From positions 1 to 64,000 of the forward strand of contig CACNCD010000006.1 of NCBI GenBank assembly GCA_902618855.1: a stretch of 64,000 nucleotides of DNA. The letters run 5' to 3'. Positions 1 through 64,000 of this stretch are shown here, in pieces (the stretch's first letter is position 1; the number at the start of each line of letters is the position of its first letter). Both the position numbers and the translations under genes were made by a program. The DNA comes from an uncultured Pelagibacteraceae bacterium (GTDB lineage Bacteria; Pseudomonadota; Alphaproteobacteria; Pelagibacterales; Pelagibacteraceae). The notes under the pieces were generated by a model. That model was not told where the DNA came from, ran no database searches, and was given only the letters and a program-made list of their open reading frames with translations.

Positions 1-798
1 ATTGTTAACTTTGGAATAAGATTAAACCCAAATACCGATGCAAAAACACTTAGTAAAATATCAACAGGCAAAAAAGAGGATAAGTTTGGTGTATCAGAGA
101 AAGTTTTTTTGGAATTAGTAAAATATGCAGAAAAGTCAAAATATATAAATCTTAAATGTCTTAGCGTTCACATTGGTAGCCAGATTCTAAATCATCGACC
201 CTACGAAAAAATGCTAAAGGTAGTCGATAGGATAATTAAAAAATCAAATTATAAATTTGATTTTATAGATTTAGGTGGAGGAATGGGAATTCCTTATTAT
301 AAAAAATCAAAAACTCTAAATTATAAAAAATATGTTTTTGCAATTAAAAAAATTTTAAAGAATTATAAATCAAAAATTATTTTTGAACCAGGAAGATCAA
401 TAATTGGAAATACGGGAGTTCTTATTTCAAAAGTTATATATGTAAAATCAAGTTCTAAAAAAAGTTTTATAATTTTAGATGCAGCAATGAATGATTTAAT
501 GCGTCCAGCATTATATGGCGCTGAACATGAGATTATTCCAGAAAAGAAAACTAATCAATTTGCAGGTAAAACCTACGAATTTGTCGGACCAATTTGTGAA
601 AGTACAGATAAATTTATGACATCTAAAAAATTTCAAAAATTGAGTGAAAAAGATTTAGTAATTATTTCTGACGTTGGGGCCTATGGAATGTCTTTAAGTT
701 CTAATTACAATATAAGATTAAAGCCTCCAGAAATCTTAGTTAAAGGATATAAAACAAATATAATTAAAAAAAGACAGAAGTTAAAAGATCTAATTTAA
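1..798 (+). CDS. lysA: Diaminopimelate decarboxylase, 3' part (5' end outside window)
   Basis: PLP-dependent decarboxylase that converts meso-diaminopimelate to lysine, the last step of lysine synthesis. The reading frame is open from base 1 and begins inside the alanine-racemase-like barrel: the family motif RLNPNTDAKTLSKISTG followed by KFG is readable before the first internal TTG at 109. Further on come the GSQ motif (HIGSQI), the glycine-rich phosphate loop DLGGGMG, EPGRSIIGNTG, and the C-terminal CESTDKF and GAYGMSLSSNYN segments typical of LysA. The N-terminal part with the PLP lysine lies left of the window. The stop is 12 bases before plsC, so the two are probably cotranscribed. Identity is secure; only completeness is unknown. 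Confidence 0.95.
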   Translation: MVNFGIRLNPNTDAKTLSKISTGKKEDKFGVSEKVFLELVKYAEKSKYINLKCLSVHIGSQILNHRPYEKMLKVVDRIIKKSNYKFDFIDLGGGMGIPYYKKSKTLNYKKYVFAIKKILKNYKSKIIFEPGRSIIGNTGVLISKVIYVKSSSKKSFIILDAAMNDLMRPALYGAEHEIIPEKKTNQFAGKTYEFVGPICESTDKFMTSKKFQKLSEKDLVIISDVGAYGMSLSSNYNIRLKPPEILVKGYKTNIIKKRQKLKDLI

Positions 799-810
799 CT
801 TTTGAGTGTA

Positions 811-1512
811 ATGATAAGAAATTTTTTATTTTCAATTTTTTTTTATTTTGGAATTATATTGATTTCGATAATATTTTTACCTTCCTTTTTTCTTCCTCAA
901 AAAGTTGTTTTAGTTGGTGGTAAATTAATGGGCTTTTGGGCTGGGCTATGTTTAAAAACTTTTTTATCTACCAAAATAGTAATAAAAGGAAAAGAGAATA
1001 TAATTTGTAATGAAAAATTTCTTATAGCCTCCTCACATCAATCAATGTTTGAAACTTTTTTTTTACAAACAATTTTTAATTCTCCTATTTTTATTTTAAA
1101 AAAAGAACTATTGAAAATTCCTATATTTGGTTGGTATTTGATAAAAATTGGATCAATATCAATTGATCGTGGAAAAACTACAAAAGAAAATCTAAATTTT
1201 TTTGATAAAATTTCTGAATCAGTAAATAAATCGGACAGACCAATTATAATTTTTCCACAAGGTACAAGATTAAATCCAAAAGATAGATCTGATTTCAAAA
1301 AAGGAGCCAGTCGTATATACGATGAGCTTAAAATAAAGTGTCAACCTGTTGCAATAAATTCAGGTTATACATGGCCAAAAAGAGGGATGCTTGAACCCAA
1401 TAAATCTTTAACAATTTCTATTTTAAAACCAATTGAACCTGGATTTAAAAAAGAAGAATTTTTACAAAAATTACAGATCGAAATTTATAATGAACTAGAT
1501 AATTTGAATTAA
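811..1512 (+). CDS. plsC: 1-acyl-sn-glycerol-3-phosphate acyltransferase
   Basis: Membrane-bound acyltransferase that makes phosphatidic acid from lysophosphatidic acid in phospholipid synthesis. A hydrophobic N-terminal segment (about residues 5-30) is followed by the acyltransferase block: HQSMFE near residue 76 is the HX4D/E catalytic motif in the HQSxxE form common in this branch, and FPQGTRLNP near residue 148 is the EGTR-type substrate motif with Q in place of E. I took the ATG at 811; a TTG at 802 in the same frame would add three residues. It follows lysA closely, and its tail overlaps the tail of the convergent dnaN by 4 bases. Length (233 residues) is normal. Confidence 0.88.
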   Translation: MIRNFLFSIFFYFGIILISIIFLPSFFLPQKVVLVGGKLMGFWAGLCLKTFLSTKIVIKGKENIICNEKFLIASSHQSMFETFFLQTIFNSPIFILKKELLKIPIFGWYLIKIGSISIDRGKTTKENLNFFDKISESVNKSDRPIIIFPQGTRLNPKDRSDFKKGASRIYDELKIKCQPVAINSGYTWPKRGMLEPNKSLTISILKPIEPGFKKEEFLQKLQIEIYNELDNLN

Positions 1513-2621
1513 CCTTTCATTGGCATAACTACGTAAATACTATCAAAATCTGATGGATCTTTAATTAGAGCAGGTGAACCAGTATCGTTGAAAAAAATCT
1601 CTATTTTTTCTCCGTCTAGTTGTGAAGCAACATCAATTAAGTATCTTGAATTAAAACTTATATCTAAATCATGATCAAACTTAACATTTAAACTTTCTTT
1701 GCCATCTCCACTAGTAGTATTATTAACAGATAAATTAAGAGTATCTTTGACCAAATTAAATTTAACTCCATCTTTTTTATCTAAAGAGACAGATGCAACT
1801 CTATCTACTGAGTCCAAAAATATTTTCAAATCAACTTCAAGTTTTTTTTGGTTATTTTTTGGTATCACTTGAACATAATTTGGAAATTTTCCGTCAATTA
1901 ACTTTGAAATTAATATACTGTTATTAAGTTCAAATTTTATTTTAGATTTAATATTGGAAATCTTAACTTCTCCTTCATAATCCTCTAGCAATGAACACAG
2001 CTGAAAAATAGTTTTTTTTGGAAGAATAATTGGTTCAAAATTCACTTTTTCTGGAAGTCTAAACTTTGATATTGACATCCTGTGACTGTCAGTTGCAGCA
2101 GCAGTCAAAAAAACTTTGTCCTCTATTTGTGTTTGATGTATAAAAATTCCACTCAAATAATGTCTAGTTTCATCATTAGATACTGAAAATTTACACTTGT
2201 TTAATAATTTTAGAAGCTGCTTAGATTTAATACTAAACTCGTTTTGGTTAAAATTTTCATCGGTTACTGGAAACTCTGAAGGTCCAATACAATTAAGATT
2301 AAAAATAGATTTTTCTGATTCTAAATGTAATCTATTCTCATTACTTAATGATAAATTAATCTTTTTTCCAGAAGAGAACTTTCTGACAATGTCATACATT
2401 ATTGATGCTGTAGTTGTTGTTTTGCCATCTTCAATAATTTCAACATTATCGATTTGATGAATAAATATTAAATCTAAATCGGTAGCTGTAATTTTAAGCT
2501 TAGAATCGCCGGTTTCAATTAAAATATTGGATAAAATTGGTAATGTGCTTCTTTTTTCTATTACTCCCTGACAATAATTTAAAGATTTTTGTAAGTCCTG
2601 CTGATTAACATTAAATTTCAT
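1509..2621 (-). CDS. dnaN: DNA polymerase III sliding clamp (beta subunit)
   Basis: Ring-shaped processivity factor that holds DNA polymerase III on DNA. The protein begins MKFNVNQQDLQKSL and carries the three repeated clamp domains, with motifs such as STLPILSNILIE and ATDLDL in domain 1 and the conserved C-terminus YVVMPMKG. The frame is open to 2669, but the added residues do not look like a DnaN start, so I chose the ATG at 2621, giving 370 residues, the usual size. That start lies inside the last codons of dnaA (11-base overlap), which implies translational coupling in a dnaA-dnaN operon. The 3' end overlaps plsC by 4 bases. Confidence 0.96.
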   Translation of the reverse strand: MKFNVNQQDLQKSLNYCQGVIEKRSTLPILSNILIETGDSKLKITATDLDLIFIHQIDNVEIIEDGKTTTTASIMYDIVRKFSSGKKINLSLSNENRLHLESEKSIFNLNCIGPSEFPVTDENFNQNEFSIKSKQLLKLLNKCKFSVSNDETRHYLSGIFIHQTQIEDKVFLTAAATDSHRMSISKFRLPEKVNFEPIILPKKTIFQLCSLLEDYEGEVKISNIKSKIKFELNNSILISKLIDGKFPNYVQVIPKNNQKKLEVDLKIFLDSVDRVASVSLDKKDGVKFNLVKDTLNLSVNNTTSGDGKESLNVKFDHDLDISFNSRYLIDVASQLDGEKIEIFFNDTGSPALIKDPSDFDSIYVVMPMKG

Positions 2622-4017
2622 TATTTTTATTGTATAGAATTTTGTTTTTAAGAGTATCAATATTCGCACTAAGTTCTAAATCATTTTTTTTTAATTTTTC
2701 AATAGTTTTAACTGAATGTATTATTGTTGTGTGATCTCTATTTGAAAACTCTCTTCCTATTTCAGGTAATGATTTCGAAGTAAGAATTTTTGTTAAATAA
2801 ATTGCAGTTTGTCTTGGCCTAACAAGATACCTTGATCTTCTTGAAGATAGCATCTCATTTTTGCTTATCTTAAAAAACTTACATACTAACGACTGTATCA
2901 AATCTATTGTTACATTATTTTCAGATAAATTTAATAAGTCTTTTAATATGATTTTTACCTCTGACAAACTAGGTTCTTTATTATAGATTCTTGAAAATGA
3001 AACAACTCTATTAATAGCTCCAACAATTTCTCTTATACTAGTTTTTATTTCAGAACTTATAAAGTTTTTTACCTCTTCTGATATTTTAATTCCATTTAAA
3101 TTTAATAAAGCTAATTCTTGTATCTTATTTTCTACGATCTTGTATCTCAAATCAAAATCAGGTTTTTGAATATCAATAACTAGACCACCAGAAAATCTTG
3201 ATTTTATCCTTTCTTGAATTCTTGATAATTTATTTGGGGCCCTATCAGCAGAGACAATGACTTGGGAGCCTTTTTCAATAAGCGCATTAAATGTATGAAA
3301 GAATTCCTCTTGCATAGACTCTTTGCCATTCATGAATTGAATATCATCTATAATCAAAACATCAGTATTTCTAAAATAATCTTTAAATTTAACCATTTCA
3401 TTTGATTTTATAGATTTAACAAACTGATACATAAATCGCTCAGCAGAAATAAACATTATTTTATTATTTTTTTTTAAATCTAAACCAATTGCATTTAATA
3501 AATGAGTTTTACCCATTCCTACGCCTCCATAAACGTAAAGTGGATTATAATGGGCCAAACTCTGAGTAACTTTCTTTGATGCCTCAAAAGCTAATTTATT
3601 ACTTTGACCAATCACAAAGTTCTCAAAAGTTTTATTTTGATCAATTCTGTTGTACTGTAAAAAACTGTCTTTTATAAATGATATATTTTCTTTTTTTTTT
3701 GATGAGTCATTTGAATCATCACTATTGTCATCACTTATTTCATGAATTTTCAACTCAATCCTAGTTATATTTTTATTTAATTCTCGTATTATTTTTAATA
3801 TTTGATCTAAGTATCTAGATGTGATCCAATCTCTAATGAACCTTGTTGATACCGATAACAAGACATAATTTTTGAATTCTTCAACAAAATTTAGTTTTCT
3901 TAGCCAGCTCTCATAAATATCGTTTCCAAAACTTGTCTTCATACGAGATTGAACTTCATCCCAATTAATCTTTTGCTGTGAAATACTTGTAGGATTTTTC
4001 GATAAATTATTTTTCAT
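2611..4017 (-). CDS. dnaA: Chromosomal replication initiator DnaA
   Basis: AAA+ ATPase that binds DnaA boxes and opens the replication origin. Order of domains: N-terminal domain I (about 15-90), a short acidic Asp/Ser-rich linker near 95-110 (YNRID starts domain III), Walker A GGVGMGKTH near 164-172, Walker B VLIIDDIQFM, and the C-terminal helix-turn-helix with the DnaA signature RPRQTAIYLTK and RDHTTIIHS. Length is 468 residues, typical of the class. The ATG at 4017 has no clear Shine-Dalgarno sequence upstream. It lies 301 bases downstream of rpsT, an alphaproteobacterial neighbour, and directly upstream of dnaN. Confidence 0.98.
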   Translation of the reverse strand: MKNNLSKNPTSISQQKINWDEVQSRMKTSFGNDIYESWLRKLNFVEEFKNYVLLSVSTRFIRDWITSRYLDQILKIIRELNKNITRIELKIHEISDDNSDDSNDSSKKKENISFIKDSFLQYNRIDQNKTFENFVIGQSNKLAFEASKKVTQSLAHYNPLYVYGGVGMGKTHLLNAIGLDLKKNNKIMFISAERFMYQFVKSIKSNEMVKFKDYFRNTDVLIIDDIQFMNGKESMQEEFFHTFNALIEKGSQVIVSADRAPNKLSRIQERIKSRFSGGLVIDIQKPDFDLRYKIVENKIQELALLNLNGIKISEEVKNFISSEIKTSIREIVGAINRVVSFSRIYNKEPSLSEVKIILKDLLNLSENNVTIDLIQSLVCKFFKISKNEMLSSRRSRYLVRPRQTAIYLTKILTSKSLPEIGREFSNRDHTTIIHSVKTIEKLKKNDLELSANIDTLKNKILYNKNNEI

Positions 4018-4318
4018 GAATTTTTTTTATGAATAGTCTGAGTTAAGGGTAAAAGAAAGAATATGCAATAAAATATTTGAAAATATAAAAATAAAATAAA
4101 ATCTAGAAGTGAATATAAATTTGTCTCAACCTATTGATGTAAATAAAAAAAATTTAAAATAAAATCTGGAGTGGAAAATAAAAAAAATTTTTTTAAAATC
4201 AAACTTAAAAAACTTGACATCAACATGTTGTAATATTTCAAAAAAAAAAATTTATATTTAGTATAATTACCTTAAGTTGAATACTTTAATTTAATTTAAC
4301 AACTGTAAGTAGTTAGAT
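4018..4318. promoter_or_regulatory. 301-base noncoding region between rpsT and dnaA
   Basis: This is the longest gene-free stretch in the window and must hold the dnaA promoter. It is extremely AT-rich, with long A tracts, a perfect 10-base palindrome CAACATGTTG (4221-4230) and two imperfect direct repeats (listed separately). By eye I found no good match to the DnaA box TTATNCACA on either strand, no CtrA-type TTAA-N7-TTAA pair and no tRNA-like fold. It could be a dnaA control region or a degenerate origin element; the sequence alone does not decide. Confidence 0.5.
4092..4174. repeat. Pair of imperfect direct repeats upstream of dnaA
   Basis: TAAAATAAAATCTAGAAGTG at 4092-4111 and TAAAATAAAATCTGGAGTGG at 4155-4174. 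The first 13 bases are identical and the repeats are 63 bases apart, about six helical turns. In such AT-rich DNA the A/T part may be chance; the shared TCT(A/G)GA(A)GTG tail is the more informative part. Confidence 0.45.
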
Positions 4319-4579
4319 TTAAAGAGCTGAGATCTTTTTTGTTATTCTAGAAACGTTTCTAGAAGCGGTTTGTCTCTTAATAATGCCTGTCTTGGCTACC
4401 TTCATTAATTCAGAATTCAACTTGGGTAAGAATTTTAAAGCGTCACTTTTTTTTTTAGAATCAATCAAAAGGTTCATTTTCTTTATTGCATTCCTAAATT
4501 TGCTTTTACGTGCTTTATTTACTGCAGTTTGACGTGAAATTCTTCTAATTCTTTTAATAGCGGATTTAGTATTAGCCAT
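4319..4579 (-). CDS. rpsT: 30S ribosomal protein S20
   Basis: Primary 16S rRNA-binding protein of the small ribosomal subunit. The 86-residue, strongly basic protein starts MANTKSAIKRIRRISRQT, the classic S20 N-terminus, and ends with the conserved helical region ending in KKISAL. Normal length. It is followed by the dnaA control region, and a plausible promoter lies directly upstream (4589-4617), so close that the mRNA may be nearly leaderless. rpsT next to dnaA is a common alphaproteobacterial arrangement. Confidence 0.97.
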   Translation of the reverse strand: MANTKSAIKRIRRISRQTAVNKARKSKFRNAIKKMNLLIDSKKKSDALKFLPKLNSELMKVAKTGIIKRQTASRNVSRITKKISAL

Positions 4580-4588
4580 ACGCGCTGT

Positions 4589-4617
4589 GGTATATCCAAA
4601 GAATTATATATGGTCAA
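4589..4617 (-). promoter_or_regulatory. Putative sigma-70-type promoter of rpsT
   Basis: Read on the minus strand: TTGACC (4617-4612), a 17-base spacer, TATACC (4594-4589), then a GC-rich discriminator ACAGCGCG before the ATG. A start about 7 bases past the -10 would fall at roughly 4582, only 3 bases ahead of the start codon. GC-rich discriminators after the -10 are a mark of stringently controlled ribosomal promoters. Inferred by eye only. Confidence 0.5.
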
Positions 4618-4629
4618 TAAAATAATTGT

Positions 4630-5493
4630 TTATTTTTGGCAAACATTACAGAAATAAGTTGATCTATTGGTAATAAATTTTTTTTTTATAATTCCATTAC
4701 AAGTTTTTCGACGACAATTTGAATTTTCTCTTTGATAAACTCTGAACTCATCTTGAAATTTACCCTCATTGCCCAAAGTATTTTTAAAATCCCTAATAGT
4801 TGAGCCACCTTTTTTTATAGCTTTATTAAGCACATATTTAGAGAAGTAAATTATTTTTTTACATTTTTGCAATGATAAATTTTTTGCTTTTTTTAAAGGT
4901 TTTATTTTGCAAAGATATAATATTTCACTAGAGTAGATATTGCCTATTCCTGAAACAAAATTTTGATCTAGCAAAAAATTTTTAATATTTTTATTTTTAT
5001 TCTTAAAATAATTAAAAACATAATTACAATTAAAGGATTTACTAAATGGTTCGGGACCTAAATTTTTAAAGAAGCTTGATAATTCATTTTGAGATTTTAT
5101 AAATTTAAAAAAGCCAAATCTTCTCGGATCATTGTAAATCATGATTAAATTGCCAAAATGAATTTCAACATGGTTATGTTTTTTTGGTAATTTTTGAGAA
5201 CTATAAAAACTTGTATTTGTTTTAAAATTATTTTTATTTCGTTCAACCAAATGGATAGTTCCGGACATTCCTAAGTGTATTATACAGTAATTATTATCTT
5301 CTAAATACAAAATAATATATTTCGATAATCTACTAATTTTTTTAATTTCTTTATTAATTAGACTCTTTTCAAATTCAGGACTTATTTTGAACCTTAAATT
5401 TCTATTTCTTATTATTATTTTTTGAATTTTTTTATATTTGATCTTTTTATTTAGCGATTGTCTTACAATTTCTACTTCTGGTAATTCTGGCAT
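4630..5493 (-). CDS. mutM: Formamidopyrimidine-DNA glycosylase
   Basis: Base-excision repair enzyme that removes 8-oxoguanine and formamidopyrimidines and nicks the strand. It has the catalytic N-terminus MPELPEVE (Pro2 Schiff base, Glu3), the HLGMSG lysine-region motif, the helix-two-turn-helix part ending in GIGNIYSSEILY, and a complete C-terminal zinc finger with spacing C-x4-C-x16-C-x2-C (CRRKTC ... CNVC). 287 residues, slightly longer than usual. It starts 36 bases from the divergent ubiE; the mutM/ubiE/ubiB grouping next to rpsT-dnaA is conserved in alphaproteobacteria. Confidence 0.96.
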   Translation of the reverse strand: MPELPEVEIVRQSLNKKIKYKKIQKIIIRNRNLRFKISPEFEKSLINKEIKKISRLSKYIILYLEDNNYCIIHLGMSGTIHLVERNKNNFKTNTSFYSSQKLPKKHNHVEIHFGNLIMIYNDPRRFGFFKFIKSQNELSSFFKNLGPEPFSKSFNCNYVFNYFKNKNKNIKNFLLDQNFVSGIGNIYSSEILYLCKIKPLKKAKNLSLQKCKKIIYFSKYVLNKAIKKGGSTIRDFKNTLGNEGKFQDEFRVYQRENSNCRRKTCNGIIKKKFITNRSTYFCNVCQK

Positions 5494-5529
5494 TTCACAC
5501 TATATTATTAACATAAAAATTTGATTTAT

Positions 5530-6237
5530 ATGCAACAGTATCTTCAAAATAAAAAGGGACTAGTCAATAAAGTATTTGAAAAAGTCTTTGATAAATATGA
5601 TTTGATGAATGACTTAATGTCTCTAGGTGTTCATAGAATTTGGAAAAAAGATTTAATTTTATCGATGAATCCCTCAAAAGGTAAAAGAATGATAGATGTT
5701 GCCTGCGGGACTGGAGATATTGGCAAACTCTATCTAGATATTTTAAATACAGATGAAGAAATTTTTTGTGTTGATCCAAATAAAGGAATGATTGAAAATG
5801 GAAAAAAAAAATTAATTAATTATAAAAATATTAAATGGTTGTTAGGTTCAGCTGAAAATTTACCAGTTAAAAACGAGTTTTTTGATTATTATTCAATAAG
5901 TTTTGGATTACGTAATACAAAAGATTTAAATAAATCGCTCTCAGAAGCATATCGTGTTTTAAAACCAGGAGGACGTTTCTTGTGTTTGGAATTTGCAAAA
6001 ATTGAAAATGAAAATTTAAATTTCTTCTACAAAAATTATTCAAAAATCATTCCGGGAATAGGAAAAATTATAGTTGGCGATGATGAACCTTATAAATATC
6101 TTATAGAAAGTATACAAAAATTTGTAAATCAAGAACAGTTAGTCGATCTTATGAAAAAAAATGGTTTTGAAAATTGTAGTTATAGAAATTTATCTGGTGG
6201 TATAGTTGCAATACACTCAGGATGGAAAATAAAATGA
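5530..6237 (+). CDS. ubiE: Ubiquinone/menaquinone C-methyltransferase
   Basis: SAM-dependent methyltransferase that adds the ring C-methyl group during ubiquinone synthesis. Family motifs visible: VFDKYDLMNDLMSLGVHRIWK near the N-terminus, SAM-binding MIDVACGTGDIG, and the UbiE signature YSISFGLRN followed by EAYRVLKPGGRFLCLEF. I chose the ATG at 5530 (MQQYLQNKKG); a TTG at 5521 is possible. The stop codon overlaps the ubiB start in an ATGA arrangement, so the two are translationally coupled. Confidence 0.96.
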   Translation: MQQYLQNKKGLVNKVFEKVFDKYDLMNDLMSLGVHRIWKKDLILSMNPSKGKRMIDVACGTGDIGKLYLDILNTDEEIFCVDPNKGMIENGKKKLINYKNIKWLLGSAENLPVKNEFFDYYSISFGLRNTKDLNKSLSEAYRVLKPGGRFLCLEFAKIENENLNFFYKNYSKIIPGIGKIIVGDDEPYKYLIESIQKFVNQEQLVDLMKKNGFENCSYRNLSGGIVAIHSGWKIK

Positions 6238-7802
6238 TAAAAAGATTGATTATACTTTTTAAAATTGGAAGAAAGTTAGCGCAATCCGAAATTTTAGATA
6301 TTTTCTCTAAATTTCATAAAATTCCTAAGTCTATTAAAGTTTTATTTTATTTTTTATCTTTTTCGATAAAAAAAAGAAATGAGGTAAATTTTAATATTGA
6401 GGAAAAAGAAAGATTGTCAAATTCCTTACAATCAATGGGTACGACTTTTATCAAACTTGGACAGTTTTTAGCGACTCGACCAGATATCATAGGTGAAGAT
6501 TTATCAAAACAATTAGAAACCCTACAAGATAAACTTCCTCCTTTCTCTCTATCCGAGGCAAAAAATATAATTAGAAAAGATTTGGGAGATCAAATGTTTA
6601 ATTCAATAATTAATATGAGTGAACCAGTTGCGGCTGCATCTATCGCGCAAGTTCACAAGGCTCAAATAAATGATGATGGAGTAATTAAAGATGTTGCAAT
6701 AAAAATTTTACGTCCTGAAATTAAAAAAATCTTTAATGAAGAAATAGATGCGCTTATGCTCTTTGCCTATCTAATTGAGTCTGTTATTAAAAAAACCAAA
6801 AGACTTAGATTGGTTGAAGTGACTTTTCTTTTAAAAGAAATTACAAATCATGAAATGGATTTAAGATTTGAAGCTGCAGCTGCGAATGAATATGCGGAGA
6901 ATACTAAAAATGACGTGGGTTTTAAAGTTCCAAATATATATTGGAATTTCACAAGCGAAAATGTAATGACACTAGATTGGGTAGAGGGCAATTCAATACG
7001 AGAAACCGACATTTTACAAAAACAAAATATTGATACAAAGCAAATTGCAAAAGATATAATTCAACATTTTTTACGACACGCAGTGAGAGATGGTTTTTTT
7101 CATGCTGATATGCATCAAGGTAATATTTTTGTCGATAAAAGTGGTCAAATCGTACCTATAGATTTTGGAATAATGGGTAGACTAGATAAATTGAACAAAA
7201 GATTTTTAGCTGAAATTTTATATGGCTTTGTTCAGAGGGATTATAAAAAAGTTGCTGAGGTACATCTACTTGCAGGACTAGTTCCAAAAAATGTGCCAGT
7301 AGATGAGTTAGCACAAGCTCTTAGATCCATTGGTGAACCAATTTTTGGACAAACAGTTAAAGATATTTCTGGAGGAAAACTATTAAAACAACTATTTGAT
7401 GTAACTGAAAAATTTAATATGCAAACTCAGCCGCAACTTTTACTACTTCAAAAAACTATGGTAGTAGTAGAAGGTGTAGCTAGAAAACTTAATCCTAACA
7501 CAAATATTTGGGAAACCTCAAAACCAGTTTTAGAAAATTGGCTTCAAGAAACAAAAGATCCCATAAACTCATTAAATGATACTTTAAAAAATACAACAGA
7601 GGTATTAAAAAGACTCCCTGAATTTCCAGAAATTATGGATAAAGCAAATCAAGCATTAAGTTTTTTAGCTAGTGGACAAATTCCACAAAATTCTAATTCA
7701 TACAATGCTTTAAATGAAGCAAAGACAGAAATGATTGCTTTCAGAAACCAAACAGCTATTGGTTTATTATTACTTGTAATTATAGGTTTATTAGTATTTT
7801 AA
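6234..7802 (+). CDS. ubiB: UbiB/COQ8-type atypical kinase for ubiquinone biosynthesis
   Basis: ABC1/AarF/COQ8 family protein needed for ubiquinone synthesis, thought to act as an ATPase that supports the Ubi complex. Family features: the KxGQ-type motif FIKLGQFLATRPDIIG, the Ala-rich nucleotide loop AAASIAQVHKA, the catalytic-loop region FFHADMHQGNIF, the metal-binding DFG (IDFGIMGRL), and a hydrophobic C-terminal anchor. ATG at 6234 overlaps the ubiE stop by four bases; an in-frame ATG at 6222 inside ubiE is less likely. Length (522) is normal. Confidence 0.95.
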   Translation: MIKRLIILFKIGRKLAQSEILDIFSKFHKIPKSIKVLFYFLSFSIKKRNEVNFNIEEKERLSNSLQSMGTTFIKLGQFLATRPDIIGEDLSKQLETLQDKLPPFSLSEAKNIIRKDLGDQMFNSIINMSEPVAAASIAQVHKAQINDDGVIKDVAIKILRPEIKKIFNEEIDALMLFAYLIESVIKKTKRLRLVEVTFLLKEITNHEMDLRFEAAAANEYAENTKNDVGFKVPNIYWNFTSENVMTLDWVEGNSIRETDILQKQNIDTKQIAKDIIQHFLRHAVRDGFFHADMHQGNIFVDKSGQIVPIDFGIMGRLDKLNKRFLAEILYGFVQRDYKKVAEVHLLAGLVPKNVPVDELAQALRSIGEPIFGQTVKDISGGKLLKQLFDVTEKFNMQTQPQLLLLQKTMVVVEGVARKLNPNTNIWETSKPVLENWLQETKDPINSLNDTLKNTTEVLKRLPEFPEIMDKANQALSFLASGQIPQNSNSYNALNEAKTEMIAFRNQTAIGLLLLVIIGLLVF

Positions 7803-7810
7803 TTTGACTG

Positions 7811-9010
7811 ATGAATAGTTTTTTAAATAAAAAAATACTTTTGATAATTTGTGGTGGTATTTCTGCTTACAAAAGTTTGGAGTTAATAAGGTCTCTCAAA
7901 AAGAAAGGAGCACTGATAAAAACTATCTTAACTAAAAGTGCAAAAGAATTTGTAACCCCATTATCGATAAGCTCTCTATCACAAGAAAAAGTATATGATG
8001 ACTTATTTAGCTTAGAAAATGAAACTGAAATGGATCATATATCTTTATCTAGGTGGTCCGATGTTATAATTGTAGCTCCAATAACTGCTAATACGATCGC
8101 AAAATTAAGCTCAGGTTCCTCAGATGATTTAGCATCTACCGTTATACTTGCCTCTAACAAGGACATATTTTTAGTTCCAGCAATGAATGTAAGAATGTGG
8201 GAACATCCATCAACTAAGGAGAATGTGATTAAATTGAAAAAATATGGCTTCAATTTTATTGGACCCGAGATAGGAGATATGGCATGTGGAGAATTTGGAG
8301 AAGGTAAAATGTCCGAACCAAGAAAAATTGAGGAAAAAATTGAAATGTATTTTAAAAATTTTTCGAAAAATAAGAAATTTAAAGCTCTTGTTACTGCAGG
8401 CCCCACACATGAATATATAGATCCGGTTAGATTTATTTCAAATAAATCAAGTGGGAAACAAGGATACGCATTAGCAAAGTCGTTATCAAAAAAAGGTTTT
8501 GAAACTACCTTAATTTCTGGACCAACCAGTTTAAAAGTAGAAAATGATATAAATTTAATCAGAGTTGAAACTGCGGAAGAGATGTTTCATGCAACACAAA
8601 ATAGCCTACCTACCGATGTTGCTATATTTTCAGCTGCTGTAGGTGATTACAAGGTAAGAGAAATTTCTAAAGAAAAAATAAAGAAAGAAAGCAAATTTAA
8701 CCTAGAACTAGAAAAAAATGTAGATATCCTCAACTATATTTCTAATCATAATTCTTTAAGACCAAAGCTTGTTATTGGTTTTGCTGCAGAAACAAATAAC
8801 TTAGAAAACTATTCAAATAAAAAGCTTAATGAAAAGAATTGCGATTGGATAATTGCAAATGATGTATCTAATAAAAAAATTGGCTTTAATTCAGATTTTA
8901 ACGAAGTTTCAATTTTTTATAAAAACCATAAAAACGAAAAAATTTCATTTAAATCTAAATCTGAAATATCAGATGAAATAGTAGAAAAAATTATTAATCA
9001 TTTAAACTAA
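7811..9010 (+). CDS. coaBC: Bifunctional phosphopantothenoylcysteine decarboxylase/synthetase
   Basis: Two steps of coenzyme A synthesis in one protein: joining cysteine to 4'-phosphopantothenate, then decarboxylation. The N-terminal flavoprotein domain (about 1-180) has CGGISAYKS, the PAMNVRMW motif and a GDMACGEFGEGKM substrate flap with its active-site cysteine. The C-terminal synthetase domain (about 188-399) starts VTAGPTHEYIDPVRFISN and has SSGKQG. Standard length, 399 residues. It lies between ubiB and dut; its stop shares one base with the dut start (TAATG). Confidence 0.96.
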   Translation: MNSFLNKKILLIICGGISAYKSLELIRSLKKKGALIKTILTKSAKEFVTPLSISSLSQEKVYDDLFSLENETEMDHISLSRWSDVIIVAPITANTIAKLSSGSSDDLASTVILASNKDIFLVPAMNVRMWEHPSTKENVIKLKKYGFNFIGPEIGDMACGEFGEGKMSEPRKIEEKIEMYFKNFSKNKKFKALVTAGPTHEYIDPVRFISNKSSGKQGYALAKSLSKKGFETTLISGPTSLKVENDINLIRVETAEEMFHATQNSLPTDVAIFSAAVGDYKVREISKEKIKKESKFNLELEKNVDILNYISNHNSLRPKLVIGFAAETNNLENYSNKKLNEKNCDWIIANDVSNKKIGFNSDFNEVSIFYKNHKNEKISFKSKSEISDEIVEKIINHLN

Positions 9011-9447
9011 TGGTTAAAATTTTTATTAAAAAGTTAAATCCTTCGGTTCAGATGCCTTCTTATAAAACAAATGGTGCATCTGGTATGGATTTAATGGCAT
9101 TTATAGATGAACCGATTGAACTAAAACCTGGTAAATCATGCCTTGTACCAACTGGATTATCTGTAGCTTTTTCTAAAGAATATGAAATTCAAATTAGACC
9201 AAGATCAGGACTTGCTGCGAAAAATAATATTACTGTTCTAAATACACCGGGAACAATTGATAGTGATTATAGAGGAGAAATAAAAATTATTTTATTTAAC
9301 CATGGAAAAGAAAATTTTATTATTAATAATAATGATAGAATCGCTCAAATGGTTTTAACACCAATTGTTAAAATGGAAATAGAAGAAATAAATGAGCTTC
9401 CAGAAACAATAAGAGGTGAGGGAGGTTTTGGTTCAACTGGTAAATGA
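9010..9447 (+). CDS. dut: Deoxyuridine 5'-triphosphate nucleotidohydrolase (dUTPase)
   Basis: Splits dUTP to dUMP and pyrophosphate, keeping uracil out of DNA and feeding dTMP synthesis. All five trimeric-dUTPase motifs are present: GASGMDLMA, RPRSGLAAKN, NTPGTIDSDYRGEI, NDRIAQMV and the C-terminal arm RGEGGFGSTGK. 145 residues, normal. One-base overlap with coaBC and a four-base ATGA overlap with the following ThiF/MoeB-like gene indicate a tight operon; coaBC-dut adjacency is common in proteobacteria. Confidence 0.97.
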   Translation: MVKIFIKKLNPSVQMPSYKTNGASGMDLMAFIDEPIELKPGKSCLVPTGLSVAFSKEYEIQIRPRSGLAAKNNITVLNTPGTIDSDYRGEIKIILFNHGKENFIINNNDRIAQMVLTPIVKMEIEEINELPETIRGEGGFGSTGK

Positions 9448-10181
9448 GCAGCGTATTAGGTAAGTCACAAATTGAAAGATTTTCAAGACAACTAGTCCTG
9501 AAAAATATAGGAGCAATAGGACAGAAGAAAATACTATCCGCAAAAATTTTAATTGTTGGCGTAGGTGGCTTGGGATGCCCTGCTGCAGAAAATTTAACAA
9601 GAGCTGGTGTTGGAACGATAGGTCTTGTAGATAATGATACTGTCAATATTTCGAATATTCATAGACAGAGTTTGTTTAGTTCTAAGGATATAAAAAAAAC
9701 AAAAGTAAGCGTAGCTGCTAAGAAACTTAAAGATATTAATCCTGATACAATAATCAAAACATACAATACAAGATTAAATGAAAAAAATATAAAGAAGATA
9801 ATTAAAAATTATGATCTTATTATTGATGGGTCAGATAATTTTAAAACAAAATTCCTCATTAACGATTATTGTTTAAAGTTTAAAAAAAAACTAGTTACAG
9901 GCGCGATAAGTAAATTTGACGGACATGTTTTTACATTTGATTTCAAAGATAAAAAAACTGCATCTTTAAAAAATTTTTATCAGGAAGATGACATTTCAGA
10001 TGATATTTTAAATTGTGAATTTGAAGGCGTTCTTGGAACAACTGCGTCAGTTGTAGGAGCTACGCAAGCAAACGAGGCTTTAAAAATGATAATAGAAATT
10101 GGTCAAAACTTAAAAAATCAATTATTAATAATTGACTTGTTAAATCTAAACTTTAGAAAAGTTAATTTTAAAAAAAAATAA
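9444..10181 (+). CDS. ThiF/MoeB/HesA-family adenylyltransferase lacking the zinc cysteines
   Basis: E1-like enzyme that adenylates the C-terminal glycine of a small sulfur-carrier protein (MoaD- or ThiS-type). The N-terminus RFSRQLVLKNIGAIGQKKI, nucleotide loop GVGGLGCPAAEN (near residues 39-50), DNDTVNISNIHRQ, and GVLGTTASVVGATQANEALK match the MoeB/ThiF family. Oddity: MoeB normally binds zinc through CxxC pairs after the GAISKFDG segment and at the C-terminus; here the first position reads ASLKNFYQ and the protein ends in KVNFKKK with no cysteine pair. The nucleotide site appears intact. I cannot tell whether the partner is MoaD or ThiS, so I give no symbol. Confidence 0.82.
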   Translation: MSSVLGKSQIERFSRQLVLKNIGAIGQKKILSAKILIVGVGGLGCPAAENLTRAGVGTIGLVDNDTVNISNIHRQSLFSSKDIKKTKVSVAAKKLKDINPDTIIKTYNTRLNEKNIKKIIKNYDLIIDGSDNFKTKFLINDYCLKFKKKLVTGAISKFDGHVFTFDFKDKKTASLKNFYQEDDISDDILNCEFEGVLGTTASVVGATQANEALKMIIEIGQNLKNQLLIIDLLNLNFRKVNFKKK

Positions 10182-10198
10182 AGATCAAACTATAATTA

Positions 10199-10642
10199 AT
10201 GAAAAAAATTTTAATTTTATTTTTTATACTCACTATTTTCCCTTCTTTCTCCATTTCAGATGATTACTTTCTTTCTTTGAAAAAAAATAAAGTTAACGTG
10301 AGGTATGGTCCTGGATTTGATTATGAAATTAAATATATTTATAGAAAAGTTAACTTGCCAGTAAAAGTAATTGATAAAAAAGAAAATTTTAGAAAAATTA
10401 TAGACTTAAAAAAGAATAGTGGCTGGATACATATTTCTCAATTAAAAAAATCTAAATCCTTCATAGTCACAAGAAATAAAATACTTTTCAGAAAACCAAC
10501 TGTTTTTTCAAAACCAATTGCAAGAATTCAAAAGGGAAGGTTGCTTCAATATAAAGATTGCAAAAAAAATTGGTGTAATGTTAAATCAGCAGGTTTTAAT
10601 GGCTGGGTCAAAACAGACAGCTTGTGGGGCAAAACCCAATAA
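10199..10642 (+). CDS. Exported SH3-domain protein
   Basis: 147-residue protein with a clear Sec signal peptide (MKKILILFFILTIFPSFSIS, residues 1-20) followed by bacterial SH3-like repeats: KKNKVNVRYGPGFDYEIKY and, at the end, KSAGFNGWVKTDSLWG. This family (SH3_4-like) is found in alphaproteobacterial periplasms and is usually of unknown function; bacterial SH3 domains often bind cell-wall peptides. It lies 17 bases after the ThiF-like gene, so is perhaps cotranscribed. The 3' end faces the small zinc-ribbon gene across 28 bases. Confidence 0.8.
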   Translation: MKKILILFFILTIFPSFSISDDYFLSLKKNKVNVRYGPGFDYEIKYIYRKVNLPVKVIDKKENFRKIIDLKKNSGWIHISQLKKSKSFIVTRNKILFRKPTVFSKPIARIQKGRLLQYKDCKKNWCNVKSAGFNGWVKTDSLWGKTQ

Positions 10643-10670
10643 AACGTTTTACAAATTAAATTAAGTAAGT

Positions 10671-10847
10671 TTATCTTGTAGAACAAATATCCTTGATAAC
10701 TGGTACATTTGCACAATCAGAGCATTTTGTAGTCTGAACAATACAACCATCATCAAGAACTTTAACATCAACTACTCTATCGCACTTTGAACAAGTAGAT
10801 GAAATAGATAAACCACATTTTTTACAATTATAAGTTTCTGTTGTCAT
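10671..10847 (-). CDS. 58-residue zinc-ribbon-like small protein
   Basis: Small ORF (58 codons plus stop) starting MTTETYNCKKCGLSISS. It carries three CxxC pairs (CKKC, CSKC, CSDC) plus two further cysteines, a pattern expected of a small metal-binding ribbon or knuckle. I do not recognise a named family. No Shine-Dalgarno sequence is visible. The upstream 130 bases hold two Fur-box-like sites flanking a TATAAA hexamer, hinting at metal-responsive control. The cysteine spacing and the regulatory context argue that it is real. It could bind zinc or iron or help in metal sensing; function is unknown. Confidence 0.68.
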   Translation of the reverse strand: MTTETYNCKKCGLSISSTCSKCDRVVDVKVLDDGCIVQTTKCSDCANVPVIKDICSTR

Positions 10848-10892
10848 AAAAGTAAAATAAGAATTGTTTTTATTTTTTCAATTAAATTCAGT

Positions 10893-10962
10893 GTTAATGA
10901 TAATCGTTTGCAAAAAAATTTTAAAAATTTATAGAAAATTACTTTTAATGATAACTATTCTC
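10893..10962 (-). promoter_or_regulatory. Two Fur-box-like sites upstream of the zinc-ribbon gene
   Basis: GTTAATGATAATCGTTTGC (10893-10911) matches the 19-base E. coli Fur consensus at 15 positions and TTTAATGATAACTATTCTC (10944-10962) at 14, by hand alignment. Both share TTAATGATAA, 51 bases apart (about five turns). A minus-strand TATAAA (10933-10928) lies between them, so one site would overlap the -35 region and the other the transcribed start. Alphaproteobacterial Fur/Mur sites vary, so the regulator is uncertain. The region between the small gene and katG (10848-10976) holds nothing else I can name. Confidence 0.55.
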
Positions 10963-10976
10963 AGTAATTAGCTTTT

Positions 10977-13202
<2,226 letters not shown>

Positions 13203-13205
13203 TTA

Positions 13206-13237
13206 AGTACTTTATAATGATTCTAAAGTACTGTCAA
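13206..13237 (-). promoter_or_regulatory. katG promoter with palindromic Irr/ICE-type operator
   Basis: Bases 13206-13232 form a palindrome with arms AGTACTTTATAAT and ATTCTAAAGTACT around a central G; 12 of 13 base pairs match. Its core on the minus strand reads TTTAGAA-TCA-TTATAAA, one mismatch from the rhizobial iron-control element TTTAGAANNNTTCTAAA bound by Irr. A minus-strand TTGACA (13237-13232) touches the palindrome and a TATAAA (13216-13211) lies inside it, so occupancy would block transcription. The predicted start is about two bases from the katG ATG. Confidence 0.72.
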
Positions 13238-13301
13238 CGATGCAAAAATGTCTCAGAAATTTAATTATTTATAATATTTTTTATAACTTTATTATACAAT
13301 T

Positions 13302-13712
13302 TTAGTCACTTATTCTTACTAAAATTTCAATAGATTTTATTTTCTTTCCAGGAATTTTTCTCTTTATTTTAACTTTTCCAACATCGCTATTTTTTAAATC
13401 TATAAGACGATTTGAGTTCTCATCTAAAAAATGATGATGATTTGAAACATTTGTATCAAAATAAGTCTTATTTGTATTTAAAGAGATCTCTTTTAAATAA
13501 TTTTTATTTTTGAACGCATAAACGGTGTTATAAATAGTTGCTAATGAAATCTTCTCTTTTGATTTTTTTCTTAGAATTTTGTTTAGGTCGTCTATTGTAA
13601 AATGAAAAGTTTTTTTTCGTTCATATAGAGCTTTGCAAATTTCAATTCTCTGTTTAGTCGGTCTTAATCCTGAGGATCTTAATTTTTTAATAAAATTCTC
13701 TTTATTATTCAT
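13302..13712 (-). CDS. irr: Iron response regulator Irr (Fur family)
   Basis: Fur-superfamily winged-helix regulator; Irr in rhizobia represses heme and iron genes when iron or heme is low and is sensitive to heme. The DNA-binding half includes SGLRPTKQRIEICKALY and LATIYNTVYAFKNKNYLKEI, and the second half has the HHH motif characteristic of Irr at residues 92-94 (NVSNHHHFLDENSNRLIDL). There is no C-terminal CxxC zinc pair. Divergent placement next to fabA-fabB-fabI is a conserved arrangement for irr in alphaproteobacteria and supports the name. 136 residues. It may regulate itself and fabA through the shared symmetric promoter region. Confidence 0.85.
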   Translation of the reverse strand: MNNKENFIKKLRSSGLRPTKQRIEICKALYERKKTFHFTIDDLNKILRKKSKEKISLATIYNTVYAFKNKNYLKEISLNTNKTYFDTNVSNHHHFLDENSNRLIDLKNSDVGKVKIKRKIPGKKIKSIEILVRISD

Positions 13713-13717
13713 TTTTT

Positions 13718-13772
13718 ACTTTATTTGTATAATTATAAGGAATTTATATATTATAATTATCACAAATAAAGT
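13718..13772. promoter_or_regulatory. Symmetric irr/fabA divergent promoter region (long inverted repeat)
   Basis: ACTTTATTTGTATAATTATAA (21 bases) at 13718-13738 is repeated in inverted form at 13751-13772, with one extra G, around a 12-base centre. Each arm therefore presents the same TTTATTTGT(G)ATAATTATAA element to the gene it faces, irr on the left and fabA on the right. TATAAT hexamers fall within both arms. This may be a paired operator or a mirrored promoter rather than a terminator, since it lies between two start codons. Confidence 0.6.
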
Positions 13773-13787
13773 ATTAAGGTTAAAACT

Positions 13788-14291
13788 ATGGAGAAAAAAA
13801 AATCATACAGTTACGATGACCTAATTAGTTGTGGAAATGGTGAGCTTTTCGGTCCTGGAAATGCCAAGTTGCCTTTACCACCAATGCTTATGTTTGACAG
13901 AATAACAGAAATTAAAGATAATGATGGAGCTTTTAAAAAGGGTTTAATTAAAGCAGAACTAGATATCAAAGATGATCTTTGGTTTTTTAATTGCCACTTT
14001 AAAGAGGATCCAGTAATGCCAGGATGCTTAGGGTTAGATGCAATGTGGCAGTTAGTTGGATTTTATCTTGGTTGGCTTGGTAACCCAGGAAAGGGAAGAG
14101 CTTTAGGTGTTGGTACGGTGAAGTTCACAGGTGAAGTTCTGAAAAATGTCAAAATTGCTGAGTATATAATTGATATGAAAAGAATTTTAATTAAAGAAGG
14201 GACTACAGTTGGGTTGGCTAACGGAGTTTTATTAGCAGATGGTAAAAAAATTTACTCTACAGAAAACTTAAAAGTTGGATTATTTAAATAA
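13788..14291 (+). CDS. fabA: 3-hydroxydecanoyl-ACP dehydratase/isomerase
   Basis: Introduces the cis double bond of unsaturated fatty acids by dehydrating and isomerising C10 intermediates. The catalytic pair is visible as H70 and D84 in [18 protein letters not shown], at the same numbering as E. coli Fab[18 protein letters not shown] is also typical. 167 residues. A weak AAGG Shine-Dalgarno sequence lies 8 bases ahead of the ATG. The stop is followed directly by the fabB ATG with no spacer, so fabA-fabB-fabI is one operon. Confidence 0.97.
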
Positions 14292-15503
14292 ATGAAAAGG
14301 GTAGTGGTCACAGGAATTGGAGTGGTGTCTTGCTTAGGGAATAACCAGCAAGAAGTTTGTGAGTCATTAATTAATTCAAAATCTGGAATTACATTTAGTG
14401 AGGAATACAAAGAATATAATTTAAAAAGCCATGTTCATGGCAAGCCGAATATAAAACTTGAAGACCATGTTGATAGAAAGTTTATAAGATTCATGGGACC
14501 AGGTTCGGCTTATAATTATATCTCAATGGCTGAAGCAGTTAAAGACTCTGGATTAGAGGAAAAAGATGTAAGTAATATTTCTACAGGTATGATTATGGGA
14601 TCAGGGGGTCCTTCAATTGAAAATGTGATATTAGCTGCAGATAAAACGAGGGAAAAAAGTCCAAAAAGAATGGGCCCATTTGTTGTTCCACGAACAATGT
14701 CTAGTACAGCTTCAGCAACACTCGCAGTTCCATTTAAAATTAAAGGTGTAAATTATACTATCAGTTCAGCTTGTGCTACGAGTGGGCATTGTATTGGAAA
14801 TGCAATGGAATTAATTCAATTAGGAAAACAAAAAATAATATTTGCTGGTGGTAGCGACGAAGTTCATTTTGCAATGACAGCTATGTTTGATGCTATGACT
14901 GCACTTTCATCAAAATATAATGATACTCCAGAAAAAGCTTCGCGACCATATGACAGAACAAGAGATGGGTTTGTAATATCGGGTGGTGGTGGTGTTTTGG
15001 TCTTAGAGGAATATGAACATGCAAAATCTAGAGGAGCAAAAATTTATGCGGAAATTACTGGATATGGAGCAACTTCTGATGGATATGATATGGTTGCACC
15101 GTCTGGCGAGGGTGCGGTTAGATGCATGAAAATGGCCTTGAGCACAAGTAAAAATAAAATTGATTATATAAATACACACGGAACATCTACTCCTGTTGGA
15201 GATATAACTGAGCTTAAAGCAGTAGGTGAAGTGTTTAAAGATAATGTTCCAAAAATCAGTTCAACTAAATCATTAGCTGGACACTCTTTAGGAGCAACCT
15301 CTGTTCATGAAGCAGTTTATAGTTTAATCATGATGAAAAATAATTTTATATCAGCATCAATAAATATTAATGATATGGATGATGAAGCTAAAAAATTTCC
15401 TATTATTACTAAAGTAGAAAAAAATGTTAATTTAAATTCTATAATGTCTAATAGTTTTGGATTTGGTGGAACAAATGCAACACTGGTATTTGAGAAAGTT
15501 TAG
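14292..15503 (+). CDS. fabB: 3-oxoacyl-ACP synthase I
   Basis: Condensing enzyme that elongates acyl-ACP and is needed for unsaturated chains. The catalytic cysteine lies at residue 161 ([15 protein letters not shown]), with the two histidines in [11 protein letters not shown] and [12 protein letters not shown], and the C-terminal glycine loop [14 protein letters not shown]. 403 residues. Pairing with fabA rather than standing in the fabD-fabG-acpP cluster supports FabB over FabF. Confidence 0.96.
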
Positions 15504-15506
15504 TCA

Positions 15507-16292
15507 ATGAGTTTAATGAAGGGAAAAAAAGGCTTAATCATGGGCGTTGCAAATGAGAGATCTATAGCGTGGGGTATTTCTCAAAAATTAGCTGAGGAAG
15601 GCGCAGAATTAGCGTTCACATATTTAGGAGATGCACTTAAAAAAAGAGTTATTCCTTTAGCAGAAAAATTAAACTCAAATATAACATTTAGTTGTGATGT
15701 TGAAAAAAAAGATGAAGTTTTAAAGCTTTTTGAAGATATCAAAAAAAAGTGGGGTAAAATTGATTTTGTGGTTCATGCAGTAGCCTTTTCAGATAAATCA
15801 GAATTATCTGGAGAATACTTAAATACTTCTAGAGAAAACTTTTTAAGGAGCATGCTAATTTCATGCTTTTCATTTACTGAGATTGCAAAAGAGGCTTCAA
15901 AAATAATGGATAAGGGTGGTAGTATGCTTACTTTAACTTACGAGTCTAATAAAGCCATTCCAAACTATAATGTAATGGGCGTTTGTAAATCTGCCCTTGA
16001 AGCAAGTGTTAAATACCTAGCAAGGGATCTGGGGACTAAGGGAATTAGAGTGAACGCAATAAGCGCAGGACCTATTAAAACTTTAGCTGCTTCTGCAATT
16101 GGTGATGCAAAATTTCTGTATAAATGGAATGAAGATCATTCTTTTTTGAAAAGAAATGTAGATATACACGATGTTGGAAATTCTGCTTTATACTTATTAA
16201 GTGATCTTGCAGGTGGTGTGACTGGAGAAATTCATTATGTAGATGCTGGTTACAACAAAGTTGGTATGCCTGATCCTAAAAATATAACTTAA
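15507..16292 (+). CDS. fabI: Enoyl-ACP reductase (NADH)
   Basis: Short-chain dehydrogenase that performs the last reduction of each fatty-acid elongation cycle; target of triclosan-type inhibitors. Cofactor loop LIMGVANERSIAWGIS, substrate segment VVHAVAFSDKSELSGEY, and the FabI active site Y-x6-K in NYNVMGVCKSALEAS. 261 residues. It follows fabB by three bases. Two very small ORFs continue downstream on the same strand. Confidence 0.96.
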   Translation: MSLMKGKKGLIMGVANERSIAWGISQKLAEEGAELAFTYLGDALKKRVIPLAEKLNSNITFSCDVEKKDEVLKLFEDIKKKWGKIDFVVHAVAFSDKSELSGEYLNTSRENFLRSMLISCFSFTEIAKEASKIMDKGGSMLTLTYESNKAIPNYNVMGVCKSALEASVKYLARDLGTKGIRVNAISAGPIKTLAASAIGDAKFLYKWNEDHSFLKRNVDIHDVGNSALYLLSDLAGGVTGEIHYVDAGYNKVGMPDPKNIT

Positions 16293-16296
16293 TTTT

Positions 16297-16410
16297 ATGT
16301 CTAAAAGATATTCTGGTAAATCTTTCAAAGATTCAAGCGTAATGAAAAAAGCTAAATTTTCTCTTAAAGAAAAGAGAAAAATTAAAAAAGAGAGAAAAAA
16401 AAATAAATAA
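16297..16410 (+). CDS. Small highly basic protein, 37 residues, unknown
   Basis: ORF starting MSKRYSGKSFKDSSVMKK, about half Lys/Arg overall and with a C-terminal run of KERKKNK. It begins 4 bases after the fabI stop and its stop overlaps the next ORF's ATG (TAATG), which suggests cotranscription. The composition recalls small ribosome- or nucleic-acid-binding peptides but I recognise no family. The Lys-rich end could also arise in random AT-rich DNA; the overlap on both sides is the main support. Confidence 0.5.
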   Translation: MSKRYSGKSFKDSSVMKKAKFSLKEKRKIKKERKKNK

Positions 16411-16559
16411 TGTTAATATTAATTTGGTTTGTAGTTTGTATTATATTTTATTTTGTACAATTACTTCTTGGAAATTCAGGTCACGCGCTAGAGGTATTTG
16501 CTGTTTTAAGTGCAGTTGCTATTTTTCTAATAAGTAAAATTAAATACAAAATCAAGTAA
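16410..16559 (+). CDS. Small membrane protein, 49 residues, two predicted TM segments
   Basis: ORF starting MLILIWFVVCIIFYFVQLLLG, with a second hydrophobic stretch LEVFAVLSAVAIFLI and a basic tail SKIKYKIK. Start overlaps the preceding 37-residue ORF by one base and the stop abuts the stop of the convergent 74-residue gene. The hairpin-like double-TM shape and positive-inside tail look like a real small inner-membrane protein. No recognised family. Confidence 0.55.
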   Translation: MLILIWFVVCIIFYFVQLLLGNSGHALEVFAVLSAVAIFLISKIKYKIK

Positions 16560-16784
16560 TTAACAACAACCACAACTTTTCTTTTGTTTACTTTTTATAT
16601 TATTTTCGATTTTTGTTTCCTCTAATTCTTTTTTAATATCTTCCTCAGCTTTTTTCTTTTTTAAGATTTTATCCTCAAAATATGCGTACAGCGAAGTAAA
16701 GTCTAATTTTGAGGCTTTTTTTTCTTCATAAGCTCTCCGGCCTTTAAGGTTTTTTATTATTTGAATTATCTCTTGATTTTCCAT
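16560..16784 (-). CDS. Small charged protein with C-terminal CGCC motif
   Basis: 74-residue protein: MENQEIIQIIKNLKGRRAYEEKK at the start, a Lys/Glu-rich helical middle (about 38-66, coiled-coil-like) and the end KQKKSCGCC. A terminal CGCC can bind metal or be modified, but I see no established family. It is on the same strand as pnp, 9 bases downstream of it, and so is probably the last gene of the nusA-infB-rbfA-rpsO-pnp run. Not a zinc ribbon in the usual sense. Confidence 0.6.
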   Translation of the reverse strand: MENQEIIQIIKNLKGRRAYEEKKASKLDFTSLYAYFEDKILKKKKAEEDIKKELEETKIENNIKSKQKKSCGCC

Positions 16785-16793
16785 AGTCTTAAA

Positions 16794-18866
16794 TCAGACC
16801 GCAGCTTGCTTAATTGATAATTTAACTTTACCCCTGTCAAATCCAATAACTTTCACCTTAACTGCATCGCCTTCCTTTAAAACATCTGTTACTTTTGCAA
16901 CTCTTTTATTTGCAAGTTCTGAAATATGTACAAGTCCATCTTGTTTTCCTAAAAAATTAACGAAAGCCCCAAATTCCATTATTTTTATTACTTTGCCATT
17001 ATAAATCTTATTCATTTCAGCTTTAGCAGTAAGATCCTTAATGAACTGCATTGCTTTATTTCTAGACTCATCGTCTGGTGCTGCAACTGTAACAACTCCT
17101 TCGTCATTTACATCAACTTTGGCACCTGATTTTTCAACTATCTCTCTGATGGTTGCTCCACCTTTTCCTATAACAGTAGCAATATCTTTTTTATCTACAG
17201 TAATTTTTTCCATTTTTGGAGTATGTTTTCCAACCTCATCTCTCGACTTACCTAATGCCTTATTCATTTCACCTAATATATGCACTCTGCCATCTTTAGC
17301 TTGTTTTAATGCCTGTTCCATAATTTCGAAAGTAATGCCAGTAATTTTTATATCCATTTGAAGAGATGTAATTCCGTCTTTAGTTCCAGCAACTTTAAAA
17401 TCCATGTCACCAAGATGATCTTCATCTCCAAGAATATCTGATAATACACTAAACTCATTACCCTCCTTAATTAAACCCATGGCAATACCTGCTACTGGTT
17501 CTTTTATTGGAACCCCTGCATCCATTAACGCTAAAGATGTTCCACAAACTGTTGCCATTGAGGAAGATCCATTGGACTCTGTAATTTCTGAAACTATTCT
17601 AAAAGTATACGGAAAACTTTCTTTTGAAGGTAATGAAGAGTTAATTGCTCTCCATGCAAGTTTACCATGTCCAATTTCTCTTCTTCCTGTTCCTATTCTA
17701 CCAGTTTCCCCAACAGAGAACGGTGGAAAGTTATAATGAAGCATAAATCTCTCTCTTTGAAGACCCTCTAAACTCTCGATTCTTTGCTCATCATCTGAGG
17801 TTCCTAATGTAGTCGTGACAATTGCCTGTGTTTCTCCTCGTGTAAACAGAGCAGAACCATGCACTCTTGGCAAAATCCCGACCTCACACATTATAGGCCT
17901 TACATCTGATAGTCCTCTACCATCAATTCTATTTTTATTTTTTAAAATATCTGTTCTGACTATGCTTTTTTCTAAATTTTTAAGCTCAGAGTTTACATCT
18001 AAATCTGTAATAGTTTCATTTTCCTCATAAAGTTTTTTAGCCTTATCTGTAATTTCAGAAATCATATTTGATCTTTCTTGTTTATCTCTTGTAGAAAATG
18101 CCTTCTTTAGATCGTCTGTAAATTCATCTGATAATTTTTTCTTTACCTCTGAAAGATCTTTTTTCTCAACAACCCAGTCGGTTTTTTTACATTCTTTTGC
18201 TAATTCCTCGATCATTTTTATTATTGGAATAAAATTTTCATGGCCAAACTTAACTGCATTAAGCATTTCTTCCTCAGTTAAACCTTTAGCCTCAGATTCA
18301 ACCATAAGAACTGCATCTTTTGTTCCTGCAACTACTAAATCTAATTTTGATTTTTCAAGTTCTTTTTTTGATGGATTAAGAACATATTTGCCATCAATAA
18401 ATCCTACTCTTGAGGCTCCAACTGGTCCCATAAAAGGCATTCCTGATATTGACAATGCTGCTGATGAAGCAATAATTGATAATATGTCTGCTTCATTTTC
18501 TTTATCATAGGAAATTACAGTTGGAAGTAATTGTACTTCATTTTTAAATTCGTCTGGAAAAAGTGGTCTTATGGGTCTGTCTATTAATCTTGAAATTAAA
18601 GTTTCACTTTCTGTAGGTCTTGCCTCTCTTTTAAAATATCCGCCTGGAATTTTCCCAGCTGCATAATATTTCTCTTGATAATTGACAGATAACGGAAAGT
18701 AATCTACTTCTGGATTTACTTTTTTAGCACCCACTACAGTTGCCATTACTACTGTTTCACCACATTTAGCTATGATCGCTCCGTCAGCTTGTCTCGCGAT
18801 CTTTCCTGTTTCTAAGGTAATTTTTTTTCCACCTATTTCTATTTCTTTTTTAAATACTTTAAACAT
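16794..18866 (-). CDS. pnp: Polyribonucleotide nucleotidyltransferase (PNPase)
   Basis: 3'-to-5' phosphorolytic exoribonuclease of mRNA decay and a degradosome component. Two RNase PH-like domains (N-terminal with [11 protein letters not shown] and [12 protein letters not shown]; second with [10 protein letters not shown]), a KH domain ([17 protein letters not shown]) and a C-terminal S1 domain ([24 protein letters not shown]). 690 residues, normal. The ATG directly abuts the rpsO stop with no bases between, so there is no room for the long leader that mediates PNPase autocontrol in E. coli. Confidence 0.98.
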
Positions 18867-19115
18867 TTACTTCCTTATATTTAGTTTCGTTAATACGTTT
18901 TTATATGAATCTATTTTGTACTTTTTTAAGTAGTCCAATAACTTCTTTCTTCTATTTACAGCTTTTAATAAACCAACAGATGAGTGCTTATCTTTTTTAA
19001 ACTGTTTTACATGTTTTGATAGAGAGTCTATCTTTTCTGTGAGCAATGCAATTTGTACCTCTGATGACCCAGTATCTTTATCATGTAATGCTATATCTTT
19101 TACTTTCTTTATCAT
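18867..19115 (-). CDS. rpsO: 30S ribosomal protein S15
   Basis: Primary 16S rRNA-binding protein, 82 residues, slightly shorter than the usual 89. Conserved stretches DTGSSEVQIALLTEKI, HSSVGLLKAVNRRKKLLDYLKK and the C-terminal helix end YKNVLTKLNIRK. It lies between rbfA (8-base gap) and pnp (no gap). The truB gene that often separates rbfA and rpsO is absent here. Confidence 0.97.
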   Translation of the reverse strand: MIKKVKDIALHDKDTGSSEVQIALLTEKIDSLSKHVKQFKKDKHSSVGLLKAVNRRKKLLDYLKKYKIDSYKNVLTKLNIRK

Positions 19116-19123
19116 TTTATTTC

Positions 19124-19492
19124 CTATTTATTTGTTTGTTTAATTAAATTTTCAATTTTTTCTGCATAATCAAATGAATCATCTTTGGCAAAAAGTATTT
19201 TTGGTAGAAATTTAGTTATAATTTTTTTTGATAAAGTTTTTCTTATCAAAAAGGAGTATTTTTTCAATTTTTCTACCGTTTCCTCTGCATTTTTTCCTCC
19301 AAGTGGAATGACATATGCCTTGGCAACTTTCAAATCAGGACTCATTTTTACTTCAGTTACAGTTATATTATTTGTCTCTAATTCAGGCACTTTAGCTTCA
19401 TTTCTTACAAATATCATGCCTAGGGACTGTTTGATCATTTCTCCAACACGCAATTGTCTTTGTGTAATTGGTTTTCCTGATTTATTATTCAT
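19124..19492 (-). CDS. rbfA: Ribosome-binding factor A
   Basis: Small KH-like factor for 16S rRNA maturation and 30S assembly. Starts MNNKSGKPITQRQLRVGEMIKQSL, and has the family segment NITVTEVKMSPDLKVAKAYVIPLGG and the C-terminal end LPKILFAKDDSFDYAEKIENLI. The frame is open upstream to 19534, but the ATG at 19492, one base after the infB stop, gives the proper N-terminus and 122 residues. Confidence 0.94.
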   Translation of the reverse strand: MNNKSGKPITQRQLRVGEMIKQSLGMIFVRNEAKVPELETNNITVTEVKMSPDLKVAKAYVIPLGGKNAEETVEKLKKYSFLIRKTLSKKIITKFLPKILFAKDDSFDYAEKIENLIKQTNK

Positions 19493-19493
19493 C

Positions 19494-21704
19494 TTATATT
19501 GCCCTCTCTGTTGAAGTAGAATTGAATACCTCAATTATATCTTTTTTTTTATAATCATTAAAATCTTTTAAGGTTATACCACATTCTTGCCCTGAGCTTA
19601 CTTGCTTTGCCTGGTTTTTTTCTCTGAAAATAGTATTTATTTTACCAGTGTATACCACGGCACCATCTCTAATTAGTCTTGCATTTGACGTACTTAAAAT
19701 TTGTCCATCTACAACTTTTGAGCCTGCAACTTTTCCTACACTAGATACTTTGAAAATCTCCAAAATTTCAGCAGAACCAATAATCTCTTCCTTAATATCT
19801 GGAGTTAATAAACCTGACATTCTCTTTTTAATATAGTCCAGAACCTCGTATATTATATTATAAGATGAAATAGAAACCTTTTCTCTTTCGGCTAACTTTT
19901 TTGCTTCTTTGCTGGGTTTTACGTTGAATGCAATAAGTACTGCACTAGAGGCCTTAGCAAGTGTAACATCTGTTTCGGTAACCATTCCAATATCAGATAA
20001 AATAATTTTTGGTTTTACTTCATCATGAGTTATTTGACTTATCGCTCCCTTAATCGCCTCAGATGATCCATGAACATCGGCTTTAACAATAATATTTAAT
20101 TCCTCTGAAACTTTATCTTTAAATGCAGACTCTTGTGTAGCAAAATTTATAGGATTTTTACCCTCTTTAGATTCGTCAATTCTTGTCTCCCATAAAGTTT
20201 TTGCCTCTTTTTCGTTATTTAAAACTAAAAAATCATCACCTGATTTTGCTGCACCATTTATTCCCAAAATTTCAATTGGCGTGGAAGGTAAAGCATCTTC
20301 TAAATTCTTACCTTTATCGTCTATTAAGGCTCTAGCTTTTCCCCATTTTAACCCACTTACAAAATAATCACCTTTTTTTAGTGTTCCCGATGTAACTATT
20401 ACAGTCGCGACTGGGCCTCTTCCTACATCGATTTTTGACTCTAAAACTACCCCAGTAGCTTTTGATTCAAAATCAGTTTTTAAATCTAAAATTTCAGACT
20501 GTAAAATAATTGACTCAACTAATTTGTCTAAGTTTTTTTTAGTTTTAGTTGATATTTCAACCATCAAAGTATCACCTGAAAGCTCCTCTGCTATTAACTC
20601 ATACTCTAATAATTGATTCTTAATTTTTTGTGGATCTGCATCTGGTAAATCACATTTGTTTATAGCTACAACAATTGGAACCTTGGCAGCTTTTGCATGT
20701 TTAATTGATTCTATTGTTTGAGGTTTTACTCCATCGTCTGCTGCAATAACTAAAACAACAATATCTGTAAGTTTTGATCCCCTTGCTCTCATTTCAGTAA
20801 ATGCTGCATGACCTGGAGTATCTATAAATGTGATCTTACTTTTTTCATTTTCAATTTGATAAGCTCCTATATGCTGAGTAATTCCACCAAACTCTCCCGA
20901 AACTACATTTGCGCTTCTTAGTACATCTAAAACAGAAGTTTTACCGTGATCTACATGACCCATAACTGTAACTATCGGAGGTCTATTTCGTAAATTTTCA
21001 GACCTGTTATCTTTAATTTTTTGGACTATTTCTTCTGCTTTGGTTTCTCTAATTGGGTTATGTCCGAGTTCTCTGACTAAAAATTCCGCAGTATCTGCTG
21101 CTAAAGTTTGATTTATAGTCACTGTAACACCCATTCCTAATAAATATTTTATAACACTACTTGATTGTTCTGCCATTCTATTAGCAAGTTCTCTTACAGT
21201 AATTGCTTCAGGTATATTTACATTTCTTTTGATTGGTTTAAAATTTTCTTGTTTTTCATCTTTTCTAAGATCCCTATTTTCTTTTTGTTTTGCTCTCTTT
21301 AATGATGCTAAGCTTCTTGCTCTGGTTTCAAGCTTATCACTTAACGCTGCAGAAACTGTCAATTTTTGTTCTCTTTTTTTTGAAATATTTTTTTCTTTTG
21401 TTTCTTTGTAATTTTTATCTCCTTTTATTCTTCTTGTTGCTCTTTGTTCTGCAAGCTTACGTTTTTCAAAATCATTTGAAAATGAAGGAAAACTTTTCTT
21501 TACATTTGTGGATTTTTGAAAAAAAGATGAATTATTTTTGGGTCTCTGTGGAGATGATCCTTTTTTAAAGGGACTTTTGCTAAAATTTTTATTCGTTCTT
21601 TTTTGAATAACTACTGAATTTTTACTTTGAGTCTTTGCTATTTCAATATTTTCTATTGATTTTTTTGTACTTCCCGAAATCGTTAATTTTGTTTTTTTTT
21701 CCAT
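19494..21704 (-). CDS. infB: Translation initiation factor IF-2
   Basis: GTPase that brings initiator tRNA to the 30S subunit. A Lys-rich, low-complexity N-terminal part (about 1-160), then the IF2 N domain (VRELANRMAEQSSSVIKYLLGMG), the G domain with GHVDHGKTS, DTPGHAAF and NKCD, and the IF2 C-terminal domains. 736 residues, short for the family because of the small N-terminal extension. It follows nusA with a 10-base gap; the ylxR (DUF448) gene that usually sits between them is missing. Confidence 0.98.
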   Translation of the reverse strand: MEKKTKLTISGSTKKSIENIEIAKTQSKNSVVIQKRTNKNFSKSPFKKGSSPQRPKNNSSFFQKSTNVKKSFPSFSNDFEKRKLAEQRATRRIKGDKNYKETKEKNISKKREQKLTVSAALSDKLETRARSLASLKRAKQKENRDLRKDEKQENFKPIKRNVNIPEAITVRELANRMAEQSSSVIKYLLGMGVTVTINQTLAADTAEFLVRELGHNPIRETKAEEIVQKIKDNRSENLRNRPPIVTVMGHVDHGKTSVLDVLRSANVVSGEFGGITQHIGAYQIENEKSKITFIDTPGHAAFTEMRARGSKLTDIVVLVIAADDGVKPQTIESIKHAKAAKVPIVVAINKCDLPDADPQKIKNQLLEYELIAEELSGDTLMVEISTKTKKNLDKLVESIILQSEILDLKTDFESKATGVVLESKIDVGRGPVATVIVTSGTLKKGDYFVSGLKWGKARALIDDKGKNLEDALPSTPIEILGINGAAKSGDDFLVLNNEKEAKTLWETRIDESKEGKNPINFATQESAFKDKVSEELNIIVKADVHGSSEAIKGAISQITHDEVKPKIILSDIGMVTETDVTLAKASSAVLIAFNVKPSKEAKKLAEREKVSISSYNIIYEVLDYIKKRMSGLLTPDIKEEIIGSAEILEIFKVSSVGKVAGSKVVDGQILSTSNARLIRDGAVVYTGKINTIFREKNQAKQVSSGQECGITLKDFNDYKKKDIIEVFNSTSTERAI

Positions 21705-21714
21705 ATTTCATTTC

Positions 21715-23268
21715 TCAATCTTTATAAATCTTATTTCTTGCTGACATAATCAGTTCATCAGCTTCATTTTTTGACAAAGCAAAATCCTCAAGATAACCTT
21801 TTATTTTTATTCTTTCTCCTTTTACTATGTCATAACCTCCTGTAAGTTCATCTGAAGCTAAATCAGCAAAATCTGATAGCTTTAATATTTTTTGCTCACC
21901 TAAGGTTACTAGCATTCCAGGAGTTAAGCCCTTATGACTTATCAGTTCATTTTCTAAACCTAAGTCTTTAATTTTATTTGAAATTTCCTCTTGATCTTTT
22001 TGGTAAAACTCTTGTGCTCTATCAATTAAAGCTTTTGCTGTTTCCTCCTCAATTCCCTCGATTTTTATTAAAGATTCAACGGAGCTATCTTTGATATCAT
22101 CAATTGATGAAAATCCCTCAGCTACAAGTAATTGTCCTAAAGTTTCATCTAGCTCCAAATTTTTTACAAAATTGTCAGTTTTTTCTTTGAATTCAATTTG
22201 TCTTCTTTCAGAGTCTTCTTGATCCGTCATTATATTAATTTCATAGTTAAGTAACTTAGTTGCCAATCTAACATTTTGACCTCTTCTTCCGATTGCTTTA
22301 CTTAAATTATCTTCTGTTAAAATTACATCAAGTTTCTTTAAGTTTGCATCTACATTTACTCTTTGTACTTCTGCAGGAGATAAAGCATTTGAGACCACAA
22401 TTGCTGGATCTTCTGACCAGTTAACAATATCAATTTTTTCTCCTTGTAATTCATTAACTACTGCTTGAACTCTAGATCCTCTCATTCCAACACAGGCTCC
22501 TACCGGATCCAAAGATGTATCTATGGCCTTAACACATATCTTGGCTCTACTTCCAGGATCTCTTGCAGAAGATTTGATTTCGATTAGTCCATCATAAATC
22601 TCTGGAACCTCTTGAATAAATAATTTTTCCATAAATTTTGGGTGAGCTCTTGATAAAAAAATTTGTTGTCCTCTAGTTTCTCTTCTAACATCATAACAAA
22701 AAGCTTTAACTCTATCACCAGCTTTAATATTCTCTCTAGGTATCATTTCATTTTTTTGAATAATTCCCTCAGCTTTTCCAAGGTCCACAATTACATTTCC
22801 AAATTCTAAACGTTTTACTATACCGCTTAAAATTGTGTCTTTTTTATCAATAAAATCATTAAATTGTCTTTGTCTTTCAGCTTCTCTAACATTAAAGTTA
22901 ATGACCTGTTTCGCAGTTTGAGCGGCGATTCTACCAAAATCAAATGAAGGCAACACTTGAAGAACCTCGTCACCTATCTTTTTATCTTTATTTTCATCCC
23001 CCATATTTTTTGCATTTTCCAAACTTATTTCCGTATTTATATTTTGAGGATTTTCAACTATTACTAATTTTCTGTAAATTCCAATATTGCCATTATCTCT
23101 ATCAATTAAAACTTTGATTTCATTATCTTGGCCAAACTTTGATTTTGCTGCTTTTGCTATACCATTTTCCATAGAGTCTATAATAAGTTCTTTGTCTATA
23201 GATTTTTCTAATGCTACAGCTTCAGCAATTCTTAATAACTCTAATTTATCTGCTCTTTTATTTAACAT
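21715..23268 (-). CDS. nusA: Transcription termination/antitermination factor NusA
   Basis: RNA polymerase-binding factor for pausing, termination and antitermination. N-terminal domain from MLNKRADKLELLRIAEAVALEK, an S1 domain (LSGIVKRLEFGNVIVDLGKAEGII), two KH domains (including the GACVGMRGSRV and AIGRRGQNVRLA loops), and two C-terminal HhH-like repeats. The frame is open to 23307 but that extension is simply the translation of an upstream hairpin, so I chose the ATG at 23268 (517 residues). The rimP gene usually found before nusA is not present. Confidence 0.96.
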   Translation of the reverse strand: MLNKRADKLELLRIAEAVALEKSIDKELIIDSMENGIAKAAKSKFGQDNEIKVLIDRDNGNIGIYRKLVIVENPQNINTEISLENAKNMGDENKDKKIGDEVLQVLPSFDFGRIAAQTAKQVINFNVREAERQRQFNDFIDKKDTILSGIVKRLEFGNVIVDLGKAEGIIQKNEMIPRENIKAGDRVKAFCYDVRRETRGQQIFLSRAHPKFMEKLFIQEVPEIYDGLIEIKSSARDPGSRAKICVKAIDTSLDPVGACVGMRGSRVQAVVNELQGEKIDIVNWSEDPAIVVSNALSPAEVQRVNVDANLKKLDVILTEDNLSKAIGRRGQNVRLATKLLNYEINIMTDQEDSERRQIEFKEKTDNFVKNLELDETLGQLLVAEGFSSIDDIKDSSVESLIKIEGIEEETAKALIDRAQEFYQKDQEEISNKIKDLGLENELISHKGLTPGMLVTLGEQKILKLSDFADLASDELTGGYDIVKGERIKIKGYLEDFALSKNEADELIMSARNKIYKD

Positions 23269-23283
23269 AATTTTATTGCTACC

Positions 23284-23311
23284 AAAAAAAAATGGGCCTA
23301 GGCCCATTTTT
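23284..23311 (-). terminator. Strong intrinsic terminator or nusA leader attenuator
   Basis: Perfect palindrome TGGGCCTAGGCCCA (23293-23306) flanked by nine A at 23284-23292 and five T at 23307-23311. Read on the minus strand it is a GC-rich hairpin followed by nine U, 57 bases after the metK stop. The U tract ends only 16 bases before the nusA ATG, so a nusA promoter either overlaps the hairpin or lies upstream of it; in the second case the hairpin would act as an attenuator in the nusA leader. The T side could also stop plus-strand transcription weakly. Confidence 0.85.
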
Positions 23312-23367
23312 GAAATTTCAACAATGTAGTGTGAATATATGTATTTTTATTAAATATTCAACTTTAA

Positions 23368-24531
23368 TTACTTCTTAAAAACATCGGCTTTGTCTGTTTT
23401 TTCCCATGAAAATGCCCCATTAGACTCTGGTTCTCTTCCAAAATGTCCATATGCAGCAGTTTTTTCATATATTGCTTTATTTAAACCTAACATCTCTCTT
23501 ATTCCTCTTGGGCTTAAATCAAAATTTTCGTTAATCAACTTTTCAACATGTCTATTTTTATCTTCATCATTATCAAAAAGATCTACATAGATAGATAAAG
23601 GTTTTGATACTCCGATTGCATATGCAAGTTGAATTAAACATTTGTCAGCAATTTTTGATGCCACAACATTTTTCGCAAGATATCTTGAAGCATATGCAGC
23701 CGATCTATCAACTTTAGTAGGATCTTTTCCTGAAAAAGCTCCTCCACCGTGAGGTGCGGCTCCACCATAGGTATCAACAATAATTTTTCTTCCGGTTAAT
23801 CCACTGTCTCCATCTGGTCCACCAATTACAAAATTTCCTGTTGGATTTACGTAAATTTCACTTTCATCTAATCCGTTCAAAAGATTCTTTGGGATAGATT
23901 TTTCTATATAGGGTTTAACTAACTCTCTCACTTGAGATTGATTTACATCTGCAGAATGTTGAGTTGAAATTACAACTGATTTTACATGTGCAGGTTTTCC
24001 ATCTTTGTACTCTATAGTAATTTGGCTTTTTGAATCTGGCTCAATATTTTTTAATTTTCCAGATTTTCTATCCTCAGCCATTAATCTTAAAATTTTATGT
24101 GAATAATGAATCGGCGCTGGCATCAAAACATCTGTTTCATTACACGCGTAACCGAACATTATTCCTTGATCTCCAGCTCCTTCATCCTTGTTCCCTGATG
24201 AGTCTACTCCCATTGCGATATCTGCTGATTGAGAATGAAGATGGCTCTCGATCTTGGTTGCATCTTTCCAAGTGAAACCCTTCTGATCATAACCAATATC
24301 TTTTATACAATTTCTAACTTTTTGGATTAATTCATCTTTTTTAATTTCTGGACCTCTTACCTCTCCGGCTAATACAACCTTATTTGTTGTGGTTAATGTC
24401 TCACAAGCCACTCTAGATTGTGGTTCTGCACCTAAAAAGGTATCTACAACCATATCTGAAATTCTATCACAAACTTTATCTGGATGGCCTTCGGAAACTG
24501 ACTCGCTAGTGAACAAAAAGTTTTTTTTCAT
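23368..24531 (-). CDS. metK: S-adenosylmethionine synthetase
   Basis: Makes SAM from methionine and ATP; essential methyl donor supply. N-terminus [22 protein letters not shown], the loop [16 protein letters not shown], the phosphate-binding [19 protein letters not shown], and the C-terminal [16 protein letters not shown]. 387 residues, normal. The start is 1 base after the lnt stop, so there is no room for a SAM riboswitch in front of it; it is probably transcribed from upstream of lnt. Confidence 0.98.
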
Positions 24532-24532
24532 C

Positions 24533-26056
24533 TTATCTCTCCCTTTTTTTTGTAAAAAAAATTAACGTAATATAAAAAATTAAAAAATAAAAGAAAATCT
24601 TATTTCCATATCTACTAAAGAAAGTTTTTGAAGTTTTTTTATATGATTTTACTTCAATAACTCCCTTGTCAGTTGATTTAACCTGATCAATTACATTGCC
24701 AACGGCATCTACGTGTGCTGAAATACCTCCGTTAGTAGACCGAATTAAATTTTTGCCTTCTTCAATAGATCTAAATATTGAATGTGAAAAATGTTGATAA
24801 GGACCTATTGAATTTCCAAACCATCCATCTTCAGATATATTTACGATAAAATCAAATTCCTCATCATTTTTATTTATTTTTCCAGAATAAATTATTTCAT
24901 AGCAGATAAGTGGTAGAAATCTTATATTTTCTATAAGTAAAATTTTTCTTTCATCAGCGGCACTGAATGAAATATAACCTTGTGTAATTTTTTTAAGTCC
25001 AATTTTTTTAAAAAATTTTTCTAAAGGTAGAAATTCTCCAAAAGGGACAAGTTTATTTTTATTATATTTGCTTAAAACTCTTAAATTATTATCTAAAGTA
25101 GCCATGGAATTATAAATTTTTGAATTTTGATTACTATTTATTCCTAATAAAATTTTATGGTTTTTTGAAAAATTATTATTAAAAATTTTTTTATAAATTT
25201 GAATATCTTCTAAAAAAACATTGCTTAGAATTCCCTCAGGGAAAACAAAAATTGCGTTTTCATCACTAGGATTACTCAACTCAATTAATTCTTCAATTAT
25301 TATTAATGGGTCTTCGTTTTCAAAAAATCTATCTATTTTTATTTTAGGAGAAATAACTTTAATTGTTGTATTTAATTCTACACTTTCAAGTTTATCATAT
25401 TTATTTTTTACAGATTGACCATAATAAAAATTAACAATCATTAAAAGGATCGATGAAAAGATAATAATCGATTTTGATTTTAAACTACTATTTAAAAATA
25501 TTATTGATGGAACCAAAAAAAGAGTAATGGATAGAAGATTAAAGGCGTAGGTTCCAATAAATGCTAAAATTTGTAAAAAATCATTATAATTTACCCAGCT
25601 ATAAGCAACTAGATTCCAAGGAAAACCACTTAAAATAGATCCTCTAATAAATTCAACAACTGATAAAATTAATGAAAAAATTAATAATGAACTATAATTT
25701 TTATTTGGTTCAAAAAATGAGCATGATAATGTTGCAAAACCGTAAAAAATTCCAAGAAAAGCTGGGACTAATAAAAATGCAAAAGGAATTAATGGTCTAA
25801 AAATTTCCTCGAATGTCAGAGAATTTGTTATCCAATATAAATTTGAGATAAAATAACCTAATCCAAACAACCAACCAATTAAAAAAGATAATAATTTTTT
25901 TTTTTTGTAATTTTTTATAAAAAAAATAAAAAAAGTAGGAAATGTTATAAAGTTTAAAATAAATAAATTGTATGGAGGCAAACTAAATGATGACAAAATA
26001 CCTAATAAAAAAGGTATTAAACAAAACAAAAATTTACTATTTATTTTCTTTAACAA
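24533..26056 (-). CDS. lnt: Apolipoprotein N-acyltransferase
   Basis: Inner-membrane enzyme that adds the third acyl chain to lipoproteins. The N-terminal half (about 1-215) has several TM segments and the conserved [11 protein letters not shown]; the C-terminal half is a periplasmic nitrilase-like domain with the catalytic Glu (FPEGIL), Lys ([17 protein letters not shown]) and Cys ([12 protein letters not shown]), followed by [14 protein letters not shown] last TM segment closes the protein. 507 residues. Overlaps ybeY by 7 bases. Supports lipoprotein maturation for LptE, DolP-like and DUF3576 proteins in this window. Confidence 0.95.
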
Positions 26057-26490
26057 TGTAAATAATTTAATATTAACTTTTCCTTCTTTGACATCTTTGC
26101 ATATTCTTTATTTTTTTTGTGGTCATAACCAATTAGATGTAGATATCCATGTATCCACATTTTATCAAATTCATAACTAAAATCTGAAACTTTAGACCTT
26201 TTATTAATAATTTCAAATCCTATTGCAATATCTCCAATATAAATATTTTTTTTTGTTTTATGATTTAAAGGAAACGAGAGTACATCGGTAATTTTATTTT
26301 TTTTTCTAAATTTAAAATTTAACTTTTTCATTTTTTGGCTATTTGTCAACAAAATAGAAAATTCTTGATTTTTACTTTTAAAGTAAGAAATCTTTTGTAA
26401 TTTTTTTATTTTTCGAAGTAGATATTTTTCTGGATTTTTAATTTTATTTTTCCATTTTGGAAAATCAACAAATACATTACCCCTTATCAT
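26050..26490 (-). CDS. ybeY: Endoribonuclease YbeY
   Basis: Metal-dependent RNase involved in 16S rRNA 3'-end maturation and ribosome quality control. The diagnostic HxxxHxxxxxH metal motif is present as HGYLHLIGYDH, and ITDVLSFPL and GDIAIGFE are family segments. 146 residues. Four-base overlap with phoH upstream and seven-base overlap with lnt downstream; the CorC-type gene often found between ybeY and lnt is absent. Confidence 0.95.
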   Translation of the reverse strand: MIRGNVFVDFPKWKNKIKNPEKYLLRKIKKLQKISYFKSKNQEFSILLTNSQKMKKLNFKFRKKNKITDVLSFPLNHKTKKNIYIGDIAIGFEIINKRSKVSDFSYEFDKMWIHGYLHLIGYDHKKNKEYAKMSKKEKLILNYLHC

Positions 26491-27494
26491 TCATCTCTAT
26501 TATTATCTGAATATGCTTTCACAATTTTTGACACTAACGGGTGTCTAACTACATCTTTATGATCGAAGTCAACTATTGAAATTTCTTTTAAATGTCCAAG
26601 TAATTTTTTAGATCTATTTAATCCAGACAATGATTTATTTGGTAAGTCGATCTGAGTTGGATCACCATTAATTACAATTTTAGAATTTTCACCAATTCTT
26701 GTTAAAAACATTTTAATTTGGGTATCTGTTGCGTTCTGAGCTTCATCTAAAATAGCGAATGAGTTTTTTAATGTCCTTCCTCTCATAAATGCTAATGGTG
26801 CTATTTCTATATCGCCAACCTCTATTTTTTTTTGAATCTTTTCATAGTCAAGTAAATCATATAATGAATCGTATAGTGGTCTTAGATATGGATCTACTTT
26901 TTCTCTCATATCGCCAGGTAAAAAACCTAATCTTTCACCTGCTTCAACAGCTGGCCTTGAAAGTATAATTTTTTCAATCTTTTTTTCCAATAACATCGTA
27001 AGAGCTACTGCTACAGCAAGAAAAGTTTTTCCTGTACCAGCGGGTCCTGCTGATATAATAACTTCACTTTGTTTTAAAGATCTAACGTAATTTTTTTGCT
27101 TTTCTGATCTTGGAATTACTGACTTTTTAGGTGTTTTTATTATATATTCAATATTTCTCTCTGAATTGATTTTTTCATCAATCATAAATTTATTTACAGA
27201 CGAAAGTATATCCTTTTTTTCTATAGTTCTATTAATTTTAAACTGCTCCGTTAAAAATTTAATAGCATTTTTTATTAGTTCATTCTTTTTTAAATTGCCT
27301 TTTACCAATATTGAATTACCCCTAGAATAAATTTTAGTATCTGTGATTTTCTCAAGCTCTTTTATATTATTATTAAACTCGCCAACTACTCCTAGTAACA
27401 TCTCATTACTTTGGAAAATTATACTTAGTGTATCATTTTCTGAATATACAAATTTAAGCTCGGAATTTAATTTTTTATAAGCAGTATTGTTCAA
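26487..27494 (-). CDS. phoH: PhoH-like ATPase (YbeZ type)
   Basis: Cytoplasmic ATPase that partners with YbeY in RNA metabolism. Contains Walker A SAGPAGTGKTFLAVA, the PhoH signature RPAVEAGERLGFLPGD, Walker B-like SFAILDEAQNAT and TRIGENSKIVINGDPTQID. An N-terminal KH-like region (about 20-100) precedes the ATPase domain. 335 residues, start one base after the miaB stop. Confidence 0.94.
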   Translation of the reverse strand: MNNTAYKKLNSELKFVYSENDTLSIIFQSNEMLLGVVGEFNNNIKELEKITDTKIYSRGNSILVKGNLKKNELIKNAIKFLTEQFKINRTIEKKDILSSVNKFMIDEKINSERNIEYIIKTPKKSVIPRSEKQKNYVRSLKQSEVIISAGPAGTGKTFLAVAVALTMLLEKKIEKIILSRPAVEAGERLGFLPGDMREKVDPYLRPLYDSLYDLLDYEKIQKKIEVGDIEIAPLAFMRGRTLKNSFAILDEAQNATDTQIKMFLTRIGENSKIVINGDPTQIDLPNKSLSGLNRSKKLLGHLKEISIVDFDHKDVVRHPLVSKIVKAYSDNNRDE

Positions 27495-27495
27495 A

Positions 27496-28830
27496 CTATG
27501 CAGCTCTCATATTATTTTGATCGATTATACCAAATAAACTATTTTGATTACAACTATCAATTTTAACTTTAATTATTTTTCCAATGTTTTTTTTATCACC
27601 TTTAAAAATAACGGAATTTAAGTACTTATTTCTACCAAATAATTTATTTTGTTGCTTAATTTCATTTTCTACAAGAACATCTACAGATTTATTTTGGAAA
27701 GATTTATTCATTTCCATTTGTTGAGAAAATAAAATCTGTTGTAAATTTTTAAGTCTATCCTTTGATATTTCATTATCAATTAACTGTAATTCAGAAGCTC
27801 TTGTTCCAGGCCTAGGGCTAAAAATAAATGAGTAAGAGTTAATAAATTTAATTTTTTTAATTAATCGGATCGTATCATTATAGTCCTCTTCTGTTTCACC
27901 TGGATATGCAATTATGAAATCGCTTGAGAGTTCTATTGATGAATTAATTTTCTTTAACTTATCATAAACATCTAAATACTGCTCAACTGTATGTTTCCTA
28001 TTCATTAATTTTAAAATTTTATTAGATCCACTTTGAATAGGCAGATGTAAAAATGGCATTAATTTTTTACTTGTTGAATAACAATCGATCAAATCATCTG
28101 TCATATCTCTTGGATGTGATGTTGTATATCTTATTCTTTCTAATTCAGAAAATTTTTCTAATTCATTAATTAAGTTTGATATTTTATATATTTTTGAATT
28201 TTCCTCATGATGATAAGCATTTACGTTTTGACCTATTAACGTAATTTCTTTTACTCCATTTTTTATTAGATGCTCTGCTTCGTTAATAATTTTACTGAAA
28301 GGTCGTGAATATTCGGGCCCTCTTGTAAAAGGTACAACGCAAAAATGACAAAATTTATCACATCCCTCTTGTATAGTTAAAAATGAAGATACCTTGTTAC
28401 TCGTATTTTTTATTTTATCAAAATACTCGAATTTTTGTATGGTATCAAAATCAATTTCTTCCCTCCTTTTTTTTTCTTTAAAATCCACCAATATTTCATT
28501 TATTTTATGATAGGACTGTGGACCAATAACAACATCAATATATGGTTCTCTTCTAAGCATCTCTTCATTTTCAGCTTGAGCAACACATCCTGCAACAATC
28601 ATTATTGGTTTGTTTTTTTTTCTATACAATTTTTTAACTCTGCCTACTTCATGATAAACTTTCTCTTTAGCTTTATCTCTGATGTGGCAAGTATTTAAAA
28701 TATAACAATTTGCTTCCTCGTGTTTATCTGTTTTTTTAAAACCTATTTTTTTTACTGAGTCATAAATACGATTGGAGTCATATTCATTCATTTGACAACC
28801 AAAAGTTTTAATAAAAATTTTTTTCTCCAT
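27496..28830 (-). CDS. miaB: tRNA-2-methylthio-N6-dimethylallyladenosine synthase
   Basis: Radical-SAM methylthiotransferase acting on A37 of tRNAs reading U-starting codons. N-terminal UPF0004 domain with KTFGCQMNEYDSNRI and further cysteines (NTCHIRDKA, VAGCVAQ), the radical-SAM cluster CDKFCHFC in a CxxxCxxC arrangement, and a C-terminal TRAM domain (VDVLVENE...). 444 residues, normal. The start lies 5 bases after the fur stop. Confidence 0.97.
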   Translation of the reverse strand: MEKKIFIKTFGCQMNEYDSNRIYDSVKKIGFKKTDKHEEANCYILNTCHIRDKAKEKVYHEVGRVKKLYRKKNKPIMIVAGCVAQAENEEMLRREPYIDVVIGPQSYHKINEILVDFKEKKRREEIDFDTIQKFEYFDKIKNTSNKVSSFLTIQEGCDKFCHFCVVPFTRGPEYSRPFSKIINEAEHLIKNGVKEITLIGQNVNAYHHEENSKIYKISNLINELEKFSELERIRYTTSHPRDMTDDLIDCYSTSKKLMPFLHLPIQSGSNKILKLMNRKHTVEQYLDVYDKLKKINSSIELSSDFIIAYPGETEEDYNDTIRLIKKIKFINSYSFIFSPRPGTRASELQLIDNEISKDRLKNLQQILFSQQMEMNKSFQNKSVDVLVENEIKQQNKLFGRNKYLNSVIFKGDKKNIGKIIKVKIDSCNQNSLFGIIDQNNMRAA

Positions 28831-28835
28831 TTATA

Positions 28836-29246
28836 TTAGGATTTTTTTTTTATACCGTATAATTCTAATTTATGATCGACTAACTCGTAACCATACTTTT
28901 CTGCAACTTTTTTTTGTAACTCTTCAATTTCATTGTCAACAAATTCAATAATTTCTCCGGATTTAATATCTATAAGATGATCATGATGACCTTCGTTTAA
29001 TTCTTCATATCTTGCTTTTCCACCTTTAAAATCATGTTTTGCTAAAATTCCACTTTCTTCAAAAAGTTTAACTGTTCTATATACTGTAGCAATACTTATT
29101 TTTGGATCAATTTTCGAAACTCTATTGTAAAGCTCATCAACATTGGGATGATCGTTTGAGTCTGACATTACTTTAGCTATGATCTTTCTTTGATCTGTAA
29201 GTTTAACCCCTTTTTTTTTACATTTAGTTTCAATTGTTGATGACAT
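28836..29246 (-). CDS. fur: Fur-family metal regulator (Fur/Mur)
   Basis: Ferric-uptake-type regulator. Winged helix with KLTDQRKIIAKVMSDSNDHPNVDELYNRV and ISIATVYRTVKLFEESGI; metal motif HHDHLIDIKSGEIIEF at residues 87-90 onward. No C-terminal CxxC structural-zinc cysteines. Location between tsaB and miaB matches fur/mur in other alphaproteobacteria, where the protein often senses manganese (Mur) rather than iron; sequence alone does not separate these. It and Irr are the two Fur-type regulators in the window. Confidence 0.93.
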   Translation of the reverse strand: MSSTIETKCKKKGVKLTDQRKIIAKVMSDSNDHPNVDELYNRVSKIDPKISIATVYRTVKLFEESGILAKHDFKGGKARYEELNEGHHDHLIDIKSGEIIEFVDNEIEELQKKVAEKYGYELVDHKLELYGIKKKS

Positions 29247-29255
29247 TTTTTTATT

Positions 29256-29699
29256 TTAACTCAAATAAAGTGGTTTAATCAAATTTTTTTTAATTTTATG
29301 TTTTTTACACAATTCAGGGATTTTATCGTATTTTATATTGTGAAATTGTGAAATTAAGGAAGAATTTTTAATAATTTGATTTTTTGCAGCCTTTGTAATG
29401 TGTATAAAATCTAGAAAACTGAAACAATATAAATCAATATTTTCTGAGACATGAAAGCCTTTAGCAACCGAAATAGAGCCTCTTACTCCAGCAAAACTTC
29501 CTGGACCCCTATTTACATAAATTCTGTTTAAATTTTTTGTTAACATTTTACTTTTATCTAATAAATCCTGAATTAAGATTACTAGTTTATCAAAATTATT
29601 TTTACTATTTTCATGCTTACTAGTATAAATATTTTTATTATTTTTTATGAGAGTTAGGAAAATTTTACTTGTTGTAGCATCAATTATCAAATCATTCAT
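29256..29699 (-). CDS. tsaB: tRNA threonylcarbamoyladenosine biosynthesis protein TsaB (short form)
   Basis: Partner of TsaD in making t6A37 on ANN-decoding tRNAs. Starts MNDLIIDATTSKIFLTLI and has the family motif NRGPGSFAGVRGSISVAKGF. At 148 residues it is clearly shorter than the usual 200-230, lacking most of the second actin-like lobe. I chose the ATG at 29699, which gives the normal TsaB N-terminus; the frame is open further up. Its first 53 bases overlap the divergent deacetylase gene. The rimI gene that often follows tsaB is absent. Confidence 0.85.
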   Translation of the reverse strand: MNDLIIDATTSKIFLTLIKNNKNIYTSKHENSKNNFDKLVILIQDLLDKSKMLTKNLNRIYVNRGPGSFAGVRGSISVAKGFHVSENIDLYCFSFLDFIHITKAAKNQIIKNSSLISQFHNIKYDKIPELCKKHKIKKNLIKPLYLS

Positions 29700-30705
29700 A
29701 ATTTTATTTTTATTTATAACCAATTCTAAGGCAGATGAAAATAATATCAAATACTATTCTGAGGATTCAGGAATACTATCTTTGATGTATCATAGATTTA
29801 ATGAAAATAAATATCCATCAACAAATATTAAAATGAATATTTTTAAGGAGCATATTGATCTTATTAAAAGTAAAAATTATGAATTCGAAAATCCAAAAAA
29901 TTTTGATTTAAATTTTAAGAAACCAAAAGTAAAGAAAAAAATATTAATAACAATTGATGATGCTTTTGCCTCTTTTTATGAAAATGCCTGGCCTTTTTTA
30001 AAAAAAAATGAAATCCCATTTTTACTATTTGTATCAACCGAGCCGGTAGGTAAAAGAGGGTATATGACCTGGGAACAAATAAAAGAAGTTGAAAAAGAAA
30101 GTTTTGCTTTTATTGGAAATCACTCTCACTCTCACGAATATTTGTTAGATCTTGATTTTGATGATTTTAAAAAAGATATTGATTTATCAATAAAAATTTT
30201 TAATGAAAAGTTAGGATATAATCCTATCTTTTTTTCATATCCGTTTGGAGAATACAGCCTAGATCAAAAAAATTATCTAAAGAAAAAATTTAAATATGGT
30301 TTTGGTCAACACTCTGGAGTAATAGACTTTAATAAAGATTTTTTTGAACTTCCAAGATTTCCTATTAATGAAAAATATGGAGATTTAGAGCGATTTAACT
30401 TTTTGATAGACCTTTTGCCTTTGCAATTTAAAAATATAAGTCCAGAAGATAAATATATTCATAAAAATAATCCTCCGAAACTAGTTATAGATTTTTTTGA
30501 AAACCAGAAAAATCTTAAAAATATAAATTGTTTTTCTGATGAAGGAAATAAGTGGGAAAAATCTGACATTAAATTAGTAAAAAATAAATTAATTGTAACT
30601 TTTAGAGATAAATTTCTTTTTAGGAGAGGAAGAATAAATTGCTCCTTAAATGATACAGATGGTTGGAGATGGTTTGGTTTGCAATTTTCTGTTAATTTAA
30701 ATTAA
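29647..30705 (+). CDS. Exported polysaccharide deacetylase (NodB family)
   Basis: Predicted periplasmic or surface enzyme that removes acetyl groups from a polysaccharide or peptidoglycan. N-terminal signal or anchor segment (about 5-29, ending NSKADEN). NodB features: the catalytic/metal Asp pair in ITIDDAFASF (104-105), metal histidines H159-x3-H163 in NHSHSHEYL, and FFSYPFGEYS. The C-terminal 70 residues lie outside the NodB domain. There is no other usable start, so its 5' end lies inside tsaB on the opposite strand; the 3' end overlaps the Bax-like gene by 9 bases. Substrate unknown. Confidence 0.82.
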   Translation: MRVRKILLVVASIIKSFIILFLFITNSKADENNIKYYSEDSGILSLMYHRFNENKYPSTNIKMNIFKEHIDLIKSKNYEFENPKNFDLNFKKPKVKKKILITIDDAFASFYENAWPFLKKNEIPFLLFVSTEPVGKRGYMTWEQIKEVEKESFAFIGNHSHSHEYLLDLDFDDFKKDIDLSIKIFNEKLGYNPIFFSYPFGEYSLDQKNYLKKKFKYGFGQHSGVIDFNKDFFELPRFPINEKYGDLERFNFLIDLLPLQFKNISPEDKYIHKNNPPKLVIDFFENQKNLKNINCFSDEGNKWEKSDIKLVKNKLIVTFRDKFLFRRGRINCSLNDTDGWRWFGLQFSVNLN

Positions 30706-31830
30706 GCTTTTAAGTTTTTTACTAGATGGTAGTAACTTTGCGTCATCAAATTCTATTAGGTTGTTTTGCTTTATTATCTGTTTTAAAATTTTTACATACT
30801 CTTTTCCAGTTTCTGCGTATTTATGAAGGTAATTTGAAAGAATCAAACTATCCAACTTCATTTTATTGTCTCTCAATTCTGCTCTAGCTAGCCTAAAATC
30901 TTTATAGCTTGAATGGGTATTCAAGTTTCTTTGGTAAGCTCTTACTGAAGATTTTAATATTTTAAATTTCATAACTTTATGTGTTGTATCGTCATCGGCA
31001 CCTGCTGGTTTTATGCCTTCACCAGACCAAGTCCATTGGCCGAATAGTGCATTTCCTTCTAGCGCAAATCTTGATGTTCCCCATCCTGTTTCTTTGGCAG
31101 CTTGTGCAATGGCTAAAGATACTGGTATCTCATCCATTCTTATTTTTAAAGTTGATAAATCTTTGTTAGATACACCATATTGTTTAAATTTTAAATTTAA
31201 CCAATTTTTTTCTGAGGTTGTATTTTTATTTTTATTTAAAATTGCAAATAGTTTTCTTCTATCTAACTTTATTCTATTATTTTCCTCCAAAATAAGAGGT
31301 AATATTATTTTTATAAATAAGTTCTTCTTTCTTTTTGAACTTTCAATCATTTTCATTTCTTCTGGTAGTAATGACAAAGTTATAGGTTTGACTAATTTTG
31401 TTTTTCTAACATCTTTAAGATTATAATCTGTATCCTTAAAGAGTTGCTCTATTGTTGATGCATTTAGTCTTATAGTATCAGTTGGTAAATGATCAAATTT
31501 AAATACATCTTCATATAAGTTTTTTAAATTTAAAACTTCACCTTCATCAGGGTTTACATCTAAAGGTTGTCCTTTTAAAACTTTTTCTAGATTAGTTTTA
31601 GATTTATTTTCTATTTCTACAGAAGTTAACATTGTATTTTTTTGAAATTCAATAATTGATGGAAGAAAGTAGAAAAATAAAATAATAAGAGAACTTGCAA
31701 ATGATGTATAGTACAAGCTTTTAAAATTTTTATTTAAAAATTTTATTTGATTTTTTTTTAAGTTAATTGAAGCTCTTCTATTTAAAACCTTGCTTATAAT
31801 TTCTTTAAAAATAATTTTTTTTTTATTCAT
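30697..31830 (-). CDS. Bax-like membrane-anchored glucosaminidase-domain protein
   Basis: Has one N-terminal TM segment (about 43-60) and a C-terminal glucosaminidase (lysozyme-like) domain: SLAIAQAAKETGWGTSRFALEGNALFGQW with the likely catalytic Glu at residue 247, then AYQRNLNTHSSYKDFRLARAELR. This is the layout of the E. coli Bax protein and suggests cutting of peptidoglycan glycan strands in the periplasm. 377 residues. It lies 2 bases downstream of the nfu gene, and tail-to-tail with the deacetylase, which may act on the same wall material. Confidence 0.82.
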   Translation of the reverse strand: MNKKKIIFKEIISKVLNRRASINLKKNQIKFLNKNFKSLYYTSFASSLIILFFYFLPSIIEFQKNTMLTSVEIENKSKTNLEKVLKGQPLDVNPDEGEVLNLKNLYEDVFKFDHLPTDTIRLNASTIEQLFKDTDYNLKDVRKTKLVKPITLSLLPEEMKMIESSKRKKNLFIKIILPLILEENNRIKLDRRKLFAILNKNKNTTSEKNWLNLKFKQYGVSNKDLSTLKIRMDEIPVSLAIAQAAKETGWGTSRFALEGNALFGQWTWSGEGIKPAGADDDTTHKVMKFKILKSSVRAYQRNLNTHSSYKDFRLARAELRDNKMKLDSLILSNYLHKYAETGKEYVKILKQIIKQNNLIEFDDAKLLPSSKKLKSLI

Positions 31831-31832
31831 TT

Positions 31833-32375
31833 CTAAACTGCCTCAACTACTTTTACCTCTGGAATGTAATGTTTCAACAAGTTTTCTACACCTTGTTTTA
31901 AAGTCATAGTAGAACTAGGACATCCAGAACAGCTTCCTTGCAACTCTACAGTGACTACCCCGTCTTTAAATTCTTTAAATTTGATATCTCCTCCGTCTCT
32001 TGCAACCGCGGGTCTGATCTTTGAATCTAATACTTTAATTATCTGTTTTTCTATTTCTTTAAATTCTTTTTTATCTTTGCTTTCAATATTTTCATCATAA
32101 ATAAAATCTTTTCCCTCAGAGTAAAATTCTCCTATCAAAGATTTAGCTATATGTTTTATATCTTCCCAATCAGTGCTTTGCTCTTTGTTAATTGATAAAA
32201 AATCTTTTCCTAAAAAAACTCCTGTTACACCATTTATTGATAATAAATTTTTAACTAAATCGTTATTAATCTGATTTTTTTTTGTAATTTCAATTTGTCC
32301 ACTATTAGATACTATTTTTCCAGGAATAAATTTTAATGAGTTTGGATTTGGCGTTGTTTCAGTTTGTACAAACAT
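31833..32375 (-). CDS. NifU-type iron-sulfur scaffold/carrier protein (Nfu)
   Basis: Two-domain Nfu: an N-terminal Nfu_N domain (MFVQTETTPNPNSLKFIPG, with GVTGVFLGKDFLSI) and a C-terminal NifU-like domain with the cluster-binding CxxC at C149 and C152 (GSCSGCPSSTMTLKQGVE). Delivers Fe-S clusters to target enzymes; MiaB, Nth and others nearby need such clusters. The ATG at 32375 begins the standard N-terminus; a start at 32402 would overlap trpS by 4 bases. 180 residues. Confidence 0.92.
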   Translation of the reverse strand: MFVQTETTPNPNSLKFIPGKIVSNSGQIEITKKNQINNDLVKNLLSINGVTGVFLGKDFLSINKEQSTDWEDIKHIAKSLIGEFYSEGKDFIYDENIESKDKKEFKEIEKQIIKVLDSKIRPAVARDGGDIKFKEFKDGVVTVELQGSCSGCPSSTMTLKQGVENLLKHYIPEVKVVEAV

Positions 32376-32398
32376 TTTTTTAATATAATAATTTATTT

Positions 32399-33400
32399 TC
32401 AAAATCCCATAATTTTTTTCATTTCTTTAATTTTTTTTGATGCAAATTCATTGGCTTTTTCAGAACCCTCATACAAAATACCATCTAAATGCTTTTGATC
32501 GTTTAACAATTTATTGATTTCTTTTGAGATTGGTTCAATTTTTTCAATCAATAAATTAGTAAGTTTTTCCTTAAAAATAGAAAAATTTTTTCCACTAAAT
32601 TCATTTATAGACTTTTCAATAGTTTGACTTGATAAGCTTGAAAAAATACCTAATAAATTCAATACCTCAGGTCTATTTTTTAATTCTTCATTTTCATTTG
32701 GCATCGGTAATATATCTGTTTTAGCTTTTTTGATTTTATTTATTATTTTATCTTTATCATCCATAAGATTTATTCTACTAAAATCTGATGGGTCTGATTT
32801 GCTCATTTTTTTTGTACCATCCTTAAGGCTCATAATTCTAGAAAAATTTTTTTGAATTAATGGTTCAGGAACTTTAAAAAAATTAGAAATCCCAAAATCA
32901 TTATTAAACCTCTGAGCAATATCTCTACATAATTCGAGATGCTGCTTTTGATCATCTCCAACTGGCACATGAGTAGTGTCATAAAGTAATATGTCAGCAG
33001 CCATTAAAACTGGGTAAGCATAAAGACCAATACTTGCTTTTTCTTTGTCCTTACCTGCTTTTTCCTTAAATTGTGTCATTCTATTTAGCCAACCCATTCT
33101 TGCAATACAGCTTAAAATCCATGCGCCTTCAGAATGAGCTGAAACAGATGATTGATTAAAAATAATACTTTTTTTTGAGTCCAATCCGCTCGCAATAAAG
33201 ACTGCCAAAGTTTCTCTTATACTTTTTCTAAGCTCCTTGGGATCTTGTTTAACTGTTATCGCATGTAGATCAACAATACAGTAAATACAATCAGTATTTT
33301 TTTCATTTTGCAGTTCAACAAAGTTTTTTATAGCACCTAAATAATTACCTAGATGTAAATTACCAGAGGGCTGAACACCAGAAAAAATTTTTTTTGACAT
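32399..33400 (-). CDS. trpS: Tryptophanyl-tRNA synthetase
   Basis: Class I aminoacyl-tRNA synthetase charging tRNA-Trp. HIGH-type motif [16 protein letters not shown] at the N-terminus, the tryptophan-binding region [27 protein letters not shown], and the KMSKS loop as KKMSKSDPS. 333 residues, normal. It starts 4 bases after the murJ stop. Confidence 0.97.
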
Positions 33401-33404
33401 CAGC

Positions 33405-34934
33405 TTAATACTTTAAATTAATATCACTAATTTTGAAAGCCTTGATAAAATAAGCAATTAATAAATAAGAAATAAGTCCAGCTATCACAATTCCTACAAG
33501 GAATATTGATTTAAGACTTTCATTGTAGGAAAGATTCGTTTTAAAATAAAAGAGTAAATAATAAACTATAATACTCATAATAACTGATGAAAATAATATT
33601 TTTAAAAAATTAGAAATAAAGACTAAATTAAAGGTAAAAAAATTATCTTTTTTTAAAAAAATAAAAAGCAATATACAATTTAACCACGACGAAATACTTG
33701 TTGCTATAGGTATAATTATAAATCCGAGCTTATTGAAAAAAATAACACTTATTAAAATATTTAAAAAAACTGAAACTAATGAAATATAAAATGGTAATTT
33801 AGTATTTTGTCTTGCAAAATAAAAGCTTGAAAAAACTTTTATTAATGAAAAGGCTGGAAGGCCAAATGCAAAACAAAAAAGTGCTTTTGATGAATTTTTA
33901 ACCGATGACTCATCAAATGTCCCATAGCCAAATAGAGCGGATATAATTTCTTCTGAAGCAATCAACAAAGCAATAGATGCTGGTAGACTTAAAAATAAAC
34001 TAAATTCTAGAGCCTTATTTTGTAACAATGTTATTTTTTCATTATCATTAACATTAACATGCCTAGAAAGTTGAGGAAGAATTACCGTACCTATCGCGAT
34101 CCCAGCAATAGCAAGATTAATTTGGTATATCCTATCTGCGTAATATAAATAAGAAACAGCTCCAGCTTGAAAAGAAGCTATAATTGTTCCAACTAAAATA
34201 TTTATTTGGGTTACACCAGATGAAAAAATACTCGGTAGTAATTTAGAAAAAAAACTTTTAATTTTTCCGTCAATTGAAAATTTGAAATTTATTTTTGGTA
34301 CATAAAAATTTTTAACATAAATGTATAAGTAAATAAATTGAGCAATGCCGGCTAAAGTTACAGCGTATGATAAATAGTAAACAAGTTTATCGCCTAGAAA
34401 ATTTCCATAAAATAATACAGATATTAAAAAAAAATTAAGAATTATCGGAGCTGCAGCAGCAGCTGCAAATCTATTATGTGAGTTCATTATTGCTGAAAAA
34501 AATGATGCCAAACATATAAAAAATAAGAATGGAAAAGTAAACCTAGTTAAATCTACCGCTAAATTCATTTTTTCTTGGCTTCCACTAAATCCTGGTGCAA
34601 TTAGAAAAACAAAATATGGCATGAAAATTTCAATAATTAAAACAAGAAAAAATAAACCTAAAATAAGTAAGCTAAAAACATTTGTTGTAAATTTTTCAGC
34701 AAAATCTTTTCCATTTGATAACTCTGATGTGTAACTTGGTACAAATGCTGCGTTAAAAGTTCCTTCTGAAAATAATCTTCGAAATGTATTTGGAATTCTA
34801 AAAGCAACAAAAAATGCATCAGCCAAAGGACCAGCACCAAGAAATATCGCTATCAAAATATCTCTTAAATATCCAAGTATTCTACTAACTATAGTAAAAA
34901 AACTAAATGTGCCTGTTGACTTAATAAGGTTCAT
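33405..34934 (-). CDS. murJ: Lipid II flippase MurJ
   Basis: Polytopic inner-membrane protein that flips lipid II for peptidoglycan synthesis. Typical N-terminus [22 protein letters not shown], followed by [24 protein letters not shown], the MurJ signature. About 14 hydrophobic segments can be counted. 509 residues. It is the first gene of the long minus-strand series and is divergent from maeB across 50 bases, which hold weak promoter-like hexamers only. Confidence 0.96.
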
Positions 34935-34984
34935 AAATCATATTAGTCTTAAAATTGCTCTATTTGTATATCTAATTATTGTAA

Positions 34985-37273
34985 ATGAAAAAAACAAAAA
35001 TTGACCATTACACAGATAAAGAAGCTTTAGACTTTCATAATAGCAATAAATCAGGCAAGATTGAGATTGTTTCCTCTAAACCTATGACAACAAAGAGGGA
35101 CTTGGCTTTAGCGTACTCTCCAGGTGTTGCTGCTCCAGTAAGGGAAATTTCGAAAAATCCTGATGCAGCTTATGACTATACAACTAAAGGAAATTTGGTA
35201 GCAGTAATAAGTAATGGTTCTGCTGTACTTGGAATGGGAAATTTAGGTGCACTAGCCTCGAAACCTGTTATGGAGGGAAAAGCTGTATTATTTAAAAGAT
35301 TTGCTGATATTAACTCAATCGATATTGAAATCGACTCGTCTAATACAGACGATATAATTAAAAGCATCAAAAGTATTGCAAATAGTTTTGGTGGAATCAA
35401 CCTAGAGGATATTGCTGCACCAGATTGTTTCATAATTGAGAAAAAGTTAAAAGAAATTTTGGATATACCAGTATTTCACGACGATCAACATGGAACAGCG
35501 ATAATAACAACAGCAGCATTGATTAATGCTCTCGATATATCAAAAAAAACTATAAAAAAAATTAAAGTAGTCGTAAATGGGGCTGGAGCATCTGCTATAG
35601 CATGTACAAATCTTTTAAAAAAAACAGGTATACCTAACAAAAATATAACAATGCTTGATAGTAAAGGTGTACTGTACAAAGGTAGAGATAATTTAAATCA
35701 ATGGAAATCTGAACATGCGATTGAAACAAAAGATAGAACCCTAGATGATGCAATAAAAAATGCCGATGTTTTTTTAGGATTATCCTCAAAAAGTATTTTG
35801 TCAAAAAAAATGGTAAAAAAGATGGCAAAAAATCCAATTATATTTGCTTGTGCAAATCCAGATCCTGAAATTACACCTGAGGAAGTTGAAGAGGTTCGTA
35901 ATGATGCAATAGTGGCAACTGGAAGATCAGATTATCCAAATCAAGTAAATAATTTAATTGGATTTCCATATATTTTTAGAGGAGCTTTAGATGTAAGAGC
36001 TAAAACAATTAATGAAGATATGAAAATAGCAGCAGCTAAAGCTATTGCAGAACTTGCAAGAGAAGATGTGCCAGATGAAGTGGTGGCTGCGATGGGAGGC
36101 GAACGACCGAAGTATGGAAGAGAATATATTATTCCATCAACTTTTGATCCAAGATTAATTTGTGAAATACCTACAGCAGTTGCAAAAGCTGCTATTAAAA
36201 GTGGTGTTGCAAGAAAGAAAATAAATGATTTTGAGATTTATAAAGAACAACTAAAACAAAGGCTCGATCCATCAGTAACAATCATGCAGGGTATAAATAA
36301 TCAAATTAAAAAAAATCAAAAAAAAATTGTTTTTGCAGATGGTGAAGATGAAAATACTTTAAAAGCTGCAATAGCTTTTAAAAATAGTAAGTTTGGTATA
36401 CCTATACTTGTTGGTAAAAAAGAAAAAATAAAAGAACAACTTAAAAATATTGGATATAGCGAAAATTTAGATATCGAAATAGTTAATTCAACTGACAAAC
36501 AAAAAAGAGAAAAATACGCAAATTATTTATTTAAAAAACTGCAACGAAAAGAAGGTTTACTAGAACGAGACTGCGATAGAATGATAAGGAACGATAGAGT
36601 TATTTGGACTTCCTGTATGGTTTCATGTGGTGACGCCGATGGAGCGGTAACAGGAAATACACGAAAATATGCTACTTCATTAGAAAAGATCAACAAAGTA
36701 ATTGATGCAAGGCCAGGTGAAATAATGTTTGGTTTAAATATGATTGTAAATAGAGGAAAAACAGTATTTGTTGGAGATACAAGTGTTAATGAATATCCTA
36801 CCTCCGTTCAGCTTGCAGAAATAGCTATTTCTTCTGCAAGAGTTGTAAGATTGTTCGGATTTGACCCTAAAGTTGCATTTGTTTCTCATTCTACATTTGG
36901 ACAACCCGCAACAAGTAGAACAAAACATATAAGAGATGCAGTGGAAATTTTACAAGAGAGAAAAGTTGATTTTCAATTTGATGGGGATATGCAGCCCGAT
37001 GTGGCTTTGAATGAAGAATATAAAGAACTTTATTCTTTTTCAGGAATTGTAGGAAATGCAAATATATTAATTATGCCTGGACAACACAGTGCAGCAATAT
37101 CTTACAAAATGATGAAAGAATTAGGAGGTGCTAAAGTTATAGGGCCACTTTTAATTGGATTAGGACAACCAATAGAAATTGCACCATTAAGATCCTCTAC
37201 ATCAGATATACTAAATTTAGCATCGGTCGCCGCGTATTCTGCTGGGGTTATTAATTATGGGAAAAAAAATTAA
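34985..37273 (+). CDS. maeB: NADP-dependent malic enzyme with phosphotransacetylase-like domain
   Basis: Converts malate to pyruvate, CO2 and NADPH. The malic-enzyme part (about 1-425) shows AYSPGVAAPVREI, DIAAPDCFIIE, HDDQHGTA and the nucleotide loop VVNGAGASAIAC. The C-terminal part (about 440-762) is homologous to phosphate acetyltransferase but in MaeB usually acts as a regulatory domain (acetyl-CoA sensing). 762 residues, full length. Standalone plus-strand gene, tail overlapping the DolP-like gene by 4 bases. Confidence 0.97.
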   Translation: MKKTKIDHYTDKEALDFHNSNKSGKIEIVSSKPMTTKRDLALAYSPGVAAPVREISKNPDAAYDYTTKGNLVAVISNGSAVLGMGNLGALASKPVMEGKAVLFKRFADINSIDIEIDSSNTDDIIKSIKSIANSFGGINLEDIAAPDCFIIEKKLKEILDIPVFHDDQHGTAIITTAALINALDISKKTIKKIKVVVNGAGASAIACTNLLKKTGIPNKNITMLDSKGVLYKGRDNLNQWKSEHAIETKDRTLDDAIKNADVFLGLSSKSILSKKMVKKMAKNPIIFACANPDPEITPEEVEEVRNDAIVATGRSDYPNQVNNLIGFPYIFRGALDVRAKTINEDMKIAAAKAIAELAREDVPDEVVAAMGGERPKYGREYIIPSTFDPRLICEIPTAVAKAAIKSGVARKKINDFEIYKEQLKQRLDPSVTIMQGINNQIKKNQKKIVFADGEDENTLKAAIAFKNSKFGIPILVGKKEKIKEQLKNIGYSENLDIEIVNSTDKQKREKYANYLFKKLQRKEGLLERDCDRMIRNDRVIWTSCMVSCGDADGAVTGNTRKYATSLEKINKVIDARPGEIMFGLNMIVNRGKTVFVGDTSVNEYPTSVQLAEIAISSARVVRLFGFDPKVAFVSHSTFGQPATSRTKHIRDAVEILQERKVDFQFDGDMQPDVALNEEYKELYSFSGIVGNANILIMPGQHSAAISYKMMKELGGAKVIGPLLIGLGQPIEIAPLRSSTSDILNLASVAAYSAGVINYGKKN

Positions 37274-37863
37274 TCCTTCTGAATTCTTAAATCTTCTACT
37301 AAAAAAATACTAGCTATAACTTTTTCAACGTCTAATATGCTTTTTGCTTCATCTATAACTTCTTGCCTTTCCTCATCATTTAATGCGATCCCATAAATAA
37401 AGATTTTTTTTTTGTATGTATCAATATTATAATTTGTTGCTTTTATACTTTTACTTAAAATCATAGCAGTTCTTAGTTGTGAAGTTATTAATAAATCTTT
37501 AGCTGATTGTTTAAAATTAAATTCATCTTTGATCTTAATATCATTTCTTACAGATCTTACTCCTTCAGTTTCCCATGCAATTTTAGTGATTTGAAGTTTT
37601 TCCTCAGGATCGTTAACTTTCCCTGTTAAAAAAATTCTCCCATCTAAAACTTTGGTATTTATTGATAAAATATAATTCTTGTTCATCATGATCAATCTAG
37701 CAGCTACATTTTTTTGCATTATAGAGTCGTCTATTTGTGTGCCTAAAGATCTTGGATCCAAAGCAACACTGACACCTGTACCAAAAACTCCTCTAGAGCC
37801 AGTGCCTGCGCATGAGGTTAAAATTAAAAACATAAGAAATATTAATATTAAATTATTTTTCAT
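37270..37863 (-). CDS. dolP: Lipoprotein with two BON domains (DolP/YraP-like)
   Basis: Signal peptide with lipobox LTSC (Cys at about residue 18), then two BON domains (about 45-115 and 120-190; SINTKVLDGRIFLTGKVNDPEEK and KKIFIYGIALNDEERQE). In E. coli DolP (YraP) is an outer-membrane lipoprotein in the rsmI-lpoA-yraN-diaA-dolP region that supports envelope integrity; here the gene is next to rsmI and an LpoA-like gene, matching that neighbourhood. 197 residues against 191 in E. coli. It overlaps rsmI by 11 bases. Confidence 0.82.
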   Translation of the reverse strand: MKNNLILIFLMFLILTSCAGTGSRGVFGTGVSVALDPRSLGTQIDDSIMQKNVAARLIMMNKNYILSINTKVLDGRIFLTGKVNDPEEKLQITKIAWETEGVRSVRNDIKIKDEFNFKQSAKDLLITSQLRTAMILSKSIKATNYNIDTYKKKIFIYGIALNDEERQEVIDEAKSILDVEKVIASIFLVEDLRIQKD

Positions 37864-38716
37864 TCTTTAATTTTAAACAGTAATTATAAATTTCTTTTTT
37901 TGAAATATTGGTATTTAAGCTGAAAGATTTTGTAATATCTTTAATTGTCGAATTTTTTATCATTTTTTTAATATATTTTTTATCTGATTCGCTTAATTTA
38001 TTCGAAATGTTTTTATTATTATATTTTTCTGAAATAACAATTGTTAGCTCTCCTTTTAGTTCCTTTTCAAATGGTTTTAGTTCCTCAATTTTACATCTAA
38101 TAAATTCTTCATAAATCTTGGAAATTTCTCTAGCAATAAGAATTTCTCTATCATCTAGAAAATTTTTTAAAGTTTCAATTATTTTATTAAACTTTTTTGA
38201 TGATATAAAAAATACAATTGAGCAACCTAGCTTAGAAATTGTTTCAAGTTGATTAAGAATTTCTTTCCTTTTTTCTGGAAAAAAACCAAAAAAATAATAT
38301 TTATCAGAAAAACCACTTATCGATACTGCAGACGTAACTGCGGAGGGGCCTGGTATTGGATATATTTCTAAATTATTTTTAATACACTCTTTTATTAAAA
38401 TTCTTCCTGGATCAGAGATGGCGGGGGTTCCAGCATCTGAAATTAATGAAACTTTTTTGTTTAGTTTCAAAATTTCAATTATTTTTTTTAAATTTTTTGT
38501 TTCATTAAACTTATGATTTGGAATCAAATTTGATCTAATTTTATACTTATTTAGCAATTTTTTTGAAATCCTGGTATCCTCACAAAGAATATAGTCAGAA
38601 TTTTTAAGTACTTCTATTGCTCTAAAAGTAATATCTGTTAGATTTCCGATAGGCGTTGAAACTAAGTATAAACCGCTTTTTAAATTTTTTAGGTTTATCT
38701 CTTTTTGAGGAATCAT
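37853..38716 (-). CDS. rsmI: 16S rRNA (cytidine-1402-2'-O)-methyltransferase
   Basis: SAM-dependent methyltransferase for C1402 in the decoding centre. Tetrapyrrole-methylase fold with GLYLVSTPIGNLTDITFRAIEVLK, CEDTRISKKLLNKY, and the glycine-rich LISDAGTPAISDPG and PIPGPSAVTSAVSISG. 287 residues. Divergent from the LpoA-like gene with a 32-base gap. The yraN (UPF0102) gene that often accompanies it is not present here. Confidence 0.96.
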   Translation of the reverse strand: MIPQKEINLKNLKSGLYLVSTPIGNLTDITFRAIEVLKNSDYILCEDTRISKKLLNKYKIRSNLIPNHKFNETKNLKKIIEILKLNKKVSLISDAGTPAISDPGRILIKECIKNNLEIYPIPGPSAVTSAVSISGFSDKYYFFGFFPEKRKEILNQLETISKLGCSIVFFISSKKFNKIIETLKNFLDDREILIAREISKIYEEFIRCKIEELKPFEKELKGELTIVISEKYNNKNISNKLSESDKKYIKKMIKNSTIKDITKSFSLNTNISKKEIYNYCLKLKNEK

Positions 38717-38748
38717 TAAAAATTAAACAATATAATAAAAATATTAAA

Positions 38749-39900
38749 ATGAAAATGTTTGTAAGATTTATCTTTATCTCAGTGATATTTTTTTATTCAT
38801 TTTCTACTTGTTTGTTTGCTCAAAATAAAATCAAATTAGGGTTGCTAGTACCAATAACTGGCGAATTTAGTGAAATAGGACAGTCAATAATTAAATCAAC
38901 TTTATTAGCTATCAATAAAATTGATAGTCCGTTAATCGAAATAATTCCAAAGGATACAGAGTCAGACCCGGAAGTTACTTACAGAAAAGCTAAAGAACTT
39001 AAGGAGTTAGGAGTTAATATTGTAATTGGTCCAGTTTTTAATAAAAATTTAAATAAATTAGAAGATTTAGATGATATGATTTTTTTATCATTAACAAATA
39101 AAATTATCGATAATCCAAAAAATATTATAAGTACTGGAATTAATGCTGGATCTCAACTAAACACTATTTTAAAATTTCAAGAAGATAGCAATCTCACAAA
39201 AACAATATTTTTAGTACCAAATAAAAGCTATAAAGTTGAAATTCAAAAAGCGATCAAAAGTTCAAAAATAAAAACTTTTAAAGTTCATTATTATGATTCT
39301 GATCCAACTAAACTTACTAAACAAATTGAAAAAATTACCAAATATTCTCAAAGAAAACAGAATATAAAAGATGAAATCAACAGGCTCGAGATTTCTGATG
39401 ATCCAAATAAAGAAAAAAAAATTAAGATTTTGGAGAAAAGAGATACTTTAGGAAAAATTGGATTTGACTCTGTGATAATTGCTGATTTTGATGAAAGTTT
39501 AAAAAGTATAACAACGTCATTAATTTATACGGATGTTAAGCCTGTAGATACTTATTTTATAACTTTAAATCAATGGTTCGATGAATCATTGTTGAAAGAA
39601 ACGAGCTACCAACCAATATATTATCCATCTGTTAATAAAAAAAACTACGATGAATTTGTAGAATTATATTTTAATAAATTTCATCATTACCCAAATCAAT
39701 TATCATTTCTCAGTTATGATTTAGTCGGACTAGTTTATTATTTAATTTTACAAAATAACTGGAACATAGATGAAAAAATTTTTTTAAAAAAAAATAAATT
39801 TAAAGGAAAAGTGGGAATTTTTGAAATTAAAGATAAAAAAATTAACCATGTTTTGAACTTTTATAAAATTGAAAATAATACTATTAAAAAAATTTTTTAA
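38749..39900 (+). CDS. LpoA-like periplasmic protein (penicillin-binding-protein activator family)
   Basis: Type-1 periplasmic binding fold: signal peptide of about 24 residues (MKMFVRFIF...LFA), then IKLGLLVPITGEFSEIGQSIIKSTLLAI and a two-lobe domain to the end. The position divergent from rsmI is that of lpoA (yraM) in proteobacteria, where the protein activates PBP1A. No lipobox is present, unlike E. coli LpoA, so it may be a soluble periplasmic version. I took the ATG at 38749, which begins the signal peptide; the frame is open upstream into rsmI. Tail overlaps rdgB by 17 bases. Confidence 0.78.
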   Translation: MKMFVRFIFISVIFFYSFSTCLFAQNKIKLGLLVPITGEFSEIGQSIIKSTLLAINKIDSPLIEIIPKDTESDPEVTYRKAKELKELGVNIVIGPVFNKNLNKLEDLDDMIFLSLTNKIIDNPKNIISTGINAGSQLNTILKFQEDSNLTKTIFLVPNKSYKVEIQKAIKSSKIKTFKVHYYDSDPTKLTKQIEKITKYSQRKQNIKDEINRLEISDDPNKEKKIKILEKRDTLGKIGFDSVIIADFDESLKSITTSLIYTDVKPVDTYFITLNQWFDESLLKETSYQPIYYPSVNKKNYDEFVELYFNKFHHYPNQLSFLSYDLVGLVYYLILQNNWNIDEKIFLKKNKFKGKVGIFEIKDKKINHVLNFYKIENNTIKKIF

Positions 39901-40486
39901 TTTTTTTATAGGCATTATATCTATGATCAATCTTATACTTTTTACTTGGTTTCATTTGACCAAAAGTAATCTTACTCTTTTTTGGTATAAAAATAGGGTC
40001 ATACCCAAATCCATTATTTCCTTTTTTTTCCTTTGATATAAAGCCCTCAACTTTTCCTAATGATTTTACTTTTTTTCCTCCAGGCCAATAAATTGTTAAT
40101 GCACATACAAACCTGGCTTTAATTTTTTTAACTTTCCATTTTTTATCTTTTTTATAAAGTTCTCTAAAAACTCTTAATATGGCTTTATTGAAGTTTTGAT
40201 TTTTTCCACCCCATCTTGAAGAAAAAATTCCAGGTTTTTTTTTTAATAGATCAATTTCAAGGCCAGAATCATCTGCCAAACAAATCATATTAGTTTTTTT
40301 TGAAAAAAATTTAGCCTTAATGAGTGAATTTTGTAAAAAAGTTTTTCCATTTTCTCTAGGACTTTTTAACTTAAAGTATTTAGTTGAAAAAATTTTTGTT
40401 CTTTTGGGTAATAAATCCTTAATTTCTCTAAGTTTTCCACTATTATTAGTGCCAATTAGTAGTTTATTTATTTTTTTATTATACAT
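39884..40486 (-). CDS. rdgB: Non-canonical purine NTP pyrophosphatase (dITP/XTP)
   Basis: House-cleaning Ham1/RdgB enzyme that hydrolyses dITP and XTP. Starts with LLIGTNNSGKLREIKDLL, has ENGKTFLQNSLIKAKF, the catalytic LADDSGLEIDLLKKKPGIFSSRWGG in overlapping pieces, and GFGYDPIFIP. 200 residues. Divergent from grpE across 36 bases. Confidence 0.95.
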   Translation of the reverse strand: MYNKKINKLLIGTNNSGKLREIKDLLPKRTKIFSTKYFKLKSPRENGKTFLQNSLIKAKFFSKKTNMICLADDSGLEIDLLKKKPGIFSSRWGGKNQNFNKAILRVFRELYKKDKKWKVKKIKARFVCALTIYWPGGKKVKSLGKVEGFISKEKKGNNGFGYDPIFIPKKSKITFGQMKPSKKYKIDHRYNAYKKIKKFF

Positions 40487-40522
40487 CTAGCAATTATTAA
40501 ATTTCTTACCATATAAGTCTTA

Positions 40523-41158
40523 ATGGAAAAAGATCAAAACACTGAAACTGAGAATAAAATTAATAAAGAAGATAATCAAACTAAAGCCTCAGATGATATT
40601 CAACAAAAACCAGATAAAGAATTGTCTTCTGAAGAAAAAGTAAAAGAGTTGGAAGACAAACTTACTAGAACTTTTGCCGAAATGGAAAATCAAAGAAGAA
40701 GATATGAAAAAGAAAAGGATGAGGCTTTTGATTATGGAGGTTTTTCATTTGCAAGAGAAACGTTAAATCTTGTAGATAATCTTGAAAGGGCTAAACAATC
40801 TCTAAAGAATGATGAAAGTTTAAGTAATACTAAAAATCTAGATAAAACTCTTGAGCATTTAGAAATACTAAACAAAGATTTATTATCTATTTTTAAAAAA
40901 AATAACATTGAACCTATTGCTTCAATAAATAGAAAGCTTGACCCAAACTACCACCAAGCAATGATTGAAATAGAAGATAATGAAAAAGAACCAGGTACAA
41001 TAATACAAGAAATTCAAAAAGGTTTTACAATGAAAGATAGATTGCTAAGGCCTGCTTTAGTTGGAGTTTCAAAAAAAGACGAGAAAAAAGAAAATAAGAA
41101 TGAAGAAGACAAAAAAGATGAGAAAAACATGGAAAAAAGCAACAAAAATGACCAGTAA
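40523..41158 (+). CDS. grpE: Nucleotide exchange factor GrpE
   Basis: Releases ADP from DnaK in the chaperone cycle. Long charged N-terminal coiled coil (about 35-95), then the beta domain with LDPNYHQAMIEIEDNEKEPGTIIQEIQKGF and LLRPALVGVSK. A Lys/Glu/Asp-rich tail of about 30 residues is longer than usual. First gene of grpE-dnaK-dnaJ. No hrcA is seen next to it. Upstream bases hold only a weak candidate promoter. Confidence 0.95.
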   Translation: MEKDQNTETENKINKEDNQTKASDDIQQKPDKELSSEEKVKELEDKLTRTFAEMENQRRRYEKEKDEAFDYGGFSFARETLNLVDNLERAKQSLKNDESLSNTKNLDKTLEHLEILNKDLLSIFKKNNIEPIASINRKLDPNYHQAMIEIEDNEKEPGTIIQEIQKGFTMKDRLLRPALVGVSKKDEKKENKNEEDKKDEKNMEKSNKNDQ

Positions 41159-41163
41159 ATTAG

Positions 41164-41191
41164 CTTGTAGATTAAAAATTAACACTTATAT
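41164..41191 (+). promoter_or_regulatory. RpoH (heat-shock sigma factor) promoter of dnaK
   Basis: CTTG at 41164-41167, a 17-base spacer, and CTTATAT at 41185-41191. This fits the alphaproteobacterial heat-shock promoter pattern CTTG-N17/18-CYTATNT at every defined position. Start predicted near 41198, about 15 bases ahead of the dnaK ATG. Lies in the 54-base grpE-dnaK gap, so dnaK-dnaJ can be induced separately from grpE. Confidence 0.68.
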
Positions 41192-41212
41192 GAACCCTGT
41201 TATTTAATAAAT

Positions 41213-43135
41213 ATGAGCAAAGTAATAGGAATAGATTTAGGAACTACGAATTCTTGTGTCGCTATAATGGAAGGGACACAAGCTAAGGTCTTGGAAAATG
41301 CAGAGGGTGCTAGAACAACTCCTTCGGTAGTTGCTTTCACAGAGAATGATGAAAAATTAATTGGACAGCCTGCAAAAAGACAAGCAGTAACCAATCCTCA
41401 AAATACAATTTTTGCAGTAAAAAGATTAATTGGAAGAAATTTTGAAGATCCGTCAGTAAAAAAAGATGTGGATTCTGCTCCTTTCAAAATAGTTAATTCT
41501 GATAAAGGTGATGCATGGATTGAAGCTAAAGGCCAAAAATATTCACCATCACAAATATCAGCTTTTATTTTACAAAAAATGAAAGAAACAGCTGAAAAAT
41601 ATTTAGGTCAAGAAGTTATAAAGGCGGTAATTACTGTACCTGCATATTTTAACGATGCGCAAAGACAAGCCACAAAAGATGCAGGCAAAATTGCAGGATT
41701 AGAAGTATTAAGAATTATAAATGAGCCAACTGCAGCCTCTTTGGCTTATGGTTTAGATAAAAAAGCAAACAAAAAAATAGCAGTATATGACTTGGGTGGA
41801 GGTACTTTTGATGTTTCTATACTTGAGCTAGGAGATGGTGTATTTGAAGTAAAATCTACAAATGGTGATACCTTTTTAGGTGGTGAAGATTTTGACAATA
41901 CCATTGTTGATTATTTAGTTGCAGAGTTTAAAAAAGATAATGGTATAGATTTAAAATCAGATAAATTAGCTCTTCAAAGATTAAAAGAAGCGGCTGAAAA
42001 AGCTAAAATTGAACTATCTTCTGCAGAGCAAACAGATGTAAATTTACCATTTATAACAGCTGACAAAACTGGTCCAAAACATATAAATTTAAAGATGACA
42101 AGAGCAAAATTAGAGGCTCTAGTAGAAGATTTAATTAACAAAACTCTTCAACCATGTAAAACTGCATTAAAAGATGCTGGTTTAACTGCAAATGATATAA
42201 ATGAAATTGTAATGGTTGGTGGAATGACAAGGATGCCAAAAGTCGTTGAAACTGTAAAAAACTTTTTTGGTAAAGACCCTAATAAAAGTGTTAATCCAGA
42301 TGAAGTAGTTGCAATGGGTGCAGCTATACAGGCCGGAGTTTTGCAGGGAGATGTAAAAGATGTTCTTCTTCTTGATGTTACTCCTCTTTCTTTAGGTATT
42401 GAAACTTTAGGTGGTGTATCTACAAAATTAATCGATAAAAACACGACAATTCCAACTAAAAAAAGTCAAGTTTTCTCAACGGCTGAGGATAACCAGCCAG
42501 CAGTATCTATAAGAGTATTGCAGGGTGAAAGAGAGATGGCAGCAGATAATAAAATTTTAGGAAATTTTGAGCTTGTAGGAATAGCTCCAGCACCAAGAGG
42601 CGTTCCTCAAATCGAAGTAACTTTTGATATTGATGCAAATGGTATTGTTAATGTTTCTGCTAAAGATAAAGGAACTGGCAAAGAACAAAAAATTCAAATT
42701 CAAGCCTCTGGTGGATTAAGTGAAGAAGAAATTAATAAAATGGTAAAAGAGGCTGAGTCTAATAAGGAAGCAGATAAGAAAAAAAGAGAGGCTGTCGATG
42801 CAAGAAACCAGGCCGATACTCTCTTACACTCAACTGAGAAAAATTTAAAGGAGCATGGGGCTAAAGTTTCAGAAGCTGACAAAAAAACTATTGAAACAGC
42901 ATCAGCAAATTTGAGAAACTCTCTTAAAGGAACTGATATTGAGGATATTAAAAAGAAAACTCAAGATTTAGTTCAAGCTTCAATGAAATTGGGTGAAGCA
43001 ATTTATAAATCTCAACAAAGTGCTAAGCCAAGTGATGCACCAAAAGACACAAACCAAGAAGGAAAAAAAGACGATAACGTTGTTGATGCAGACTTTGAAG
43101 AAGTAAAAGACGAGAATAAAGAAAAAAGCGCCTAG
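41213..43135 (+). CDS. dnaK: Chaperone DnaK (Hsp70)
   Basis: ATP-driven protein-folding chaperone. N-terminal ATPase domain with [31 protein letters not shown] and [25 protein letters not shown]; the linker and substrate domain starting with [19 protein letters not shown]; and a disordered end with the DnaK motif DADFEEVKD. 640 residues, typical. Preceded by an RpoH-type promoter. Confidence 0.98.
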
Positions 43136-43163
43136 ACTATCAACTACTTGTCTATAATTAGTT

Positions 43164-44288
43164 ATGGCAAAAAGAGATTACTATGACGTCTTAGGTGTAG
43201 AAAAAAGCTCTTCAGCAGATCAAATTAAGTCAGCTTATAGAAAATTAGCTGTAAAATATCACCCCGATAAAAATAAAGGAGACAAGGCAGCTGAAGAAAA
43301 GTTTAAAGAAGCCTCCGAGGCTTACCATGTCCTATCTAATACCGAAAGAAAACAAAACTACGATAATTTTGGTCATGCAGCTTTTGATAATGGTGGCGCT
43401 GGCAGAGGAGGATTTGGTAATTTTGATTTTTCCAGTCATTTTTCAGATATTTTTGAAGATTTCTTTGGTGATGGTTTTGGTGGAGGAAGAAGGAGTAGGA
43501 GATCAAATAATAGAGGTTCAGATCTTAGGTATGATCTTTCAATAACCTTAGAGGAAGCTTATACCGGAAAAAAACAAGATATAAAATTTTCTACCTCAGA
43601 AAAATGTGAAACTTGTAAAGGGAGTGGTTCAAAACCTGGGCACGAGGTTGGATCCTGTTCAATGTGTGGAGGACATGGACAAGTCAGATCAAATCAAGGT
43701 TTTTTTACTGTTCAACAAACTTGTCCTCAATGTTCAGGTAGTGGTGAAGAAATTACAAATCCATGTTCCAGTTGCAGTGGTCAAGGAAAAAAACAAACTT
43801 CCAAAAGATTATCTGTCACAATACCAAAAGGTGTCGACGATGGCACTAGAATTAGATTAACAGGAAAAGGTGAAGCTGGATCAAGAGGTGGTAGTAACGG
43901 CGACCTTTACTTGTTCATAAACGTTTATTCTCACGAACTATTTAAAAGGTCAGATGAAAATTTATTTTTTGAATGTCCAATATCAATTGCAGACGCAGCT
44001 TTAGGAACTTCAATAGAAATCCCAACAATTGATGGTGGAAAAGCAAAAATTAAAATTCCAGCTGGCACCCAAAGTGGTAAACAGTTTAGATTAAAAGCTA
44101 AAGGTATGCCTTATATGAGAGGTAGTGGAAATGGAGATTTATATATACAAGTTAGCACTGAAGTTCCAGTTTCCCTTAATAGAGAACAGAAAGAATTGCT
44201 CGAAAAATTCAGAAAAATTGAGAATGAAAAATCAAATCCAAGTATTAAAAAATTTTTTCAAAAAGCTAAAAGTTTTTGGAAAAGTTAG
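43164..44288 (+). CDS. dnaJ: Chaperone DnaJ (type I Hsp40)
   Basis: J-domain co-chaperone of DnaK. J domain with the catalytic HPD (YHPDKNKG) near residue 33, a Gly/Phe-rich linker, four zinc repeats (CETCKGSG, CSMCGGHG, CPQCSGSG, CSSCSGQG) and the C-terminal substrate domains. 374 residues. 28 bases after dnaK. The stop codon overlaps the Shine-Dalgarno sequence of the following small membrane gene. Confidence 0.98.
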   Translation: MAKRDYYDVLGVEKSSSADQIKSAYRKLAVKYHPDKNKGDKAAEEKFKEASEAYHVLSNTERKQNYDNFGHAAFDNGGAGRGGFGNFDFSSHFSDIFEDFFGDGFGGGRRSRRSNNRGSDLRYDLSITLEEAYTGKKQDIKFSTSEKCETCKGSGSKPGHEVGSCSMCGGHGQVRSNQGFFTVQQTCPQCSGSGEEITNPCSSCSGQGKKQTSKRLSVTIPKGVDDGTRIRLTGKGEAGSRGGSNGDLYLFINVYSHELFKRSDENLFFECPISIADAALGTSIEIPTIDGGKAKIKIPAGTQSGKQFRLKAKGMPYMRGSGNGDLYIQVSTEVPVSLNREQKELLEKFRKIENEKSNPSIKKFFQKAKSFWKS

Positions 44289-44296
44289 GAATATCT

Positions 44297-44458
44297 ATGG
44301 AAGAAATAGTCCCTGCGATATCTCTCATAGCTATTTTAATTTTAGTTCTGCCAGCTTTCTTAAATACTAACTCTAAATTAAAAATATTTTTAAAAAATTT
44401 TTCTGTTTGGTTGGTCATTATTTTAATAATTACTGCAATTTCATATATTTTGTTTTAA
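44297..44458 (+). CDS. Small membrane protein, 53 residues, two TM segments
   Basis: Starts MEEIVPAISLIAILILVLPAF, with a second hydrophobic run SVWLVIILIITAISYILF. A clear AGGA sequence (44287-44290) with a 6-base spacer supports the ATG at 44297. The tail overlaps the tail of the convergent membrane protein by 18 bases. No named family recognised; perhaps an inner-membrane accessory peptide. Confidence 0.6.
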   Translation: MEEIVPAISLIAILILVLPAFLNTNSKLKIFLKNFSVWLVIILIITAISYILF

Positions 44459-45670
44459 GAAATTTAGATGTTTTATTAGAAAGTTTAAAAAAATAGTTGT
44501 TATTATAATAATCAAAAATAGATCCAATGAATATTTAAAAAAAATAAATATATGATTTATATCTTTAAATTTTTGACTCATATAGATGTATGTAATGGGT
44601 ATAGAAACCAAAAATTTAAAAATTAATAGGTAAAAAAACAACGAACAAAAGTCATATTTTGTATATGACATTTTCATTTTTAAAACCCAAGGCATCAATC
44701 CTATAAAAAAAATTTCTCTATATGCATAATTTTGAAAAGAAAAATAGCAAATTAAAATTAAAATTGATGAGAGAATGAAAATTCTATCTTCAAAAAAATT
44801 ATAATCCAAACTATAATTTTTTTCCTTTAAGAAAAATTTTATTTTTATAAAAAGATAAATAATTGGGCCTCCTAAAAATAATAAAAAAATTAGAATACTT
44901 AAGAATTTGTTGTTAATAAAAAAGTAAGTAGCTTTATAAAATTTCATTGTTCCTATTAATGAAAAATCATAAATACCTCCTGATGTATATTGAGCTCGGT
45001 TTGAAAAAATTTTTGAAATTTGCTCACTTTCATAAAAAAAAATTAATAATATCAAACTAATAAAAATTGATAGATTTATAATTATTTTTTTTAGATTTTT
45101 TTCAAAAAAAAGTTTTATTACCAAAACTATCGGATAGAATTTAGAAATCGTAGTAACAATTAATATTACTAGACTTAAAGCTTGATTTTTATAGTAAGCA
45201 AGCAAAACAACAAATATAAAAATTAAAATATCATTATTTGCTCTTTCTATTGCTAACATAACAGGAAAACTAAATAATATTAATATAGTAGAGATATAAG
45301 CTGTTGAGTTTTTAAAGCGAAAAATGGAAAGAATACAAACAATAAAAATATAATTGATCATTATTGGAAAAATTTCAAAATAAAAGAATTTAAATTTTTC
45401 TACAAAAGGTAAACGTAAAAAAATTTCTCCATATACATGTTTTCTTCCCCAAATATCACAAGGATTATTTAAGTATACATCATAACCTAATTCTTCACAT
45501 AAATTAGCTCCTACTATCACCTTCCAATCAGCAAATTGATATATATTGCCATTATAAATCATTGGCGCAACTGTGGGATAAACTAAGAAATTTGAAATTA
45601 AAAAATAATAACAAAATGAAACAAATAATGATAAAATAAAAACTGAAATAATTTGTTTTTTATCAATCAT
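44441..45670 (-). CDS. Polytopic membrane protein, possible GT-C/GT87-type glycosyltransferase
   Basis: 409 residues with about 9 to 11 hydrophobic segments. A long loop after the first TM (about 40-85) contains ANLCEELGYDVYLNNPCDIWGRKHVYGE, with two cysteines, and a later MLAIERANNDILIFIFVVLL segment resembles the ERxNxD-type motif of membrane glycosyltransferases in the GT87/DUF2029 group. I infer a lipid-linked sugar transferase but cannot confirm it. The gene separates dnaJ from dapB and is on the opposite strand, so it looks like an accessory insertion; it is even more AT-rich and Phe/Ile-rich than its neighbours. Confidence 0.6.
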   Translation of the reverse strand: MIDKKQIISVFILSLFVSFCYYFLISNFLVYPTVAPMIYNGNIYQFADWKVIVGANLCEELGYDVYLNNPCDIWGRKHVYGEIFLRLPFVEKFKFFYFEIFPIMINYIFIVCILSIFRFKNSTAYISTILILFSFPVMLAIERANNDILIFIFVVLLAYYKNQALSLVILIVTTISKFYPIVLVIKLFFEKNLKKIIINLSIFISLILLIFFYESEQISKIFSNRAQYTSGGIYDFSLIGTMKFYKATYFFINNKFLSILIFLLFLGGPIIYLFIKIKFFLKEKNYSLDYNFFEDRIFILSSILILICYFSFQNYAYREIFFIGLMPWVLKMKMSYTKYDFCSLFFYLLIFKFLVSIPITYIYMSQKFKDINHIFIFFKYSLDLFLIIIITTIFLNFLIKHLNFLKQNI

Positions 45671-45717
45671 TATAATATTTTTTAACTTATATTAATTTTA
45701 TGATTTAATCAGTAAAA

Positions 45718-46494
45718 ATGAAAAAGATTAGTTTAGCTATTACAGGATGCATGGGAAGGATGGGTCAACAGATTATAAAATCTATAAGATCAGATAAAGA
45801 TTTTAAATTAGTAACCCTTACAGAAAATAGAAAAATAAGTAAAAAAATTAATGGTATTAAACCAAGTCTTAATACTGAAAAAGCTTTTAAAAATGTAGAT
45901 TTAATAATTGATTTTACAGTTCCAAAATGCACTTTTGAAGTTCTTAAAATTGCATCTAAGCTTAAAAAAAGAGTAGTTATTGGGACAACTGGATTTACAA
46001 AAAAACAAGAAAATTTGATCAAAACATTTTCTAGAAAAATACCAATTCTTAAAGCAGGTAATATGAGCTTAGGTATTAACTTATTAATGTATTTGACTGA
46101 AATTACCTCAAAATCATTAGGGAATAGTTTTTTAAGCAAGGTGTTTGAAATTCATCATAAACATAAAAAAGATCATCCTTCAGGAACTGCATTGATGCTT
46201 GGCAAGGGAATTGCTGTTGGTAAAAATAAAAATTTTTACAAATTAATTGGTAAAAAATTTTTAAATAAAAAATCATTTCCTTATGGCAAAAAAATTAATT
46301 TTAATTCATTAAGAAAAGGTGAAGTTATAGGCGAACATGAAGTAACTTTCTCAAGTGGAAAGGAAATAATTACACTTAATCATGAAGCTTTTGATAGAGC
46401 TCTTTATTCTGAAGGTGCTTTTACAGCCGCTAAATGGTTAATGAAAAAAAAACCAGGACTTTATTCTATGAGAGATGTTTTAAATTTTAAATGA
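45718..46494 (+). CDS. dapB: 4-hydroxy-tetrahydrodipicolinate reductase
   Basis: NAD(P)H-dependent step of the diaminopimelate/lysine pathway; lysA at the left edge acts at the end of the same pathway. Rossmann loop ITGCMGRMGQQI, IDFTVPKCTFEVL, VIGTTGFTKKQ, and the active site EIHHKHKKDHPSGTAL with the catalytic His and Lys. 258 residues. Followed by nth after 7 bases. Confidence 0.97.
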   Translation: MKKISLAITGCMGRMGQQIIKSIRSDKDFKLVTLTENRKISKKINGIKPSLNTEKAFKNVDLIIDFTVPKCTFEVLKIASKLKKRVVIGTTGFTKKQENLIKTFSRKIPILKAGNMSLGINLLMYLTEITSKSLGNSFLSKVFEIHHKHKKDHPSGTALMLGKGIAVGKNKNFYKLIGKKFLNKKSFPYGKKINFNSLRKGEVIGEHEVTFSSGKEIITLNHEAFDRALYSEGAFTAAKWLMKKKPGLYSMRDVLNFK

Positions 46495-46501
46495 TTTATT
46501 A

Positions 46502-47155
46502 ATGGACGAAATTCAAAGAGCAAAGATTGTTCTAAAAATTCTTAATAAAACATATCCCAGAACTCCAATTCCTCTAAAACATAAAAACATATTTACACTA
46601 TTAATATCAGTTCTCCTATCAGCGCAATGTACGGACTTAAATGTAAATAATGTTACAAAAAATATTTATCCAAAATATTATAAACCTGCACATTTCGTAA
46701 AATTGGGCAGAAAAAAAATAGAAAGATTAATAAGAAGTATTGGAATATTTAGGATTAAAGCAAAAAGTGTTTATAACTTATCAAAAACTCTTGTTGAAAA
46801 ATATAAAGGCAAAGTTCCAAAAACATTTGAGGAGTTAGAAGAGTTACCAGGGGTTGGTCATAAGACAGCGAGCGTAGTTATGTCTCAAGGTTTTGGTCTC
46901 CCAGCTTTTCCAGTAGATACGCATATACACAGACTTGCTCAAAGATGGGGTTTAACCAATGGAAAAAATGTCGTTCAAACAGAAAAGGATTTAAAACGAT
47001 TATTTCCAAAAAAATATTGGAATAAACTACATCTTCAAATAATTTATTATGGAAGAGAATATTGTAAAGCTCGAGAATGTTACGGAATTACTTGTAAAAT
47101 TTGTACTAGTTGTTATCCTAATAGAAAAAAACCATTTAAAACTAAAAAAGCTTAA
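46502..47155 (+). CDS. nth: Endonuclease III
   Basis: DNA glycosylase/AP lyase for oxidised pyrimidines. HhH motif LEELPGVGHKTASVVM with the catalytic Lys, and the catalytic Asp in FPVDTHIHRLAQRWGL. The C-terminal Fe-S region is unusual: five cysteines in the order C-x4-C-x4-C-x2-C-x2-C (YCKARECYGITCKICTSC) rather than the standard C-x6-C-x2-C-x5-C. Four of them could still hold a 4Fe-4S cluster. 217 residues. Stop is one base before the start of the kinase gene. Confidence 0.94.
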   Translation: MDEIQRAKIVLKILNKTYPRTPIPLKHKNIFTLLISVLLSAQCTDLNVNNVTKNIYPKYYKPAHFVKLGRKKIERLIRSIGIFRIKAKSVYNLSKTLVEKYKGKVPKTFEELEELPGVGHKTASVVMSQGFGLPAFPVDTHIHRLAQRWGLTNGKNVVQTEKDLKRLFPKKYWNKLHLQIIYYGREYCKARECYGITCKICTSCYPNRKKPFKTKKA

Positions 47156-47156
47156 T

Positions 47157-48086
47157 ATGAAAATTTTAGGAATAGGAAATGCAATTGTTGATGTAATTTG
47201 TAAAGTTGAAGACAAATTTATAGCGGATAATGAACTTACAAAAAGTACAATGAAATTAATTTTTGATGAAAATGAGTTTAAAAAATTATTATCTAATCTT
47301 AAAATAGAAAAAACTGTATCAGGAGGATCTGTTGCAAACTCTATAGTTGGTCTATCACAGCTTGGAAATAAAGTAGGATTTATTGGAAAGATATGTGATG
47401 ATGATTTAGGAAGTAAATATGAAGAGGGTTTAAAAAACGAAAATGTAGAGTATTTCTATACTAAAAAGAAGGAAGAACTGCCAACTGGTACTTGTTTAAT
47501 ATTAGTAACTCCAGATTCTGAAAGAACCATGTGTACCTTTTTAGGAACGGCTGGAAAAATTAATCAAAATGACGTGAATGCAGATGTTATTAAAAAAAGT
47601 GAAATAATTCTTCTAGAGGGATATTTATGGGATGAAGGTGATCCAAAAAAGGCTTTTGAAAAAGCAATAAATAATGCAAATAAAGTAGCTATGTCATTAT
47701 CTGATCAGTTTTGCGTTGATCGACATAAACCACATTTTTTAGAATTAGTTAAAAATAAATTAGATATTACCTTTGCAAACGAGCAAGAAATAATGTCACT
47801 TATTGATGCAAAAAATTTTGATGAAGTGGTAAGTTTTGCTAAGAAACTTGGAAAAATTTTAGTTATAACTAGAGGCGAAAAGGGTGCAATTGCAATAAAC
47901 GGTAATGATGTTGCAGAATGTGGAATAAAAGAAGGTCTTAAAGTTGTTGATCTAACAGGTGCAGGGGATTTATTTGCTGCTGGATTTTTACATGGACATA
48001 CAAATAAGAGTGGATTGAGCGAATGTCTTCAAAAAGGTACGGAGATGTCATCTAAAGTTATCCAACAAATTGGGGCAAGGCTGTAA
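47157..48086 (+). CDS. PfkB-family carbohydrate/nucleoside kinase (adenosine-kinase-like)
   Basis: Ribokinase-fold kinase: N-terminus KILGIGNAIVDVICKVEDKF, VSGGSVANSIVGLSQLGNKVGFIGKI in pieces, and the catalytic GAGD motif (VVDLTGAGDLFAAGFLHG). The N-terminal AIVD and GGSVANS pattern resembles the adenosine kinase/ribokinase branch used for purine or sugar salvage. 309 residues from the ATG at 47157; a longer frame begins within nth but has no suitable family start. Substrate not resolvable here. Confidence 0.87.
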   Translation: MKILGIGNAIVDVICKVEDKFIADNELTKSTMKLIFDENEFKKLLSNLKIEKTVSGGSVANSIVGLSQLGNKVGFIGKICDDDLGSKYEEGLKNENVEYFYTKKKEELPTGTCLILVTPDSERTMCTFLGTAGKINQNDVNADVIKKSEIILLEGYLWDEGDPKKAFEKAINNANKVAMSLSDQFCVDRHKPHFLELVKNKLDITFANEQEIMSLIDAKNFDEVVSFAKKLGKILVITRGEKGAIAINGNDVAECGIKEGLKVVDLTGAGDLFAAGFLHGHTNKSGLSECLQKGTEMSSKVIQQIGARL

Positions 48087-48088
48087 GG

Positions 48089-48196
48089 CTACTTCTTCTT
48101 TCTTTTGAAGCTACCTTTTCCTTTTTTTGGTTTAACAACTCTTGTCCTATATTTTTGGGATCTTAATTCCCTTGCAACAAAATTTTTCTTTTTCAT
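48089..48196 (-). CDS. arfA: Alternative ribosome-rescue factor ArfA (35-residue form)
   Basis: Tiny basic protein beginning MKKKNFVARELRSQKYRTR and containing RVVKPKKGKGSFKRK, which lines up with the ribosome-binding region of ArfA (E. coli RVEKNKKGKGSYMRK). ArfA recruits RF2 to release ribosomes stalled on mRNAs without a stop codon. At 35 residues it has only the core, ending right after the KGKGS segment, whereas E. coli makes a longer, hairpin-controlled precursor. I see no hairpin at its 3' end. The start overlaps the stop of the upstream OmpR-type gene (ATGA), so it is translated through coupling. The convergent kinase gene ends 2 bases away. Confidence 0.75.
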   Translation of the reverse strand: MKKKNFVARELRSQKYRTRVVKPKKGKGSFKRKKK

Positions 48197-48789
48197 TTAA
48201 TTGAATAACCATCTTTATAACTCAAAATAAAATTTTGATCATTAAATTGATCTTTAATTTTTTTTCTTAATCTATAAATATGAGTTTCAACAGTATGGGT
48301 TTCAAGATCTGAGGAATAATGCCATATTTCTTTCTGCAAAATATCAATTGTCCTCGGTTCAGTTTGATTCTTCAGGAAAAGTATTATGTCTATTTCTCTT
48401 TCTGTTAGCTTTAACTCATTACTATTTTTTGAAATTATCCTTGAGTTAAAATTTAAATTATAATCTTTAATTCTTATTTTTGATTGATGATCATATTTTT
48501 GTTTAATTAACTGAATATTTATTTTATCAATTAATTTATTTAATTGAATTGGAAAGTTATCAAAAACTAAAATATTTCTTTTATCAATATTTACAGATGC
48601 AGATTTAAATCTTACATTTGAATTGGTTATAATAGTAGATTTACTTAAACTATTATTTTTATTTAGATCTTTTAAAAATTCTTCCTCTGTAGGATAATTT
48701 TGTATATCAAATGATAATAAATTTTTAATTTCATTTAAAATATTATGTAATACTGTAAGCTGTACAAAATTAACAACATGTTTGCTCAT
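48193..48789 (-). CDS. Orphan OmpR/PhoB-type winged-helix regulator
   Basis: 198 residues. The C-terminal part (about 125-198) is a trans_reg_C winged helix: NELKLTEREIDIILFLKNQ, then LQKEIWHYSSDLETHTVETHIYRLRKKIKDQF and a final hairpin ILSYKDGYSIK. The N-terminal part (1-115) has receiver-like length and a C-terminal helix resembling a response regulator, but no acidic pocket or phospho-Asp pattern at the expected positions is visible, so it is probably not phosphorylated in the usual way. No histidine kinase gene lies nearby. It is divergent from the L,D-transpeptidase gene across 12 bases and overlaps arfA downstream. Confidence 0.82.
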   Translation of the reverse strand: MSKHVVNFVQLTVLHNILNEIKNLLSFDIQNYPTEEEFLKDLNKNNSLSKSTIITNSNVRFKSASVNIDKRNILVFDNFPIQLNKLIDKINIQLIKQKYDHQSKIRIKDYNLNFNSRIISKNSNELKLTEREIDIILFLKNQTEPRTIDILQKEIWHYSSDLETHTVETHIYRLRKKIKDQFNDQNFILSYKDGYSIK

Positions 48790-48801
48790 AAATAAAACTT
48801 T

Positions 48802-49290
48802 ATGCTAATAAAATTAAAAAATAAAGATACATTAGTAATTGATGACTTTAAATTTAAATGCTCTATTGGTAAAAATGGCATTAAAAAGAATAAAATTGAA
48901 GGTGATAAATCAACTCCTAAAGGTCTTTTTTCTTTAGGTAAAATTTACTACAGATCAGATAGAGTCAAGAAACCGAAAACAAGATTAAAATTAGTTCCAA
49001 TTAAAAAGAACATGATTTGGTGTAATAATCCAAAAAGTAAATATTATAACTCTGAAACAAGAATAAACAAAATTTGCAGACATGAAAAATTATTTAGAAA
49101 TGATTATAAATATAATTACATATTAGTTATAAATTATAATGAAAAACAAATTCCTTATAAGGGTAGTGCAATTTTTTTACACTTAACTAAAAATTATGAT
49201 CCAACAGTTGGTTGTATTACCTTAAAAGAAAAAGATTTTTTAATTTTAATCAGATTGATAAGCAAGAAAACTAAAATAAAAATATATTAG
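48802..49290 (+). CDS. YkuD-family L,D-transpeptidase without signal peptide
   Basis: 162-residue YkuD-type protein: IDDFKFKCSIGKNGIKKNKIEGDKSTPKGLFSLG (in parts) at the start, and the catalytic signature as GSAIFLHLTKNYDPTVGCITL with conserved His and Cys. L,D-transpeptidases crosslink or trim peptidoglycan in the periplasm, but no signal peptide or TM segment is seen here; some alphaproteobacterial members share this. The tail overlaps yggS by 4 bases. The neighbouring winged-helix regulator may control it. Confidence 0.82.
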   Translation: MLIKLKNKDTLVIDDFKFKCSIGKNGIKKNKIEGDKSTPKGLFSLGKIYYRSDRVKKPKTRLKLVPIKKNMIWCNNPKSKYYNSETRINKICRHEKLFRNDYKYNYILVINYNEKQIPYKGSAIFLHLTKNYDPTVGCITLKEKDFLILIRLISKKTKIKIY

Positions 49291-49931
49291 CCTCTTTCGC
49301 CAAAAATCTTTGATCCTATTCTTATAAAAGTTGCCTCATAATTTAAGGCTTCAATATAATCATTTGTCATACCCATGCTCAAATCATTTAAATTCAACTT
49401 ATTTTTTAAAATTTTCATTTGTGAAAAATATTCATTTGGATTTTTTTCATTTGGTGGCAAACACATGAGACCAACTATGTTTAAATCATAATTTTTTTTA
49501 CATTCTGAATAGAATTGTTCAAGCTTGTCAATTTCAACGCCATTTTTTTGGGTTTCTTTTCCTATATTTACCTGAATAAAAATTTTAGGTTTAAAATTTT
49601 TCTTTTGTTGTTCATTAGCGATTTTCTCTGCTAATTTTATAGTATCTAAGGAGTGAATATAGTCAAAAAGTGGTAATGCATATTTAACTTTGTTTGTTTG
49701 AAGTTTTCCAACAAAATGTAATTTAATATTATTAAAGTCTTTTTTGATATCAGTCCATTTACTGACTGCTTCTTGAACTTTATTTTCACCAAAATTTAAA
49801 TGTCCAAAATTGATTAAAGGTAATATTTTATTTAAAGGGAAAGTTTTTGAAATTGCCACTATTTCAGCTTGGCTATTATTTGACTGTATTTCTTTTTTGA
49901 TTGATACTAATCTGTCAACAATATCATGCAT
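49287..49931 (-). CDS. PLP homeostasis protein YggS/PLPBP
   Basis: Monomeric alanine-racemase-like barrel that binds PLP without catalysis and keeps vitamin B6 pools balanced. The PLP lysine is in IVAISKTFPLNKILPLI, followed by FGENKVQEA, HFVGKLQTNK, and GMTNDYIEA near the C-terminus (M-S-x-D-x4-AI family motif as SMGMTNDYIEAL). 214 residues. Its start codon touches that of the divergent ThiE-like gene inside the sequence ATGCAT. Confidence 0.93.
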   Translation of the reverse strand: MHDIVDRLVSIKKEIQSNNSQAEIVAISKTFPLNKILPLINFGHLNFGENKVQEAVSKWTDIKKDFNNIKLHFVGKLQTNKVKYALPLFDYIHSLDTIKLAEKIANEQQKKNFKPKIFIQVNIGKETQKNGVEIDKLEQFYSECKKNYDLNIVGLMCLPPNEKNPNEYFSQMKILKNKLNLNDLSMGMTNDYIEALNYEATFIRIGSKIFGERG

Positions 49932-50471
49932 AATTTTTTAAAAATTTACTACTTTATTGATCAATTTAATAGGCAAGAAATTAAAAATTTAAATAAGAAT
50001 ATTGCTCTAATATATAGAAATTATAAAGAAAAATACGATTTTAAATTAATTAAAAAAATTAAAAAATTTTGTAAAAAAAATAAAAGAGAGCTATATATAT
50101 CAAATAATTTAAGACTTGCACTTAGACTAGATTTAAATGGCGTTTATATTCCAGCTTTTAATAAATTATGTAACTATAAAAACCTTAATTCTAAGAAAAA
50201 TTTTAAAATTATAGGTTCTGCTCATAATTTGCCTGAAATTAAAAATAAAGAAATACAAGGATGTTCAAGTATTTTTATAGCTCCATTGTTTAAAACAAAA
50301 AAAACAAACTATTTTTTAGAAGTTGTAAAATTCAACTTTTTAACCAGGAGTACTAAAAAAGACATTATAGCTTTAGGTGGTATAAACAGCTCAAATATAA
50401 AAAAGATAAATTTAACTAATTCTAAGGGTTTTGCCTCTATATCGTGGATAAAAAAAAACCGGCCTAAATAA
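49926..50471 (+). CDS. Divergent ThiE/TenI-like protein
   Basis: TIM-barrel protein of the thiamine-phosphate-synthase superfamily, by the pattern YYFIDQF at the start, SNNLRLALRLDLNGVYIP, KIIGSAHNL, IAPLFKTKKTNYF and IALGGINSSNI. In ThiE the QxRxK substrate motif normally follows the first strand; here the corresponding segment reads IALIYRNYKEK, so the active site is altered. It may be a degraded or re-purposed thiamine enzyme; a ThiE or TenI role remains open. 181 residues, shorter than ThiE. The stop codon is inside the terminator hairpin. Confidence 0.6.
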   Translation: MHNFLKIYYFIDQFNRQEIKNLNKNIALIYRNYKEKYDFKLIKKIKKFCKKNKRELYISNNLRLALRLDLNGVYIPAFNKLCNYKNLNSKKNFKIIGSAHNLPEIKNKEIQGCSSIFIAPLFKTKKTNYFLEVVKFNFLTRSTKKDIIALGGINSSNIKKINLTNSKGFASISWIKKNRPK

Positions 50472-50484
50472 TTAGGCCGGTTTT
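50451..50484. terminator. Bidirectional intrinsic terminator between the ThiE-like gene and the porin
   Basis: Perfect 13-base-pair stem: AAAACCGGCCTAA (50455-50467), loop ATAA, TTAGGCCGGTTTT (50472-50484). The A run at 50451-50458 becomes eight U for minus-strand transcripts leaving the porin gene, and TTTT serves the plus strand. The hairpin takes in the last codons and stop of the ThiE-like gene. Confidence 0.92.
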
Positions 50485-50504
50485 AAATAATTTAGTATTC
50501 TAAA

Positions 50505-51548
50505 TTAGAATGCGAAAGATACAGAAAGTTCTGTTTCTTCGTATTTACCAGTTGCACCTTCTGGATTATCTGTTTCGTACATAGATACTCCTAAAGTCAT
50601 TGCACCCATTGTGTAAGTACCTTGAATTGCAGACATTTCAACTTCTTCTAATGCAGCAGTATTACCGTCAGCTTTTGTTTGCTCATTTACTTCAGAATAA
50701 GATAATGAGTAGTTATCCTGAGAAATAGCTATACCAAAACCATCACCTTCTGTGTCTGGCGCTGCAGTTCCTGCAGAAGCAAAACCGTTATCATTGTAGA
50801 ACTCTTGATAACCTATTGATACTGGACCGTTAGAGTATAACGCATAACCAGTAGCACGTTTTGTTTTTTGTGCACCTGTTGCTGTTGAAGCTTGGTTCAT
50901 CTCTTCAGTACCAGCACCTACTGTAAAGCCCATTCCTGAAACTTTAGCAGTGAACGCCTCACCTGATTGAGAGTTACCACCTACACCACCAGCTGACGCA
51001 GGACCTGCTCCAGCATTAGGGTCATAAGTATAAGTTGCAGATAAATCGAATCCCATTAATGAAAACGCAGGAGTTCTGTAATCTACTGAACCTGATTGAG
51101 TTGATGAACCGAACGAGTGGTTAGCAGCACCGTGTGATGTACCATCCCATACTTCTTCGTAAGCTTTTGGAAGAACGTCGTCGATTGCATTTGCAGCTGA
51201 ACCAGAAACGTCGTTAAACTGAACTGTACCTAGTGATCCCATTCCGATAGTCATTTGCGCAGATGAGTTTAATCCACCAGATGTTGCAGTGTTAGCTTGT
51301 TCCATGTCCATAGCAGTAAATACAGAAACAGTCCAACCGTTATCTGTCTCACCACTTGCTGTGAAATATAAGTCAGTGTCAACACCGTATCCTTTACCGT
51401 TTGATCCTGTAGCACCTGCTTCGTTACCTTCAGCAGATGAGAACACAACTTGAGTATCTCCAGTTACTGAGTACTCAGATGCATTAGCAGAAACAACAGC
51501 AAGAGAACCAGCTAGTGCTGATAAACCAACTTTTGTTAATTTATTCAT
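50505..51548 (-). CDS. Outer-membrane porin
   Basis: Gram-negative porin-type beta barrel. Signal peptide MNKLTKVGLSALAGSLAVVS ending NA before SEYSVTGDTQ, then alternating strands with many Gly, Ser, Asn and acidic residues, and a C-terminal strand ending in Phe (ETELSVSFAF), the signal for outer-membrane insertion. The ATG at 51548 has a strong GGAG Shine-Dalgarno sequence about 8 bases ahead. 347 residues. Codon choice and base composition are noticeably less AT-rich than the surroundings, as expected of a highly expressed surface protein. Likely the main diffusion channel; ligand unknown. Confidence 0.9.
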   Translation of the reverse strand: MNKLTKVGLSALAGSLAVVSANASEYSVTGDTQVVFSSAEGNEAGATGSNGKGYGVDTDLYFTASGETDNGWTVSVFTAMDMEQANTATSGGLNSSAQMTIGMGSLGTVQFNDVSGSAANAIDDVLPKAYEEVWDGTSHGAANHSFGSSTQSGSVDYRTPAFSLMGFDLSATYTYDPNAGAGPASAGGVGGNSQSGEAFTAKVSGMGFTVGAGTEEMNQASTATGAQKTKRATGYALYSNGPVSIGYQEFYNDNGFASAGTAAPDTEGDGFGIAISQDNYSLSYSEVNEQTKADGNTAALEEVEMSAIQGTYTMGAMTLGVSMYETDNPEGATGKYEETELSVSFAF

Positions 51549-51716
51549 AATTTCTCCTTTATTATTGTTATTCATATGAATGGCGATTTTTTAGCACTTT
51601 TACTCAAGTAAAATTGAATTTTAGTAAGAAAAATGCTATTTTTTCTTTATTTGTTGCAAAAATATCACACTAATTAGTCTTTTGAATTAGCCATTTATTA
51701 AGCTAAACCATCAATT
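51549..51716. promoter_or_regulatory. Porin / DUF3576 intergenic control region
   Basis: 168 bases between divergent starts. In the porin leader a perfect palindrome ATTCATATGAAT (51570-51581) lies 20 to 30 bases ahead of the Shine-Dalgarno sequence, and farther up TTTTACT and AGTAAAA form 7-base inverted arms around CA (51598-51613). These could be operators or leader structure. Promoter hexamers are present but weak (for example TTGAAT before the DUF3576 gene), so I do not assign one. No other feature seen. Confidence 0.4.
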
Positions 51717-52319
51717 ATGATGATTTTTATAAAATTTCTAAAATTTCTATTAATAATAACGTTTGTTTTCTCAACTATAAGCGGATGTAAAAAATTTGAT
51801 TGGGAAGGCGATTTCGAGCCAGATGGAAAAAAACGAGCTAGAAAAAATGTTAAAGAGGGAAAAGGTATAACAGGACCTGGCGGACTATTCGGAAGTGGTA
51901 ATAAAAGTAAAGGAGGAAGTTTTGAATTTGCTTCATCAAATGAACTCTGGAGAGCGAGCTTAGACACTTTAGATTTTATGTCATTTTCGAACGTTGACTA
52001 TTCAGGTGGATTAATAATAACAGATTGGTATTCAGAAAGTGAAAATAATCAATCTATTAAAATTACAGTCAGATTTTTAAGCAATGAAATAAGAGCAGAC
52101 GGACTAAAGGTGACTCTTCATCAAAGAATTTGTGGTGCTAATAATTCATGTGCAATAAAAGAAGTTAGAAGCACTTTAAATGAAGAGATAAAAATAAAAA
52201 TCTTAAGAAAAGCTGCATTAATGAAAAAAGAAAAAGATGATAAAGATCCAATTAAAAATTATAAGAACAAAGAGACTGGTGAAATTGATTGGTGCGGAGA
52301 CGGTAGAACGATTTGTTAA
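51717..52319 (+). CDS. DUF3576-type lipoprotein
   Basis: 200-residue protein with an N-terminal signal and lipobox ending in ISGC (Cys at about residue 24), a Gly-rich linker (GPGGLFGSGNKSKGG), and the DUF3576 core with ELWRASLDTLDFMSFSNVDYSGGLIITDWY. In alphaproteobacteria this gene regularly stands directly before leuS, as here. Function unknown; by location probably an outer-membrane or periplasmic lipoprotein. Two adjacent ATG codons (51717, 51720) could both serve as start. Confidence 0.82.
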   Translation: MMIFIKFLKFLLIITFVFSTISGCKKFDWEGDFEPDGKKRARKNVKEGKGITGPGGLFGSGNKSKGGSFEFASSNELWRASLDTLDFMSFSNVDYSGGLIITDWYSESENNQSIKITVRFLSNEIRADGLKVTLHQRICGANNSCAIKEVRSTLNEEIKIKILRKAALMKKEKDDKDPIKNYKNKETGEIDWCGDGRTIC

Positions 52320-52350
52320 GATCAAAATGTAGTTATTAAAATACTTTGAA

Positions 52351-54900
52351 GTGGAAAGATATAATTTTAAAATCATTGAAAAAAAGTGGCAAACATTCTG
52401 GGAGAAAAATAAAACTTTTAAATCTAAATTAGACAGGAGTAAGAAAAAATTTTATTGTCTTGAAATGTTTCCTTATCCATCTGGAAAAATTCACATGGGC
52501 CATGTAAGAAATTATACAATTGGTGACGTTCTAGCTAGGTACAAGATTATGCAAAATTTTAACGTTTTGCATCCAATGGGATGGGATTCTTTTGGGATGC
52601 CGGCAGAAAATGCAGCAAAAGAAAATAATTTAGATCCTAAAGATTGGACAAATGAGAATATTTCAATCATGAAATCCCAACTTAAAAAACTAGGTTTATC
52701 TATAGATTGGAATAGAGAAATTTCTACATGCTCTCCAGATTATTATAAACATCAGCAACTATTTTTCTTAGAACTTTTTGATAAAGGTTTAGTTTATAGG
52801 AAAGAAAACTATGTTAACTGGGATCCAGTCGAAGAAACAGTTTTAGCAAATGAACAGGTAATCGATGGCAAAGGATGGCGTTCTGGTGCAGTAGTTGAGA
52901 GAAAAAAATTATACCAATGGTTTTTTAATATCTCAAAATTTTCTGACGAATTATTGAACGGTCTTAATGAGTTAAACGAATGGCCAAAAAAAGTGAAAAC
53001 TATGCAAAAAAATTGGATTGGAAAATCCTTTGGGTGCGAAATTGATTTTAAAATTCAAGGTAATAACTCTATAGATAAAATAAAATGCTTTACAACTCGT
53101 CCTGATACATTGTTTGGTTTCTCCTTTTTGGCAGTTTCAATTGATCATCCAATTTCCAAATTCTATGAAACGAATAAAGACTTTATAAGATTTAAAGAAG
53201 AATGTTCAAAAACAGGTACAACAGAGGAATCTATAGCACAGGCTGAAAAGATTGGATTTAAAACTGAGCTAATTGCAGTTAATCCTTTAGATGAAAATAT
53301 AAAAGTTCCAGTCTATTTTGCAAATTTCGTTCTTATGGATTATGGCTTTGGAGCTGTTTTTGGTTGTCCTGCACATGATCAACGTGATTTAGATTTTGCA
53401 AATAAATATAATCTAAAAATAACGCCAGTAGTTAAACCAGTTAATTTTGATGGAAACTTTGAAATAACTAATAAAGCATACACAGATCCAGGAATAATTT
53501 TTAACTCTGACTTTTTAAATGGATTAAAAGTTCCCGATGAATCGATTATTAAAACAATTGAAACACTTGAAGAAAGAAAACTTGGTAAAAAAAAAATCAA
53601 TTTTAGATTAAAAGATTGGGGAGTTTCAAGACAAAGATATTGGGGATGTCCTATTCCTATTGCATATGATGAAAATAATAAAATAGTTAAAGTCCCAAAA
53701 GATAGTTTGCCTATTAATTTACCTGAAAAAATTAAATTAAATACCAAGGGAAACCCTCTAGATCATCAGAAAGATTGGAAAGAAGTAATAATTGAAGGAA
53801 AAAAGTGTACTAGAGAAACAGATACATTGGATACCTTTGTAGATTCTTCATGGTATTTTTTAAGATTTTGCTCTCCTTCTAATAAAGATTATGGCTTTAA
53901 CGAAGATGAAATAAATTATTGGATGCCAGTTGATCAATATATAGGTGGTGTGGAACATGCTATATTACACCTTCTATATTCAAGGTTTTTTATGCACGCA
54001 ATAAATTATCAAAATGAAAATTTTAAATATACAGAGCCCTTCAAAGGTCTTTTTACTCAGGGAATGGTATGTCATGAAACCTATAAAGATGAAAAAAATA
54101 ATTGGTTAAGTCCAGATGATGTCTTTACTGATGATGGTAAGAACTATTTTAAAAAGAAAGATAAAACCCAAAAAATAAAAGTTGGTCCAAGTGAATCTAT
54201 GTCGAAGTCAAAAAAAAATACTATAGATCCAGAAAATATAATCAACAATTACGGAGCAGATGCCGTAAGACTTTTTATTCTTTCTGACAGTCCTCCTGAA
54301 AAAGATGTCCAATGGTCTGAACAAGGAATGGTAGCATCTTATAAATTTTTACAAAAATTTTGGATGCTTCATCAAAATATTAAAGGTATTTCTGAAAAAA
54401 AAAATAACAATAAAGATGCAAGTTCGTTAGAATTAAATCGTTTTACAAATGAAATAATACAAAAAGTTACTCATAATTTAGAAAAATTTCACTACAATGT
54501 AATTGTAGCCAATTTATACGAAACCTATAACTTTTTAATTAAATTTGTTAAGAAGCCAGTTGATAAAAACAATCTTATTAAAAATTATATTGAGATTTTA
54601 AAAATAATGTCCCCTATTGTTCCACATTTTGCAAATGAATGTCTTGAGGATTTAGGCCAAAAAAGTGAAGTGAGTTGGCCAAAAGTTAATGAAAAATATC
54701 TTATAAAAGATGATGTTAAAATTGTTTTACAAATTAATGGAAAAAAAAGGGGAATAATGGTCAGCAAAAAAAATTCAAATGAAGAAACCTTAATTAATGA
54801 TATTAAAAATAATAATTTATATAATAAATATTTTGAAAATAAGAAAATTTTAAGAAGTATTTATGTTAAAGATAAGCTAATTAATCTAATTTTAGAATGA
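52351..54900 (+). CDS. leuS: Leucyl-tRNA synthetase
   Basis: Class I synthetase. Starts at a GTG (52351) giving the family N-terminus [24 protein letters not shown] motif in [15 protein letters not shown]; editing domain with [26 protein letters not shown]; and the KMSKS loop SMSKSKKN. 849 residues, normal. ATGA overlap with lptE downstream, a conserved gene pair. Confidence 0.97.
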
Positions 54901-55346
54901 AGAAAGTTTTATTATTATTGTGTTTTTTGTTTGTTTTTGGTTGTGGATATCAACCTATATTTTCTAGTAAGGACGCCAGCTTTATAATAAGCGAAATAGA
55001 CTTTGATAAAAGTGATAAAATCAGTTTGAAAATTAGTAACGGACTAAACTATTTAAAACAAAGCGAAAATTATTCAAAGATTTTAAAAGTTCAACTAAAT
55101 TCAAAAAAAACGATAAATATCTCGAGTAAAGATGCAAAAGGAAATCCTTCTGTTTTTCAAATGATAATTAATACCAATATTCAAATTTATTCTGATGACA
55201 AAATGTTAAAGCAAAAAAATATCTCAAAAAATTTTAGTTACAAAAATACTGAAAAGAAATTTGATTTAACACAATATGAAAAAACAATTGAAGATAATCT
55301 TATTAATTCTATAAAAGAGGATATTATTTTAATATTATATAATTAA
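54897..55346 (+). CDS. lptE: LPS-assembly lipoprotein LptE
   Basis: Plug protein of the LptD LPS-insertion complex in the outer membrane. Short signal with lipobox VFGC and the typical GCGYQPIF start after the Cys, then a small mixed alpha-beta domain. Overlaps leuS by 4 bases and precedes holA, the standard leuS-lptE-holA order. 149 residues. Confidence 0.88.
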
Positions 55347-55348
55347 AA

Positions 55349-56332
55349 ATGATAATTAAATCATTTGAATTAAAAAAAATTACTAATTTTGAATACAAGT
55401 TATTTTTGTTGTATGGACAAAATGAAGGTCTTAAAAACGAAATAATAAAAACACATTTTATAGAAAAATTTAAAAGTGATATTTTTAGATATGATGAAAA
55501 AGAAATACTAGACAATAAATCAAATTTTTTTGACGGTATTTTCTCTAAATCTTTTTTTGAAGAAAAGAAAATTTTTATTATTTCAAGAGTAACTGAAAAA
55601 TTTAATGATATTATTGAGCAAATTATAGAAAAAGAAGTAAAAGATATCACTATTATTTTAAACTCAACAGTTTTAGATAAAAAATCAAAACTAAGAAAAT
55701 TATTTGAAAAAGAAAAAAGTATGATTTGTATTCCAGTATATGAAGATACGTCTCAAACTTTAAATTTTATGGCTAAAGATTTTTTTAAAGAAAAACAAAT
55801 CTCAATTTCACAAGAAACGATAAATTTGCTGATAGAGCGAAGTAGAGGGGATAGAGGTAATTTAATTAATGAACTAGATAAAATAGAGTCTTACATGAAA
55901 ACCCGTAAAAGTATTAGTATAGATGAAATTCTTAAATTAACTGATCTTGCTGAAAACTATAACGTGACAGAGCTTCTAGATAGTTGCCTAAATAAAAATT
56001 CAAAAAAAACAATAAATATATTAAATGAAAATAATTTTACATTAGAAGATTGTATTTTAATCATTAGATCTTTCTCAATTAAACTCAAAAGGTTACAAAA
56101 GATACATCAAGAATATCAAAAAAATAAAAACTTAGAATCAATAATTTCTTCTTTTAAACCACCAATATTTTGGAAAGATAAGGACAACATAAAAAGACAA
56201 ATAACCAATAGTCGTTTAGAGGGCATTGAAAATATGATTTTTAAGACGAATGATATAGAGCTTTTAATAAAGAAAAATTCAAACAATGCTGTGAATATTA
56301 TGTCTGATTTTATTATCAGTACATCAAGATAA
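55349..56332 (+). CDS. holA: DNA polymerase III delta subunit
   Basis: Clamp-loader subunit that opens the DnaN ring. Recognised by the N-terminal FLLYGQNEGLKNEIIK, VSFFEEKK-type motif (SFFEEKKIFIISRVTE), LIERSRGDRGNLINELDKIESY, and LTDLAENYNVTELLD. 327 residues. Convergent with parB; the stops are one base apart. Confidence 0.92.
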   Translation: MIIKSFELKKITNFEYKLFLLYGQNEGLKNEIIKTHFIEKFKSDIFRYDEKEILDNKSNFFDGIFSKSFFEEKKIFIISRVTEKFNDIIEQIIEKEVKDITIILNSTVLDKKSKLRKLFEKEKSMICIPVYEDTSQTLNFMAKDFFKEKQISISQETINLLIERSRGDRGNLINELDKIESYMKTRKSISIDEILKLTDLAENYNVTELLDSCLNKNSKKTINILNENNFTLEDCILIIRSFSIKLKRLQKIHQEYQKNKNLESIISSFKPPIFWKDKDNIKRQITNSRLEGIENMIFKTNDIELLIKKNSNNAVNIMSDFIISTSR

Positions 56333-56333
56333 T

Positions 56334-57182
56334 TTAATAATTGGATTTAATTACTTCGATAATTTTATTTAATTGATCTAAATCTTTATAATTAAATATT
56401 ATAGTACCTGAATTATTTTTTTTATTTTTGATCACTACATTTAATCCTACTTTATCTGATATTGATAACTCCAATTGAGATAAATTCGGATCTTTTTGGG
56501 GATTTTTTCTATTTTTTTTACTTTTAAAAATTTTAACCAAACTCTCCGCTTGCCGAACTGATAATTTTTTTTCTATTATTTTTTTTGCAATAAATAAGGA
56601 ATTTTCAAGACCTACTAAAACTTTTGCATGACCTTGGGTTAGTTTACTATCTTCAATAAGTTTAATTACTTCAACTGGTAAACTTAATAAACGCAAACAA
56701 TTTGCTACATGACTTCTGCTTTTACCAATGAACTTTGATACTTTTTCTTGGTCATATGCAAATTCACTAATTAATTTCTGATAACCTTGGGCCTCTTCAA
56801 TGGCGTTCAAATCATGACGTTGAACGTTCTCCACTATAGCAAACTCAAGTGATTTTAAATCATCTGCTTCGGTAACAACAACCGGTACTTCATGCAAGCC
56901 TGCGTTTTGTGCAGCTAACCATCTTCTTTCTCCTGCAATAATTTCGTATTTATTTTTTTGTTGTTCTGATCTTCTGACTATAATTGGTTGAATAATGCCT
57001 CTCTCTTTTATTGATAATGTTAATTCCTCTAAACTTTCAGCATCAAAAGTTTTTCGTGGTTGGTATTTATTTCTTATTAAGTCGCTTATAAGAACTTTAC
57101 TTGTATTTTTTTCTGTTTTTGTCTCACCAATTAAAGAGGATAAACCTCTACCCAAACCCTTTTTAATTTTAGATGTATCCAT
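56334..57182 (-). CDS. parB: Chromosome partitioning protein ParB
   Basis: CTP-dependent DNA clamp that loads at parS and organises the origin region. N-terminal KKGLGRGLSSLIGE, then the CTPase/ParB fold (IRNKYQPRKTF, IIAGERRWLAAQNAGLHEVPV, IVENVQRHDLNAIEEAQGY), the HTH domain (EKVSKFIGKSRSHVANCLRLL) and a C-terminal dimerisation domain. 282 residues. One base overlap with parA. A parS-like site lies in rsmG, 1.4 kb upstream in transcription order. Confidence 0.96.
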   Translation of the reverse strand: MDTSKIKKGLGRGLSSLIGETKTEKNTSKVLISDLIRNKYQPRKTFDAESLEELTLSIKERGIIQPIIVRRSEQQKNKYEIIAGERRWLAAQNAGLHEVPVVVTEADDLKSLEFAIVENVQRHDLNAIEEAQGYQKLISEFAYDQEKVSKFIGKSRSHVANCLRLLSLPVEVIKLIEDSKLTQGHAKVLVGLENSLFIAKKIIEKKLSVRQAESLVKIFKSKKNRKNPQKDPNLSQLELSISDKVGLNVVIKNKKNNSGTIIFNYKDLDQLNKIIEVIKSNY

Positions 57183-57976
57183 TAGGCTGCACTCTCAAAT
57201 TCTTTATCTTGATCGATAAATTCATCTGTAAAACTAAAATAAGATATGCTACCGGGGCAACTTTTATCATATAATAAAACTGGTACTCCATGAGATGGGG
57301 CTTCGGATAATCTTACGTTTCGTGGAATAACGGTATTGTAAACTTGATTTTTAAAATAATCTCTTGCCTCTTTTTCAACTTGTGAAGAAAGTTTATTTCT
57401 TTTATCGTACATCGTGAGAAGAATTCCTCTAATTTTAAGTTCTTTATTTAAATTTGTTTTAATTCTTTCTATAGTTTTCATTAATTGTGTAAGACCTTCT
57501 AAGGCAAAAAATTCAGTTTGGAGAGGTACAACTAGAGAAAAAGAAGCAACAAGAGCCATCACAGTCAACAAACTTAAAGACGGGGGACAATCAATAAAAA
57601 TATAATCATAAGTGCCTTTAGAATCGTTTAAATAAGCCATTAATTGATCTTTTAAAATAAACGCCCTCTTACTATCCCCAGCGGTTTCTACCTCTAAACC
57701 AGACAGATCTACATTAGATGTTATTAGGTCTAGATTTTCAAAATCAGTTTTTTTGATAACTTGATTAATTGTCTTTGTGCCGTTTAGAACTCCATAAATT
57801 GTATCGCTTGAATTTTCAATATTTGATAATCCAAGTCCTGTTGTTGCGTTTCCTTGGGGATCTAAATCAATGACTAAAATTTTCTTTCCTTTCTTTGATA
57901 AACCTGCCGCAAGATTTATCACTGTTGTAGTTTTCCCTACTCCACCCTTTTGATTTATTATAGAGATCACTTGCAT
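57182..57976 (-). CDS. parA: Chromosome partitioning ATPase ParA
   Basis: Deviant-Walker ATPase that moves ParB-parS complexes. Starts MQVISIINQKGGVGKTTTVI (deviant Walker A with the extra Lys), then VIDLDPQGNATTGLG, FIDCPPSLSLLTVMAL, and RNVRLSEAPSHGVPVL near the end. 264 residues, typical. Begins 4 bases after the rsmG stop. Confidence 0.97.
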   Translation of the reverse strand: MQVISIINQKGGVGKTTTVINLAAGLSKKGKKILVIDLDPQGNATTGLGLSNIENSSDTIYGVLNGTKTINQVIKKTDFENLDLITSNVDLSGLEVETAGDSKRAFILKDQLMAYLNDSKGTYDYIFIDCPPSLSLLTVMALVASFSLVVPLQTEFFALEGLTQLMKTIERIKTNLNKELKIRGILLTMYDKRNKLSSQVEKEARDYFKNQVYNTVIPRNVRLSEAPSHGVPVLLYDKSCPGSISYFSFTDEFIDQDKEFESAA

Positions 57977-57980
57977 AAAA

Positions 57981-58625
57981 TTAATTTTTTTTCTTAATAT
58001 TTTTAATATTTAATAAAAAAGAATCCTTGTTAGTAAGGCTCCTTTTTTCTTTATACTCAAATTCCCAATCCTTTAAAGTTTGAGATAATATTTTTTTTCC
58101 ACTTTTACCCATAAACAAAATTAAATTTTTATATTTATTAAAATTTTTATAAACTAAATCTAAAACTATCGGCATTGGCTTAAAGGCTCTTGCCATTATT
58201 GTACCAGAGTTCATGTCTCTTATTTTAAATACGTCTTCTTGAATTATTTCTGTTTGTAAATTTAATTCCTTTGATACTTCTTTTAGAAAAGAACTTTTGT
58301 GATAACTTTTTTCAAATAAATTTATTTTAATTTTTTTTTTTAGATTTTTTGCCATGATTGCTATAACTATCCCTGGCATTCCTCCCCCAGAACCTAAATC
58401 ACAAGTTGTATTTTCATTTAAGTCAACAAAATCAATGGCTTGCGCTGAATCTATTATATGTCTTTGACGAATATCGTCGTTTTCTGAGCTTTTTTTACTA
58501 ATTATGTTAATTTTTTTATTTTTTGATGCTATCATTGATATGAACTTTTCGAAGTCTAGACACGTTTCACGTGAAACATTTAATCTATCCAATTTAGAAT
58601 AATTTTTTAACGAATCATCTTCCAT
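57981..58625 (-). CDS. rsmG: 16S rRNA (guanine-527-N7)-methyltransferase
   Basis: SAM-dependent methyltransferase (GidB) for m7G527. SAM-binding CDLGSGGGMPGIVIAIM, IDSAQAIDF, and GTIMARAFKPM are family hallmarks. 214 residues. The N-terminal RLNVSRETCL is the protein reading of an embedded parS site. One-base overlap with mnmG upstream. Confidence 0.95.
   Translation of the reverse strand: MEDDSLKNYSKLDRLNVSRETCLDFEKFISMIASKNKKINIISKKSSENDDIRQRHIIDSAQAIDFVDLNENTTCDLGSGGGMPGIVIAIMAKNLKKKIKINLFEKSYHKSSFLKEVSKELNLQTEIIQEDVFKIRDMNSGTIMARAFKPMPIVLDLVYKNFNKYKNLILFMGKSGKKILSQTLKDWEFEYKEKRSLTNKDSFLLNIKNIKKKN
58563..58578. other. parS centromere site (ParB-binding)
   Basis: CGTTTCACGTGAAACA matches the 16-base parS consensus TGTTTCACGTGAAACA at 15 positions; the inner 14-base palindrome GTTTCACGTGAAAC is perfect. 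It is embedded in the rsmG coding region. Proximity to parA-parB and to the hemH/rho/mnmG origin-side genes supports a functional site. I noticed no second copy in the window. Confidence 0.92.
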
Positions 58626-60511
58626 TAAGCTATTTGCTTAATAGACTTTCTTTTGACGTGTGACAACAAAATATATACTGCGGCCGGGGTAATTCCATCA
58701 ATTCTTAAAGCTTGTCCTAGTGTTTTAGGGCGAATTTGCTTGAATTTAGACTTAACTTCATTAGATAAACCACTGAAAATATCATAGTTTATATTTTCTG
58801 GTATTTTTAGGTTTTCATCCTTTTTAAAGGCCATTATATCAGCATTTTGTTTCTTAAGGTATCCTTTGTAATGAGAGTTTATCTCAATCTGAGAGTCAAT
58901 TTCCTTTGAATAATTTTCAATTTCAGGCCAAATATCTCTAATTTTGCTCATGTTAACACCTTTTTGGGATAATATTTGACTTGCTGTTCGTGAAATACCG
59001 TCTTTTGCTATATTAATTCCAAATTTTGATGCTTTCGAAGGAGTGATCTTAAGAGTTTCCATTTTTGATGATAATTTTTTTATTTTAGATGCCTTATCTC
59101 TAAAAAATCTCAATCTTTCATCGCTAACAAGGCCAATACCTATTCCTTTTTCAGTTAGTCTTAAATCTGCATTATCTGATCGTAAGGTAAGCCTATACTC
59201 AGCCCTAGAGGTAAACATTCTATATGGCTCAGCAACACCTTTTGTAACAAGATCGTCAATCATAACGCCAATATAGGCTTCTGATCTATCTAATATGAAT
59301 GGTTCCTGTTTTTTTAGAGATAAAGCAGCATTAATACCGGCAATCAAGCCTTGTGCAGCTGCCTCCTCGTAACCTGTAGTACCGTTGATTTGACCGGCCA
59401 AGTATAAATTATGAATTTTCTTAGTTTCTAAGGTCAAAAATAGCTCTGTAGGATCAATATAGTCATATTCTATAGCGTAACCAGGACGAATAATTTTTAC
59501 ATTCTCTAAACCACTGATTTTGTTACATATTTCTTTCTGCACGTCATACGGGAGTGATGTCGATATGCCGTTAGGGTAAATAGTATGATCATTTAAACCT
59601 TCTGGCTCCAAAAATATTTGATGCCTACCTTTTTCTGAAAATTTAACTACCTTATCTTCAATAGATGGACAATATCTAGGTCCAACCCCTTTGATGCTTC
59701 CAGAGTACATAGCGCTTCGATTTATATTTTTTGAAATTATTTTATGAACTTCTTCATTAGTATAAGTCATCCTACATGAAACTTGTTTGTTATGATTTTT
59801 AGATGACATGAAAGAAAAAAAATATGGATCGTCATCCGCAAATTGTTCTTCTAAATTTTCAAAGTTTATTGTTCTTGCATCTAGCCGTGGGGGTGTGCCA
59901 GTTTTAAGTCTACCAATTCTAAAATTATATTTTTTTAATTGGTCACTGAGACCTGTTGTTGGCTTCTCATTATATCTACCTGCCGGGGTTTGTTTTTCAC
60001 CAACATGTATCAAACCATTCAAAAAAGTGCCGGTAGTCAGTATTAGCTTGGATGTTTTAATTTGTCTTCCAGACTGTGTTATAAATCCATTTACGCTGTT
60101 TTTTTCGAAAATAAACTCAATTACAGGATCTGAAAAAACGCTTAAATTACAATAGTTTAGGAGTTTTTTTTGCATATATTTTTTGTATAATGATCTATCA
60201 CTCTGTGTACGAGGACCTCTAACCGCGGGTCCTCTACTTCTATTTAATAGCCTAAATTGTATGCCTGACTTATCAGCTACATCAGCCATTACCCCGTCTA
60301 AAGCATCTATCTCTCTTACTAAATGTCCTTTTCCTAATCCTCCAATAGCTGGGTTACAAGACATTTCTCCTATTGTTTCAACTTTGTGTGTAAATAATGC
60401 AGTATTAACACCAAGCCGTGCTGAGGCAGCAGCAGCTTCACATCCTGCATGACCTCCGCCAATTATCACTACATCAAAAGATAAATTTTTTGTCTTATTA
60501 TCTGTGTTCAT
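58625..60511 (-). CDS. mnmG: tRNA uridine-34 carboxymethylaminomethyl modification enzyme MnmG
   Basis: FAD enzyme (GidA) that acts with MnmE on U34 of several tRNAs. FAD loop [20 protein letters not shown], the MnmG signature [11 protein letters not shown] and active-site region [14 protein letters not shown] with conserved Cys, and the C-terminal helical domain [17 protein letters not shown]. 628 residues. Separated from mnmE by 56 bases. Confidence 0.98.
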
Positions 60512-60567
60512 TAAAATTTTTTTTATAAGAAATTTATATCAAAAGATAAAAAAGTATATGATAATTT

Positions 60568-61893
60568 TTATTTTCCTATGCAAAAATCATTAAAAATTGA
60601 ACCTAATATTTCTTCTACTTCAACTTTTCCAACTATTATTCCAAGATGCCTTGTAGCTAGTCTTAGATCTTCTGCAGCTTTATCAAAATCATTTTTTTTA
60701 TTTTGAAAATTTATTAAATTTTCCAAACATTGCTCTAAATTGACTCTGTGCCTTTCTCGAGTTATTAAAATTTCTTCCGCTCTAATGAACTTTCCTTTAA
60801 GTTTTGATTTTATTGTTGAAATTAACTTATCTATATTTGTATTATTCTTTACAGAGATAATTACAGGATCTATTTTTTTCATTTGCTCTGTAAGGCAAAC
60901 TTTTTCAATATCACACTTATTAATTACCAATATTGAGTTTGGATTTATTAAATCCTTTAAAAAACCAGTAAAATCAAGGCTTTTTGGCTCTATAACAATT
61001 AAATTTAAATCGGCCTCTTCAGCTTTTTTTAAGGCTAATTTAATTCCTTTCTGTTCTATTTCACTTTTAGCTTCCCTTATTCCTGCAGTATCTGAAATTA
61101 TAACTGGATATCCATCAATATTTAGATGTGTTTCCAACACATCTCTTGTCGTCCCTGCAATTTCAGAAACAATCGCTACATCTCGATTTGATAGATGATT
61201 TAAGAGACTTGATTTGCCGGCATTTGTTGGTCCTACAATTGCAATTTTAAATCCCTCTCTTATTCTCTCACCAACTTTTTGATCATTTAGAATTTTTTGT
61301 ATTTTTTGAATTACTCGATCAATATTTTCTTTAGTATTACTGAGTACTTCTTCAGATAACTCTTCTTCAGGAAAATCAATTTTTGCCTCTATATTTGATA
61401 ATGATTTTAGCAACAAATCTCTCATTTCATTAAAAATTCTAGACGTTTTACCGCTCATTGTTGCTATAGCTTGTTTTCTTTGAATTTCAGTTTCAGATGA
61501 AATCAAATCAGCTATACTTTCAGCCTTTAACAAATTTATTTTTCCATTTTGAAATGCCTTTTTGGTAAACTCTCCAGGTTCAGCAATTCGACATTTTTTT
61601 GTATCCTCTAGCGCTTTATGAATTGCTTTTATAACCGCCATACTTCCATGAACATGAAATTCAGCCATGTCTTCTCCAGTGTAACTGTTAGGTCCTGGAA
61701 ACCATAAAACTAGTGCTTCATCAATTAATTCTGAGTTATTTGAATTAATTATCTTGCTTAGAGTTGCTACTCTGGGACTTGGTAAATCTTTTTTTGTGAG
61801 AAGTTTTAATATTGATGAAGTTTCTTCTCCTGATATTCTTATTACAGCTACACCAGATAATCCAGGTCCCGATGATAGGGCAAAAATAGTCAT
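60568..61893 (-). CDS. mnmE: tRNA modification GTPase MnmE
   Basis: Potassium-stimulated GTPase partner of MnmG. N-terminal folate-binding domain (TIFALSSGPGLSGVAVIRISG), a G domain with GPTNAGKSSLLN and SEIAGTTRDVLE, DTAGIRE and NKCD, and the conserved C-terminus FNDFCIGK with the catalytic-site Cys. 441 residues. The promoter (61899-61926) would place the start of transcription at the ATG. Confidence 0.98.
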   Translation of the reverse strand: MTIFALSSGPGLSGVAVIRISGEETSSILKLLTKKDLPSPRVATLSKIINSNNSELIDEALVLWFPGPNSYTGEDMAEFHVHGSMAVIKAIHKALEDTKKCRIAEPGEFTKKAFQNGKINLLKAESIADLISSETEIQRKQAIATMSGKTSRIFNEMRDLLLKSLSNIEAKIDFPEEELSEEVLSNTKENIDRVIQKIQKILNDQKVGERIREGFKIAIVGPTNAGKSSLLNHLSNRDVAIVSEIAGTTRDVLETHLNIDGYPVIISDTAGIREAKSEIEQKGIKLALKKAEEADLNLIVIEPKSLDFTGFLKDLINPNSILVINKCDIEKVCLTEQMKKIDPVIISVKNNTNIDKLISTIKSKLKGKFIRAEEILITRERHRVNLEQCLENLINFQNKKNDFDKAAEDLRLATRHLGIIVGKVEVEEILGSIFNDFCIGK

Positions 61894-61898
61894 AACTT

Positions 61899-61926
61899 AT
61901 TATACCTACAATAAGTATAAAAACAA
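61899..61926 (-). promoter_or_regulatory. Putative sigma-70-type promoter of mnmE
   Basis: Minus strand: TTGTTT (61926-61921), 16-base spacer, consensus TATAAT (61904-61899). Transcription would begin near 61892, at the first base of the ATG (61893), so the mRNA would be leaderless. No Shine-Dalgarno sequence is present. Confidence 0.5.
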
Positions 61927-61960
61927 AGTTAGGATGAGATAGAGATTTTAATTTTATTTT

Positions 61961-63229
61961 TTAAGCTGGTTTATTCATAGAATTAAAAAACTCTGCATTA
62001 TTTTTAGTGTTTTTTAATTTTGAATTTATAAATTCTATGGCATCCATTGTTCCCATTGGAGCTATAATTCTTCTTAATACATTCATTTTTTGCAAGTCGT
62101 TTTTATCAAAAAGCAATTCTTCTCTTCTTGTCCCTGATTTAGTTATATCTATTGCTGGAAATATTCTTTTTTCTGAAATTTTTCTATCTAGAATAGTCTC
62201 ACTATTACCTGTTCCTTTAAATTCTTCGAAAATTACTTCGTCCATTCTACTACCGGTATCAATTAAGGCAGTTGAAATTATAGTTAAAGATCCACCTTCC
62301 TCAATATTTCTTGCTGCTCCAAAAAATCTTTTTGGCCTTTGTAAGGCGTTTGCATCCACACCTCCTGTTAAAACTTTTCCAGAACTTGGTATTACTGCGT
62401 TATAAGCTCTTCCAAGTCTTGTTATTGAGTCAAGAAGAATTACTACATCTTTTTTATGCTCGGTTAATCTTTTCGCTTTTTCAATTACCATTTCAGCAAC
62501 CGCTACATGTCTCTGCGCTGGTTCATCAAATGTTGAGCTAATTACTTCTCCTTTTACAGTTCTTTGCATATCAGTTACTTCTTCTGGTCGTTCATCAATA
62601 AGCAAAACCATTAGATAGCATTCTGGATAATTAGCAGCTATAGAGTTAGCTATACTTTGTAAGATCATAGTTTTACCAGCTTTAGGAGGAGATATAATCA
62701 ATGATCTTTGTCCTTTACCTATTGGACTGACTAAGTCTATTAATCTAGGAGTTAAATCTGGTTTTTTTTCAGTTTTATTACTTTCAACCTCCATAACCAA
62801 TTGTTTATTAGGATAGAGAGGAGTCAGGTTATCAAATGCAATTTTATGTCTAGATTTTTCGGGTTCTTCAAAATTAATCTTACTGACCTGAAGTAATGCA
62901 AAATAACGCTCCCCATCTTTTGGTGCTCTTACAGGTCCTTCGACTGTATCACCGGTTCTTAGGCCAAACCTTCTAATTTGACTTGGGCTAACATAAATAT
63001 CATCTGCTCCAGGCAGATAATTTGATTCCATTGCTCTAAGAAATCCAAATCCATCTTGAAGTAGTTGTAGAACTCCTCCTCCAGTGATTTCCTCTTTTTC
63101 TGCAAGTTTTTTTAAAATTGCAAAAACTATTTCCTGTTTTCTCAGTGTGCTTGCATTCTCAATACCAAGCTCTTCCGCTTGATTTATTAGATGTTCGGAC
63201 GTTTTTGTTTTTAGTTCTTGTATATTCAT
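61961..63229 (-). CDS. rho: Transcription termination factor Rho
   Basis: Hexameric RNA helicase for factor-dependent termination. N-terminal cold-shock-like RNA-binding domain ([25 protein letters not shown] in parts, then [18 protein letters not shown]), ATPase with [31 protein letters not shown], and the Q and R loops ([22 protein letters not shown]). 422 residues. Confidence 0.98.
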
Positions 63230-63265
63230 GATTGGGGGTTAAATTGTGATTAGTAAGATACAATT

Positions 63266-63293
63266 AATATATATACTCTTTTAAAAATTTCAA
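63266..63293 (-). promoter_or_regulatory. Putative promoter of rho
   Basis: Minus strand TTGAAA (63293-63288), 16-base spacer, TATATT (63271-63266), giving a leader of about 30 bases before the rho ATG. Only moderate similarity to consensus; the -35 sits right at the end of hemJ. Confidence 0.4.
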
Positions 63294-63295
63294 TG

Positions 63296-63730
63296 CTAGA
63301 TTGGCTTAAAAACTACAATAAAAACTATTAAAATCAGCAAAATAGTGGGTACTTCATTAAAAATTCTATAAAATCTTGATGAATGTGTGTTTAGATCTAA
63401 ACTAAACTTTTTAAGACAAACACCAAGGAAGAAATGATAAACGGTTAAAACTATAACCAAAAATAGCTTAATTTGAAGCCATTTATTAGCGATTTGATCA
63501 AATCCTATGCTGCCAATTAATAACAAACCAAATATCCAGGAAATTATCATCGCTGGAGTCATTATATAATTATATAGTTTTCTCTCCATCACTTTAAATA
63601 TCCTGCATGTTTCTAAGCTATCTTTGTTTTCTACATGATAAACGAAAATTCTTGGCAAATACAAAAGTCCAGCCATCCAAGAAATTACAGCTACAAGATG
63701 CAATGCTTTAAGAGTTAAATAAATATTCAT
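63296..63730 (-). CDS. hemJ: Protoporphyrinogen oxidase HemJ
   Basis: Four-TM membrane protein (UPF0093/HemJ) that oxidises protoporphyrinogen IX, the penultimate step of heme synthesis. Starts MNIYLTLKALHLVAVISWMAGLLYLPRIFVYHVE (in parts), with the conserved His in the first helix and the W-x-AGLLYLPR stretch. 144 residues. One base after the hemH stop. HemJ with HemH supplies heme for KatG and respiratory cytochromes. Confidence 0.93.
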   Translation of the reverse strand: MNIYLTLKALHLVAVISWMAGLLYLPRIFVYHVENKDSLETCRIFKVMERKLYNYIMTPAMIISWIFGLLLIGSIGFDQIANKWLQIKLFLVIVLTVYHFFLGVCLKKFSLDLNTHSSRFYRIFNEVPTILLILIVFIVVFKPI

Positions 63731-63731
63731 T

Positions 63732-64000
63732 TTATAAAGTAAAATTACTAATGAGTTTTTTTATTAAATTTATGTGATCGTCATTATCATTTAGACAAGG
63801 AATAACATCAAAATTTTTTCCACCAGATTTCATAAAACTTTCTTTTCCCTGTATTGCAATTTCCTCCAATGTCTCAACACAATCTGAGGAAAATCCTGGA
63901 CAAATAACTAAAATGTTTTTTTTACCCTCTTTTGGTAAATTCTCTAAAGTTTTATCAGTATAAGGCTGTAACCACTCTTGAGGCCCAAAACGAGATTGAA
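63732..64000 (-). CDS. hemH: Ferrochelatase, C-terminal part (5' end outside window)
   Basis: Last enzyme of heme synthesis; inserts Fe2+ into protoporphyrin IX. The frame runs off the right edge; the visible 88 residues include QSRFGPQEWLQPYTD, NILVICPGFSSDCVETLEEI with the conserved metal-site Glu region, and IPCLNDNDDHI, all hallmarks of bacterial HemH. Stop at 63732, one base from the hemJ start, so the two are in one operon. In relatives hemE and the replication origin lie just beyond. Confidence 0.95.
   Translation of the reverse strand, partial: QSRFGPQEWLQPYTDKTLENLPKEGKKNILVICPGFSSDCVETLEEIAIQGKESFMKSGGKNFDVIPCLNDNDDHINLIKKLISNFTL

Follow-up and report, generated by a model that had tools for sequence, protein, structure and literature searches.

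Cells of the SAR11 clade are among the most abundant in the ocean, live at very low iron and possess few regulators. Fur boxes have been reported for this group, where, in the part of the source available, they are described as a 7-1-7 repeat that always precedes components of iron(III) transporters and FTR1 permeases, and that is missing from HTCC7211 and three other genomes (PMC4771312); an earlier paper, again in its accessible part, reports that a classic Fur box was not found in HTCC1062 (PMC3090418). Excerpts of two expression studies state that sfuC of P. ubique rises 16-fold under iron limitation (PMC2864753) and that sfuA and sfuB of HTCC7211 rise with ferrichrome (PMC13271415). For other bacteria, the available portion of a review places the boxes of Fur-repressed genes over the RNA-polymerase site and those of Fur-activated genes some 90-130 bp before the transcription start (PMC3788343).

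The locus considered here probably represents an undescribed, iron-controlled gene of SAR11, and its upstream sequences make control by Fur very probable. The gene lies at 10671..10847 on the minus strand of a 64-kb stretch of SAR11 DNA (the window, by which we mean the whole stretch analyzed) and encodes a 58-aa mini-protein with eight cysteines, termed type A. As the initial annotation had noted, the ORF is tiny and cysteine-rich and contains three CxxC pairs (C8xxC11, C19xxC22 and C42xxC45), with C35 and C55 completing the set. ThiF-like and SH3-type genes flank it on one side, and katG, an Irr-like regulator gene and fabA on the other; KatG, SH3 and Irr were named by family searches, and the labels ThiF, FabA/B/I and hemB are our own reading of the sequences. 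Homologues as well as the ORF support its status as a gene: none of the eight cysteines varies among the 114 distinct type-A core sequences, and the median dN/dS is 0.09 (2330 pairs, dS 0.15-1.2). As judged from these alignments, the type-A protein is under purifying selection within SAR11.

Two Fur-box-like sites precede the gene on the same strand. The proximal box (10893..10911, minus; -64..-46 from the ATG) scores 17.4 bits and ranks first in the window, and the distal box (10944..10962, minus), 51 bp farther upstream, ranks second at 12.0 bits; the next-best score in the 64 kb is 9.2 bits. These values were obtained with a matrix trained on 46 regions from which near relatives of the window had been excluded, and an earlier matrix, which included a window site, gave an expectation of 0.25 matches of at least 14 bits per 64 kb. 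The two sites, at 10893 and 10944, share TTAATGATAA at a distance of 51 bases, exactly as first annotated, and a recount by eye on the plus strand returned the same 15/19 and 14/19 matches to the 19-bp Fur consensus. We take the motif to be the classic Fur 19-mer.

As a bare pattern the motif is unspecific genome-wide, and the case rests on conservation. With three mismatches allowed, the window's own genome contains five matching places against four for a reversed control: the two window sites, two within coding ORFs, and one over a hemB-like start codon. This last site (L034, C5:12591-12608), which has a divergent aspartyl-hydroxylase-like gene opposite, may reflect merely the coding sequence MIITG. 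Across 12 genomes, a perfect 13-bp core was found at five places in four genomes, and its reversed control at three places. Of the five, two stand before sfuC-like genes, two fall within coding sequence, and one is a type-A distal box.

Conservation was assessed on 51 representative upstream regions, less than 85% similar to one another, drawn from the 127 of 128 type-A genes with sufficient upstream sequence (15 regions from L002-L030, 13 from L039-L058 and 23 from a named set). The source loci came from 49 of 75 type-A genomes (30 best matches and 20 picked by hand, one of them twice, with the window's own genome omitted) and from the top 80 of 321 named loci; one row lacking an ATG (L043) and one with short upstream sequence (L047) were dropped. 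Because sampling took the best matches, the 51 are weighted toward close relatives of the window; the relatives in the named set belong to the Pelagibacteraceae. When each region was scored with a matrix that left that region out, at least one site of 10 bits or more was present in all 51 distinct regions, as compared with 0.8% of shuffles, and two sites were present in 44 (shuffles, 0%), the other seven carrying one box; random stretches of the named loci had a site in 3 of 729 cases. The doubled Fur-type operator proposed in the initial annotation is thus a property of 44 of the 51 regions and stays with the gene, and the suggested check on conservation came out in its favor within SAR11, with purifying selection on the protein and boxes retained; the one homologue outside the order has no box over threshold.

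Since the boxes are present across different gene neighborhoods, they appear to travel with the gene rather than with its surroundings. A katG/SH3/ThiF neighborhood is found in 22 of the 51 loci (in 17 cases together with an aspartyl-hydroxylase-like gene), glutathione peroxidase lies near three and FabI near one, such that 26 type-A loci are near KatG, glutathione peroxidase or FabI. The remaining 25 have none of ten reference neighbors within 1.6 kb, some flanks being short, and on this distribution we rejected conservation by read-through from katG. It might still be supposed that an unexpressed ORF happens to lie beneath accidental, AT-rich, box-like sites, given that the genome is AT-rich and the ORF short; the dN/dS of 0.09, the eight invariant cysteines and the presence of boxes in every one of the 51 regions, compared with 0.8% of shuffles, reduce the probability of this explanation to a negligible level. 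Matrix ranks, shuffles and the random-stretch counts all led us to reject chance sites.

The identity of the motif is indicated by a second set of genes. The same motif occurs upstream of genes for sfuC-like iron(III)-binding proteins in 30 of 30 parsed loci, and because it also precedes these iron transporter genes, its most likely identity is the Fur box of SAR11. This set derives from 32 loci, two of which (L193, L215) were not parsed, and comprises 18 distinct regions; 28 of the 30 were fetched by protein and two (L183, L185) by the motif itself, and the sfuC label is our assignment, based on Pfam SBP_bac_6 and context. Two or more sites are present in 23 of the 30. Among these promoters, those of L194-L202 carry three Fur boxes, with spacings of 28 and 22 bp. 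In the window's own genome (88% complete), sfuC was not found by PF13343 or by protein query.

The probable trans-acting regulator of these boxes lies within the window itself: the Fur-family gene at 28836..29246 (minus) encodes 136 aa, matches PF01475 at 139.5 bits, and has as its best NCBIfam match the ferric uptake regulator NF006999 (108.9 bits, under the cut-off of 146). The 990-kb, 88% complete genome yielded three Fur-family genes, one reason to consider that Irr, Zur or a peroxide signal, instead of Fur itself, reads the boxes. Such a reader would also suit the position of katG, which directly adjoins the mini-gene, lies near it in 22 of 51 loci, and is followed in the window by the Irr-like gene (13302-13712, between katG and fabA; best NCBIfam match IrrA, 117.1 bits, below the cut-off of 150). 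The Irr motif is expected to differ from the Fur motif, however, and the motif seen here is the classic Fur 19-mer and stands before the sfuC-like iron transporter genes in all 30 parsed loci; moreover, within the window neither irr nor katG is preceded by such a site, the fur gene likewise lacks one, and a fourth, PerR-like regulator was not found in the 88% complete genome. We consider a reader other than Fur improbable.

How Fur might act depends on where the boxes sit relative to the promoter. The initial annotation had pointed to a TATAAA flanked by the two sites; this hexamer does lie between them on the minus strand, but it does not hold up as a promoter, as the spacing of the boxes varies from 22 to 62 bp, leaving almost no room at the lower end, and as a conserved promoter-like pair is found beside the ATG. 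The predicted -10 element of that pair is TATTTT (10854..10859, minus; -12..-7 from the ATG), which would place the transcription start about at the ATG, and the predicted -35 element, TTGAAA (10876..10881, minus), is separated from it by a 16-bp spacer. Alignment of the 51 regions on the ATG shows T at -34 in 98%, G at -32 in 73%, T at -12 in 84%, A at -11 in 94% and T at -7 in 75%. TTG starts at -36..-33 in 49 of the 51 (6.9% of shuffles) and TANNNT at -13..-11 in 38 (24.5% of shuffles), the chosen -10 beginning at -12 in 36. With its -10 ending some 6-7 nt before the ATG and a Shine-Dalgarno-like stretch in just 4 of 51 regions, the arrangement bears the signature of a leaderless transcript. 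Two loci (L045, L046) have an AGGA-type stretch before the ATG, with the -35 about 11 nt farther upstream.

A proximal box beginning at -64 to -66 is shared by 48 of 51 regions, and the gap between box and -35 is 11 bp in 44, 12 bp in one and 21 bp in two; in the remaining four, the mechanical finder, which favors TTG, picked another -35. Downstream of both boxes there is thus a conserved pair of promoter-like elements, positioned as for a leaderless mRNA. The position of both boxes upstream of a predicted leaderless-type promoter is, as far as these alignments go, new; the open-licence papers searched yielded no account of Fur boxes at such a promoter in SAR11.

The boxes lie upstream of the predicted polymerase site and do not overlap it, a layout resembling that of Fur-activated promoters, and because they sit upstream of the core promoter we favor an activator over the classic Fur repressor. 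Our leading interpretation, to which we assign a probability of roughly 0.45, is that iron-loaded Fur activates the mini-gene through these boxes and that the product is a metal-binding peptide of iron-replete cells. Fur with iron would occupy the two boxes, the nearer of them 11 bp upstream of the -35, and, when iron is sufficient, would raise transcription from a promoter made weak by its 16-bp spacer and imperfect -10, in a manner similar to its action in other bacteria at boxes upstream of norB or ftnA. Iron or zinc might then be bound by the cysteines of the peptide, giving iron-replete cells a small protein for iron binding or redox protection.

The spacing of the boxes is no more than suggestive of helical phasing. 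In the 44 two-box regions the spacings are 22 bp (2 regions), 30-31 (21), 41 (5), 49-51 (12), 57 (1) and 60-62 (3), the 57-bp value involving a third box (L027). Tested against turns of about 10 bp, the 11 unique spacings gave p = 0.007, with neighboring values not independent; pooling into six clusters gave p = 0.10, which became 0.016 without the 57-bp cluster and 0.19 when the sfuC spacing of 28 was added. Because the pooled phasing is weak and the sfuC spacings are out of phase, our estimate for activation was lowered from 0.48 to the value given above.

The chief competitor to activation is that Fur represses the mini-gene from its two upstream boxes, cooperatively or by looping, so that cells starved of iron would produce the protein, perhaps as an iron-sparing stand-in or a metal chaperone. 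Repression is Fur's usual role, paired sites fit looping or cooperative binding, and the motif also stands at sfuC-like genes; in P. ubique, iron limitation induces sfuC, according to the available part of that study (PMC2864753). Upstream repressors can indeed work by looping, and it also counts against activation that the review's activators have their boxes farther from the start than the proximal box lies here, that seven of 51 regions have a single box, that the homologue outside the order has no box over threshold, and that HTCC1062 was reported to lack a classic Fur box (PMC3090418). Against repression, both boxes are upstream of the predicted -35 and clear of it, unlike the repressed promoters in the part of the review available (PMC3788343). 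We regard repression as possible, if somewhat less favored than activation.

A part in metal stress or iron storage, as the initial annotation suggested for the mini-protein, is a guess. Its zinc-ribbon label found no support as family membership: the best Pfam match is the double zinc ribbon DZR (PF12773), which resembles the mini-protein in the CxxC knuckles at its N-terminus but is reached at 19.4 bits, under the gathering cut-off of 27.3. The desulforedoxin-type FeS4 domain TIGR00319 scores 9.8 bits against a cut-off of 36.05, and none of the 42 distinct type-A sequences in the alignment has a CC pair. No PDB sequence matched with E < 0.1, and no family in Pfam, NCBIfam or PDB claims the protein over its cut-off; Rfam had no match within the 64-kb window. 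The open-licence papers searched held no description of the mini-gene, in keeping with the earlier view that it had not yet been described. AlphaFold models of type A (pLDDT 62.8) and of the sister family type B (pLDDT 70.0) are of low confidence, and Foldseek with the type-B model returned no match at E <= 0.001. From cysteine spacing one may guess at two Cys4 metal sites (C8, C11, C19, C22 and C35, C42, C45, C55), a guess because both folds are of low confidence.

A first search matched the mini-protein in 126 of 297 family genomes, and profile searches split the matches into type A (75 genomes) and type B (56), with neither in 166. No genome has both, where 14 overlaps would be expected under independence (phylogeny uncorrected). 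Among 337 genomes of the class, some of them family members, type A was found outside the family in one and type B in three; a search of the order added two genomes of another family with weak, type-B-like scores. The type-A homologue from outside the order (L218, G553) keeps all eight cysteines; no Fur box over threshold was found before it, the best site scoring 1.9 bits, and a weak palindrome lies at about -53. Two IMG/VR scans for a phage-borne gene yielded 27 and 122 pattern matches, none confirmed as relatives.

Type B (L059-L078), an unnamed eight-cysteine family of about 63 aa that also occurs in three Alphaproteobacteria outside the family, resembles type A by profile match (97.8% probability over 46 N-terminal columns), both starting CxKC...CxKC. 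It differs in its C-terminal KSPxCCGxDM, whose desulforedoxin-like CCGxDM ending does not occur in any of the 42 distinct type-A sequences of the alignment; Pfam gave nothing over cut-off for two type-B members. Type B differs also in its upstream regions, none of 19 having a Fur box and 13 of 19 having a Shine-Dalgarno-like stretch, against 4 of 51 for type A (20 loci from 19 of the 56 genomes, L064 dropped for short upstream sequence). Because genomes carry A or B and never both, this distribution suggests that the two have related roles. A bolder and rather doubtful proposal builds on the same exclusivity: SAR11 Fur would directly activate an iron-replete mini-protein through two boxes at a leaderless promoter, and lineages would bear either this iron-switched form or the box-free type B with a similar job, one function having been rewired to iron within one family. 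The locus raises the questions of whether SAR11 Fur activates as well, and of what use is made of iron once it has been acquired. A conserved putative Fur operator on an undescribed mini-protein would add a target outside uptake to the SAR11 Fur boxes reported in the part of the source available (PMC4771312).

Set beside the SAR11 Fur regulon as represented by the sfuC-like promoters, the mini-gene has in common the 19-bp motif and its multiple copies. In the sfuC-like loci a -35-like TGCGACA usually comes ahead of the best box, with no clear -10, whereas both boxes of the mini-gene precede the promoter-like pair; the contrast, as read from these alignments, is founded on the TGCGACA just before the box and the want of a clear -10. 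A Shine-Dalgarno-like stretch is present in 24 of 30 sfuC-like loci by our own count, as against 4 of 51 for the mini-gene, and the sfuC-like spacings of 22 and 28 differ in pattern from those described above. With the Fur-activated promoters of norB, aniA, nuoA, oorB, ompT and ftnA, as presented in the accessible part of the review (PMC3788343), the mini-gene has in common boxes that lie upstream of the core promoter and, with ftnA in particular, the possession of several boxes. It departs from them in its leaderless-type start, in the 11-bp gap to the -35 (44 of 51 regions), and in a proximal box centered at about -55, nearer the start than in the examples given there.
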